Shown here piece after piece: positions 1 to 42,423 of a stretch of 42,423 nucleotides of DNA. The position numbers and the translations under genes are program-made. The notes under the pieces were generated by a model that worked only from the letters and a program-made list of their open reading frames with translations, made no database searches and had not been told where the DNA came from. The stretch spans positions 1 to 42,423 of the forward strand of contig JAILZY010000027.1 in NCBI GenBank assembly GCA_023512255.1. The letters are read 5' to 3'. The DNA is from a bacterium. Lineage in GTDB: Bacteria; SZUA-182; DTGQ01. Position 1 is the first letter of the stretch. The number at the start of each line of letters is the position of its first letter.

Positions 1-74
1 GATTTTAGTGGGTTTGGTATGAAAGATAATTTTCAAGAAGTTCAAGGCATGGGGAGAGTTCTGCAAAAGTGTAG
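1..74. repeat. Dispersed repeat, copy A
   Basis: The first 74 bases are closely related to the reverse complement of 20674-20786, in the murG-ftsW gap. Shared blocks include GGTTTGGTATGAAAGATAA near the left end and GCAAAAGTGTAG at the right end. The other copy is longer because it carries internal duplications. This copy may extend beyond the window edge. No coding function is apparent. Confidence 0.75.
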
Positions 75-77
75 ATT

Positions 78-120
78 GAGTTAATAAGGACAAAATCATG
101 AGTTAATAGGGACAAAATCA
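78..120. repeat. Two-copy tandem duplication (22-nt period)
   Basis: GAGTTAATAAGGACAAAATC at 78-97 is repeated almost exactly at 100-119, with one mismatch. The second copy runs up to the stop codon of the phosphoesterase gene. It is one of many such duplications in the spacers of this window. Confidence 0.85.
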
Positions 121-852
121 GATACCAAACGATAATCGCTCAGCTAACGGATAGGGAAGGCCAGCCTGAATGATCTTATGCTGGGTTTTGGAAATATTAT
201 ATTCGAATCGGTAAATTTGAATCCGCTTTTTATGCGAGTTTTCTTCATAAATACAATAAGCTCCCCTGGGATCATAATCACGGGGCTGCCCTACACTGCC
301 AACATTGATAATGTAGCGATAGCCCTCCTCCAGGAGGATGCTTTGGTCTAAACTTTGCCAACAATTGCCTGCTCTGTCAGTGAGCATAATCTGTACCCGG
401 TGAGAGTGCCCGATAAAGCAGATCGGAGAGGTAAAAAAAGGGAAATTTTCAGCCGCATCCTGCTCGGTAAGGATGTAATGCCACTTTTTTGGCTCACGAG
501 GGGATGAGTGGACCAGGCAAAGGTGTGGGAGGTGAATAATAACTGGAAGGCTTGCCAAATACAGCTTTTCATCGGGCAGCAATTCTGATTGTGTCCAGAG
601 CATGGCCTGCCTGGCTAAGGGATTGAAAAATTCCAGGGAGGTTAGCCCGGCAGCGGCATAATCATGATTTCCCGCCAGCACAAGGTCTGCAATTTCAGCA
701 ATCTGGTGCAGGCACTCGGAAGGGTTAGCTCCATAGCCAACCGCATCGCCCAAAAAAAAGATCCGATCCGGGCGCTCCTTTTGAATCTGAACCAGCAAGG
801 CTTCAAGAGCCTCGAGGTTCCCATGAACGTCAGAAAAAATCAGATGCTTCAT
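118..852 (-). CDS. Calcineurin-like metallophosphoesterase (YfcE/MJ0936-like)
   Basis: A 244-residue cytoplasmic phosphoesterase of the calcineurin-like superfamily, which uses a two-metal centre to hydrolyse phosphoesters. The metal-binding signature is visible in order: DVHGN near residue 8, GDAVGYG near 36, GNHD near 61 and GHSH near 148. A GSVGQPRD block follows near 187, typical of the MJ0936/YfcE-like branch. The ATG at 852 has a purine-rich GGAAGG upstream. The gene is last in the ribH-nusB run, 16 nt after nusB. The true substrate cannot be read from sequence; members of this branch have phosphodiesterase activity in vitro. Confidence 0.88.
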   Translation of the reverse strand: MKHLIFSDVHGNLEALEALLVQIQKERPDRIFFLGDAVGYGANPSECLHQIAEIADLVLAGNHDYAAAGLTSLEFFNPLARQAMLWTQSELLPDEKLYLASLPVIIHLPHLCLVHSSPREPKKWHYILTEQDAAENFPFFTSPICFIGHSHRVQIMLTDRAGNCWQSLDQSILLEEGYRYIINVGSVGQPRDYDPRGAYCIYEENSHKKRIQIYRFEYNISKTQHKIIQAGLPYPLAERLSFGI

Positions 853-868
853 CTTCTGCCTTCCGCCC

Positions 869-1312
869 CTACTGCCGCCCCTGGGTTTTATCCGCCTCCT
901 GCAGGAGTCTTTCCTTCTCCTTGGCTATCTTATCCAGGATGCCGTTGATAAAGGGGACGGATTCATCCGTTCCATAATCTTTGGCGATCTCCAAAGCCTC
1001 ATTGATGCTGACCTTATCGGGAATTTCTGGCAGAAATAAAATCTCGTAGGCAGCCAGCCGTAAAATATTCCGGTCCACGGTAGGCATCCGAGTAATTGAC
1101 CAGTTTTCTGAAAATAAAGAAATACACTGATCAAGGAAGGCTAGATGCTCCAAGGCTCCACCCGCCAGTTGATTGGCAAAGTCCTTCACTTCCTTAGGCT
1201 GCTCGTGTGTGGCCCAAAATAGCTCCATTCCCTGCTCCGGAGGATCTTTGGTGATATCCAGTTGAAAGAGAATCTGAAGGGCAGCCTCCCGTGCCATCCT
1301 CCTCTTGCCCAT
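869..1312 (-). CDS. nusB: Transcription antitermination factor NusB
   Basis: NusB is an all-alpha RNA-binding protein that works with NusE (S10) at boxA to promote antitermination in rRNA operons. The start MGKRRMAREAALQILFQLD and the internal VDRNILRLAAYEILF and SINEALEIAKDYG blocks are characteristic. I chose the ATG at 1312 because GAGG lies 6 nt upstream. An in-frame GTG at 1324 would add four residues but has poor spacing. The resulting length of 147 residues is normal. Its place after ribH is a common bacterial arrangement. The gap to ribH contains a 16-nt tandem duplication. Confidence 0.93.
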   Translation of the reverse strand: MGKRRMAREAALQILFQLDITKDPPEQGMELFWATHEQPKEVKDFANQLAGGALEHLAFLDQCISLFSENWSITRMPTVDRNILRLAAYEILFLPEIPDKVSINEALEIAKDYGTDESVPFINGILDKIAKEKERLLQEADKTQGRQ

Positions 1313-1329
1313 GAAAGACCTCACTCTCC

Positions 1330-1361
1330 TTACTTATTCGGCCAGTTACTTATTCGGCCAG
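1330..1361. repeat. Exact 16-nt tandem duplication at the ribH 3' end
   Basis: TTACTTATTCGGCCAG occurs at 1330-1345 and again, identically, at 1346-1361. The second copy contains the last codons and stop codon of ribH, and the first copy lies in the ribH-nusB gap. It looks like a recent slippage duplication. Confidence 0.95.
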
Positions 1362-1820
1362 CTTCTGATACAACCTGGCCATCTCAATGGCACACATGGC
1401 AGCCTGAAAGCCCTTGTTGCCTGCCTTGGTGCCGGCCCGCTCAATAGCCTGCTCAAGGGTGTCAGCAGTAATAACTCCAAAAATTAACGGCACTCCGGTA
1501 TCCAGAGACACTTTGGCAATCCCCTTAGCTACCTCAGCGCTGATGTACTCAAAATGTGGCGTATCACCTCGAATTACCGCTCCCAAACAGATCAGCGCTT
1601 CGTGGCTCTTTTTCTGAGCTACCTTTAAAGCCGCGTAGGGGATTTCAAAGGCCCCCGGCACCTTAATAACCTCAATATTCTCCTCGGCTGCTCCGTGCCG
1701 CAAGAGCGCATCGAGACACCCAGCAAGCAGCCGCTCAGTAATAAACTCATTGAACCGGCTAACAATGATTCCAAAGCGGATCCCCTGCGCGCTCAGGTCT
1801 CCTTCTATGACTTTCAACAT
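1350..1820 (-). CDS. ribH: 6,7-dimethyl-8-ribityllumazine synthase
   Basis: RibH condenses the pyrimidine product of RibD with 3,4-dihydroxy-2-butanone 4-phosphate from RibBA to give lumazine, the substrate of riboflavin synthase. The 156-residue length is typical. Visible motifs are [10 protein letters not shown] at about 19-28, [10 protein letters not shown] at about 55-64, [15 protein letters not shown] (with the catalytic-region His) at about 81-95, and the C-terminal [13 protein letters not shown] block. The ATG overlaps the TAA of ribBA by one base (TAATG), which implies translational coupling. The enzyme probably forms a pentamer or an icosahedral shell as in relatives. Confidence 0.96.
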
Positions 1821-3034
1821 TACATTTTCTCCTCAATAGTGGTCAGCATATGACCAAGTTTGATTTTTTTGGTCTTCAGATACTGAACATTATTCTGACA
1901 GGGCTTGATTTCAATCGGTATCCGGCTCACCACCTTGAGGCCGTATCCTTCAAGCCCTACAATTTTGCGCGGATTGTTGGTCAGAAGCTGGATATTTTTC
2001 AGCCCAAGATCTCTAAGCACCTGAGCCCCTATTCCATATTCACGCAGATCCGGCTTAAATCCGAGAGCCTCATTGGCCTCGACCGTGTCCTTGCCTCCAT
2101 CCTGAAGCTCATAGGCCCGCAGTTTGTTCAAAAGACCAATTCCCCGCCCCTCCTGGTGTAGGTAGAGGATAACCCCCTTTCCCCGCTGAGCTACCATCTC
2201 CATAGCTTTTTTAAGCTGAGCCCCACAATCACACCGCAGCGACCCTAGCGCATCACCAGTCAGACATTCCGAGTGAACCCGCACAAGCACCTCCTCTTCA
2301 GCAGACCAGCTACCCATAACCAAAGCAATGTGAATCTGCTTGTCGATCGTGCTCTGATAGGCAATACCTTGAAATATCCCATAAAGGGTGGGCAGAGAAA
2401 AAGAGGCGGCCCGGGTGATGAGCTTTTCTGTTTGGAGTCTAAAGGTGATTAGATCTTTGATAGTAACCAATTTGATACCATGCTTTTTCGAAAACTCAAT
2501 CAAGGAAGGAAGCCTAGCCATGGTACCGTCAGGATTCATGATTTCACAGATAACGCCTGCCGGATACAGACCAGCCAGACGGGCAAGATCAACGGCTGCT
2601 TCGGTTTGTCCAGCCCGCGCCAGAACCCCACCCTCTCTGGCTCGCAAAGGAAACATATGACCGGGCCGAGCCAAATCTTCAGGTCGGGTTTTGGGATCAA
2701 TAGCTGCCAAAACAGTTGCTGCCCGGTCTGCGGCGCTAATACCTGTAGTAGTCCGGTATTTGGCCTCAATCGAAACCGTAAAGGCTGTCTCGAAAGATGA
2801 GGTATTCTCCTGAACCATCATGGGAATTTTCAACTCATCCAGCCTCTCTCCAGTCATAGGCAGGCAGATCAGCCCACGGCCATACTGGGCCATGAAATTG
2901 ATCGCCTCCGGAGTAACCTTTTCAGCGGCGATGGTCAGATCTCCCTCATTTTCCCGATCCTCATCGTCGATCACAATGAGCATCTTCCCTTGACGAAGAT
3001 CTTCCAAGGCTTCTGGAATCGTACTAAAGCACAT
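1820..3034 (-). CDS. ribBA: Bifunctional DHBP synthase / GTP cyclohydrolase II
   Basis: A 404-residue fusion that supplies both precursors of riboflavin. The N-terminal half (about 1-200) is 3,4-dihydroxy-2-butanone 4-phosphate synthase, with [11 protein letters not shown] at 23-33 and the [12 protein letters not shown] block. The C-terminal half (about 205-404) is GTP cyclohydrolase II: the zinc ligands Cys257, Cys268 and Cys270 sit in the [15 protein letters not shown] segment, followed by HQEGRG at 293-298. All key residues are present in both halves. The ATG at 3034 has AAGGAAAA upstream. A 121-nt, almost purely A/T gap separates it from ribE and could hold an internal promoter. Confidence 0.96.
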
Positions 3035-3155
3035 AGGTATTTTCCTTCAAATACAGTTTAAAGTTATAATTTATGCTAGTTTATATTTCTATGTAAATTT
3101 ATACTATAATTAGTATAATATTATAATATTATTATATTAATATTTATGGCATATT

Positions 3156-3827
3156 TTATGACAAAAACCCATGTTTGGCTAAAAATTCCCTATCCAAAGA
3201 GGGAGAATGTATCTTGGCGCTAGCAGATTGAACTGAGGGATGTGCAGCCAAAAGCCGGTGAATATATTTAGCCAAAAGATCAGCTTCAACATTAACCTGA
3301 TCACCAATTTTTTTCTCTTTTAACGTAGTTACCTCGGCGGTATGGGGAATGATAGATACCCACACCAGGCCATCTTCCAGGGAAGCAATGGTTAGACTGA
3401 TCCCATCAATAGCGATTGACCCCTTATCCACCAGATAGCTAGAGATGCTTTCAGGGGGCTCTATTCCTAAAAGGTAGAGCTGACCGCTCCTTACAAGCTT
3501 TCTGATAATCCCGACCCCATCAACATGACCAGTGAGAAGATGCCCCCCCAAACGATCAGCCAGCCGCAGCGCCCTCTCCATATTGACCCGGTCTGAGACC
3601 CTCACATCGGCCAAGGTGGTTGTTTCGGCTGTCTGGGCTGAGATATCAAACTCCAGGATATTATCGGTCAAGGAAACTACGGTTAGGCAAACCCCATTAA
3701 TGCAAATACTGTCGCCGATCCGATCCTGGCTGTCTGTCCGAGATGGCCGAATCTTAATTTTGGTAATCTCTCGCCGGTGCTGAAGGCTAACTACGCTTCC
3801 TACTTCCTCGACAATTCCGGTAAACAT
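3156..3827 (-). CDS. ribE: Riboflavin synthase alpha subunit
   Basis: This enzyme dismutates two lumazine molecules to riboflavin plus the pyrimidine precursor. Two lumazine-binding repeats are visible: one begins MFTGIVEEVG and contains SICINGVCLTV; the second begins GHLLTGHVDGVG at about residue 95 and contains SIAIDGISLTI. I chose the ATG at 3827, the family-consensus start with AGGGAG upstream, over the in-frame TTG at 3839. The resulting 223 residues fit the family. The gene lies 23 nt after ribD. The C-terminal tail after LLAAHPSVQ is long and variable. Confidence 0.95.
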   Translation of the reverse strand: MFTGIVEEVGSVVSLQHRREITKIKIRPSRTDSQDRIGDSICINGVCLTVVSLTDNILEFDISAQTAETTTLADVRVSDRVNMERALRLADRLGGHLLTGHVDGVGIIRKLVRSGQLYLLGIEPPESISSYLVDKGSIAIDGISLTIASLEDGLVWVSIIPHTAEVTTLKEKKIGDQVNVEADLLAKYIHRLLAAHPSVQSASAKIHSPSLDREFLAKHGFLS

Positions 3828-3850
3828 GAAAAACTGCAACTCCCTTTTTT

Positions 3851-4993
3851 CTACTCACTGCCACAGCCAAAGGGAGACCAGATGCAGGTCGAAGGCGGCT
3901 TCTCGACATATCCCTCAATCATCAGGTCATTCCCAAAGCGCTTAGTTTTAATATTGGTCAATCGAATGGCATCCTCGACCCGAGCCACTCCGTCACCTCC
4001 GATAGTGCTTGGAGCTGCGGTGCCGCCGATAATCTTTGGAGCGATAAACATGATCACCTTGTCAACTATCCCAGCCTGAATGGCCGATCCATTAATGCTG
4101 GCCCCTCCCTCAATCATAAGAGAGGTGATTTGCAGCTGCCCAAGCTTGACCACCATATCCTTCATATCGACCATATTCTTGCCCATAGTTTTGGCAAAAA
4201 TTACCCGAGCTCCTATCTTTTCAAGCTCTTTTACCCGCTCAACCGGAGCATTGGTCGTGGTGATGATAATGTTTTCAGCCTCTGACTGCTGAGTAAAGAT
4301 TCTGGCTTTCAAGGGAATCCTAAGTAGGCTATCGACTACAATCCGCTTAGGATCACGGCCCTGTCCATCTTTGAGGCGGGTGGTTAGCCTGGGATTGTCG
4401 CGAATCACTGTCCCAATGCCCACCAGGGTAGCATCGATTTCATTGCGCAACTGGTGGACAAACCCCCGCAGCAGAGCGCTGGTTATCCAGCGCGAATCTC
4501 CTGTCTTGGTAGCCATCTTCCCATCAAGGCTCATACCCATTTTCAGAATTACAAAGGGCGTTTTGGTCTGGATATACTTGAAAAAGTATTCGTTGAACTT
4601 TTTGGCCGCATTCTCTAAAACACCAGTCTTGACCTCGATTCCATGCATCTTCAGTTCCCTGATTCCCTGGCCATTAACCAAGGGATTAGGGTCTTTGGTG
4701 GCGACCACAACTCGCTGGATACCCGCTCGGATTATTTCAGCAGTGCAGGGGGGAGTCTGCCCTTGATGGCAGCAGGGCTCAAGGTTAACATAGAGGGTAG
4801 CTCCCTGTGCATTTTCTCTGGCTTCCTCAAGAGCCCTAATCTCAGCATGAGGAGCACCATACCGCTCATGGTATCCCTGCCCTACCACCTTACCATCCTT
4901 AACGATAATAGCCCCAACCATCGGATTAGGGGAGGTTCTCCCCTTGCCGCAAGCAGCCAGCTTAAAAACCTGATTCATATATTCTCTATCCAT
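3851..4993 (-). CDS. ribD: Bifunctional riboflavin deaminase/reductase RibD
   Basis: RibD carries out the second and third steps of riboflavin synthesis: deamination of the pyrimidinone, then reduction of the ribosyl side chain. From the ATG at 4993 it is 380 residues. The N-terminal cytidine-deaminase-like domain shows the zinc site HAE at 49-51 with PCC at 73-75 and Cys83. The C-terminal DHFR-like reductase domain begins near residue 145 (PFVILKMGMSLDGK) and contains the TSLMIEGGASING block. A longer in-frame start would overlap ftsY. The 4993 ATG is preferred because GGAAGAGA precedes it at good spacing and it falls 16 nt after the ftsY stop. Confidence 0.95.
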   Translation of the reverse strand: MDREYMNQVFKLAACGKGRTSPNPMVGAIIVKDGKVVGQGYHERYGAPHAEIRALEEARENAQGATLYVNLEPCCHQGQTPPCTAEIIRAGIQRVVVATKDPNPLVNGQGIRELKMHGIEVKTGVLENAAKKFNEYFFKYIQTKTPFVILKMGMSLDGKMATKTGDSRWITSALLRGFVHQLRNEIDATLVGIGTVIRDNPRLTTRLKDGQGRDPKRIVVDSLLRIPLKARIFTQQSEAENIIITTTNAPVERVKELEKIGARVIFAKTMGKNMVDMKDMVVKLGQLQITSLMIEGGASINGSAIQAGIVDKVIMFIAPKIIGGTAAPSTIGGDGVARVEDAIRLTNIKTKRFGNDLMIEGYVEKPPSTCIWSPFGCGSE

Positions 4994-5009
4994 TTTTCTA
5001 TCTCTTCCT

Positions 5010-5948
5010 TCAAGCGGTTTCAAATAAGGCGGCAATAAACTCCTCGGCCTCAAAATCACGAAGGTCCTCTATCCCTTCACCCACACCGATCAGTCTAATC
5101 GGTATGGCCAGCTCACGAACAATGCTAAAAATGATTCCTCCCTTGGCTGTGCCATCCAATTTGGTTAAGGCCAGCCCAGTGATTCCCTCAAGTGCCTCGT
5201 TGAATTGCTTGGCCTGCTGAAGGGCATTCTGCCCGGTAGTGGCATCTAACACCAGCAGTATTTCATGCGGAGCCTCTGGCAGCTCCTTGGAGATTACTCG
5301 CTTCATCTTTTGCAATTCTGCCACCAGATGATCCTTGGTGTGAAGCCTGCCAGCAGTGTCAATAATCACTAAATCCATATGCCGTGAGCGGGCCGCCTGA
5401 ATGGAGTCATAAACTACGGCTGAAGGATCAGAGCCAGATCGATGTTTAATCACCCCGCTGCATCCGGCCCTCTGCCCCCAGATTTCTAGCTGTTCAATAG
5501 CCGCGGCCCGAAAGGTATCTCCCGCAGCCAAAAGCACCTTCTTCCCCTGGCGGCTGTAGCGGGCCGCAAGCTTGCCGATGGTCGTGGTTTTCCCGACACC
5601 ATTTACTCCCAGCACCATCATAATAAATGGAGAATGGGCGGAAATCTCCAGTGGAGATTGGAATGGTTTTACGATTTCCAGAAGCTCTGACCGCAAGAGC
5701 GACCGAAGCGGCCCAGGCTCATTGATCTTTTGTCGCCTGGCTGCCTCCCGCAGCCTTTCCACTACCTCATGAGCGGTTTGATAGCCAAGGTCAGCCAGAA
5801 TCAACACTTCCTCAAGTTCCTCGAATAGTTCCTCATCAACCCCAGCCCGACCACGGAGCAGCCGCTCAATCCCCCCCATAAAGGTAGTATGGGTTTTCGA
5901 CAACCCCTGGCAAAGCCTTTGAAACCAACCCGTTGATTTCGATTCCAT
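5010..5948 (-). CDS. ftsY: Signal recognition particle receptor FtsY
   Basis: FtsY is the membrane-associated GTPase that receives SRP-ribosome complexes for co-translational insertion of membrane proteins. The 312-residue protein is a compact N-G form without the long acidic A domain of E. coli. The N-domain helices cover about 1-95. The P-loop GVNGVGKTT is at 114-122, GDTFRAAA is near 143-150, DTAGR is at 197-201 and TKLDGTAKGG is near 260. The gene sits between a TPR lipoprotein (18 nt upstream) and ribD (16 nt downstream), so it is probably co-transcribed with membrane and riboflavin genes. Confidence 0.97.
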   Translation of the reverse strand: MESKSTGWFQRLCQGLSKTHTTFMGGIERLLRGRAGVDEELFEELEEVLILADLGYQTAHEVVERLREAARRQKINEPGPLRSLLRSELLEIVKPFQSPLEISAHSPFIMMVLGVNGVGKTTTIGKLAARYSRQGKKVLLAAGDTFRAAAIEQLEIWGQRAGCSGVIKHRSGSDPSAVVYDSIQAARSRHMDLVIIDTAGRLHTKDHLVAELQKMKRVISKELPEAPHEILLVLDATTGQNALQQAKQFNEALEGITGLALTKLDGTAKGGIIFSIVRELAIPIRLIGVGEGIEDLRDFEAEEFIAALFETA

Positions 5949-5966
5949 TTTTTTCCCTTTATTTCA

Positions 5967-6794
5967 TCATTTCATCTTCAGCCTGCCAATATACCCTTGA
6001 GCCTCTCTAGCTCGGGCACTTTCTGGAGCAAGATCAATAACCTTCTGAAACTCTTTGGTGGCAAGCTCATTTTGCCCATTCTGGAAATAGGCGATAGCCA
6101 GATGGTAGTGAACCTCTGTGGCCAGAAAATCATCCTGCTCTCCTCCTCCCTCGGCCATAGAGAGGAGCTCCAGAGCCTTTTGAAAGGATTTTATCGCTGA
6201 GGCATTCTGCTTCATGGCCAGCAGGGTCAAGCCAAGGTGGTAGTGAGTGTCAGCATAATTGGCGTCAAGCTCCAGTGAGGTTTCAAATTCAACTCTAGCC
6301 TTATCATATTCCCCAAGGTGATAGTAGGCCATTCCCTTATTGAAATGAGCCAGCTCAGGTGTAGTATAGGAAGAAATCGACAGTGCCCGGTCAGCATAGC
6401 GGATAACCTCAGCCCATTTCTCAAGCTTGCCCAAGGCAGCAGCTAGATTATTATAGGCATCTGCAAACTCCTTATTCAGCCTGATCGCTTTCAGATACTC
6501 CTGGACAGCTAGCGGAAACTTAGCCTGAAAATAATAGGTTAATCCCAGCCCATTATATACCCTGGGGTCTTTTGGGTTAAGCTCTTGGGCCTTCTGAAAT
6601 TCAGTGAAGGCTAAATTATATTTTCCATTCCTAAGATAGAGCAGCCCATATTCATAATGATTTTCCGCCTCCTGCAAGCGAGCCTTCATTCCCTGACATC
6701 CCACCACTGGGCCAAGCAGAATGAGGGCCAAGGAGAGCCCAAAAACAGCTATACAGATAAACGATATAGTTCTTTTCATTTTCCCTCTAATCAT
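5967..6794 (-). CDS. TPR-repeat lipoprotein
   Basis: A predicted exported lipoprotein whose repeat domain probably serves as a protein-protein interaction scaffold. The ATG at 6794 overlaps the stop of the UPF0182 gene by 4 nt (ATGA). The next ATG, at 6779, would also preserve the signal peptide. The N-terminus has basic residues, a hydrophobic stretch, then a lipobox-like GPVVGC. Six or so tetratricopeptide repeats follow, recognisable by phrases such as NGKYNLAFTEFQKAQELNP, YNGLGLTYYFQAKF and HYHLGLTLLAMKQN. No enzymatic motif is seen. Coupling to the UPF0182 protein suggests the two act together at the envelope. Confidence 0.85.
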   Translation of the reverse strand: MIRGKMKRTISFICIAVFGLSLALILLGPVVGCQGMKARLQEAENHYEYGLLYLRNGKYNLAFTEFQKAQELNPKDPRVYNGLGLTYYFQAKFPLAVQEYLKAIRLNKEFADAYNNLAAALGKLEKWAEVIRYADRALSISSYTTPELAHFNKGMAYYHLGEYDKARVEFETSLELDANYADTHYHLGLTLLAMKQNASAIKSFQKALELLSMAEGGGEQDDFLATEVHYHLAIAYFQNGQNELATKEFQKVIDLAPESARAREAQGYIGRLKMK

Positions 6795-9634
6795 TTCCCC
6801 TCTGAAGCTTTGAGTAATTCCTGAATAACTTTCCCAAGATCCTCCTGGTACTGTCCATACTGCGCCCAATTTCCATTCTTGAGGCTCTCGGTTGCCTTTT
6901 GAAAATATTGATCAGCCTGCCTGGCTAGCTCATGCAGCGATTGCCCCTTGGCTTGAGCCGGCACCGGCGGCTCAACAGGGGGCTGTGGCTGCTGAGGCAA
7001 TGGAGCGGCTTCAGCTACCTCTTGACCAAAGACGGCCTGCAGAGCCTCAGACAGTGTCGGTTTCATCTCGATTTTATCTCCATAGGCCACGATCACCCTC
7101 TTTAATTCAGGCAACTGGCTTTCTCCAGCGGCTACAAGGTATACTGGCTCAATGTAGAGAAGCGACTGCTCAATGGGGATAACCAGAAGGTTTGCCCGAA
7201 AAACCTCAGAGCCTTGCTGGCTCCACAAGGTCAATTCACGGGAGATATCAGTTTGTTGATCAATCCGGGCCTCGATCTGGCGGGGGCCGTAGATTAGCTT
7301 TTCTTTAGGGAATTTATACACCAGCAGCTTTCCATAATTAGGCTCATCACATCGGGCACAGATCCAGGCAATCATATTACTTTTGTTGTTAGGAGTAAAG
7401 GGTAGCATCAGGAGAAATTCCTCTTTTTCCTCCCCCGGCAGCCGCATGGTGAGATAGTACCCCTCCATAGGCAGCTCCTCTTGGCCGGAGAATCCTTTTT
7501 GCTTCGGCACATCCCAAAGATCTTCTTTATTATAGAAAACCTGCGCATCCTTCATATGATAGAGTTGATACATCTTGGCTTGAATTTCAAACAAATCCTT
7601 GGGATAACGTATATGGGAGCGTACATCCTGAGGCATATCAGCCAAGGGCTTAAACAAGGAAGGAAATATCTTCTGATAGGTTCGAATGATCGGATCCTGC
7701 TGATCAACCACATAATAGACCACTGTCCCGTCATAGGCGTCGATCACGACCTTAACCGAATTACGGATATAGTTGATCATTCTCACCCCTGGCTGCTGCT
7801 GAGCGGGAAATAGGATCGACAGAGGGCCAGATAATCCAGGGAGCAGGCTGTCAGTCTCTGAAAACAGGGGTGATTGCTCTGAGTAAGGATATTTATCCGT
7901 GGCCGTGTAGGCATCCTGAATCCAATACAGGCGCCCATCTGCTGAGACTATCGGGTAAGGGTCCCGATCATAGGTCAAAAAGGGCGCAATGGTTTTGACC
8001 ATGTCCTTGATTTCACGGTGAAACATAATGCGGCTCTCAGGCTTAATATAGCCAGTCAGCAAAATCTTTGGGTCTGAAAACTTTAAGGCAAAAATCAGCC
8101 GACGAAAATAGGAGCCAACCTTGACTCCTCCCCTCCCCTGATAGCTGGTGTAGACATTGGTGTCTCCCTTGGGATAGTCAAACTCGGGGCTAACCGTATT
8201 GACAATCACAAAATCATTGGCCACCTCTCCGTAGTAAATTTCAGGCCGATTAACCTTCAAATCAACCTGGCTGACTGGAGGAATATTCTTAATCAGCAGA
8301 TTGGGCAGCCCCTTTTCGGTTACGGAATTGACTGGACTCAGGCAGAGCCCATAGCCATGCGTATATTTAAAATGCTCATTTTCCCAGGTCCTGGCCTGCT
8401 CAGGCAACTGATTTTGGTTTAACTCTCGGGGAGAGAGCATAATCTGCGTATAATCCCCGTTAAGAAAATATCTATCCTCATCTATGTTGACAAAGTTATA
8501 GTAAAGACGCATCTCCTGCATCTCGCTGTAGGTTTGCTTTAGTGGTTTTTTATCCCACAGCTTGATATTCCTGATAGTAGGTGAATTATTCCGGATATCC
8601 GCAAGGCTCAGATTAGTGAGAGCCTGGAAATTTCTCTCTTCGATGGCATCAAGATTATATCCCAGCCGGGTATAATGAATATTGTATTGGATATACGGCC
8701 TTTCCTTGGCCAACTCATTCGGCTCAACGATAAGCTGCTGAAGCACAAAGGGATAAATCTCGCTCACCAAAATGGAGAGTAGAAACAAGCCGGCTAGACC
8801 AATCAAGGGCCACTTCCACCCCTTATAGGAGATATTGATCCAGAAAAGAAAGGCACACAGCGCGGCAATGGAGAATATAATCCAATACGCTATGAGCTGA
8901 GCATGCATATCCGTATAGCTGGCGCCAAAGACCACACCTCTTTGTGAGTAAAGTAGTCCAAGCATTTTTAGCCGCTTGTCCCAGGCAAACAGAGTCAGAA
9001 TCAGGCTGGCTAAAATCGAAAGATGAGCCTTAGCTCTGCGAGTGCACATAAAATTTGTCAACTTGAGCCTCATCTCTCCATCTTTCGAGTAGACATAGCC
9101 GACCAGAGCAGTGGTTATCAGCAGGGTGTAAAAAAACCATTTTTGCAAAAATACCATCACCGGATAGGAAAAAACAAAAAATCCAATATCTCGGTGGAAA
9201 ATAGGATCGAGACGGGAAAAAGGAGTCTGATACCAGAAGCGAAGTAATTCATCCCATCTGGTCGCGGCCGGCCACAGCCCCATAAAAATACTGAGGATCA
9301 GGCAGCCTACCAACAGAAGCCGATTAACATGTTCTGGTCTGATAGGAATGGTTTCCACCGATCCCATACCCTGCCGCCGGACCGACAATTCCCACTGTTT
9401 TTTTGGGTGTCCAATTTTTCGGGCAAGATAAACGTTTACCCCCAAGACAAGGAAAAAAACAACTCCTAGCCCAAGACCAGTCAATATCCTAGCAAGCAGC
9501 ATTGTCCAGAATACTGAACTATACCCAAGCCCCTGAAACCACAGTCCCTCTCCCCAGATATCGGCCACCTTTCCCAAAACGAGAAAAAGTAGCAAACACA
9601 AGCCCAGGATGAGGATTGTCTTTTCTTTTTTCAT
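6791..9634 (-). CDS. UPF0182 family integral membrane protein
   Basis: A roughly 947-residue protein of the UPF0182 family, whose function is unknown. About seven hydrophobic segments fill the first 310 residues. A very large, non-membrane domain follows, including the family-typical PRELNQNQLPEQARTWENEH and THGYG segments, and probably faces outside. The tail is rich in Pro/Gln/Ala (near residues 875-900) and ends in a helical segment. The ATG at 9634 has a GGGGGG-containing ribosome site; an in-frame TTG at 9649 is a poorer choice. The gene heads the run leading through the TPR lipoprotein and ftsY into the riboflavin genes. Confidence 0.9.
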   Translation of the reverse strand: MKKEKTILILGLCLLLFLVLGKVADIWGEGLWFQGLGYSSVFWTMLLARILTGLGLGVVFFLVLGVNVYLARKIGHPKKQWELSVRRQGMGSVETIPIRPEHVNRLLLVGCLILSIFMGLWPAATRWDELLRFWYQTPFSRLDPIFHRDIGFFVFSYPVMVFLQKWFFYTLLITTALVGYVYSKDGEMRLKLTNFMCTRRAKAHLSILASLILTLFAWDKRLKMLGLLYSQRGVVFGASYTDMHAQLIAYWIIFSIAALCAFLFWINISYKGWKWPLIGLAGLFLLSILVSEIYPFVLQQLIVEPNELAKERPYIQYNIHYTRLGYNLDAIEERNFQALTNLSLADIRNNSPTIRNIKLWDKKPLKQTYSEMQEMRLYYNFVNIDEDRYFLNGDYTQIMLSPRELNQNQLPEQARTWENEHFKYTHGYGLCLSPVNSVTEKGLPNLLIKNIPPVSQVDLKVNRPEIYYGEVANDFVIVNTVSPEFDYPKGDTNVYTSYQGRGGVKVGSYFRRLIFALKFSDPKILLTGYIKPESRIMFHREIKDMVKTIAPFLTYDRDPYPIVSADGRLYWIQDAYTATDKYPYSEQSPLFSETDSLLPGLSGPLSILFPAQQQPGVRMINYIRNSVKVVIDAYDGTVVYYVVDQQDPIIRTYQKIFPSLFKPLADMPQDVRSHIRYPKDLFEIQAKMYQLYHMKDAQVFYNKEDLWDVPKQKGFSGQEELPMEGYYLTMRLPGEEKEEFLLMLPFTPNNKSNMIAWICARCDEPNYGKLLVYKFPKEKLIYGPRQIEARIDQQTDISRELTLWSQQGSEVFRANLLVIPIEQSLLYIEPVYLVAAGESQLPELKRVIVAYGDKIEMKPTLSEALQAVFGQEVAEAAPLPQQPQPPVEPPVPAQAKGQSLHELARQADQYFQKATESLKNGNWAQYGQYQEDLGKVIQELLKASEGK

Positions 9635-9659
9635 GAAAATTCCCCCCAAGGAGGTGATT
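9635..9659 (-). promoter_or_regulatory. Unusual 5' UTR with anti-Shine-Dalgarno-like segment
   Basis: Read on the minus strand, this leader carries ATCACCTCCTT, matching the conserved 3' tail of 16S rRNA, directly followed by GGGGGGAA and the start ATG. The CCUCC run can form a short stem with the G run that serves as ribosome site, so the site may be self-occluded. This is inferred from base pairing only; chance occurrence is possible. Confidence 0.35.
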
Positions 9660-9857
9660 AATATACCCCGCCGCTACTCATCAGCGAGCCACAAGCAAGA
9701 ATTATAAATGACGTGGAGCATCAATACGGCTAGAAGAAGCCCATCATGTCGACGGGTAAATTATCTAAAAGGATATAATTTACCGTGGGTTATGCTACCA
9801 TAAACCCTAAAAGCATGTCAAGTGGATATCAGGCCAGGGCGCAGGGCGATTGTATAA

Positions 9858-10011
9858 TAACCGGGCGCATTTTATCTTCCGGTTTTGTATGCGCACTGAA
9901 AGTGCAGGCATTTCATGTCATGCCCGCATAGGCGGGAATCCAGAGGATTGCTGCCATTATACATGGATTATCACTTTCGCGGACATGACGATAAAAAAGT
10001 GTCCGGTAGTG
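9858..10011. mobile_element. MITE-like element, copy 1
   Basis: This 154-bp element is about 85-90% identical by eye to the reverse complement of 41296-41448. Its ends are imperfect terminal inverted repeats: TAACCGGGCGCATTTTATC on the left, and on the right the complement reads CTACCGGACACTTTTTTATC. The interior includes a GTCATGCCCGC...GCGGGAATCC palindrome of the kind found in dispersed bacterial repeats. It has no coding capacity, so mobilisation would need a transposase supplied in trans. Confidence 0.75.
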
Positions 10012-10143
10012 AAATGAATTGTCCTCTATGAACAGTCCTCTCGCAACAAAGTGCGCCAGTTGTGGGTGGACACAAGGGCCGCCCCTACATGATTTGGGTA
10101 ATTTGACCTGCTCTCGCACTTAGCGATAGAACCACTGAATCGC

Positions 10144-10194
10144 CGACAAAAAAAGAAAAACCTGTGCAGACATGGCCATGTCTGCACAGGTTTT
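10144..10194 (-). terminator. Rho-independent terminator of the Gly-rich gene
   Basis: A perfect 38-nt palindrome at 10157-10194 (19-bp arms including AAAACCTGTGCAGACATGG) is followed, on the minus strand, by TTTTTCTTTTTTT. It lies about 100 nt beyond the stop codon of the Gly-rich exported protein and is the strongest terminator in the window. Confidence 0.93.
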
Positions 10195-10294
10195 GAGGAT
10201 TGATCAGATGATCATCAGGAAGATTAAAAAGAGGAAGAGTTCCTCCTTCTTCTCCTGTTTTCAATAGGGAAAAAGCAGCAATTTAATTTACCCA

Positions 10295-11047
10295 CTATAA
10301 AGCCGCAGCCGTAGCAGCCGGACTAGCTATGGATGAGCCAGTGACCGCGGGAGCAGTTGTTGTCCCTCCGAGCAAACTGTTCAGGCCAGACAGAACAGCC
10401 AGCCCACCCATCATTGAATACGGATTCATCATCCCAAGCCCCATTCCGCCATACCCCAGTCCGCCATACCCTAGTCCGCTTAAAGACCCGCTCAAGCCAC
10501 CAAGACCGCCAAGGCCACCATACAGGCCGCCTAAGCCAGCCAATCCACCCATCATTCCATATGGGCCCATAAGACCGTATCCTAATCCCCCTAAGCCGCC
10601 ATAGAGGCCCAAGCCGCCACCTATCCCGCCGGCAAGGCCGCCTAAGCCAGCCAGGCCGCTGAGCCCACCAAGCATATATGGGCTCATCAGACCGGCTCCA
10701 AGACCGCCCAAACCACCATACATTCCTCCGCCATACAGTCCATATCCATACATACTGCCCAAACCGCCACCGAGACCCAAACCACCGCCGAGCCCACCAA
10801 GACCAGCATACATGCTACCCAGGCCACCTAGTCCGGCATACAGTCCTCCCCCATACATGCCGCCTAAGCCTAAACCACCATATAGGCCTGAATAGCCGCC
10901 TAGGCCAGAATAGCCGCCGTACGAGTAGGCCGGATATCCACTCATTGAACTGATCTGAGCATAAGTGAGACTGGAAGAAAGCAAAAAGAGGCCAAAAGCG
11001 AAAATTGCAAACAAAACCAAAGACTTAACTATATTATTGCTAGACAT
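10295..11047 (-). CDS. Exported Gly/Leu/Tyr-rich low-complexity protein, charge-free
   Basis: Function unknown. From the ATG at 11047 (AAGG upstream) the protein has 250 residues: a signal peptide (about 1-30, ending LTYA before Gln31), then about 220 residues without a single Asp, Glu, Lys, Arg or His. The mature part is built from GGLGG, GGLYGG and GMYGG units with three spaced PY boxes (MSPYML, MGPYGMM, MNPYSMM), ending in a Thr/Ala/Ser-rich tail. This composition recalls silk-like or surface structural proteins rather than enzymes. It is monocistronic, with a strong terminator and a long structured leader. The plus-strand Pro-rich frames across it are mirror images of the repeats. A small part of the repeat count could vary by slippage. 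Confidence 0.82.
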   Translation of the reverse strand: MSSNNIVKSLVLFAIFAFGLFLLSSSLTYAQISSMSGYPAYSYGGYSGLGGYSGLYGGLGLGGMYGGGLYAGLGGLGSMYAGLGGLGGGLGLGGGLGSMYGYGLYGGGMYGGLGGLGAGLMSPYMLGGLSGLAGLGGLAGGIGGGLGLYGGLGGLGYGLMGPYGMMGGLAGLGGLYGGLGGLGGLSGSLSGLGYGGLGYGGMGLGMMNPYSMMGGLAVLSGLNSLLGGTTTAPAVTGSSIASPAATAAAL

Positions 11048-11106
11048 ATTCTTTAACCTTACCTCATTATAACGTATTTTTTCATAACCAAACTGTTTAA
11101 ATGTTG

Positions 11107-11310
11107 TTACCCTCATACCTTTTGTAAAATCAACCGACAGAGGGTAATGACTAAAAAATGTCGATACTGAAAAGAGCCTATTTCCTGGCTTTCACTGCAA
11201 AAGCAGTTTACCTGCTTTACAAGTGTTTAGCCTTTATCATTTGGCTTTACGAACACCACCTTCCTTATCCCTTCTCTCTATTTCACCAGGGATGATTTGC
11301 CCCTTGGAGA
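11107..11310 (-). promoter_or_regulatory. Structured leader RNA, possible c-di-GMP-I-like riboswitch
   Basis: On the minus strand, upstream of the Gly-rich gene, GGGCAAATC (11294-11302), CGTAAAGCC (11243-11251) and GGCTAAAC (11225-11232) occur in the order expected for a c-di-GMP-I (GEMM) aptamer. The loops, however, are longer and the canonical ACGCAAAGCC is changed. Further stems follow, including a TTACCCTC/GAGGGTAA hairpin at 11107-11147. A folded leader is likely; the riboswitch identity is weakly supported. Confidence 0.3.
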
Positions 11311-11601
11311 GGCTTGCTGCTATGAGCCGCTCTGGCTTTTTCCAGCTTTGGAAAATCCATGAATAATCCAACTGGAAGAGCAAAAAAGCACAGGCAGCCC
11401 TAAAATTTAAATTTTTACTGGGAAAAGCTCCTAAAAATTTAAGGATATTGATGGATGGATACTTTGAATGGCGTGAAGAGATGAAAGTCTAAACCGGCCC
11501 CCAAAGCGGCCCCCCAAATATTCCCTGAGTATCTATCTAACAGACGAGAGATAGGGTTTTTGACTTACGCAATATTTCATCACCCCCGGATAGCATTTCA
11601 C
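11311..11601. other. Spacer between ecfT and the Gly-rich gene's leader
   Basis: No convincing gene. There is a perfect 10-bp-arm hairpin at 11408-11441 (TAAATTTTTA and TAAAAATTTA). A plus-strand mini-frame of 13 codons near 11450 has an AAGGA-like site but no support as a gene. No clear terminator for ecfT is visible. Confidence 0.6.
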
Positions 11602-12429
11602 TCACCAGCCTGGCCACACGATATAACCAGCCTGCTGTTGTCTTAAGATCAGCCCGGCCAGAACAAGGGCCGCAGTAGCCAGGGCGATCGCATCCCGTCT
11701 GTGCAGCCGGGGAAAGAGGAAATGCTGCTTGCCTACCTCTCCGCTATAGCCTCGCTGCTCTATGGCTAGGGCTAAAATTTGAGCCTTGCGAATGGTGGAT
11801 AAAAAAATAGGGGTGATCAGGGGAATGAGATTTTTCGCATAGCTGACCAGCCCCCCTCTTTCTCCATATCCTGCCCGCAGCATTTGAATCTGGCTAATCC
11901 TTTTCCCTTCCAAGAGGAGCTGTGGGATAAACCGCAAGCTGATAACCATCATCAGGGTAAGGTCTGGGACCGGAATCCCAAGACGATAGAGGGGATAAAA
12001 AAGGCTCTGAATGCACTTGATCAGCTTGAGCGCGGAGGTGGTCCCAAGGAGCAGGAAGGAGGCCGCAGTCATAAGACAGAGCTGAGCAATCAGGGTAAGT
12101 CCCTTGCTCACTCCTTCCTGCGTTACGGTGAGCCCAAGTGCCGGTATCTGGAAGAGAATCCTTCCAGGAGTAAAAAATAAATAAAAAATATTGCCGATAA
12201 TAAAAAACCAGAGCAGAAATTTCAGACGGCTTACCAAATAACGGATTGATATTTTTGCCAATTTAGCCGAGATCAGAAGGAATATACCAATCCCTGCTAG
12301 CACCCCTGGCGCTGGGTAGAAAAATATCCCCCCAAAAAGCCCAAACACAATGGCCAACTTTGTCCAGGGATCCAGAAGAGAAATAGCCGACTCCTGCTCT
12401 GCCTGACTATGGTTAGAGATTGAAAGCAT
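11602..12429 (-). CDS. ecfT: Energy-coupling factor transporter transmembrane protein EcfT
   Basis: EcfT (CbiQ family) is the membrane scaffold that links the EcfA ATPases to a substrate-binding S component in vitamin or metal uptake. The 275-residue protein has about five hydrophobic segments. Two cytoplasmic coupling motifs near the C-terminal half correspond to the family's paired Ala-Arg-Gly signatures, here as LRAGYGERGG and IEQRGYSGE. The gene starts 22 nt after ftsZ and is probably co-transcribed with it. No EcfA or S component lies nearby, so the substrate is unknown and the partners must be encoded elsewhere. Confidence 0.88.
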   Translation of the reverse strand: MLSISNHSQAEQESAISLLDPWTKLAIVFGLFGGIFFYPAPGVLAGIGIFLLISAKLAKISIRYLVSRLKFLLWFFIIGNIFYLFFTPGRILFQIPALGLTVTQEGVSKGLTLIAQLCLMTAASFLLLGTTSALKLIKCIQSLFYPLYRLGIPVPDLTLMMVISLRFIPQLLLEGKRISQIQMLRAGYGERGGLVSYAKNLIPLITPIFLSTIRKAQILALAIEQRGYSGEVGKQHFLFPRLHRRDAIALATAALVLAGLILRQQQAGYIVWPGW

Positions 12430-12451
12430 TAATCAAAAAGATTAAAAAGCA

Positions 12452-13702
12452 TTAATCAATCTGACGCCGCAGAAAAGCCGGCACATTCAAATCTTCATCA
12501 TCATCCTTATCCAGGTTATTCAAAACCCCTAGCTGTTCGGGGTTGATCACCGAACGACTTCGGGCAAACCGTGGCCCAGAAGGCAGCGTCTCGGTGTCTT
12601 CCCTTCTGCCCAACTTCCCGTCATAAAGCTTGTCCTGGGCTCTGATATAAGTAGGAACATCTGGATTTCTAGGATTATAGCTTCTCGGTTTTGGCCTGGC
12701 GGCCTGAGTAACTACATTTTCTATTTTCTGGATCTTTTCTTCCCGGTGGTCGAATCCAGTAGCAATCACAGTTACCCGAACCTCATCCACCATCCCTTCA
12801 TCATGGACAGAGCCGAAAATAATATTGGCATCCTCGTGCACCAGCTCAGAGATAGCCGATGAGGCCTCGTTTACCTCCCATAGGGTCAGATCGCTCCCAC
12901 CCGTGATGTTTAGAAGAACCCCGCGAGCGCCCTCCAGAGAATTGTCTTCCAGCAGAGGGCTTGAGATAGCCTTCTTGGTAGCCTCCAGAGCCCGGTTCTC
13001 TCCCCTGGCTACACCCGTGCCCATCAGAGCGGTCCCTTTCTCCGACATGATGGTTTTGATATCGGCAAAATCAAGATTTATCTCTCCATGTTTGGTGATC
13101 AGATCAGAAATCCCCTGCACCGCCTGGTGCAGAATCTCATCAGCCATACTGAAGGCGCTCCTCATGGAGGTTTGAGGTTCAATGATATTCAAAAGCCGCT
13201 GATTGGGGATAGTAACCAGAGAGTCCACGGCTGCCTTCAGCTCTTCGAGCCCTTTCTCAGCCTGGAGCATCCTTCTTTTCCCCTCGAACAAAAAAGGCTT
13301 GGTTACCACAGCTACGGTCAGGATGCCAGCTTTTTTGGCAATATTGGCAATCACCGGAGCCGCTCCAGTGCCAGTGCCACCACCCATGCCGGCCGTGATA
13401 AAGATCATATCTGCTCCCTGGACAATTTCCAGAATCTTTTCCTCATCCTCCTGGGCAGCCTTGCGGCCAATTTCCGGATTCGCTCCGGCTCCAAGCCCCC
13501 GGGTCAGCCTGGCACCAAGCTGTAGCCGATTCGGAGATGGAGAATTGCGCAAGGCCTGCAAATCAGTATTGACCACGTAAAATTCCACGCCCTGCATCTT
13601 AGAGTTAATCATGCGGTTAACCGCGTTACTGCCGCCGCCTCCCACTCCAATGACTTTGATATTGGCTGAACATTCGTAATTTTCTTCCAGATCTATTGGC
13701 AT
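12452..13702 (-). CDS. ftsZ: Cell division GTPase FtsZ
   Basis: FtsZ is the tubulin homologue that forms the cytokinetic ring. It has 416 residues. The GTP-binding N-domain contains [15 protein letters not shown] at about 17-31 and the tubulin signature GGGTGTG at 107-113. The T7 synergy loop NLDFAD is at 209-214. A linker of about 80 residues leads to the conserved C-terminal peptide [13 protein letters not shown], which binds FtsA and other partners. The ATG at 13702 has AAGGAGATC upstream. The gene ends the division block and lies 264 nt downstream of ftsA, with a possible separate promoter in that gap. Confidence 0.99.
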
Positions 13703-13966
13703 CTTTCTGATCTCCTTAAGAAGAAGTATATCTTACAGAAGTATATCTTAATAATATAATTATATCTTAACTCTATATCTTTAACTCTATATCTCAATCT
13801 TTAACTCTATATCTTAAGAAACTACCCATTTTGTAACTGATTGAAATATTGAAACTTTATGCTAACTATTAGTGTCATTAGTCATTCCTGCCAAAGCTTA
13901 GAATACGTCCACTATCCTCATGGATTCTAAGCCTGCGCGAAAAGATACGGAAAATGCAAAAAATAA
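13703..13966. other. ftsA-ftsZ spacer with tandem repeats and a hairpin
   Basis: On the minus strand GATATAGAGTTAA recurs three times within about 13760-13815. A hairpin at 13895-13932 has 9-bp arms GCTTAGAAT and ATTCTAAGC. These may tune ftsZ expression relative to ftsA, but no clear promoter can be pinned down in such AT-rich sequence. Confidence 0.6.
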
Positions 13967-15211
13967 TTAGAAAAAATCCTTCATCCAGTCCTTCATTCGC
14001 TTGAGAATACTTTGAAAAAGGTGGCTATCACCTTGCTGAGACTTGAAATTGACCTTTTTTTGGCCGTTTCTCCATCCATAGAGAATCAATCCCACTCCAG
14101 TAGCGTATTCAGGACTTTTGACTACATCTGCCAGCCCGCCAAAGCCAGAAGGGATGCCGAGCCGTACGGGCAAATCAAAAATCTGCTCGGAAATTTCCAC
14201 CATCCCCATCATAAGGGCTGAGCCTCCCGTAATGACCACTCCTGCCGGAATCAGATCAGCATAGCCACTGTTTTTGATCTCCCGGTCAACCAGCCCGAAG
14301 ATCTCCTCAGCCCTCGGCTCCATAATTTCCGCCAGTACCTGACGAGAAACAGTCCTGGGTCTTCGCCTTCCAACCGTAGGCACTTCGATTGTTTCGTCTT
14401 TATCCAGTAGGGCAGCCATGACACATCCATACTCTCTCTTAATCTGTTCGGCCTCTTGGTTCGGAGTCCTCAGCCCCACAGCAATATCATGAGTAAAATT
14501 GTCTCCGCCAAGTGAAATAACCGCCGTATGCCGAATGCTTCCATCCACGAAAATGGCCAAATCCGTAGTTCCTCCACCGATATCGACCAGCGCCACCCCC
14601 AGCTCTTTTTCATCATAGGTAAGGGTAGCTTCGCTGGAGGCGAGTTGCTCCAGAATAATGTCTTTGACCTCAAGGCCAGCACGGTTTACACTTTTAATAA
14701 TATTCTGGGCAGAGGTGATGGCTCCGGTTACGATATGGACCTCAGCCTCAAGCCGCACTCCGCTCATTCCCAGCGGCTGCTTGATCCTGTCTTGGTTATC
14801 AACGATATACTCTTGGGGCAGGACATGGATCACCTCCCGATCCACAGGCAAAGCCACAGCCTTGGCAGCATCAATTACCCGGTCGATGTCGCTCTGGGTA
14901 ATTTCCCGATTCTTGCCCAAAATGGCGATCACTCCTCGGCTGTTGATCCCCCTGATGTGTCCTCCGGAGATGCCGACATAAGCCGAATCCACCTGAATAC
15001 CTGACATGAGCTGAGCCTCGTGGACCGACCTTTTAATGGATTCGACCGTGCTCTCAAGGTCAATGACTACCCCCTTGCGCAATCCATGAGAAGGGCTAAG
15101 GCCAAGGCCGATAATATCGATCTCACCCCGGCTGTCAATCTCTCCGATAATGGTACAAATCTTAGTTGTACCAATGTCTAGGCCCACAATAAGGTTATCT
15201 TTCTTAACCAT
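13967..15211 (-). CDS. ftsA: Cell division protein FtsA
   Basis: FtsA is the actin-like ATPase that anchors FtsZ filaments to the inner membrane and recruits later divisome proteins. It has 414 residues. The phosphate-1 motif LDIGTTKI is at about 11-18, phosphate-2 VDIGGGTTDLAIF is near 207-219, and the adenosine motif GVVITGGSALMMG is near 325. The extreme C-terminus, ILKRMKDWMKDFF, is the amphipathic membrane-targeting helix. The ATG at 15211 follows AGGAGGTGA. It lies 30 nt downstream of ftsQ. Confidence 0.98.
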   Translation of the reverse strand: MVKKDNLIVGLDIGTTKICTIIGEIDSRGEIDIIGLGLSPSHGLRKGVVIDLESTVESIKRSVHEAQLMSGIQVDSAYVGISGGHIRGINSRGVIAILGKNREITQSDIDRVIDAAKAVALPVDREVIHVLPQEYIVDNQDRIKQPLGMSGVRLEAEVHIVTGAITSAQNIIKSVNRAGLEVKDIILEQLASSEATLTYDEKELGVALVDIGGGTTDLAIFVDGSIRHTAVISLGGDNFTHDIAVGLRTPNQEAEQIKREYGCVMAALLDKDETIEVPTVGRRRPRTVSRQVLAEIMEPRAEEIFGLVDREIKNSGYADLIPAGVVITGGSALMMGMVEISEQIFDLPVRLGIPSGFGGLADVVKSPEYATGVGLILYGWRNGQKKVNFKSQQGDSHLFQSILKRMKDWMKDFF

Positions 15212-15241
15212 GATTTTAGATTCACCTCCTTTTTCAGGGAG

Positions 15242-15997
15242 TTATCCCATATGCTTTGTTTGCGGTTTGATAATAAGCTGATTTTTGTATCTTAGGTCTA
15301 TGTACTTAATGGAGGAAACTCTGGTCTGAAGACTGTTCCAGGCAGCCTTTAGATACTGAAGGCTCTGTTGCAGATTACTGATCCCAAGGTGAATCTGGCA
15401 GCCCTTGCTTTGGCTTGATAGGGTGATATTTTCTGGATTTTTGACCGAGATTTCCGAAAAATCCGCTAGCCACGGCGCTTTCATGGCCTGCATTAGGCAA
15501 AGGGCTTGCAAGGCCGCTTCAAGCTTAGAGGAGTCAGGTTTTGAGCCTACCTCAACCCTCTCAAGATCAAGCCCACTGATGATCGGCAGTCTCAGCCAGG
15601 CCTTTTTATCCGAAATAGCCGCGATCAGCACTCCCTCTTTGTCCACCAAGTAGAGTTGATCGGCTTTGATAATTCCCACAGGCACCCGCTCTTTTACCTG
15701 AATCTCCAAGGTTGAAGGGAGACTACGGCGGATGCATATATCCTTGATCCATCCATCGGAGCGAATCTGCCGATATAGGTCAGCCAGCTTGACCTTGAAA
15801 ATGCATCGGCCATAGGCTGACGAGAAGGCTAGATTTAGTATTTTTTCCCGATTGCACCGCTTTGCTCCGATGATGGTAATCTTGGACACCAGAAAAGTGG
15901 GGATTCTGTCCAAAAGATTTTCTGTGGCCCATACAGTGAGACAGCAGACCAGAGCCACTACGGTCATGATAATCAATCTCTTCTTTCCCATACGCAT
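15242..15997 (-). CDS. ftsQ: Cell division protein FtsQ/DivIB
   Basis: FtsQ is a bitopic inner-membrane protein that links early and late divisome components through the FtsQ-FtsL-FtsB complex. It has 251 residues. A short basic cytoplasmic tail leads to one membrane segment at about 8-24, a POTRA domain begins near residue 36 (SKITIIGAKRCNREKIL), and the beta domain includes IKDICIRRSLPSTLEIQVKERVPVGII. Identification rests on the domain order, the POTRA signature and the ddl-ftsQ-ftsA context. The start at 15997 has AGGAAAG upstream; a second ATG two codons on is also possible. Confidence 0.93.
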   Translation of the reverse strand: MRMGKKRLIIMTVVALVCCLTVWATENLLDRIPTFLVSKITIIGAKRCNREKILNLAFSSAYGRCIFKVKLADLYRQIRSDGWIKDICIRRSLPSTLEIQVKERVPVGIIKADQLYLVDKEGVLIAAISDKKAWLRLPIISGLDLERVEVGSKPDSSKLEAALQALCLMQAMKAPWLADFSEISVKNPENITLSSQSKGCQIHLGISNLQQSLQYLKAAWNSLQTRVSSIKYIDLRYKNQLIIKPQTKHMG

Positions 15998-16044
15998 ACC
16001 GCTTTCCTGCTTATTTTTCTGCTCATTCCTGCCTCAAAGAGAAT

Positions 16045-16986
16045 TCATTTTTGGTCGTCAAGAGCCAAGTTAAGAATTCTCTTCACCAGTTCCTCAAAAG
16101 GTATTCCAGCCACCCTGGCTGCCTTAGGCAAAAGACTTGTTTCGGTCATGCCAGGAATGGTATTTACCTCAAGCACAAAGGGGTTCCCCTGCTGGTCAAT
16201 TCGAATATCAACCCTTGATACCCCTCGGCACCCAAGCGCCCGATGAGCCCGCAGGCCCCAGTATTGAACCTGCTGATAAAGGTTTTCCTCAAGCTGGGCA
16301 GGCACAATATATTCCGTTTTGCCCGGCGTATACTTAGCTTCATAGTCATAAAATCCTGAGCGAGGGATAACCTCCACTACCGGAAGAGCCTGATCAGCCA
16401 GAATACCCACCGTAACTTCCCGGCCATCAATGAAATCCTCAATCAGGACCTCATTACCATATTGAAAGGCATGAGCGCAGGCCGCTTCCATCTCCTCAGG
16501 GGCCTTGACCAGAGAAACGCCAAAAGTAGAGCCTTCCTCACATGGTTTGACCACAACCGGATATCTCCAGGCGAGCTTGGAGGCCTCTTGCGGCCTGGCG
16601 AGGAAATCCCCGTGAGTCAGAACCACAAACCGCGGGGTAGGAATGTGATGGAAGCTCAGCACCGCTTTAGTCTTGGCTTTATGAAAGGCCAAAGCACTGG
16701 CCAAAACTTTTGATCCGGTATACGGGATGCCCATGACCTCTAAAAGCCCCTGCACTGATCCATCCTCTCCTCCCCTGCCGTGTAGGGCTAGAAAAACTAT
16801 ATCAATCTGGGCAGCCATAAGTTTTCTAACCATCTGGCCGTCAACATCAATTCCCACTACCTGAAGCCCTTGGCTTTTCAAAGCATTTTCAACCGCCCGA
16901 CCTGTTCTGAGCGATACTTCACGCTCTGAAGAGGTGCCACCCATCAATACAGCAATCTTCATCTCAGATAAGTTCTTTTTGGCCAT
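16045..16986 (-). CDS. ddl: D-alanine--D-alanine ligase
   Basis: Ddl makes the D-Ala-D-Ala dipeptide that MurF adds to the peptidoglycan stem. The 313-residue ATP-grasp enzyme shows IAVLMGGTSSEREVSL near the start, ALHGRGGEDGSVQGLLE, PVVVKPCEEGSTFGVS in the central ATP-grasp region, and the C-terminal FVLEVNTIPGMTETSLLPKAA metal- and phosphate-binding block. The active-site Glu, Ser and Arg-rich elements of the family appear intact. I used the ATG at 16986; an internal ATG at codon 9 is an alternative. The gene lies 193 nt after murB, across a hairpin element. Confidence 0.97.
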   Translation of the reverse strand: MAKKNLSEMKIAVLMGGTSSEREVSLRTGRAVENALKSQGLQVVGIDVDGQMVRKLMAAQIDIVFLALHGRGGEDGSVQGLLEVMGIPYTGSKVLASALAFHKAKTKAVLSFHHIPTPRFVVLTHGDFLARPQEASKLAWRYPVVVKPCEEGSTFGVSLVKAPEEMEAACAHAFQYGNEVLIEDFIDGREVTVGILADQALPVVEVIPRSGFYDYEAKYTPGKTEYIVPAQLEENLYQQVQYWGLRAHRALGCRGVSRVDIRIDQQGNPFVLEVNTIPGMTETSLLPKAARVAGIPFEELVKRILNLALDDQK

Positions 16987-17003
16987 TATTCTTTAAATCC
17001 CCT

Positions 17004-17115
17004 CGCTCTTATATATCAGACACCATAAACCCTATCTCAGAACAACCATAAACCCTCGAAGGGCTTAGCTCTTATTAGGGTTATGTCTCTCAATGGTAGC
17101 TAATAAATAAGAGCG
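17004..17115. repeat. Hairpin element with 23-nt imperfect terminal inverted repeats
   Basis: The left end CGCTCTTATATATCAGACAC is the imperfect complement of the right end ending in AAATAAGAGCG (19 of 23 positions pair). Nested inside is a second inverted pair, CATAAACCCT and AGGGTTATG. The element nearly fills the murB-ddl gap. A shorter relative lies at 31704-31745. It is non-coding and could be a MITE or an RNA hairpin that affects ddl expression. Confidence 0.65.
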
Positions 17116-17179
17116 ACTCAATCTTAGGGGCAGACCTTGCGTCCGCCAAAATTGCGCACTTTGTTAGCAAAAGAACCAT

Positions 17180-18097
17180 TTAGCCTTCTCCCACCACCAA
17201 GACCTCAGTCTCCAGGATAAGACCAAAGGATTGATAGACTTTTTCCCGAATCAGCTCTATTAACCGCAGTACATCAGCACAGGTGGCTCCCTGTCGGTTG
17301 ATGATAAAATTGCCATGCCTGGTTGAAACCTGAGCACCGCCGATTGAAACCCCTTTAAGGCCAGCCCAATCTATCAGCCTGCCTGCTGACTCGCCAGGTG
17401 GATTCTTGAAGATGCAGCCTGCTGAGCGCTCCCGCAAAGGCTGGGATCGGAGGCGATAAAGATAGCGCTCTCGAATCCTGGCCAGAATATCATCGCCTTG
17501 CTCAGCATGAGGCAGGTGCAAGATGGCAGAGGTGATTATCCCGCCAGGCGGAGGCAGACAAGATCGCCGATAGGAAAAATGCAGCTTCTCCCCTGACAGC
17601 GTGGCCAATGATCCATCCTCATAAACTACAGCTACCTCCTTGACCAAAGAGCCGATCCCCTCCTCTGCCGTCCCAGCGTTCATACAGAGTGCACCACCGA
17701 GGGTTCCTGGAATACCAGTAGCAAATTCAAGGCCAATTAGTCGGTGCTGAATCGACACCCGAAGCAGGGAAGAGATAAGACTAGCGCTTCCAGCAGCTAG
17801 CATATCGCCTTCCCTAACCATCACTTTAGCAAATTCCCCAGCCAGCCGAATCACCACCCCCCGTATACCGCCATCCCTCACCAGGAGATTACTCCCCTTG
17901 CCCAAAATAAAGACAGGCTGCTGAAATTCACGAGCCAAGCTAATGAGAGTGCGCAACTCATCAAGGCTCCTCACCTCAGCCAGGCAGTCGGCTGGCCCGC
18001 CGATACCAAAAGAGGTGTGATTTTTCAATGGTTCTTGAAATTTCACCACCCCTTGAAAAGTACTCAACAGCCGATCCTGGAAAGCCTTCTCCATCAT
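17180..18097 (-). CDS. murB: UDP-N-acetylenolpyruvoylglucosamine reductase
   Basis: MurB uses NADPH and FAD to reduce UDP-GlcNAc-enolpyruvate to UDP-MurNAc. From the ATG at 18097 it has 305 residues. This start overlaps the murC stop by 4 nt and lies 8 nt after AGGAG, better than the ATG at 18103. FAD-binding motifs are FILGKGSNLLVRDGG at about 63-77 and GIPGTLGGALCMNAG. YRRS lies near 176-179. The proton-donor position of the family, usually Ser in GSxFKNP, is Cys228 here (SAGCIFKNP). The short form without the extra type I loop suggests a type II MurB. Confidence 0.97.
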   Translation of the reverse strand: MMEKAFQDRLLSTFQGVVKFQEPLKNHTSFGIGGPADCLAEVRSLDELRTLISLAREFQQPVFILGKGSNLLVRDGGIRGVVIRLAGEFAKVMVREGDMLAAGSASLISSLLRVSIQHRLIGLEFATGIPGTLGGALCMNAGTAEEGIGSLVKEVAVVYEDGSLATLSGEKLHFSYRRSCLPPPGGIITSAILHLPHAEQGDDILARIRERYLYRLRSQPLRERSAGCIFKNPPGESAGRLIDWAGLKGVSIGGAQVSTRHGNFIINRQGATCADVLRLIELIREKVYQSFGLILETEVLVVGEG

Positions 18098-19521
18098 GAG
18101 CATCTCTCCTTGACCGCGGTAATAATTTCGGGGCCAAGTTTCCAGATATCCCCGGCCCCAAGGGTCAGGACCATATCGCCTGGCCGGACCATCCGAGCAA
18201 CCAGAGGCGGAATCTCTTCCTTATCAGCGATGTAGCGCACATCTTGGTGGCCGCTTCGTCTGACCCCTTCGACCATAGCCAGGGCATGAACCCCCTCGAT
18301 CAGATCTTCTCCAGCCGGATAGATATCGGTGATGATTAGGGTATCAGCCTGAGCAAAGGCAAGAGAGAAATCAGCCAGCAGATCCCTGGTTCTGGTATAG
18401 CGATGAGGCTGGAAGATAACGATCAGCCTTCGGCTCAACTCGCCGCCGTCTTCCTCAGCAGCGGCTAAAACCCCTTTGGCCGTAGCCAGGGTTGCCCGAA
18501 TCTCTGCCGGATGGTGTCCGTAATCATCAACCACATAGGTAGCTCCTATCTTAGCTTTGATTTGAAAACGCCGCATCGCTCCCTGAAAAAGAGAGAGACC
18601 CTCTCTGATCGTGCCGAATGGGATGCCGAGCTCAAGGCCAACTGCTACCGCAGCTAGGGAATTTGAAACATTATGGATGCCCGGCACATTCAGCAGCATG
18701 TGGCCAAGTTTTTGTCCCTTCCAGACTACCTCAAAGGAAGAGCACCATCCTCTGCTCTCAATACCTGTGGCTGTAACCTCTGCCTGAGCGCTGCTCAGCC
18801 CGTAGGTGATATACCGTTTTTGGATAGCGGAGACAAGAGCCTGAATATTCCCCTGATCCAGGCAGATAACTGCTGCTCCGTAGAAGGGTACCTTATTGAT
18901 AAACTCAAGAAAGGCAGCCTTTAATCTCTCCAGGGAGCCGTAATGGTCCATATGCTCCTCATCTAAGGTAGTAACCACAGCTAAGGCAGGAGCCAATTTC
19001 AAAAAAGAGCCATCGCTTTCATCCGCCTCAGCCACCAGAAACTCTCCTTGTCCCAGTCGGACATTGCTGCTACCCAGGCTCTCCAGCCTGCCGCCAATAA
19101 TAGCCGTAGGATCAAGGCCGCCGTGAGCGAGCATGGTTGTGATCATCGAGGTAGTAGTGGTTTTCCCATGCGTTCCGGCTACGGCAATGCCATACTTTGG
19201 GCGCATCAGCTCAGCCAGCATCTCCGCGCGGGGAATAAGGGGCACGGCCATATTGCGGGCAGCTACAAATTCCGGGTTATCCGGCCTTATGGCTGATGAG
19301 TAGACCACAACATCCGCAGAGCGGATCTGATCAGGGTGATGGCCGATCATCACCGAAATGCCGAGCCGCCGAAGATGAAGCGTGTTTTCCGATTCAACCC
19401 TATCTGATCCGCTCACCTGAAAGCCCTGCCTGTGGAGCAGCTCAGCCAGAGCACTCATGCCGATGCCGCCAATGCCGATGAAATGTATGTGTTTGATTTT
19501 CCAAAACATATCTTTTCTCAC
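18094..19521 (-). CDS. murC: UDP-N-acetylmuramate--L-alanine ligase
   Basis: MurC adds L-alanine to UDP-MurNAc, the first step of stem-peptide assembly. It has 475 residues. The N-terminal Rossmann-like motif HFIGIGGIGMSALAELL is at about 13-29, the Mur-ligase P-loop GTHGKTTTT is at 116-124, and the C-terminal domain includes VDDYGHHPAEI and VIFQPHRYTRT, both diagnostic of MurC. The start overlaps the murG stop by 4 nt and the end overlaps murB by 4 nt, so murG-murC-murB appear translationally coupled. Confidence 0.98.
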   Translation of the reverse strand: MRKDMFWKIKHIHFIGIGGIGMSALAELLHRQGFQVSGSDRVESENTLHLRRLGISVMIGHHPDQIRSADVVVYSSAIRPDNPEFVAARNMAVPLIPRAEMLAELMRPKYGIAVAGTHGKTTTTSMITTMLAHGGLDPTAIIGGRLESLGSSNVRLGQGEFLVAEADESDGSFLKLAPALAVVTTLDEEHMDHYGSLERLKAAFLEFINKVPFYGAAVICLDQGNIQALVSAIQKRYITYGLSSAQAEVTATGIESRGWCSSFEVVWKGQKLGHMLLNVPGIHNVSNSLAAVAVGLELGIPFGTIREGLSLFQGAMRRFQIKAKIGATYVVDDYGHHPAEIRATLATAKGVLAAAEEDGGELSRRLIVIFQPHRYTRTRDLLADFSLAFAQADTLIITDIYPAGEDLIEGVHALAMVEGVRRSGHQDVRYIADKEEIPPLVARMVRPGDMVLTLGAGDIWKLGPEIITAVKERCS

Positions 19522-20645
19522 CTTGCCCTTTGGTCAACCACCTTCAGGCACTCCTGAACGATCCTGGCCGCGGCCTCTGGTTTCCCAAGCCGCTTTGACT
19601 CCTGGCCCATGCGGGCCAGCCGCTCTGGCTGCTCCATCAGAGCCTGAATCCTGGCCCATAAACCAGTAGCCGTAAGCTCTTGCTCCAGAATCATCTCCGC
19701 TGCTCCTGCCCTGTGGAGCTCGGCGGCATTCATAGCCTGATGATTCCCAACCGCATAAGGGTAGGGAATCAAAATGGCGGGTTTGCCCATCATGGTAATT
19801 TCAGCCACTGTTGTGGCTCCGGCCCGGCAAACTATCAGGTCCGCGGATATGTAGGCTTCCATCATCCGGTAAATGAAGGGCAGGACAGTTGCCTTGATAG
19901 GGAATTTTTGATACTGTCGCTGGACCCAATCAAAATCCTCTTGTCCGCTCTGGTGGATAATTTGCAGCCGCTCGGCAAAAGCCGGGGAAAGGTTAGCTAG
20001 CCCTTCTAGTACCACTTCGTTAATCCTGTGCGCCCCCTTGCTTCCACCAAAGATCAGTAGGGTGAATTTTCCCTCCTCAAGGCCAAGCAGTGCTCGAAAA
20101 TCACTTCTCTGCCTATCCTTAGCCTCTGCCGGCATCTCCTGTCTGCGGACAGGGTTTCCGCTCAAGATAATCCTCTCCCTTGGCACAGATGGGAAAAACG
20201 ATTCCGTGCCCGCAAAGGAGATAAACACCCGCTCGGCCCACTTGGCCATTATTCTATTGGCTCTTCCTGGAATCAGATTCTGCTCCTGAATCACCAGCGG
20301 GACCTTGTGCCACCGCCCTGCTACGATCATTGGAACTGAAGGGTAGGCCCCAAGACCAATGATCAGCGCGGGGTGAAAGCTGTGCACCAGAGCGTTTGCC
20401 TGCCTTATGCTTAAGGCGAAAGAACCCACTGCCCGCACTGTACGCCAGGAAATCCCATGGAAGCTTTCAACCGCAAGTGCGGTGTATCTCCATCCTTCTT
20501 CGGATAAAATCTGCTGGTCGATCTTTCTTCGAGTGATGCAAAACATAATTTGAGCCTCCGGCCTCTGCCGCTGAAACTCCTGAGCAATAGCTACCCCAGG
20601 ATAGAGATGTCCGCCCGTGCCCCCGCCAGCTAGGATAATATTCAT
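19518..20645 (-). CDS. murG: Lipid II synthase MurG
   Basis: MurG is the GT-B glycosyltransferase that transfers GlcNAc to lipid I on the cytoplasmic membrane face, giving lipid II. It has 375 residues. The N-terminal G-loop AGGGTGGHLYPG is at about 6-17. The second domain holds LLIFGGSKGAHRIN and the UDP-GlcNAc-binding block DLIVCRAGATTVAEI, followed by KPAILIPYPYAVGNHQ. The ATG at 20645 follows a 355-nt spacer that carries a dispersed repeat, so transcription from ftsW must cross that repeat or restart. Confidence 0.98.
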   Translation of the reverse strand: MNIILAGGGTGGHLYPGVAIAQEFQRQRPEAQIMFCITRRKIDQQILSEEGWRYTALAVESFHGISWRTVRAVGSFALSIRQANALVHSFHPALIIGLGAYPSVPMIVAGRWHKVPLVIQEQNLIPGRANRIMAKWAERVFISFAGTESFFPSVPRERIILSGNPVRRQEMPAEAKDRQRSDFRALLGLEEGKFTLLIFGGSKGAHRINEVVLEGLANLSPAFAERLQIIHQSGQEDFDWVQRQYQKFPIKATVLPFIYRMMEAYISADLIVCRAGATTVAEITMMGKPAILIPYPYAVGNHQAMNAAELHRAGAAEMILEQELTATGLWARIQALMEQPERLARMGQESKRLGKPEAAARIVQECLKVVDQRAR

Positions 20646-21000
20646 AGGCTATCTTCTATAAGACTACACTTTTGCGGAAAATCTCTCCGTGCCTTGAACT
20701 TCTTGCCTTGAAATTCTTGAAAGTTATCTTTGAAGTTATCTTTCATACCAAACCAGTAAACTTTCATACCAACCCCCAGTAAAATCAAGGCCTTGAAGAA
20801 AAAGCGCCAAAGTAGAAAAAATGCCAAAGTATAGATTCCAAAGTATAGATTTAAGGTAATAATGGTGAAAATTAAGGTAATGGTTAAAATTTTTCATTTT
20901 TCTGATCAAACTTTCCCACTAAATCTGCCGAAAAGAAGATTAGGTGGATTTTACCTCGATGCTATGAGTTAATAAAAATATATAAATCATTATATATCCC
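20646..21000. other. murG-ftsW spacer, repeat-filled
   Basis: The gap breaks an otherwise tight cluster. It contains a dispersed-repeat copy (20674-20786) and short duplications such as AAAGTATAGATT at about 20825-20850. The minus-strand frame of about 60 codons across it encodes only repeat-derived sequence, and I do not regard it as a gene. Confidence 0.7.
20674..20786. repeat. Dispersed repeat, copy B
   Basis: The reverse complement of this segment matches window positions 1-74, with shared blocks GGTTTGGTATGAAAGATAA and CGCAAAAGTGTAG. Inside it TTGGTATGAAAG and AAAGATAACTT are duplicated in tandem, which accounts for its greater length. Confidence 0.75.
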
Positions 21001-22101
21001 TTATGTATGCTGAGAGATATTCAATAAAATTCCCGCAGTCAGAGCACTTATAATCAGCGAGGAGCCGCCGAAGCTGACAAAGGGCAGAGGCAGCCCCTTG
21101 GTCGGCAGCAGGTGAACCGTTACGCCCATATTGATCAGTGCTTGCAAACCAATCAAACAGGTAATCCCTAGAGCCAGAGAGCGAGCAAAAGGGTCTTTGC
21201 TCCTTTGACTGATCCTCAGGCCGCGCCAGATGAAAATGGCAAACAGGGCTAAAACAACCAGGGTGCCGACTAGACCTAGTTCCTCGCCGATAACGGAAAA
21301 AATGAAATCCGTATGCGCCTCAGGCAGATAGCCTCGTTTTTGAATTCCTTGTCCTAACCCAAGGCCAAACCAGCCACCAGCTCCCAGGGCAGAGAGTGAT
21401 TGAATGATGTGATATCCTGCCCCTTGCGGATCCTTCCAAGGATCTAAAAAAGCCTCGATTCTCTGCCGTTGATAGTCAAATATACGAATCATACCTATAA
21501 AGACGATCAGAGACAGAAGCCCAAAACCGATAAGATGTCGCTTCCTGGCTCCGGCGGCAAAGATCATGGCTATAGCTATAGCCACAACCAGAACACTGGT
21601 GCCAAGATCGGGCTGCTTCAAAATCAGTAAAAGAGAGATACTAAACACAATACACAGCGGGAGAAATATGGCCTTCATATCAGCAATCAGCGCTGATTTT
21701 TTGGTCAAAAAATGGGCTAGGTAAAGCAATAAGGCAAACTTGGCAAACTCTGCTGGCTGGAAACTGAAGCCGGCAAGCTTCAGTGCCCGAAGCGCCCCTC
21801 CAGCTCGCTTCCCCAGAAAGGGGATATAGACCAGGGTCAGCAAAATAAACGATGTGATTAGAATCACATAGCTCTTGTTTCGCCACCATTGGTAGGGAAT
21901 AGCCGAAGCAGCCAGGAGGACTATGATGGCTAGCCCCACATATAGAGCCTGTTTTTTAAGAAAGTAGAAGGATGACACCTGATAGCGCGATCCTTCAGCC
22001 ACCAGGGCGCTTGCACTGTAGACCATAACCAGTCCAAGCCCCATGAGGATCATCACGATCAAAAAAATAATCTGATCGCCTGCTCTACCTTTGCTGAGCA
22101 T
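21001..22101 (-). CDS. ftsW: SEDS-family glycosyltransferase FtsW
   Basis: FtsW polymerises lipid II into glycan strands at the septum together with the FtsI transpeptidase. The ATG at 22101 gives 366 residues. It overlaps the murD end by 17 nt and has GGAG 7 nt upstream; a far longer frame has no signal of its own. About ten membrane segments are visible. SEDS landmarks include MVYSASA in the first segment, LKQPDLGTS with the catalytic-region Asp, the AHTDFIFSVIGEELG loop, and the C-terminal LPLPFVSFGGSSLI. Presence in the dcw cluster favours FtsW over RodA. Confidence 0.97.
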   Translation of the reverse strand: MLSKGRAGDQIIFLIVMILMGLGLVMVYSASALVAEGSRYQVSSFYFLKKQALYVGLAIIVLLAASAIPYQWWRNKSYVILITSFILLTLVYIPFLGKRAGGALRALKLAGFSFQPAEFAKFALLLYLAHFLTKKSALIADMKAIFLPLCIVFSISLLLILKQPDLGTSVLVVAIAIAMIFAAGARKRHLIGFGLLSLIVFIGMIRIFDYQRQRIEAFLDPWKDPQGAGYHIIQSLSALGAGGWFGLGLGQGIQKRGYLPEAHTDFIFSVIGEELGLVGTLVVLALFAIFIWRGLRISQRSKDPFARSLALGITCLIGLQALINMGVTVHLLPTKGLPLPFVSFGGSSLIISALTAGILLNISQHT

Positions 22102-23473
22102 CCTTGATCTCCTGAACAAGCTGTTTGAAGACCTGGCCTCGATGGGCGTAGCTTTCAAACATATCGAAACTAGCACAGGCTGGAGAAAGCAGCACGGTAT
22201 CTCCTGGCAAAGCCAGGGAAAACCCCTGCTGCACCGCATCCCGGAAAGAATCAAACCGATAAACTGGCACAATTCCTTGAAAGAATTTCGCTACCTTATC
22301 CTTTGATTCGCCGATAGCCAAAATCCCCCTAACCCGCTCTCTGACCAGGGGAATAAGGGGATGATAGTCATTCTCCTTATCCCGCCCACCCAGTATAAGC
22401 CAGATCGGTCCGCAGACGGTCTCAATGGCTCGAACCACAGCATCCACATTGGTCCCTTTGGAGTCGTCAATAAATCGCACTCCTTTGATTTCAGCCACAA
22501 ATTCGATCCGATGAGAGAGCCCGCAGAATTCATCTATGCTGCTTTGGATTGCGGTCTGCTCAACTCCGCACAGCCAGGCGGCCAAAGCAGCGGCCAGGAC
22601 ATTCTGTCGGTTGTGCTCGCCGGACAATTTCATTCGGGCCAAAGAGCAAATAGGCTCCGATCGACCATCGAGGCAGACCACAGCCTCTGTCCCCTGAAGC
22701 CTTATTCCCTCCTCCTCGGTTGGCGCTGCATCATCGGTGCGGAAAAAGAGCAGTCTGCCTGCTCCTTGCCGTTTTTGGAGTAGGGTTGGCGTAGCTGGAT
22801 CTTTGGCATTAACTAGGGCAAAGTCTTCGGCAGTCTGGTTGGCAAATAGCCTGGCTTTGGCCTCAATATATGCATCCAAGGATGTATAGCGGTCAAGATG
22901 GTCCGGGGTGATGTTGAGCATGACTCCCACTCGAGGACAAAATCGGCGAATGACCTCAAGCTGAAAACTGCTCACCTCGGCAATGATAAACTCTGCCTCT
23001 GGATGTTCACAGACTAGGGGAGAGAGCGGGGTGCCGATATTGCCGCCGAGGATGAATTTTTTGCCGCTGCGGGTAAATATGTCGCCTAAGAGGGTCGTGG
23101 TCGTGGTCTTGCCGTTTGTTCCGGAGATGGCCAGGATCGGTGCCCGAGTTAGGGAAAAGGCCAGCTCCAGGTCATTAGAGATAGGAATGTTTCTCTTTTT
23201 TGCCTCTTCAAAGGCTGGCTGGCTGATCGGCACTCCTGGACTGACTAGGATAAGGTCCTGATCAAGGAAGGTCTCGATCCGGTGGGCGCCGAATTCTGCT
23301 CGAAGCGGATAGCCAGAAAGCTCGGCCAGGGCTGCGGAAAAATCACTTTCCGGCCTAAGATCATTAATCGTTACCCGCGCCCCCTGCTCAGCCAGCAGTT
23401 TAGCCAAGGCCACCCCGGTTTTAGCCAGGCCAACAATCAAAACTCTCTTTCCTTTGAATTCTGCAATCTGCAT
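22085..23473 (-). CDS. murD: UDP-N-acetylmuramoyl-L-alanine--D-glutamate ligase
   Basis: MurD adds D-glutamate to UDP-MurNAc-L-Ala. It has 462 residues. The N-terminal domain starts GKRVLIVGLAKTGVALAKLL. The P-loop SGTNGKTTT is at 117-125, followed by GGNIGTPLS (residues that position the substrate), and NITPDHLDRY. The C-terminal domain holds FIDDSKGTNVDAV and LILGGRDKENDY, both typical of MurD. It lies 19 nt after mraY and overlaps ftsW at its 3' end. Confidence 0.98.
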   Translation of the reverse strand: MQIAEFKGKRVLIVGLAKTGVALAKLLAEQGARVTINDLRPESDFSAALAELSGYPLRAEFGAHRIETFLDQDLILVSPGVPISQPAFEEAKKRNIPISNDLELAFSLTRAPILAISGTNGKTTTTTLLGDIFTRSGKKFILGGNIGTPLSPLVCEHPEAEFIIAEVSSFQLEVIRRFCPRVGVMLNITPDHLDRYTSLDAYIEAKARLFANQTAEDFALVNAKDPATPTLLQKRQGAGRLLFFRTDDAAPTEEEGIRLQGTEAVVCLDGRSEPICSLARMKLSGEHNRQNVLAAALAAWLCGVEQTAIQSSIDEFCGLSHRIEFVAEIKGVRFIDDSKGTNVDAVVRAIETVCGPIWLILGGRDKENDYHPLIPLVRERVRGILAIGESKDKVAKFFQGIVPVYRFDSFRDAVQQGFSLALPGDTVLLSPACASFDMFESYAHRGQVFKQLVQEIKDAQQR

Positions 23474-23492
23474 ATTGACCTCTATTTTTGAG

Positions 23493-24569
23493 TTACCTCA
23501 ATTTCAGCGTGCTCAAGCTTATCAAGGCCAGGATAATGGAAATGATCCAAAAGCGCACAATGACCTTGGGCTCTGCCCACCCTTTCAGCTCGTAGTGATG
23601 GTGGATCGGAGCCATGTTAAAAACCCTCCGCCCACGCAGCCGGAAGGAGCAGACCTGAATGATCACTGATAAGGTCTCAATAACAAACAGACCACCAACA
23701 ATGGCCAGCAGCAGCTCATGCTTGGTGATAATAGCTACGGTCCCAAGGGCTGCCCCAAGGGGCAAAGACCCTGTGTCTCCCATGAAAACCTGAGCAGGAT
23801 AGGCATTGAACCACAGAAACCCAAGCCCAGCGCCGACCATGGTTCCGCAGAATATAGTCAGCTCACCCGCTCCCTTGACATTGATAATCATTAGATAATT
23901 GGCAAATGAGGCGTGACCGGCCAGATAGCTGATCCCCATAAAGGCCATAGCTGAAATGATGAGCGGTCCGATAGCCAACCCATCCAGTCCATCGGTCAGA
24001 TTAACGCCGTTGCAAGTGCCGACAATCACGCCTATGGCAAAGGGGATGTAGAACCAGGAAAGGTTTGGCCGGAAGTTTTTTAAAAATGGCACAGTAAGCT
24101 CACTGGTGTATGAATTGGCCGGGAAATAGTATAAATACAGGCTGATAGCCGCGGCCACCAAAATCTGGAGAGAGAATTTCAGCCGAATACTCATCCCCTT
24201 CTTTTTGCGCAGCTTCAGATAATCGTCCGCAAAACCGATTAGGCCAAAAGAAACCGTAGCCAGCAAAACTACCCAAACATAGCGGTTAGTCAAATCTGAC
24301 CAGAGCAGGGTAGGAACAATCAGGGCCAGGAGAATCAGAAGCCCCCCCATAGTCGGCGTGCCTGCCTTGAGCTGATGCCGCTGTGGCCCTAGCTCCCGAA
24401 TCGTCTCTCCGACCCGCAGGCGTCGAAGCCTGTCGATCAGCCACGGTCCCAGGAGAAATGAGAGCAGCAGCGCGGTCAGCATAGCATAAGCGGTCCGAAA
24501 GGTGATGTAGCGAAAGACATTGAATATAGAATACCGCTCATGGAGCGGATACAGCAAATGATAGAGCAT
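23493..24569 (-). CDS. mraY: Phospho-N-acetylmuramoyl-pentapeptide transferase MraY
   Basis: MraY attaches the UDP-MurNAc-pentapeptide to undecaprenyl phosphate, forming lipid I. It has 358 residues and about ten membrane segments. Catalytic and Mg-binding motifs are FADDYLKL (Asp115-Asp116), the [13 protein letters not shown] loop, [14 protein letters not shown], and the HHHYE segment near residue 330. It lies 23 nt after murF, and this small gap carries half of a tandem duplication. Confidence 0.98.
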
Positions 24570-24583
24570 AGTTTCAATTATCC

Positions 24584-24626
24584 ATCAGTAAATTAACGAC
24601 CATCAATCAGTAAATTAACGACCATC
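24584..24626. repeat. Tandem duplication spanning the murF stop codon
   Basis: ATCAGTAAATTAACGACCAT occurs at 24584-24603 and again, identically, at 24606-24625 (22-nt period). Because the period is not a multiple of three, the two copies are read in different frames: the upstream-in-gene copy codes for the last residues of MurF, and the other provides its stop. Confidence 0.95.
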
Positions 24627-26005
24627 TCCATTCTGGCTCCCCGAGAACCCTTAACTAGGACGCGATCATTCGGGGCCAGCAAGGTCTTCAAGGTTTCCGC
24701 AATCTGATTATGAGATAAGTCTGAAAAGATACAATTTTTGTCCATGCCATTGGCTAGGGCTTCTTCAGCTATCCAGTGGGCCAGAGGGCCGCAGGTGAAG
24801 AGAAAATCAATCGAATTGTGAGCTACTAGCCTCCCTATCTGACGATGAAACCGCTCGGCATCTGCACCCAGCTCAAGCATGTCTCCTAGCACTAAAATGG
24901 CTCTTCCTTCCCCCTTTTTGCTTTGAATCAGGGTATCAATGGCCGAACACATGGAAGCAGGATTGGCATTGTAGGCATCATTCATAATGATTGAACCATT
25001 TGGGCCTGCCAATCGCATCATTCTCATCGGGGGAAGCACTACCTGCTCAAGCCCCCGGCGGATATGCGAGAGGGGAATCCTCAGAGCCCGAGCTGCCGCG
25101 GCCGCAGCCAGAGCATTATACACATTGACCCGGCCAATCAGGGGAATAGTGATCTCCACTCTCTCTGCCCCTGTGCGGAGGGTAAAGGAGGTTTTCATCT
25201 CCTCCTGTCGGATGTTTTCCCCGCGAAGGTCAGCGCCCTCTGTGAGCCCAAAGGTGATGATACGTCTTCGGCGGCTAGCCAGTTTCAGGCAATAGGGGTC
25301 ATCTAGGTTGATGATAGCCACGGCTTCCGGCTTCATCTGGTCGTACAGCTCTCCCTTGGCTTGGCTGATCTTCTCCAGAGAGCCGAAAAATTCGATATGG
25401 GCTGGGCCTATATTGGTAATCAGGCCGACATCGGGCTGACAGATCTGGGTAAGCCGAGCGATCTCGCCAAAGGCGTTCATCCCTAACTCTAAAACCACTG
25501 CTTTTACCTCATCCGAGAGGCCGCACAGGGTTAGGGGAAGGCCGATAAGATTGTTGCGGTTCCCTTCGGTTTTCAAAACCTTTCCCTTGCAGGTCAAGAT
25601 CGAGGCCAGCATCTCTTTAGTCGTAGTCTTGCCGTTGCTTCCGGTTATGGCCACAAGGGGCACCGCTGAATATTGCTGACGAAGATAGCGGGCTGTCTCC
25701 TGAAGAGCCCAAAGCCGGTCCTTTACCCGAATCAAAACTCCCTCTTTTGGCCAATCGCCGGCAGGCAGGGTGAAATCTAGGCCGACCACTGCCCCGGCAG
25801 CTCCACGGCTCATCACTTCACCTACAAAAGCATGGCTATCGAACCGCTCTCCCTTCAGGGTCCAGAATAGCTCCTTCGGCCTGATGGTCCGAGAATCAAT
25901 GGACAGACCGGAAAAGGTTGCAGATCTTGCTCCTACAATTAACTCTGCCCCTGTAGCTGTAAGGATATCGTCAATCGTCAGACTCTTTTTAGCCAACTCG
26001 ATCAT
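24593..26005 (-). CDS. murF: UDP-N-acetylmuramoyl-tripeptide--D-alanyl-D-alanine ligase
   Basis: MurF adds D-Ala-D-Ala to the tripeptide precursor, completing the UDP-MurNAc-pentapeptide. It has 470 residues. The N-terminal domain has FSGLSIDSRTIRPKELF and LKGERFDSHAF, the P-loop GSNGKTTTK is at 122-130, and the C-terminal region shows IMNDAYNANPASM and LVLGDMLELG, hallmarks of MurF. The start overlaps the murE stop by 17 nt. The C-terminal VNLLIDGR lies in a duplicated DNA segment, so the last few residues may be recently altered. Confidence 0.98.
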   Translation of the reverse strand: MIELAKKSLTIDDILTATGAELIVGARSATFSGLSIDSRTIRPKELFWTLKGERFDSHAFVGEVMSRGAAGAVVGLDFTLPAGDWPKEGVLIRVKDRLWALQETARYLRQQYSAVPLVAITGSNGKTTTKEMLASILTCKGKVLKTEGNRNNLIGLPLTLCGLSDEVKAVVLELGMNAFGEIARLTQICQPDVGLITNIGPAHIEFFGSLEKISQAKGELYDQMKPEAVAIINLDDPYCLKLASRRRRIITFGLTEGADLRGENIRQEEMKTSFTLRTGAERVEITIPLIGRVNVYNALAAAAAARALRIPLSHIRRGLEQVVLPPMRMMRLAGPNGSIIMNDAYNANPASMCSAIDTLIQSKKGEGRAILVLGDMLELGADAERFHRQIGRLVAHNSIDFLFTCGPLAHWIAEEALANGMDKNCIFSDLSHNQIAETLKTLLAPNDRVLVKGSRGARMEMVVNLLIDGR

Positions 26006-27545
26006 TTCCCCCTCCGCATTCTGTGGCTTTGGCCAGGCTAGTGAGAATCTGCCTGGCTACCTGTCGGTCATCAAAAGGAATACAGCTCGATCCGATAATC
26101 TGATACTGCTCATGTCCTTTTCCTGCGATGAGGACCATATCATCCGTCTCAGCCCGAAGGAGTGCCTCTTTGATAGCCTGACGACGGTCAAGAATAAGCT
26201 CATACTTGGCCTTAGACTCACCCCTTTTGAGCACTGACCTTACCCCTTGCTCGATTGTCTGGGCAATAGCCGCAGGGTCCTCGCTGCGGGAGTTGTCCGT
26301 AGTGATAATGATGTAGTCGCTGAGTCTGGCCGCCACCTGGCCCATAGGAAAACGCTTGCTCTGATCACGATCGCCGCCGCAGCCAAAGACAGTGATAATC
26401 TTTCGTGGGGCAAGCTGTCGGGCTGTTTGCAGGAGATTTTGCAGAGCATCGGCCGTATGGGCAAAATCAACCACTACCCAAAAATCCTGTCCACAGTCAA
26501 TAGTCTCAAACCTCCCCGGCACGGCAACAGTGCGCTCAATCCCTTGACGGATATGCTCAAGGCTTATCCCTTCGGCTAAAGCCGCACCAATGGCGGCTAG
26601 GATATTGTAGACATTGTGCCGCCCGATCAGATGGCTTTTGATTTCCACTTCCCCAAACGGAGTGCGGGCCCAAAAGACAAGCCCTGAGCGTAAAACGCTA
26701 ATCCGTTCAGGTCTGATCGCTGCCTGCTCAGTATGACCATAGGAGATAACCTCTACCTGGCTATTTTTTTGAAAAATGGGAAAGCTTGGATCATCAAGAT
26801 TTAATACCGCAGCCTTAGGCTGTTTTTTCCCCTGGCCAAGCCCGCTGAACAGCCGCAGTTTGGCCTGGCGGTAATCCTCGAAGGTTTGGTGAAAATCAAG
26901 ATGATCGCCAGTAATATTGGTCAGTACTCCGACATCGAATTCACACCCCAAAACACGGCTCAGCACCAGTGAGTGCGAAGATACCTCAATCACGGCATAG
27001 CGACAACCCTGATCAACCATCTGCCGAAGGGTTCTTTGCAGATCCACGGATTCTGGAGTGGTTCTGTCTGAGGGTCTCTCCTCTCCCTTGATTCGGCAGG
27101 TTAGGGTATTGGTTAGGCCAACCGTATTCCCGGCTGCCTCAAGGATTGAGGCGGTCAGAAAACTAGTGGTGGTTTTGCCGTTTGTGCCGGTGATGCCGAT
27201 CAGCCGTAAATTCCGTGAAGGGTGGTGATAGAAGGCCGCAGACAAAAGCGCCAGGGCCTGCCTTGTGTCCCTAACCCCGATCCAGACCGCTGGCCAGCTT
27301 TCCTTGCCAGCAAAAGGAGGCTGCTTTATCGCTCGCTCCCTATCTACGACCACAGCCACTGCCCCCCGGCTGAGTGCATCCTCGATGTAGTCATGGCCAT
27401 CCTGGCAATAGCCCCTGATGCACACAAACAAAGATCCAGACACAACGCAGCGCGAATCCTGTGTAACCTTGGCTATGGTAGGATCGGCTGCCTCTCCCCT
27501 AACCTCTTTTTCAGGCAGAGCCGTCAAAAGCTCATGAAGTTTCAT
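25989..27545 (-). CDS. murE: UDP-N-acetylmuramoyl-tripeptide synthetase MurE
   Basis: MurE adds the third residue, meso-diaminopimelate or L-lysine, to the stem peptide. It has 518 residues. The P-loop ITGTNGKTTT is at 118-127. The residue-3 selectivity motif is DNSRSEDP (417-424), a variant of the DNPR motif of DAP-adding enzymes, unlike the acidic motif of lysine types. I therefore infer meso-DAP, with a Pro-to-Ser change noted. The start overlaps ftsI by 4 nt (ATGA), and the end overlaps murF. Confidence 0.97.
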   Translation of the reverse strand: MKLHELLTALPEKEVRGEAADPTIAKVTQDSRCVVSGSLFVCIRGYCQDGHDYIEDALSRGAVAVVVDRERAIKQPPFAGKESWPAVWIGVRDTRQALALLSAAFYHHPSRNLRLIGITGTNGKTTTSFLTASILEAAGNTVGLTNTLTCRIKGEERPSDRTTPESVDLQRTLRQMVDQGCRYAVIEVSSHSLVLSRVLGCEFDVGVLTNITGDHLDFHQTFEDYRQAKLRLFSGLGQGKKQPKAAVLNLDDPSFPIFQKNSQVEVISYGHTEQAAIRPERISVLRSGLVFWARTPFGEVEIKSHLIGRHNVYNILAAIGAALAEGISLEHIRQGIERTVAVPGRFETIDCGQDFWVVVDFAHTADALQNLLQTARQLAPRKIITVFGCGGDRDQSKRFPMGQVAARLSDYIIITTDNSRSEDPAAIAQTIEQGVRSVLKRGESKAKYELILDRRQAIKEALLRAETDDMVLIAGKGHEQYQIIGSSCIPFDDRQVARQILTSLAKATECGGGNDRVG

Positions 27546-29380
27546 CCCCTAATCTCCTTTTTCCCCCCCGCAGCGATGCCGCTGCTGCTCGCACTGCTTC
27601 CTCCCTTGCCCACAGCCTCTCTTGCGCCGTCAGCAACAGTTTCTCCACCTGCCCCTTCCTTCCCTTCGGCCAGTCGTAGGATAGAATCCTGCGGCTGTAG
27701 TTGTTTTTGAACTGGAGGAATATTCAGATAATTGATGATGCTTTGAGCGATTTTCCGAAATACCGGTGCGGCCACAATCCCGGCCAGATGCTCTCCCTTG
27801 GGCTCGTCAATCGTTACCAAAATAGCGATTTGCGCCGCCTGGGCTGGAAAAAAACCGATGAAGGAAGAGCAGAAAAGCTCCTGAGAATAGCGACGAGTCA
27901 GCGGGTCAACCTTCTGAGCCGTACCTGTCTTCCCCGCTACCCGATAGCCGGCAATGTCAGCCGCCTGTCCTGTCCCATCTATGACTACCCCCTCAAGCAT
28001 CCTGGTCAGAGCACGGCAGGTGGCCAAGGAAGCTACTTCGCGGATCGGAGCAGGGTCGGGAAGCTCAACCACCTCACCCCTCTCATTTATCAGCCCATCT
28101 AAGATCTTTGGCTCTCTCCACCAACCATCATTAGCTAGACAGCAGACTGCGGTGATAATCTGAAGCGGAGTAACCAGGACCCCCTGCCCGAAGGAAATAT
28201 TGGCTGTGGTCAGCTCGGTCCACTTTTCGATTGGAGGAATGATTCCCTTGGCCTCACCCGGCAGCCGAATGCCGGTCCGGGAGCCGAACCCAAGCTCTTT
28301 CAGGGTATTATATAACCGCTCTTTCCCCAAGGATAGGCCAACCTTGGCTGAGCCGATATTGCTGGACATCTTGATAACTTCACTGAAGGTCAGCCAGCCA
28401 TGCCGATGGCTGTCCCGAATTGTGCGGCGGCCAATCTGAAAGAGACCATTTTCACAGTAGATGAGGTCGTTGGGGGTGATCTTTCCCGACTCTAGGGCGC
28501 AGGCAGCCAGAAAAATCTTGAAAATCGATCCCGGCTCAAAAGCATCGGTAAGACAGCGGTTTCGGCGAAAGCTGGCTGGATATTTTGAAAAGCTGTTAGG
28601 ATTAAATTGCGGCCAGTTAGCCATAGCCAGAATCTTGCCGGTTTTTACCTCCATGACTATGGCTGTGCCAGCCCTGGCCTGAGTGGCTGTGCAGGCTGCA
28701 AGCAGCTCTTTTTCCGTCTGATACTGAATGACCTTATCAATGGTTAGAATAAGGCTGCATGGCCCTGACTTTTTCTCTTCAGACAGGAGATGATCATAGT
28801 ATAGCTCTACTCCTTCAAGCCCATGATTGTCTACGCCGATAAACCCTAGCACCTGAGCACACAGCTCTCTGGCTGGATAATATCGCTGAGTCTCTTCCCG
28901 AAAGCCGATGCCTGAAATATTCAACTCTTGCAGTTGCTCGACCATCTTGGGGAGAATCTTTCTCCTAATCCAGATAAAGTCCTGGCCAGCATCGAGCTTC
29001 TGCTTAAGAGCGATCGGGCTCAAAAATTCCGGATCGACCTGCAAAACCATACAGGCCTGACGGACCTTGCCCGGCTCTTCTCCGTAAAGCCGCGCCGGCT
29101 CAGCAAAGGCGGAATTTACCCGAATACTTACCGCCAGCTCCCTACCTCGGCAGTCGTAGATGCTTCCCCGTCGCCGGCAGCCTTTGGCCGCAGCAGGCTC
29201 AAGCTTTCTCCGCCGGAGAACCTTCTGGGCATAGAAATCGTGTTGGTTAATCTGAATCTGATAGAGCCGCACAGCCATCAGGAGAATAGCCAGACCAAAG
29301 GCGGCTTGGAGAAACACGATCCTCATTTTGATATTAGGTGATTTGCTTGTTCCCCTATCCCTTTTCCTTTGGGCAGCCAT
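27542..29380 (-). CDS. ftsI: Septal peptidoglycan transpeptidase FtsI (class B PBP)
   Basis: FtsI is the class B penicillin-binding protein that cross-links septal peptidoglycan with FtsW. It has 612 residues. The membrane anchor is at about 20-40, the dimerisation domain with RGSIYDCRGRELA at 71-83, and the transpeptidase motifs are SIFK with catalytic Ser285 and Lys288, SSN at 339-341 and KTG at 484-486. There is no PASTA domain. An unusual tail of about 50 residues, rich in Gly, Ala, Glu and Ser, follows the domain and looks low-complexity. It lies downstream of ftsL across a 314-nt gap. Confidence 0.97.
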   Translation of the reverse strand: MAAQRKRDRGTSKSPNIKMRIVFLQAAFGLAILLMAVRLYQIQINQHDFYAQKVLRRRKLEPAAAKGCRRRGSIYDCRGRELAVSIRVNSAFAEPARLYGEEPGKVRQACMVLQVDPEFLSPIALKQKLDAGQDFIWIRRKILPKMVEQLQELNISGIGFREETQRYYPARELCAQVLGFIGVDNHGLEGVELYYDHLLSEEKKSGPCSLILTIDKVIQYQTEKELLAACTATQARAGTAIVMEVKTGKILAMANWPQFNPNSFSKYPASFRRNRCLTDAFEPGSIFKIFLAACALESGKITPNDLIYCENGLFQIGRRTIRDSHRHGWLTFSEVIKMSSNIGSAKVGLSLGKERLYNTLKELGFGSRTGIRLPGEAKGIIPPIEKWTELTTANISFGQGVLVTPLQIITAVCCLANDGWWREPKILDGLINERGEVVELPDPAPIREVASLATCRALTRMLEGVVIDGTGQAADIAGYRVAGKTGTAQKVDPLTRRYSQELFCSSFIGFFPAQAAQIAILVTIDEPKGEHLAGIVAAPVFRKIAQSIINYLNIPPVQKQLQPQDSILRLAEGKEGAGGETVADGAREAVGKGGSSASSSGIAAGGKKEIRG

Positions 29381-29694
29381 CTCACATGCGCTCCATCTGA
29401 ATGAATCAAAAAAATTTACACTTTGACGCCTTAAGTTGCGCTCTTTTGAGGGATTCCTGGGAGGATAAGATCCTATCTGGTGCCATATACCTATCTGGTA
29501 CCGTATAAATATAAGCCTCAGCTGTATGAGCGTATGAGTAATATAGCAGTATAATCTTCATGTTACTTGCCTCTCCCAGAGAGAGTAATTAGAGCGATAG
29601 GCGGTTTGAGATGCAGGATATCCTTAGTATAAATTATAAATTAACAAAATATAAATAATAAATTATATAAAAAATTTAAATTAAATAAAAATAG
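29381..29694. other. ftsL-ftsI spacer
   Basis: This 314-nt gap contains no gene I can support. It includes a tandem duplication, CCTATCTGGTGCCATATA at 29472-29489 and CCTATCTGGTACCGTATA at 29490-29507, and a nearly pure A/T stretch at 29630-29694. A separate ftsI promoter is possible but cannot be assigned. Confidence 0.6.
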
Positions 29695-30030
29695 CTACAT
29701 AAAAATATCAATAACTTGACTCTTGTTCGGATCAATAAACCCATAATCTTTTCTGGCTAGACCTTCCACTCGGTCGAGACGACTCAAAGTTGCCCTCTCC
29801 AGTTTCAGACGGGTATTGATTTCGAGTACTTCAGCCTTTAGGCGGTTGAGTTGCTCGATATCTCTGACTAGCCTGGCCACTTGAATCGGCCGCCAGACAA
29901 GAAAAAGACCTAACAGAACAGCGATGATAACCATAGGGATAGTCCCTGTAAGCTGCCGCAGGGCAGGAGGAGATGAGATCTGCCCCATCTGCTGAGGTAT
30001 CCTGTTCTGTAATCCCTTGCTGGCTAACAT
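29695..30030 (-). CDS. ftsL: Cell division protein FtsL
   Basis: FtsL is a small bitopic protein of the FtsQLB complex that activates FtsWI. It has 111 residues: a cytoplasmic tail of about 28 residues, one membrane segment at about 30-46, then a helical stretch (ARLVRDIEQLNRLKAEVLEINTRLKLE) likely to form a coiled coil, and a short end with the FtsL-like ARKDYGFIDP. Sequence identity in this family is always low, so the call rests on topology plus position between rsmH and ftsI. Its ATG overlaps the rsmH stop by 7 nt. Confidence 0.88.
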   Translation of the reverse strand: MLASKGLQNRIPQQMGQISSPPALRQLTGTIPMVIIAVLLGLFLVWRPIQVARLVRDIEQLNRLKAEVLEINTRLKLERATLSRLDRVEGLARKDYGFIDPNKSQVIDIFM

Positions 30031-30974
30031 TTTTCAGCTACCCTGAGTTTGGCGCTCCTGGCTCGAATATTGGCCAAGATCTCTTCTTGCGTGGGCACAA
30101 TGGGCTTAGGAGTCAAAATTCTGAGTCGGGGGTGATGGGCCGCTGCTTCACTCACCCTGCCTGCTGAGCTTGGCGGTTCCTTACCACTGCTTGTACCTTG
30201 AGCAAGCTGCCTAAAGCTTCTTTTAACTATCCGATCTTCCAGCGAATGGAAGGAGATGATGCATATCCTGGCTCCCTGGCTGAGAAAGTCGACCGCATCC
30301 TCAATCGCTCGATCCAGATCCTCGAGTTCTCGGTTGACCGCAATCCGCAGCGCCTGAAAGACTCTCGTGGCTGGATCGATTTTTACAGCGCCAAAGCGCG
30401 CCGGAATGGCTGATCTGACAATATCTGCAAGTTGCCCGGTTGTGGAAATAAAGTTTTTTTGTCGATAGTTTACAATTGCTTTGGCGATCCTTCGGCTCCA
30501 CCTCTCCTCGCCCCACTGCCAGAAGATCTTGGCCAGCTCGGCTTCATCTGCCCGATTGACGATTGTCGCTGCGGTCAAGGGGTTATCCTGATCAAGGCGC
30601 ATATCCAAAGGAGCATCTTTTTGAAAACTGAAGCCCCGCTCAGCATTTTCCAAATGGAAACTGGAAATACCAAGATCAAGGAGCAGACCGTCAATTTGCT
30701 CTATTTTAAGCTCGCTTAGAATTTTTCTGATATTTTTGAAATTGTCTCGAATCAACCGCACCCTCTCTCCAAACCGCTCAAGCCTCTCGGCACATCGCCG
30801 AAGGATGTGCTGATCCAGATCGATCCCAATCAGCCTGCCCCCAGGGGAGCTTCTCTCCAGAATCTGCTCGGCATGTCCTCCTTCCCCGATTGTGCCGTCA
30901 ACGTAAACCTTCCCGTCAGTACACTGGAGATAATCAAGCACTTCCTTTAAAAGAACGGGTTGGTGAATATACAT
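30024..30974 (-). CDS. rsmH: 16S rRNA (cytosine-1402-N4)-methyltransferase RsmH
   Basis: RsmH (MraW) methylates N4 of C1402 in the ribosomal P site using S-adenosylmethionine. It has 316 residues. It begins YIHQPVLLKEVLDYL, with the SAM motif VDGTIGEGGHAEQIL at about 25-39, then GLLLDLGISSFHLE and the RGFSFQKDAPLDMRLD block specific to the family. The C-terminus has KPIVPTQEEILANIRARSAKLRVAE. The ATG at 30974 lacks a Shine-Dalgarno sequence: the 70 nt before it are pure A/T, including an (AAAAT)6 tract. Confidence 0.98.
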   Translation of the reverse strand: MYIHQPVLLKEVLDYLQCTDGKVYVDGTIGEGGHAEQILERSSPGGRLIGIDLDQHILRRCAERLERFGERVRLIRDNFKNIRKILSELKIEQIDGLLLDLGISSFHLENAERGFSFQKDAPLDMRLDQDNPLTAATIVNRADEAELAKIFWQWGEERWSRRIAKAIVNYRQKNFISTTGQLADIVRSAIPARFGAVKIDPATRVFQALRIAVNRELEDLDRAIEDAVDFLSQGARICIISFHSLEDRIVKRSFRQLAQGTSSGKEPPSSAGRVSEAAAHHPRLRILTPKPIVPTQEEILANIRARSAKLRVAEKC

Positions 30975-31010
30975 TTTTTATCTTTTTATTTATTTTTTTT
31001 ATTTTTATTT

Positions 31011-31040
31011 ATTTTATTTTATTTTATTTTATTTTATTTT
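31011..31040. repeat. (ATTTT)6 microsatellite upstream of rsmH
   Basis: Six perfect ATTTT pentamers lie within an A/T-only stretch (about 30974-31044) between mraZ and rsmH. Pentanucleotide tracts of this kind are slippage-prone. The tract starts 36 nt before the rsmH start codon on the coding strand, so copy-number change would shift leader length but not the frame. Confidence 0.95.
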
Positions 31041-31065
31041 TTATCTAGCTTCACATGGCCATTTT

Positions 31066-31518
31066 CTAAATGCCGAAACTAGTCAACTGGGCCAGATCCG
31101 GGTGATCCTTGCTTTCAAATTCAAGCCATTTGTCCCGTGCCCAGATCTCGATTTTATTCATTACCCCGACCAGAACCGCTTCCTTATCAATACCCGCTTT
31201 GGCTCTCATCTCAGGAGGGATCAGAATCCTTCCCTGCCGATCAAAGCTTACCTCCGAGGCATTTGAGAATAAAATCCTCTTTAATTCATTTAGTTTCTTA
31301 TCACTTATTTCCTTATCCTTCGTATTTGGAGCATCCCTAATTTTTTGGCCAATCTGAAGCCATTCTTCGAAGGGGTAGGCTACCAGGTAATTTTTTTCAT
31401 AACAGGTCAGAATGAGTTTTTCGTCCTGGTAATTTTGTCGGAGGGTGTCGCGAATTTTGGCCGGAACGCAAATTCTTCCCTTACTATCAAGGATGTGCTC
31501 GTACTTTCCTATGAACAC
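31066..31518 (-). CDS. mraZ: Transcriptional regulator MraZ
   Basis: MraZ is the AbrB-fold regulator at the head of dcw clusters; it oligomerises as a ring and binds repeated GTGGG-type boxes in its own promoter. It has 150 residues with two SpoVT/AbrB-like half-domains, each carrying the DxxGR signature: DSKGRICVPAKIRD at 11-24 and DRQGRILIPPEMR at 93-105. The start is GTG at 31518, with GGGAG upstream inside the operator. It is followed by the A/T-only gap before rsmH. Confidence 0.97.
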   Translation of the reverse strand: MFIGKYEHILDSKGRICVPAKIRDTLRQNYQDEKLILTCYEKNYLVAYPFEEWLQIGQKIRDAPNTKDKEISDKKLNELKRILFSNASEVSFDRQGRILIPPEMRAKAGIDKEAVLVGVMNKIEIWARDKWLEFESKDHPDLAQLTSFGI

Positions 31519-31530
31519 CGACTTTTAATC

Positions 31531-31593
31531 TCCCACCTTATCCCACTTTGTTACACTTCTCCACAAAATACCCCTTTCAAAAGTTTTTGTCAA
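31531..31593 (-). promoter_or_regulatory. dcw promoter and MraZ operator
   Basis: On the minus strand TTGACA (31588-31593), a 17-nt spacer and TATTTT (31565-31570) form a strong sigma-70-type promoter. Downstream are three boxes at exact 10-bp steps: GTGTAA (31551-31556), GTGGGA (31541-31546) and GTGGGA (31531-31536). This matches the known MraZ operator layout of GTGGG-like repeats one helical turn apart. The last box overlaps the mraZ ribosome site, so autorepression is likely. Confidence 0.88.
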
Positions 31594-32013
31594 GGGAAAA
31601 ATATGGTTCTTTTTTGGGTATAGCTATAGTTTGAAAAGATAGAACGAACTTCATTAGTGGTAAATTTATCAAACAATTATTAACACAGGCCATAAGATTC
31701 AAACGCTCTCTTGTTATTCTATGGGGTATTTAATAAATGAGAGCGAATTCAAAAGACCCACGGTGGGAGAAAGTGGTGAATTTTTAGCCAAGAATTAATT
31801 TGAGGATTAATTTATAAATTAATTTATAGATAAGGATGGGAGGTCAGAGATATGGGAGGTCAGAGATTAAGAACGAGATGTCTTGGCTCTCTTTCCTTTG
31901 ATTTGAATCTACCAAAAAAATTTTTGTATTATAATATTTATTATATTATAATATTTATTATAATATTTTTATGGTAATATATTCTAATATTTAAGCCAAA
32001 CTTTTACCTGCTC
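31594..32013. other. pncB-mraZ spacer
   Basis: No gene is visible. The spacer holds the hairpin element at 31704-31745, an exact 16-nt tandem duplication (ATGGGAGGTCAGAGAT at 31836-31851 and 31852-31867), and a self-complementary TATTATAATATTTATTATA tract at about 31926-31985. No clear terminator for the lon-pncB unit is seen. Confidence 0.65.
31704..31745. repeat. Short CGCTCT hairpin element with flanking ATTCAAA
   Basis: The ends CGCTCTC and GAGAGCG are complementary, and on the minus strand it begins CGCTCTCATTTATTAAATAC, close to the CGCTCTTATTTATTAGCTAC end of the element at 17004-17115. ATTCAAA occurs just outside both ends (31697-31703 and 31747-31753), which resembles a target-site duplication. 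Confidence 0.55.
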
Positions 32014-33225
32014 TTAGGATGGGCTCTGCAAGCCGCTCAGCTCCTTGTGCTCAAGTTGCCGAAGAACAAAAGAGCGGATTCCCTGGGGTGAGGGAAGTTG
32101 ACGAGCCAGTTTTCCCTCCTTGATAAGGGGCAAAAGAAGCGGCTCGAGGAAAGCGCCGCGGCCGCATGAGCAGGCAACCTTTGGCTCAGGCTGGCTGCTT
32201 AGGTCTTTACCAAAAGGCGCAGGCAGTATCTGAGTCTTAAGGCAAGCAGGGCATCGAAATACTATTTTTCGGCCTGATTTCTTTCCCCGTTTGGCTATTG
32301 GCTGACCAGCGATTTCAACAATATCAAGGGCGAAATCCGACACCGGTGCATTACTTATCGCCGTTCCTACCCCGTAAGCATCAGCCACAGGGTTGAGCTC
32401 AAGGATCTTGTGTTCATCTATTCCGCCGCTGACAAATAACTTTACCTTCTGGAATCCCCGCAGGTTTAACTCCCAGCGAACTTCTTCGAGAATCTGCCGC
32501 ATACTGCCGCGGCGGGATGAAGGGGTGTCCAGACGAACGGCAAACAGATTTTCCCCCATCTGCTGAGCTACCCGAATGGCTTCTACTTTCTCGTCGCAGA
32601 AGGTATCGATCAGCGCTACCCGCCTCACTTGTGGATCAATCGTTCGATGAAAGGCAAGGCAGGCCTCGACCGTATCGCCAATCATCAGAATAAGTGCATG
32701 AGGCATGGTTCCGATCGGCTGTTCATGGATCAGCTCAGCGCTCTTGACTACCGCTACCCCATCACAGCCGCCGATAAAGGCGCTTCTCTCAATCATGGGA
32801 GCAATGGCCGGGTGCATTCTTCGGGCCCCGAAACTGGCTACTATTCGCTCTCCGGCTGCCTTGCGGCAGCGAGATGCCTTAGTGGCTATTCCAGAGGCCT
32901 GACATAGGAGCCCGAGCAGAGAGGTTTCATATTTTAAAAAGTCAAGATATTGCCCTTCAATGACCAGAACCGGCTGCTCAACCTCAAACAGCGTCCCTTC
33001 GGGCATGGCCCAGACATTGACCGCAAGGCCCTCCAGCAGGCGGGCAACTTCTTCTATACCGGCCACCACCCCCCAATTCCACCCCGGGGGGGCGTCCTTC
33101 ATGGTTACCTCAGCTACGACCCGCTGATTGATTCCCTCATGCCGCAGAATCTCCTCCGTGCGCTGAAAATAAACATCCGTAACTACAGCAGACTTAATCT
33201 CATCTTCTGTGGCTATATGAAACAA
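32014..33225 (-). CDS. pncB: Nicotinate phosphoribosyltransferase
   Basis: This enzyme joins nicotinate and PRPP to give nicotinate mononucleotide in NAD salvage. It has 403 residues from a TTG start at 33225 with AAGGAG upstream. Features include the N-terminal TDVYFQRT, a central ARRMHPAIAPMIERSAFIGGCDGVA block, and the RLDTPSSRRGSMRQIL and FVSGGIDEHKI phosphate-binding segments. A C-terminal zinc-knuckle-like cysteine set (Cys325, Cys328, Cys352, Cys354) is like that in the archaeal-type subgroup. It lies 32 nt after lon and is probably co-transcribed with it. Confidence 0.92.
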   Translation of the reverse strand: MFHIATEDEIKSAVVTDVYFQRTEEILRHEGINQRVVAEVTMKDAPPGWNWGVVAGIEEVARLLEGLAVNVWAMPEGTLFEVEQPVLVIEGQYLDFLKYETSLLGLLCQASGIATKASRCRKAAGERIVASFGARRMHPAIAPMIERSAFIGGCDGVAVVKSAELIHEQPIGTMPHALILMIGDTVEACLAFHRTIDPQVRRVALIDTFCDEKVEAIRVAQQMGENLFAVRLDTPSSRRGSMRQILEEVRWELNLRGFQKVKLFVSGGIDEHKILELNPVADAYGVGTAISNAPVSDFALDIVEIAGQPIAKRGKKSGRKIVFRCPACLKTQILPAPFGKDLSSQPEPKVACSCGRGAFLEPLLLPLIKEGKLARQLPSPQGIRSFVLRQLEHKELSGLQSPS

Positions 33226-33257
33226 CCTTATATGCTCCTTAAACCTTATTGGATTGC

Positions 33258-35627
33258 CTACGAATCCCCATTCGGATTCTTCAAAGCAACCTCCAGGATA
33301 TCTTTCATACTCTCAGCATAGATAAAATGAATATTCTGTCGCACATGCTTGGGGATCTCCTGAATATCTTTCTTGTTTCGTGCAGGGACGATAATATTTG
33401 TAATCCCCATGCGTTTGGCAGCAAGGACCTTTTGCTTTAGCCCGCCTACCGGCAGGACATGGCCGCGCAGGGTAATTTCGCCGGTCATAGCCACATCCTT
33501 GCGGACCGGCCTATTGGTAAAGAGTGAAACCAAGGAAGTAGCCATAGTTACTCCAGCCGATGGGCCATCTTTGGGAATGGCCCCTGCCGGAATATGAATA
33601 TGGATATCTTTTTCAGCATGATTTTCCTTGATACCAAGATGCTCAGCCTCAGAGCGGGCAAAGCTTAAGGCCGCCTGAGCTGATTCTTTCATGATCTCTC
33701 CCAGGTGCCCGGTCAGGATCAGGGCTCCTTTTCCCTTCATAGTAGTGGCCTCAATATGGATGATATCTCCCCCGGCCTCGGTCCAGGCCAATCCAGTAGC
33801 TACGCCCACCTCGTCTGATTTATATTCTAGCTCTCTCTGGTAAGCGGGAACACCGAGGTATTGGTGGAGATTTCGGGGAAAGACATGCACCTTGCGGGTT
33901 GAGCCTTCAGCTTTGCGCTTGGCACATTTGCGGCAGATAGTAGCGATTTCCCGCTCCAGATTTCGCAATCCTGCCTCCCTAGTGTATTCATTAATGATTT
34001 TCAACACCGCCTGATCCGAGATGACCAAATCCTTATCGGTAATTCCATTTTCCTCCAACTGCTTGGGGATCAGATACTTTTTGGCAATTTTCAGTTTTTC
34101 CATATCGGTATAGCCTGGCAGATGGATGATCTCCATTCGGTCACGGAAGGCTGGCAGAATCGGATCAAGGAGGTTGGCTGTAGCGATAAACATAACATTG
34201 CTCAAATCAAAGGGCAGCCCCAGGTAATGGTCAGTGAAGGCTGAATTTTGCTCAGGGTCCAGGACCTCCAACAAGGCTGCCGAAGGATCTCCTCGAAAAT
34301 CAGCTCCTATTTTGTCCACCTCATCCATCATAAAAACCGGATTATTGGAGCCCGCCTGCCTGATTCCCTGAATGATCCGACCAGGCAGAGAGCCGATATA
34401 GGTCCGGCGATGTCCCCTGATTTCCGCTTCATCCCGAACCCCTCCAAGGGAGATACGCACAAATTTCCTCCCCAAGGCCCGAGCAATGGATTTCCCGAGA
34501 GAGGTTTTCCCAACTCCTGGTGGGCCAACAAAGCAGAGGATTGGCCCTTTCATTTTATTTTTCTTGAGCTTTCTGACGCTAAGATATTCTAAAATTCTTT
34601 CCTTGACCTTCTCCAGGTCGTAGTGATCCTCATCTAGCACCCGTGATGCCTGGGCAATGTCCAAATTATCCTCGGTTGAAATGTTCCACGGGATCTCGAT
34701 CAGCCATTCCAGATAGGAGCGGACCATACCAGATTCTGCGGCTTCAGGGTGCATTTTGGCCAGACGGGACAATTGCTTCTCAGCTTCATTTCTGGCCTCC
34801 TCAGGGAGATTGGCCTTTTCTATCTTGGCCTTTAACTCATTGATTTCCTCAGTGCGCTCATCCACCTGGCCTAACTCATGCTGAATGGCTTTCAGTTGCT
34901 GACGAAGATAATATTCCCGATGGTCTTTGTCCATCTCCTCTTTCGCCTGAGACTGAATCTTCTTTTGCATAGCCAGCACTTCCAACTCCTTGGACAGAAG
35001 CTCATTGACCCTTTTCAGCCGCTGGACAGGATCAATGATCTCAAGGACACTCTGGGTTTCTTCGGTTTTCAGAACCAGATTGGATACGATCAGATCTGCC
35101 AGTTTGCCAGGGTCATCAATATTGTTGGCGATGACCACCACATCCGGCAAAATGGCCTTCCCAAGCGAGAGGCTTTTTTCCATTTGCGACTTGACATTCC
35201 GCATCAGGGCTTCAACCTCTAGGGTATGCTCGATATTCTCCTTTTCGATAATCTTTTTTATTTTCGCGATGAAACAGTTTTTCTCTTCCTTATATTTTTT
35301 CAACTCAGCCCGAATCAGCCCATGAACCAGGATTTTCAACCTTCCGTCAGGAAGTTTCAAAAGTTTCATAATGTTGCCGACCGTCCCGAAACGAAAGATT
35401 TCATCAGGGCTGGGATCTTCAGTCTTTGAGTCCTTCTGAGCCACGAGAAAAATCTTGCGGTCGTATTCGGCCACCGCCTGCTCGACAGCTCTGATCGATT
35501 TTTCTCTCCCGACGAATAAAGGCAAAATCATGTAGGGGTAGACGACAATATCTCGAACCGGCAGAAGCGGCAAGCAGCATGGAATATTATCCAAAAGAGC
35601 ATTCTTTTTGCTTTCACCCTCAGCCAC
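33258..35627 (-). CDS. lon: ATP-dependent protease Lon
   Basis: Lon is the cytoplasmic AAA+ protease that removes damaged and short-lived regulatory proteins. It has 789 residues. The N-terminal substrate-binding domain spans about 15-215, a coiled-coil region follows to about 310, and the AAA+ module carries Walker A GPPGVGKTS at 368-376 and Walker B VFMMDEVDKIG. The C-terminal protease domain has the catalytic dyad Ser690 (KDGPSAGV) and Lys733 (GGLKQK). The start is GTG at 35627 with a strong AAGGAGG site. No CIRCE or other heat-shock operator is recognisable. Confidence 0.99.
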   Translation of the reverse strand: MAEGESKKNALLDNIPCCLPLLPVRDIVVYPYMILPLFVGREKSIRAVEQAVAEYDRKIFLVAQKDSKTEDPSPDEIFRFGTVGNIMKLLKLPDGRLKILVHGLIRAELKKYKEEKNCFIAKIKKIIEKENIEHTLEVEALMRNVKSQMEKSLSLGKAILPDVVVIANNIDDPGKLADLIVSNLVLKTEETQSVLEIIDPVQRLKRVNELLSKELEVLAMQKKIQSQAKEEMDKDHREYYLRQQLKAIQHELGQVDERTEEINELKAKIEKANLPEEARNEAEKQLSRLAKMHPEAAESGMVRSYLEWLIEIPWNISTEDNLDIAQASRVLDEDHYDLEKVKERILEYLSVRKLKKNKMKGPILCFVGPPGVGKTSLGKSIARALGRKFVRISLGGVRDEAEIRGHRRTYIGSLPGRIIQGIRQAGSNNPVFMMDEVDKIGADFRGDPSAALLEVLDPEQNSAFTDHYLGLPFDLSNVMFIATANLLDPILPAFRDRMEIIHLPGYTDMEKLKIAKKYLIPKQLEENGITDKDLVISDQAVLKIINEYTREAGLRNLEREIATICRKCAKRKAEGSTRKVHVFPRNLHQYLGVPAYQRELEYKSDEVGVATGLAWTEAGGDIIHIEATTMKGKGALILTGHLGEIMKESAQAALSFARSEAEHLGIKENHAEKDIHIHIPAGAIPKDGPSAGVTMATSLVSLFTNRPVRKDVAMTGEITLRGHVLPVGGLKQKVLAAKRMGITNIIVPARNKKDIQEIPKHVRQNIHFIYAESMKDILEVALKNPNGDS

Positions 35628-35972
35628 AGCGTATCCTCCTTACGTGGATTTCTCAAAACCCCTCGATTAACAGGTAACTCTGATGTAATGCCTGCTGAAA
35701 TATACCGTTATCTGACTGATATTGGATTTGGATGATGTTGATGAAATAGCGGTCCGGGTGAGCTTAACTCTCAGCTCATAATTGTTATCGGCACAACTAT
35801 TCCTTCTCCCCATGTCAGAATAAGCAGCAACTTTGCTTTTCGCGGTTTTGGTTGACCGCGGACTGCCAAGCCAAGCAACTCTTATCTAACCCTGAAAGAG
35901 AGCTATAGAAGCAGCTCTCTTTCAGCATCGAACCTGTTACCTCAACCTGCTTATTTGTAAGCACATGCAGGA
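35628..35972. other. galU-lon spacer with hairpins
   Basis: No gene is seen. A perfect 13-bp-arm hairpin (CTGAAAGAGAGCT and AGCTCTCTTTCAG, about 35892-35925) lies 50 nt beyond the galU stop and may end that transcript, although no T run follows. A second GC-rich hairpin at 35841-35860 has arms CGCGGT and ACCGCG. The lon promoter must lie in the remaining part, but I cannot place it. Confidence 0.6.
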
Positions 35973-36917
35973 TCAAGAGCTTTCAATGGAGATAATTTCC
36001 CGCCTTGAGGAAGCCGGCGATCCTATTTTTTCAGCGATTAAAGCAGTCAACTCTGGGCTTGCCAGATACTGAGCGAATTCTCTTCCTAGATCCGGACATT
36101 TTAAGGCAAATTCAACCGTAGCTTGGAGAAAACCTAGTTTATTGCCAGCATCATAGCGCTTCCCTTTGAACTCACAGGCATAGATAGCCTGCCGTTTGCT
36201 TAACTCCCGCAAGCCGTTAGTAAGTTGAATTTCACCGGTTTTATCAGTCCCTATTTTTTCCAGCACATCGAATATCTCAGGCGTTAAAATGTATCGGCCA
36301 ATAATAGCTAGATCCGAAGGAGCCTCATCAGGTGAAGGTTTTTCAACCAGGTCTAAGACCTGATAAACATTATTTTCAAGATGCCTCGGTTTGATAACGC
36401 CATACTGCGAGATATCATCATGCACTCTTTGGACGGCAATGACCGAGCATTTGTATCGCTCGTATACTTCGATCAACTGCTTGAGACATGGTACTTCAGC
36501 ATCAATGATATCATCTCCAAGCAGAACGGCAAAGGCCTGATTTCCCACAAGATTTCTCGGTACCAGTATAGCATGGCCCAGGCCGAGAGGCTCTTTTTGC
36601 CGAATGTAGGAAATCTTGGCCATGTTAGATATCATTTGCATCTGCTCTAAAATTTCGGCCTTGCCTCTTTTTCGCAACTCATATTCCAGCTCGAAGGAAA
36701 TATCGAAGAAATCCTCAATCGCCCGCTTCCCGCGACCGGTAACAATGGTAATATCTTCGATACCAGAAGCAACTGCCTCCTCAACTACGTATTGAATCAT
36801 CGGCTTATCAACTAGGGGTAGCATTTCTTTTGGGGATGATTTCGTGGCGGGAAGAAACCTAGTTCCAAGACCTGCAGCAGGGAAAATCGCCTTTTTGATA
36901 TTTGAGCGCTCATTCAT
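35973..36917 (-). CDS. galU: UTP--glucose-1-phosphate uridylyltransferase
   Basis: GalU makes UDP-glucose, the donor for surface polysaccharides and sugar interconversion. It has 314 residues. The nucleotidyltransferase signature GLGTRFLPATKSSPKEMLP starts at 16, followed by KPMIQYVVEEAVASGI, FAVLLGDDIID (metal-binding Asp) and LVEKPSPDEAPS. The C-terminal FKGKRYDAGNKLGFLQATVEFAL is typical of bacterial GalU. It is transcribed from its own promoter and is separated from lon by 345 nt. Confidence 0.97.
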   Translation of the reverse strand: MNERSNIKKAIFPAAGLGTRFLPATKSSPKEMLPLVDKPMIQYVVEEAVASGIEDITIVTGRGKRAIEDFFDISFELEYELRKRGKAEILEQMQMISNMAKISYIRQKEPLGLGHAILVPRNLVGNQAFAVLLGDDIIDAEVPCLKQLIEVYERYKCSVIAVQRVHDDISQYGVIKPRHLENNVYQVLDLVEKPSPDEAPSDLAIIGRYILTPEIFDVLEKIGTDKTGEIQLTNGLRELSKRQAIYACEFKGKRYDAGNKLGFLQATVEFALKCPDLGREFAQYLASPELTALIAEKIGSPASSRREIISIESS

Positions 36918-36992
36918 TCGGAATGCTCCTTTTTCAGAGTTTCAAATACAAAAAATGAAATGTGGCCTGCCCTACACAGTTTAGATTTAGAT

Positions 36993-37021
36993 ATATTATA
37001 GATAAGGCGTTAAAAAGTCAA
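36993..37021 (-). promoter_or_regulatory. Probable galU promoter
   Basis: On the minus strand TTGACT (37016-37021) is followed by TAATAT (36993-36998) at 17-nt spacing, with an overlapping TATAAT at 15-nt spacing. The start codon lies about 75 nt downstream. Confidence 0.6.
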
Positions 37022-37173
37022 GGTACAATATTTTGATCCGGCAATTCAGAAGGTAGACAAAGTAAGAATCAGGCTTTTTTATAAAGCACACCTATCTTTC
37101 GATAGTTAGACTCAAAGTTTTCGAGTCTAAATTCAGGGGAAAAGCTCATCTTCCCCCCCTGCGTGGAGACCTG

Positions 37174-37196
37174 TGGGCACCGGCATCTTGCCGGTG
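37174..37196. repeat. GC-rich palindrome in the CRISPR-like region
   Basis: With two flanking bases, GGCACCGGC and GCCGGTGCC form a perfect stem around ATCTT (about 37176-37198). A related type of palindrome, GCCGGCTGGAAGCCGGC, lies at 37391-37407. Such hairpins are dispersed repeats in several environmental genomes. They replace what would be a normal spacer next to the degenerate first repeat (37147-37173). Confidence 0.6.
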
Positions 37197-37345
37197 CCAT
37201 CCGCCCACGCGCGTGGAGACCTGAGGCGAGTTTTCCGATGAGGGCGATATTGTTGCGCCATCCGCCCACGCGCGTGGAGACCTGTCTATCAAGGCCATTG
37301 TCCATTTGGGCAGAATCACCATCCGCCCACGCGCGTGGAGACCTG
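37197..37345. CRISPR. Orphan CRISPR-like mini-array, three 27-nt repeats
   Basis: Three identical 27-nt repeats lie at 37197-37223, 37258-37284 and 37319-37345, with two unrelated 34-nt spacers, giving an exact 61-bp period. That is the usual period of type I-E arrays. The repeat is built around the palindrome CCACGCGCGTGG, and its complement (GGTCTCCACGCGCGTGG...) resembles I-E repeats. A degenerate copy matching in its 3' half sits at 37147-37173. No cas gene is in the window, so the array may be a relic or depend on cas genes elsewhere. Confidence 0.6.
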
Positions 37346-37414
37346 TCGGGCACAGGCGAAACGCTTGCGCTACCGGAGTAATGAGACAATGCCGGCTGGA
37401 AGCCGGCTCTACCG

Positions 37415-37481
37415 GGTTCTCCCCCCACGCGGATGGACAATCCGACAAATGACAAGTTCTCCCCCCACACGGGTGGACAAT
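37415..37481. repeat. Degenerate repeat pair beside the CRISPR-like array
   Basis: GTTCTCCCCCCACGCGGATG at about 37416-37435 and GTTCTCCCCCCACACGGGTG at 37456-37475 both continue with GACAAT. Their period is 40 bp and their similarity to the array repeat is partial (shared CCCACGCG and GTGGA-like core). They may be decayed repeats. Confidence 0.6.
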
Positions 37482-37487
37482 TTGGTA

Positions 37488-37516
37488 TTGACAGGACAGG
37501 ATGCTTAAAGTAACAT
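37488..37516 (+). promoter_or_regulatory. Promoter of the HTH/coiled-coil pair
   Basis: TTGACA (37488-37493), a 17-nt spacer and TAACAT (37511-37516) form a good sigma-70-type promoter. It directly follows the last degenerate repeat and precedes AGGAGG at 37533-37538. Confidence 0.65.
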
Positions 37517-37546
37517 TAGGACAGATAAAGCTAGGAGGTGGCCTAA

Positions 37547-37768
37547 CTGGCTGAAAAACTTTTGACACTGCAAGATGTGGCGGAACGGCTGGCCGTTGCC
37601 CCCAAAACCATTCGGGATTGGCTGAGGGAAGGGAAGTTGAAAGGGTTGAAGGTCGGCAAGTTATGGCGGGTTAGGGAGCAAGCCCTTTAGGCCTTTTTAG
37701 CTGAAGCGGAAAAGGCTACAGTAACGAAGTTGGATAAATTTCTAAGGGGCGATAAGAGCGAAAATTGA
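37547..37768 (+). pseudogene. Excisionase-type HTH gene interrupted by an amber codon
   Basis: Translation from the CTG at 37547 reads a helix-turn-helix domain of the excisionase/MerR-like class (LTLQDVAERLAVAPKTIRDW, then LREGKLKGLKVGKLWRV). A perfect AGGAGG lies 8 nt upstream, exactly where an ATG would be expected. TAG at 37688-37690 (codon 48) interrupts the family-typical REQAL-x-AFL segment. The frame then continues for 25 codons (AFLAEAEKATVTKL...) to TGA at 37766. The likely history is two point changes, ATG to CTG and a sense codon to TAG. TAG is an ordinary stop elsewhere in the window (rsmH), so recoding is unlikely. A 47-residue HTH peptide could still be made. Confidence 0.75.
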
Positions 37769-37781
37769 AAAGGGAATTATT

Positions 37782-38183
37782 ATGGCAGATTTAGCCACGA
37801 TAGCAAAAGTAGCCAAAAGGGTGTCGATGGAAGATATCTATATTGCCATTGATGCCCTAAAGGATCAGCAGATGGCTGATTTCAGGCATCTAAGCGAGAG
37901 GATTGATTCTTTAGGAAGTCAACTGAACCAGCGAATCGATAACTTGCATCAGAAGATTGATACTGAGATCGGGCAGGTAAACCAACGAATCGATAACTTG
38001 CATCAGAATATTAATACTGAGATCGGGCAGGTAAACCAGCGAATCGATAACTTGCATCAGAAGATTGATACTGAGATCGGGCAGGTAAGGCAGGAGATGG
38101 GACAATTCAGGCAGGAAATCTCTTCGCGCCTAGACAATATTACTCAGTTGCTTGTACAGATACTTCAAAAGTCTATCCAGTAG
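37782..38183 (+). CDS. Coiled-coil protein with three 18-residue tandem repeats
   Basis: Function unknown. The 133-residue protein starts at ATG 37782 with AAGGGAA upstream, 13 nt after the broken HTH frame, so the two look like one operon. Residues 1-40 (MADLATIAKVAKRVSMEDIY...) form a short helical head. Residues 49-66, 67-84 and 85-102 are near-perfect copies of an 18-residue unit (NQRIDNLHQKIDTEIGQV). The last 30 residues continue the helix. Hydrophobic I, L and V recur every 3-4 positions, as in a long amphipathic helix or coiled coil. There is no signal peptide or membrane segment. It may work with the HTH protein as a DNA-binding or oligomerising partner, but that is inference. Confidence 0.75.
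   Translation: MADLATIAKVAKRVSMEDIYIAIDALKDQQMADFRHLSERIDSLGSQLNQRIDNLHQKIDTEIGQVNQRIDNLHQNINTEIGQVNQRIDNLHQKIDTEIGQVRQEMGQFRQEISSRLDNITQLLVQILQKSIQ
37926..38087 (+). repeat. Three tandem 54-nt repeats in the coiled-coil gene
   Basis: Copies lie at 37926-37979, 37980-38033 and 38034-38087. Copies 1 and 3 are identical, and copy 2 differs at three positions (CAA for CAG, AAT for AAG, AAT for GAT). The near identity at synonymous sites indicates recent amplification. Confidence 0.95.
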
Positions 38184-38259
38184 ACGTACGGGAAGTCTAT
38201 ACCTGCTCCATAGGACAGCGCTCAAACCGGCGTCTATCCCGTAGAACTAAGGGAAGTCT
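38171..38259. repeat. Pair of 28-nt repeats at 61-bp spacing
   Basis: Copies at 38171-38198 and 38232-38259 both begin GTCTATCC and end GGGAAGTCT, with 24 of 28 bases identical. The 33-nt intervening segment is unique. The 61-bp period equals that of the array at 37197. The first copy covers the end of the coiled-coil gene. It is either a decayed CRISPR unit or another tandem duplication. Confidence 0.6.
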
Positions 38260-38854
38260 TCCAATATCATGATCAGGCCGTCTGGCTGCTCTCCCATGCG
38301 TCTGTCTGATTCCCCATGCGTCTATCTGATATTGTTATATTTTTACCTCAATCTTTTCTCGATCTAACCTGCTGGTAAAAATTAGCAATTCAATGATAAA
38401 AATAGGATTATCAAAAAATTTTTAGGCATATTGTGAATCTTTTTTCTTATAAGTGGTAAAAAATTTCATACCTTTTAGCCTGAAAATCCCCAAAATGAGC
38501 TTTAGCGTTTTTCAAAATTATTTTTGCTTTTCATCCCTTATTATATGATTTTAATGAATTAATGATTTTAAATTCAATCTCTGATGACGAAAAAATAAAT
38601 CTAAAAAACTTATGGCATAAGAATTGCTTTTATTTTTATTGCTTTTATTTTTTATACTATTTCTAAATAAATTCAATCTCTGCTGGATAAACTATCTCTA
38701 TCTCTGCTGGATACTCTCAGTCAAACTCTGATAGCACTGCATTCCACTTCTTGATTTGTGATGTGATAAGGACAATCACCATATAATGAAGATCTGGAAA
38801 CACATAACCAAGATACCGAGATAACCCAAGATACCGAGATAACATGGATAGGGG
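38260..38854. other. AT-rich spacer with short duplications
   Basis: No gene can be supported. Duplications include CCCATGCGTCTGTCTGAT and CCCATGCGTCTATCTGAT (38293 and 38313), ATCTCTGCTGGATA twice near 38685-38712, and an exact 18-nt pair CCAAGATACCGAGATAAC at 38808-38825 and 38826-38843. Confidence 0.65.
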
Positions 38855-39367
38855 ATGAGACGATCGCAAGTTCTCCAGAAATTGAAAATCTTTTCTCAGC
38901 TCTTGCGGATATTAATGGTGGCTCTGATCTGTATCTTAGACCTCATGGACGCGCCGGAATACACGCGCTGTACTCATATTGGGGTTTGTGAATTCCTGGA
39001 AGTGTACGCAGATTTAACCGAAACGCGCAAATTGGAAAATCTCATTGAGACCATAAAACATCTTCCCTGCCAGATTCTTTCTACTAGACAAGATATGGCT
39101 AGACAATTCTCAAACTTTCTCAACTGGCTAAAAAGCATCTTTGATCAAAATTTCATCCAAAGTTTCTTATGGCCCAAGACCATGCTTCCGATCTTAGACC
39201 GCTGTGTCAGTCCGCTCTGCAATCAACTATGTTATCCTACGTTCGGCTCCAGCAGTAAGATCATCCTCAGGGAAAAAGAAAAAAATTATTCTTATTTTTT
39301 AAATAATAAAAAAGATCTTCCTTCATCTGCCCTTCAGATTATAACTGTCTCGATCATCAAATCCTGA
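38855..39367 (+). CDS. Hypothetical protein, uncertain
   Basis: I do not recognise this 170-residue frame. Its N-terminus has a basic start and a hydrophobic stretch (about residues 16-29) that could be a membrane anchor or poor signal. The rest has no known motif but includes six cysteines. The region upstream lacks a well-spaced Shine-Dalgarno sequence (only AGGGG adjoining the ATG) and is AT-rich with duplications, so the frame may be fortuitous or a decayed gene. The 3' part is Asn/Lys-rich. Confidence 0.3.
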   Translation: MRRSQVLQKLKIFSQLLRILMVALICILDLMDAPEYTRCTHIGVCEFLEVYADLTETRKLENLIETIKHLPCQILSTRQDMARQFSNFLNWLKSIFDQNFIQSFLWPKTMLPILDRCVSPLCNQLCYPTFGSSSKIILREKEKNYSYFLNNKKDLPSSALQIITVSIIKS

Positions 39368-39653
39368 TAATCATCAATTACGTTTTTGAAAAATTAGAGG
39401 CCATCCGAAAACTTCCCCCAAAGTAAGCAGCCTCGTTCGCCAGGCCTAGATAGACTCTTGGAACTGTAGGCTCTTATTTTAGGATAGCCTCTTGCCAAAA
39501 ACATTAACCATCTTAACATAGTTACCTGATGGGGTTATACAGTCTGTGAAATAATATTAATCAACATGATCAAGCCCCGATAATTAATAATCAAGATAAT
39601 TAAATAATTAGATAAGATGAGGCAACACAATCGAGATGAGAAAGGTGAGTAAA
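39368..39653. other. Spacer before the exported-protein genes
   Basis: No gene is seen. The last 35 nt (AGGCAACACAATCGAGATGA, then GAAAGG) resemble a segment at about 40249-40275 between the two exported-protein genes (AGGCAACACATGAATTAGAAA, then GG), which suggests duplicated leader sequence. Confidence 0.5.
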
Positions 39654-40214
39654 ATGAAATTCTTCCCCAAACAGCTCCTTCAGTTGATTTCCACCATTAT
39701 CCTCATGGCTGGCGCTCTGGCTGGTATTTCGACTGGCTTGCTGCCAAAGCAAGCACAAGCGCAAATTTACCCTCTGATAGGCAATTGGGCGGGCGCATCA
39801 AACTTTCTGGCACCATTCCAAAACTATGGCTATGGATGGCTGCTGGGTGGATCTCCATTCATCAACCCGTATGCAGGATGGGGGGGAATAGCCTCTTTGG
39901 CAGCAGCTCCAGTTTTTCTTACTGCCCTGTCGTCTGGCTGGTCAGGCGGCTATTACGGCAGCAACCCAATGGTGCCTTTCTCTTATGGGAGTGGACTTCA
40001 AACTCTCATGGAGGTATTAAACACCTATGCCTATCTCCAATATGCCATCCAATTCTACGAGATAGCCAGAAATGTCCCGCTCCTCTATCTCAGGGATATC
40101 CAAGCCGATCATATTGGGGCGATGATGTATAGTTACGCTGACAGTCTGGGGGTGTCGCCGCAAGAGGCTGTAGTCTATTTTATTAGGGAAAATTATTTCC
40201 CTCAGCTTCAATAA
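39654..40214 (+). CDS. Exported protein with a charge-free N-terminal half
   Basis: Function unknown. The ATG at 39654, with AGGTGAG upstream, is preferred to the one at 39636. The 186-residue protein has a signal peptide (1-36, ending AQA before Gln37). Residues 37-119 contain no charged residue and are rich in Gly, Tyr, Trp, Pro and Ala. Residues 120-186 form a normally charged, probably helical domain (MEVLNTYAYLQYAIQFYEIARN ... ). The INPYAGWGGIASL segment resembles MNPYSMMGGLAVL of the Gly-rich protein at 10295-11047. The two may belong to one surface-protein family. Confidence 0.78.
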   Translation: MKFFPKQLLQLISTIILMAGALAGISTGLLPKQAQAQIYPLIGNWAGASNFLAPFQNYGYGWLLGGSPFINPYAGWGGIASLAAAPVFLTALSSGWSGGYYGSNPMVPFSYGSGLQTLMEVLNTYAYLQYAIQFYEIARNVPLLYLRDIQADHIGAMMYSYADSLGVSPQEAVVYFIRENYFPQLQ

Positions 40215-40418
40215 ATAAAATCAAGCTCTTAACACAGGATGGGTATAGGCAACACATGAATTAGAAAGGAGGGAAACAGAGCTTATATTATATACCACAT
40301 AAAATTGGCAGGATAAATTTATTCTTCATATTAACCTCTTATCTGGTGGTTATTTGCTTTTATTTTATTATCCCTATTGTTTCTATAATAACGATAAAAG
40401 GTTCAAGGAGAAATGATC

Positions 40419-40970
40419 ATGCGTAAGACAAGGCTTTTCTTTGGATTGCTTTTATGTCTGGCTGTAAGTTTTATCATCACCTCATCAGCAATCGCTCAGT
40501 ACTGGCAAGCTATGCCCCCGTACAATGTCTTGTGGCCTCTGTGGACTCAAGCGCTATCCCCAATAGACCCCCTCACCGGCCAGCCTACGCCCCTGGTGAG
40601 CTCGCTTACCAGCTCAACGGTTCTTCCAGTACAGCCTGCTTTTGTTTGGGATATCGAGGACGTTCATCCCTGGTTTCTCTACAATGCTCCGGCGATCCTG
40701 GGTGGTAACCTTTATTATTTCGATCCCCTGACTGGCTTCAACACCTTCCCACCTCCAGATCATATTTTGCCAGGCGGAATTATTGTTCCTCATGCGCTGC
40801 CCTTAGGCTATGAATTTTTGATTCCACCATTTACACATGTTGATCTGCTGACCCTAATCGCCAACAATGCCTATGTGGCTGCCTTTGGATCGTATCCTGG
40901 TGCTGTGCCCTATTTTAGTCTGCTGACTCCAGAGGTTCTGTGGGGAGTACCTCCATTCCCTGTTTTCTAA
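40419..40970 (+). CDS. Exported Pro/aromatic-rich protein without Lys or Arg
   Basis: Function unknown. The ATG at 40419 has AAGGAG 8 nt upstream and is preferred to the ATG at 40413. The 183-residue protein has a signal peptide (1-26, ending AIA before Gln27). The mature part, about 157 residues, contains no Lys or Arg, about nine acidic residues and many Pro, Trp, Tyr and Phe. A DPLTG motif occurs twice (SPIDPLTGQP and YYFDPLTGFN). It follows the previous exported gene by 204 nt and is closed by a terminator at 41152. No known domain is recognisable. Confidence 0.78.
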   Translation: MRKTRLFFGLLLCLAVSFIITSSAIAQYWQAMPPYNVLWPLWTQALSPIDPLTGQPTPLVSSLTSSTVLPVQPAFVWDIEDVHPWFLYNAPAILGGNLYYFDPLTGFNTFPPPDHILPGGIIVPHALPLGYEFLIPPFTHVDLLTLIANNAYVAAFGSYPGAVPYFSLLTPEVLWGVPPFPVF

Positions 40971-41151
40971 TCTCAAGCTATGGAAAGCTTAGTCCAGCAA
41001 GCCATAGATAAGATTCATTATCCTAGACATAGCGCCCAAGTCTTTGGATAATTACAGGAATATATGGAGGTACCCTGAAATTCGATAGGTAAGTGCTCGT
41101 TGCCTTTTACCCATTCTGTTTATTCTTATCGGTATACTCACCGGTAAATAG
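40971..41151. other. Untranslated 3' region of the exported-protein gene
   Basis: No gene is seen. A small TATCGGTATACTCACCGGTA segment precedes the terminator. Together with 41214-41630 this makes a 660-nt gene-free interval that holds the terminator and the second MITE copy. Confidence 0.5.
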
Positions 41152-41213
41152 GCCGAAGGGAAGATCGGAACATTTTCCCCCTGCTCGATGACCGGCCTTC
41201 CCTTCGGCTTTTT
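41152..41213 (+). terminator. Rho-independent terminator
   Basis: GCCGAAGGGAAGATCGG (41152-41168) pairs with CCGGCCTTCCCTTCGGC (41192-41208), 15 of 17 positions, followed by TTTTT. It lies about 180 nt after the second plus-strand exported-protein gene. Confidence 0.85.
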
Positions 41214-41295
41214 AAGCATGATTTTTTGAAATTTTTCTAAGATCCTTTCCCTATCTTTTATGAGAGACTCTCATACCTCTCTTTTATATTTTTTT

Positions 41296-41448
41296 CACTA
41301 CCGACACTTTTTTATCGTCATGCCCGCGAAAGTGATAATCCATGTATAATTGCAGCAACCCTCTGGATTTCCGCCCACGCGAGAATGACATGAAATGCCT
41401 GCACTTTCAGTGCGTATACAAAACCGGAAGATAAAATGTATCCGGTAG
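41296..41448. mobile_element. MITE-like element, copy 2 (inverted)
   Basis: This is the reverse-oriented counterpart of 9858-10011. It starts CACTACCGACACTTTTTTAT and its other end, on the complementary strand, reads CTACCGGATACATTTTATC, so the termini are imperfect inverted repeats of about 20 nt. Shared interior blocks include TGGATTATCACTTTCGCGG (complement) and GCACTGAAAGTGCAGGCATT (complement). No target-site duplication is obvious and it has no coding capacity. Confidence 0.75.
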
Positions 41449-41630
41449 CAAGATATTTTTATTGTCTATTCCAAAATTTTCTGATTTAATAACTTATTCT
41501 GATCACTGAAAAATCACAAGGTCGATCACAAAAAATAGGCGAGTCTTTAACCTCTCCGTTACGGCCCTTATGAGACTAATTGTTTCTTTATGAAAATGAA
41601 CCACTCTGACTAATTGGAGGATAAGAACTC

Positions 41631-42197
41631 ATGCACTTTAAGGTCAACAACACCACCATATTTTGGAAAATCGGAGATATTACCAGAGAATCAGTTGATG
41701 CCATCGTCAATGCCGCCAATTCTGGCTTGCGGGGAGGAGGAGGGGTAGATGGGGCCATTCATCGGGCTGGTGGGCCGAAAATCATGGAAGAATGCCGCAA
41801 GATCGGTGGATGCCCTGCTGGTGAGGCGGTCATCACTACCGGAGGGGATCTCCCTGCCCGATATGTCATTCATACCGTAGGACCGATCTATGTTACCGGC
41901 AAGAGGGGAGAGCCTGAGATTCTGCGCAATGCCTATCTGAACAGTCTTCGGCTGGCTGCTAAGCATAACCTCAGAACCATTGCTTTTCCCTCGATCAGCA
42001 CCGGCGTCTATGGCTATCCGATCGAAAAAGCATCGAGAATTGCTATCAGCACCTGCCTTGACTACCTCAAAGAACATCAGGATGACTTTGATTCGATCAC
42101 CTTTGTGCTCTTCAGCCAGAGAGACTATGAGGTTTACGAGCAGGCCCTTGAGGAGTTGTGTCCTGATGAATTCGCCAAAAGAGAACAAGACCTCTGA
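41631..42197 (+). CDS. Macro-domain ADP-ribose hydrolase (O-acetyl-ADP-ribose deacetylase)
   Basis: A 188-residue single-domain macro protein of the MacroD/YmdB type. These bind ADP-ribose and remove it from acidic side chains, or deacetylate O-acetyl-ADP-ribose. Binding motifs are GDIT at 15-18, IVNAAN at 25-30, GGGGVDGAIHRAGG at 35-48, and FPSISTGVYGYP at about 119-130. The start has GGAGG 10 nt upstream. It stands alone beyond the MITE, with no visible ADP-ribosyltransferase partner, so the context (DNA damage, toxin reversal or sirtuin product turnover) is undetermined. Confidence 0.95.
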   Translation: MHFKVNNTTIFWKIGDITRESVDAIVNAANSGLRGGGGVDGAIHRAGGPKIMEECRKIGGCPAGEAVITTGGDLPARYVIHTVGPIYVTGKRGEPEILRNAYLNSLRLAAKHNLRTIAFPSISTGVYGYPIEKASRIAISTCLDYLKEHQDDFDSITFVLFSQRDYEVYEQALEELCPDEFAKREQDL

Positions 42198-42423
42198 TCT
42201 GCTGACGCAGGCTGATTCACCAAAAGGCTGCTTTTTCCGCATCTTGACCGCTTTATGGAAAAAGCGCCTGGATATGGAGTCTATAACAATTAATATGGGG
42301 TTCTATAACAATAACAATAGAAGGATTCCATAAACAATAGGATTCCATAAACCTTATGCCAGAGCGAATGCTTGATTGCATTTTAAAATCAATCAGTTAA
42401 CTTTCACAAAATGTGTGAGTTAA
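42198..42423. other. AT-rich end of window with tandem duplications
   Basis: No gene is seen. AGGATTCCATAAAC occurs at 42322-42335 and 42339-42352, and TCTATAACAAT occurs twice near 42280-42312. Confidence 0.7.

Follow-up and report, generated by a model that had tools for sequence, protein, structure and literature searches.

Exported structural proteins that are silk-like or rich in glycine form large families, known for the most part from animals and plants. The structural glycine-rich proteins (GRPs) of plants and the glycine-tyrosine-rich structural proteins of animals are lineage-specific families built from a signal peptide and (GGX)n arms. Squid suckerins contain Gly/Tyr/Leu-rich modules that resemble a GGLY repeat. 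These proteins of the sucker ring teeth are block-type, combining beta-sheet-forming blocks with amorphous domains that contain few hydrophilic residues (PMC4595719). In spider silk, GGX regions take 3(1)/polyproline-II helices and have been proposed as prefibrillar segments (PMC5974136).

P0001 is a bacterial protein of 250 residues, encoded on the minus strand of the 42,423-nt stretch of DNA that was analysed (hereafter the window), from a start codon at 11047 to a stop codon at 10295-10297. Its N-terminus is a typical Sec signal peptide (residues 1-30; 10958-11047, minus strand) that is conserved in relatives, with cleavage expected after Ala30, between TYA and Q, matching an AQ junction conserved in homologs. 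The mature part of 220 residues (10298-10957, minus strand) is a GGX repeat with a Thr/Ala/Pro-rich C-terminal tail. It contains no Asp, Glu, Lys, Arg or His, nor any Cys or Trp, and Lys8 is the sole charged residue of the precursor. With neither Lys nor Arg, the mature chain offers trypsin no cleavage site. Charged residues average 24% in 11 other proteins of the window, and the chance of finding none in 220 residues is approximately 3e-27, a naive figure that ignores the strong compositional bias. The composition is 40% Gly, 19% Leu and 10% Tyr, with a GRAVY value of +0.62. The repeat contains GGL, GLG and YGG triplets, shows an excess at period 3 in the spacing of Gly and bulky residues, and has no poly-Ala run. 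Three PY boxes lie within it on the minus strand: MSPYML (residues 121-126, 10670-10687), MGPYGMM (residues 160-166, 10550-10570) and MNPYSMM (residues 207-213, 10409-10429). An earlier note on this DNA had given the same interval, the charge-free mature form and the three boxes; all of these are confirmed. P0001 has no sequence match in Pfam, NCBIfam or the PDB.

A Shine-Dalgarno sequence (GAGGTAAGG, 11057-11065, minus strand) precedes the ATG at 11047, and relatives have GAGGTTAAAG ahead of theirs. An alternative in-frame ATG at 11116 would yield a 273-residue ORF; because of the Shine-Dalgarno sequence before the ATG at 11047, and because the homologs agree, we favour the shorter frame as the probable one. 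The leader or intergenic region of 554 nt (11048-11601, minus strand) extends to cbiQ and contains conserved stretches such as TCCCTGGYGAAAT and GGAAGGTGGTGTT. By eye this leader recalls a glycine or c-di-GMP riboswitch, a candidate that was rejected since Rfam returned nothing relevant (E up to 5). Behind the gene, an intrinsic terminator (10194-10157, minus strand) consists of a 17-pair stem followed by the T tract TCTTTTTTTG. Terminator and long leader had both been named in the earlier note, which concluded that the gene is a real, regulated unit. Its reality stands, as does that of an exported, repeat-built product, given the terminator, the conserved leader peptide and Shine-Dalgarno sequence, and the substitution pattern described below; regulation is supported only indirectly, with no promoter recognised for P0001. 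The neighbourhood comprises UPF0182, cbiQ and the dcw cluster; we recognised in it no machinery dedicated to secretion or polymerisation. Elsewhere in the window, two further exported low-charge proteins (192 residues, 39636-40214, and 185 residues, 40413-40970, both on the plus strand) are approximately 9% charged and Pro/Gly/aromatic-rich; the former has no Pfam match.

A congeneric species (G001) encodes an ortholog of P0001 on contig C13, with 78% identity and 235 aligned codons. The two genes differ by 96 synonymous and 52 nonsynonymous codon changes (dS approximately 1.5, dN approximately 0.17, dN/dS approximately 0.12) and, to judge from this comparison, P0001 is a real gene under purifying selection. 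Gly and Leu codons are mixed in both copies, and the repeat is therefore kept at the protein level and does not reflect a recent DNA expansion. The mature part of the ortholog is likewise charge-free. Its flanking genes differ: the G001 locus shows no conserved synteny with the window, and the UPF0182/cbiQ/dcw neighbourhood is not kept there. Of the PY boxes, the first lacks its proline in the ortholog, the second retains PY and the third is identical, so that P-Y is kept in two of three. The 5' regions are similar in patches (81% over 52 nt). Approximately 6 kb from the ortholog, on the same contig, lies a gene for a 305-residue exported protein with approximately 2% charged residues, which ends in tandem PTAVAPVLPPP-type repeats (L010:2723-3640, plus strand).

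P0001 belongs to a set of proteins that share a conserved N-terminal leader (type MSYKNIVKSLVFSLIIFFGLFxFxNLxxAQY). Besides P0001, this leader set includes one protein in the same genome (G000:C72), two in the sister species (the ortholog on C13 and G001:C30), four in G002 (C34, C80, C141 and C204), one in G003 (C571) and partial genes in G004. Leader peptide and Shine-Dalgarno sequence are common to several genera and to a second taxonomic family. In the seven members counted, the mature parts contain 0 to 5 charged residues; the strict absence of charge in P0001 thus marks the far end of a tendency in the family and is not a unique trait. The earlier note had described P0001 by itself, without the family, the barrel domain of most members or this tendency.

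Relatives occur in five of the nine genomes that represent the phylum, and these five span two taxonomic families. A profile of the repeat subfamily and a profile of the barrel domain described below each matched these five genomes alone out of 386, and none of the 381 other genomes searched holds the exported GGX/GGLY family, which is lineage-restricted by sequence search. One further match (G048, E 2e-4) was rejected as a composition artefact by appearance, with no exported glycine-rich repeat ORF there. A scan of genome contigs with P0001 found no relative, and the same scan with the barrel alignment returned one named record, CSMAG_150, filed as "Pseudomonadota bacterium", with the same matches as G002. 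CSMAG names belong to a cold-seep genome catalogue (PMC10491686). Phage records contain nothing that matches P0001, and plasmid records and viral contigs nothing that matches the barrel; an origin from phage or plasmid was rejected on these negatives.

Most members of the family pair a GLYGG/GGLY arm with a C-terminal domain of approximately 115 residues (AEQxGTWxGTW...), and most have a recognisable signal peptide. Searches with this domain gave 19 proteins in the genome of P0001 (G000), 23 in G001, 8 in G002, 3 in G003 and 6 in G004; the window itself contains no barrel-like domain. Across the 54 barrel-bearing proteins analysed (including the 19 of G000), the arms are mostly 24% to 48% Gly and nearly charge-free, with Pro-rich instead of Gly-rich arms in a minority. 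The arms repeat GGLY with period 4 (two arms tested), as against the period-3 GGX of the P0001 subfamily. AlphaFold2 predicts eight strands for the domain with a pLDDT of 94, and the best fold matches in the PDB are monomeric streptavidin, avidins and designed barrels (TM approximately 0.6 to 0.7, E approximately 1e-3), the streptavidin monomer and rhizavidin both scoring in this TM range. Neither a Pfam scan of six members for avidin-family matches nor a PDB sequence search with the barrel found anything. Since W7 and W11 are the only tryptophans conserved in the 54 sequences, biotin binding seems unlikely, and we do not claim membership of the avidin family. For 18 of the 19 barrel genes in G000 there is a reciprocal best hit in G001 at 69% to 92% identity, compared with 42% to 82% for the closest paralogs within G000; the duplications therefore predate the species split, and the copies have been kept individually.

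A second C-terminal module read by eye, SPFGLQN.YY...QVPFLQIAPLLGI..LY...FP, recurs in L034, L036, L073, L076, L093, L139 and L143, and a third, LQ..LL..TGLDGGL.GL...Y..LVSQIP, in L038 and L138; pairwise BLASTP between two carriers of one shared module gave no alignment, and the module is to be taken as a by-eye reading. In several members (L071, L089, L091, L104, L038 and L013) a Pro/Thr/Val-rich stretch leads into a terminal aromatic tail, for example GGLFPFFPFFF, GWPLFPFFPWW or SGLLPFVPFI, which may serve in sorting or anchoring. Two adjacent paralogs (L072:1766-2617 and 2803-3621, on G000:C118) have repeat arms of approximately 110 residues that are almost the same, and barrels that clearly differ, which may be due either to gene conversion of the arm or to an assembly artefact. 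At two loci a subtilase (Peptidase_S8) gene is found close to family genes (L071:38-1867 and L010:6686-8398); the products are possible processing proteases.

Part of the family carries sigma-54-type sites. Of the 54 barrel genes, 16 have the pattern GGYAN6YTGC in the 600 nt ahead of them, where 2.4 would be expected from the site density in other DNA of the same phylum. The 3.8-Mb genome contains five copies of the tighter TGGTATCN4TTGCT, of which four precede family genes; in G001 two of three copies do so. RpoN is encoded. For P0001 itself no sigma-54 site was found. In addition, genes for a PAS histidine kinase, an NtrC-type sigma-54 activator and a lone receiver domain stand in the same order upstream of three headless Gly-rich relatives in three genomes and two genera (G000:C72, G001:C30 and G002:C141; loci L085, L014 and L013), all with the P0001-type leader and no barrel. 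There is an apparent sigma-54 regulon that would cover part of the family.

We put the probability at about 55% that P0001 belongs to a multigene family of silk-like structural proteins that is confined to this lineage and exported through Sec, and that within it P0001 is the member consisting of repeat alone. From the parallel with silks and glycine-rich proteins we infer for the family self-association, location and a mechanical role. Once the signal peptide is removed, the uncharged GGX chain would be free of electrostatic self-repulsion. It is expected to be disordered or to adopt polyglycine-II/polyproline-II stretches, and like chains could then associate through backbone hydrogen bonds and Leu/Tyr/Met contacts into an insoluble envelope or extracellular matrix, such as a coat, sheath or fibre. 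Headless proteins such as P0001 would supply bulk to this network, and the avidin-like barrel of paralogs with the same type of arm could cap it, anchor it or bind a ligand. That a chain is uncharged is not in itself proof that it aggregates. The AlphaFold2 model of the repeat, built from a six-row alignment, shows no confident fold (pLDDT 46) and supports no particular fibre architecture. The earlier note had suggested a sheath, fibre or adhesive coat; a structural role of this kind has become more likely because more than 20 exported GGX/GGLY proteins were found per genome, and the role itself we still infer.

The same chain, Gly-rich, uncharged, mildly hydrophobic and with a repeat that AlphaFold2 leaves without a fold, might instead be a soluble or phase-separating exported polymer acting at interfaces (wetting, lubrication, binding of a hydrophobic substrate or mineral), with no defined fibre or coat; that one relative comes from a cold-seep catalogue would be in keeping with this. 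We consider it unlikely, as the large paralog family with its shared barrel domains suggests assembly and, in general, hydrophobic Gly/Leu/Tyr chains without charge are seldom soluble. The barrels allow a different division of labour, in which the avidin-like domain would be the working part of ligand-binding surface proteins or adhesins, the repeat arms flexible stalks and P0001 a derived headless member. Arms that vary in length and sequence would suit such stalks, and so would the conservation of the barrel on most relatives and its individual retention between species. However, the headless leader set is conserved across genera with a leader of its own and, in three genomes, a regulatory cassette of its own, and P0001 is under purifying selection, and we are doubtful of the stalk arrangement as well.

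Far less probable is a membrane-active or microcin-like Gly-rich peptide that targets other cells. Some Gly-rich microcins have the same composition, and P0001 is Gly-rich, uncharged and exported. Its leader, however, is of the Sec type and not the double-glycine leader of class II microcins, no immunity or ABC exporter gene was recognised among the neighbours (UPF0182 and cbiQ/dcw), and the many paralogs are individually retained. As for a spurious or decaying frame thrown up by GC-rich low-complexity DNA, the sequence is indeed of low complexity and two antisense 91-residue frames overlap P0001, but the dN/dS of 0.12, the conserved signal peptide, the Shine-Dalgarno sequence and the terminator largely refute this origin, which is effectively excluded.

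Set against known systems, P0001 shares with the functional amyloids (curli, Fap, chaplins) that it is exported, repetitive and presumed to self-assemble; unlike them it has no Pfam or NCBIfam match and no N/Q-rich repeats, and no amyloid-system genes were recognised beside it. Avidin and streptavidin resemble the C-terminal domain of the paralogs, a predicted eight-stranded barrel with a GxW start, whereas this barrel has only the two conserved tryptophans (7 and 11) and no Pfam family, and P0001 lacks it altogether. The likeness to plant structural GRPs, in the signal peptide and a (GGX)n body of approximately 40% Gly, is one of kind only: no domain is shared with these or with the animal glycine-tyrosine-rich proteins, the present family is bacterial, and many paralogs carry the predicted avidin-like barrel. 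Suckerins are comparable in kind, as block-type structural proteins, and their His/Ala/Val-rich beta-sheet modules are absent from P0001. The spidroins offer GGX triplet repeats with Tyr/Leu, an export signal and few charges, as in P0001, which differs in having neither polyalanine blocks nor spidroin terminal domains (no Pfam hit), in being much shorter and in being bacterial; no sequence homology to spidroins was detected. On these comparisons, P0001 is similar to structural proteins of the silk type and falls into no catalogued family.

For us the main interest is the family to which P0001 has led, and less this one uncharged protein. Tentatively, and at somewhat less than even odds, this phylum may build an extracellular silk-like material from at least 20 exported GGX/GGLY proteins per genome, some charge-free, many with an avidin-like head and part of them under sigma-54/two-component control. 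If so, a bacterial family that has some members without charge, others fused to an avidin-like barrel, and an apparent sigma-54 regulon, would amount to a new biopolymer system. It would shed light on the cell surface in a phylum about which little is known and provide short natural sequences for studying how a charge-free protein stays exportable and assembles. Such a material would be an uncatalogued, independently evolved bacterial counterpart of silk or cuticle.
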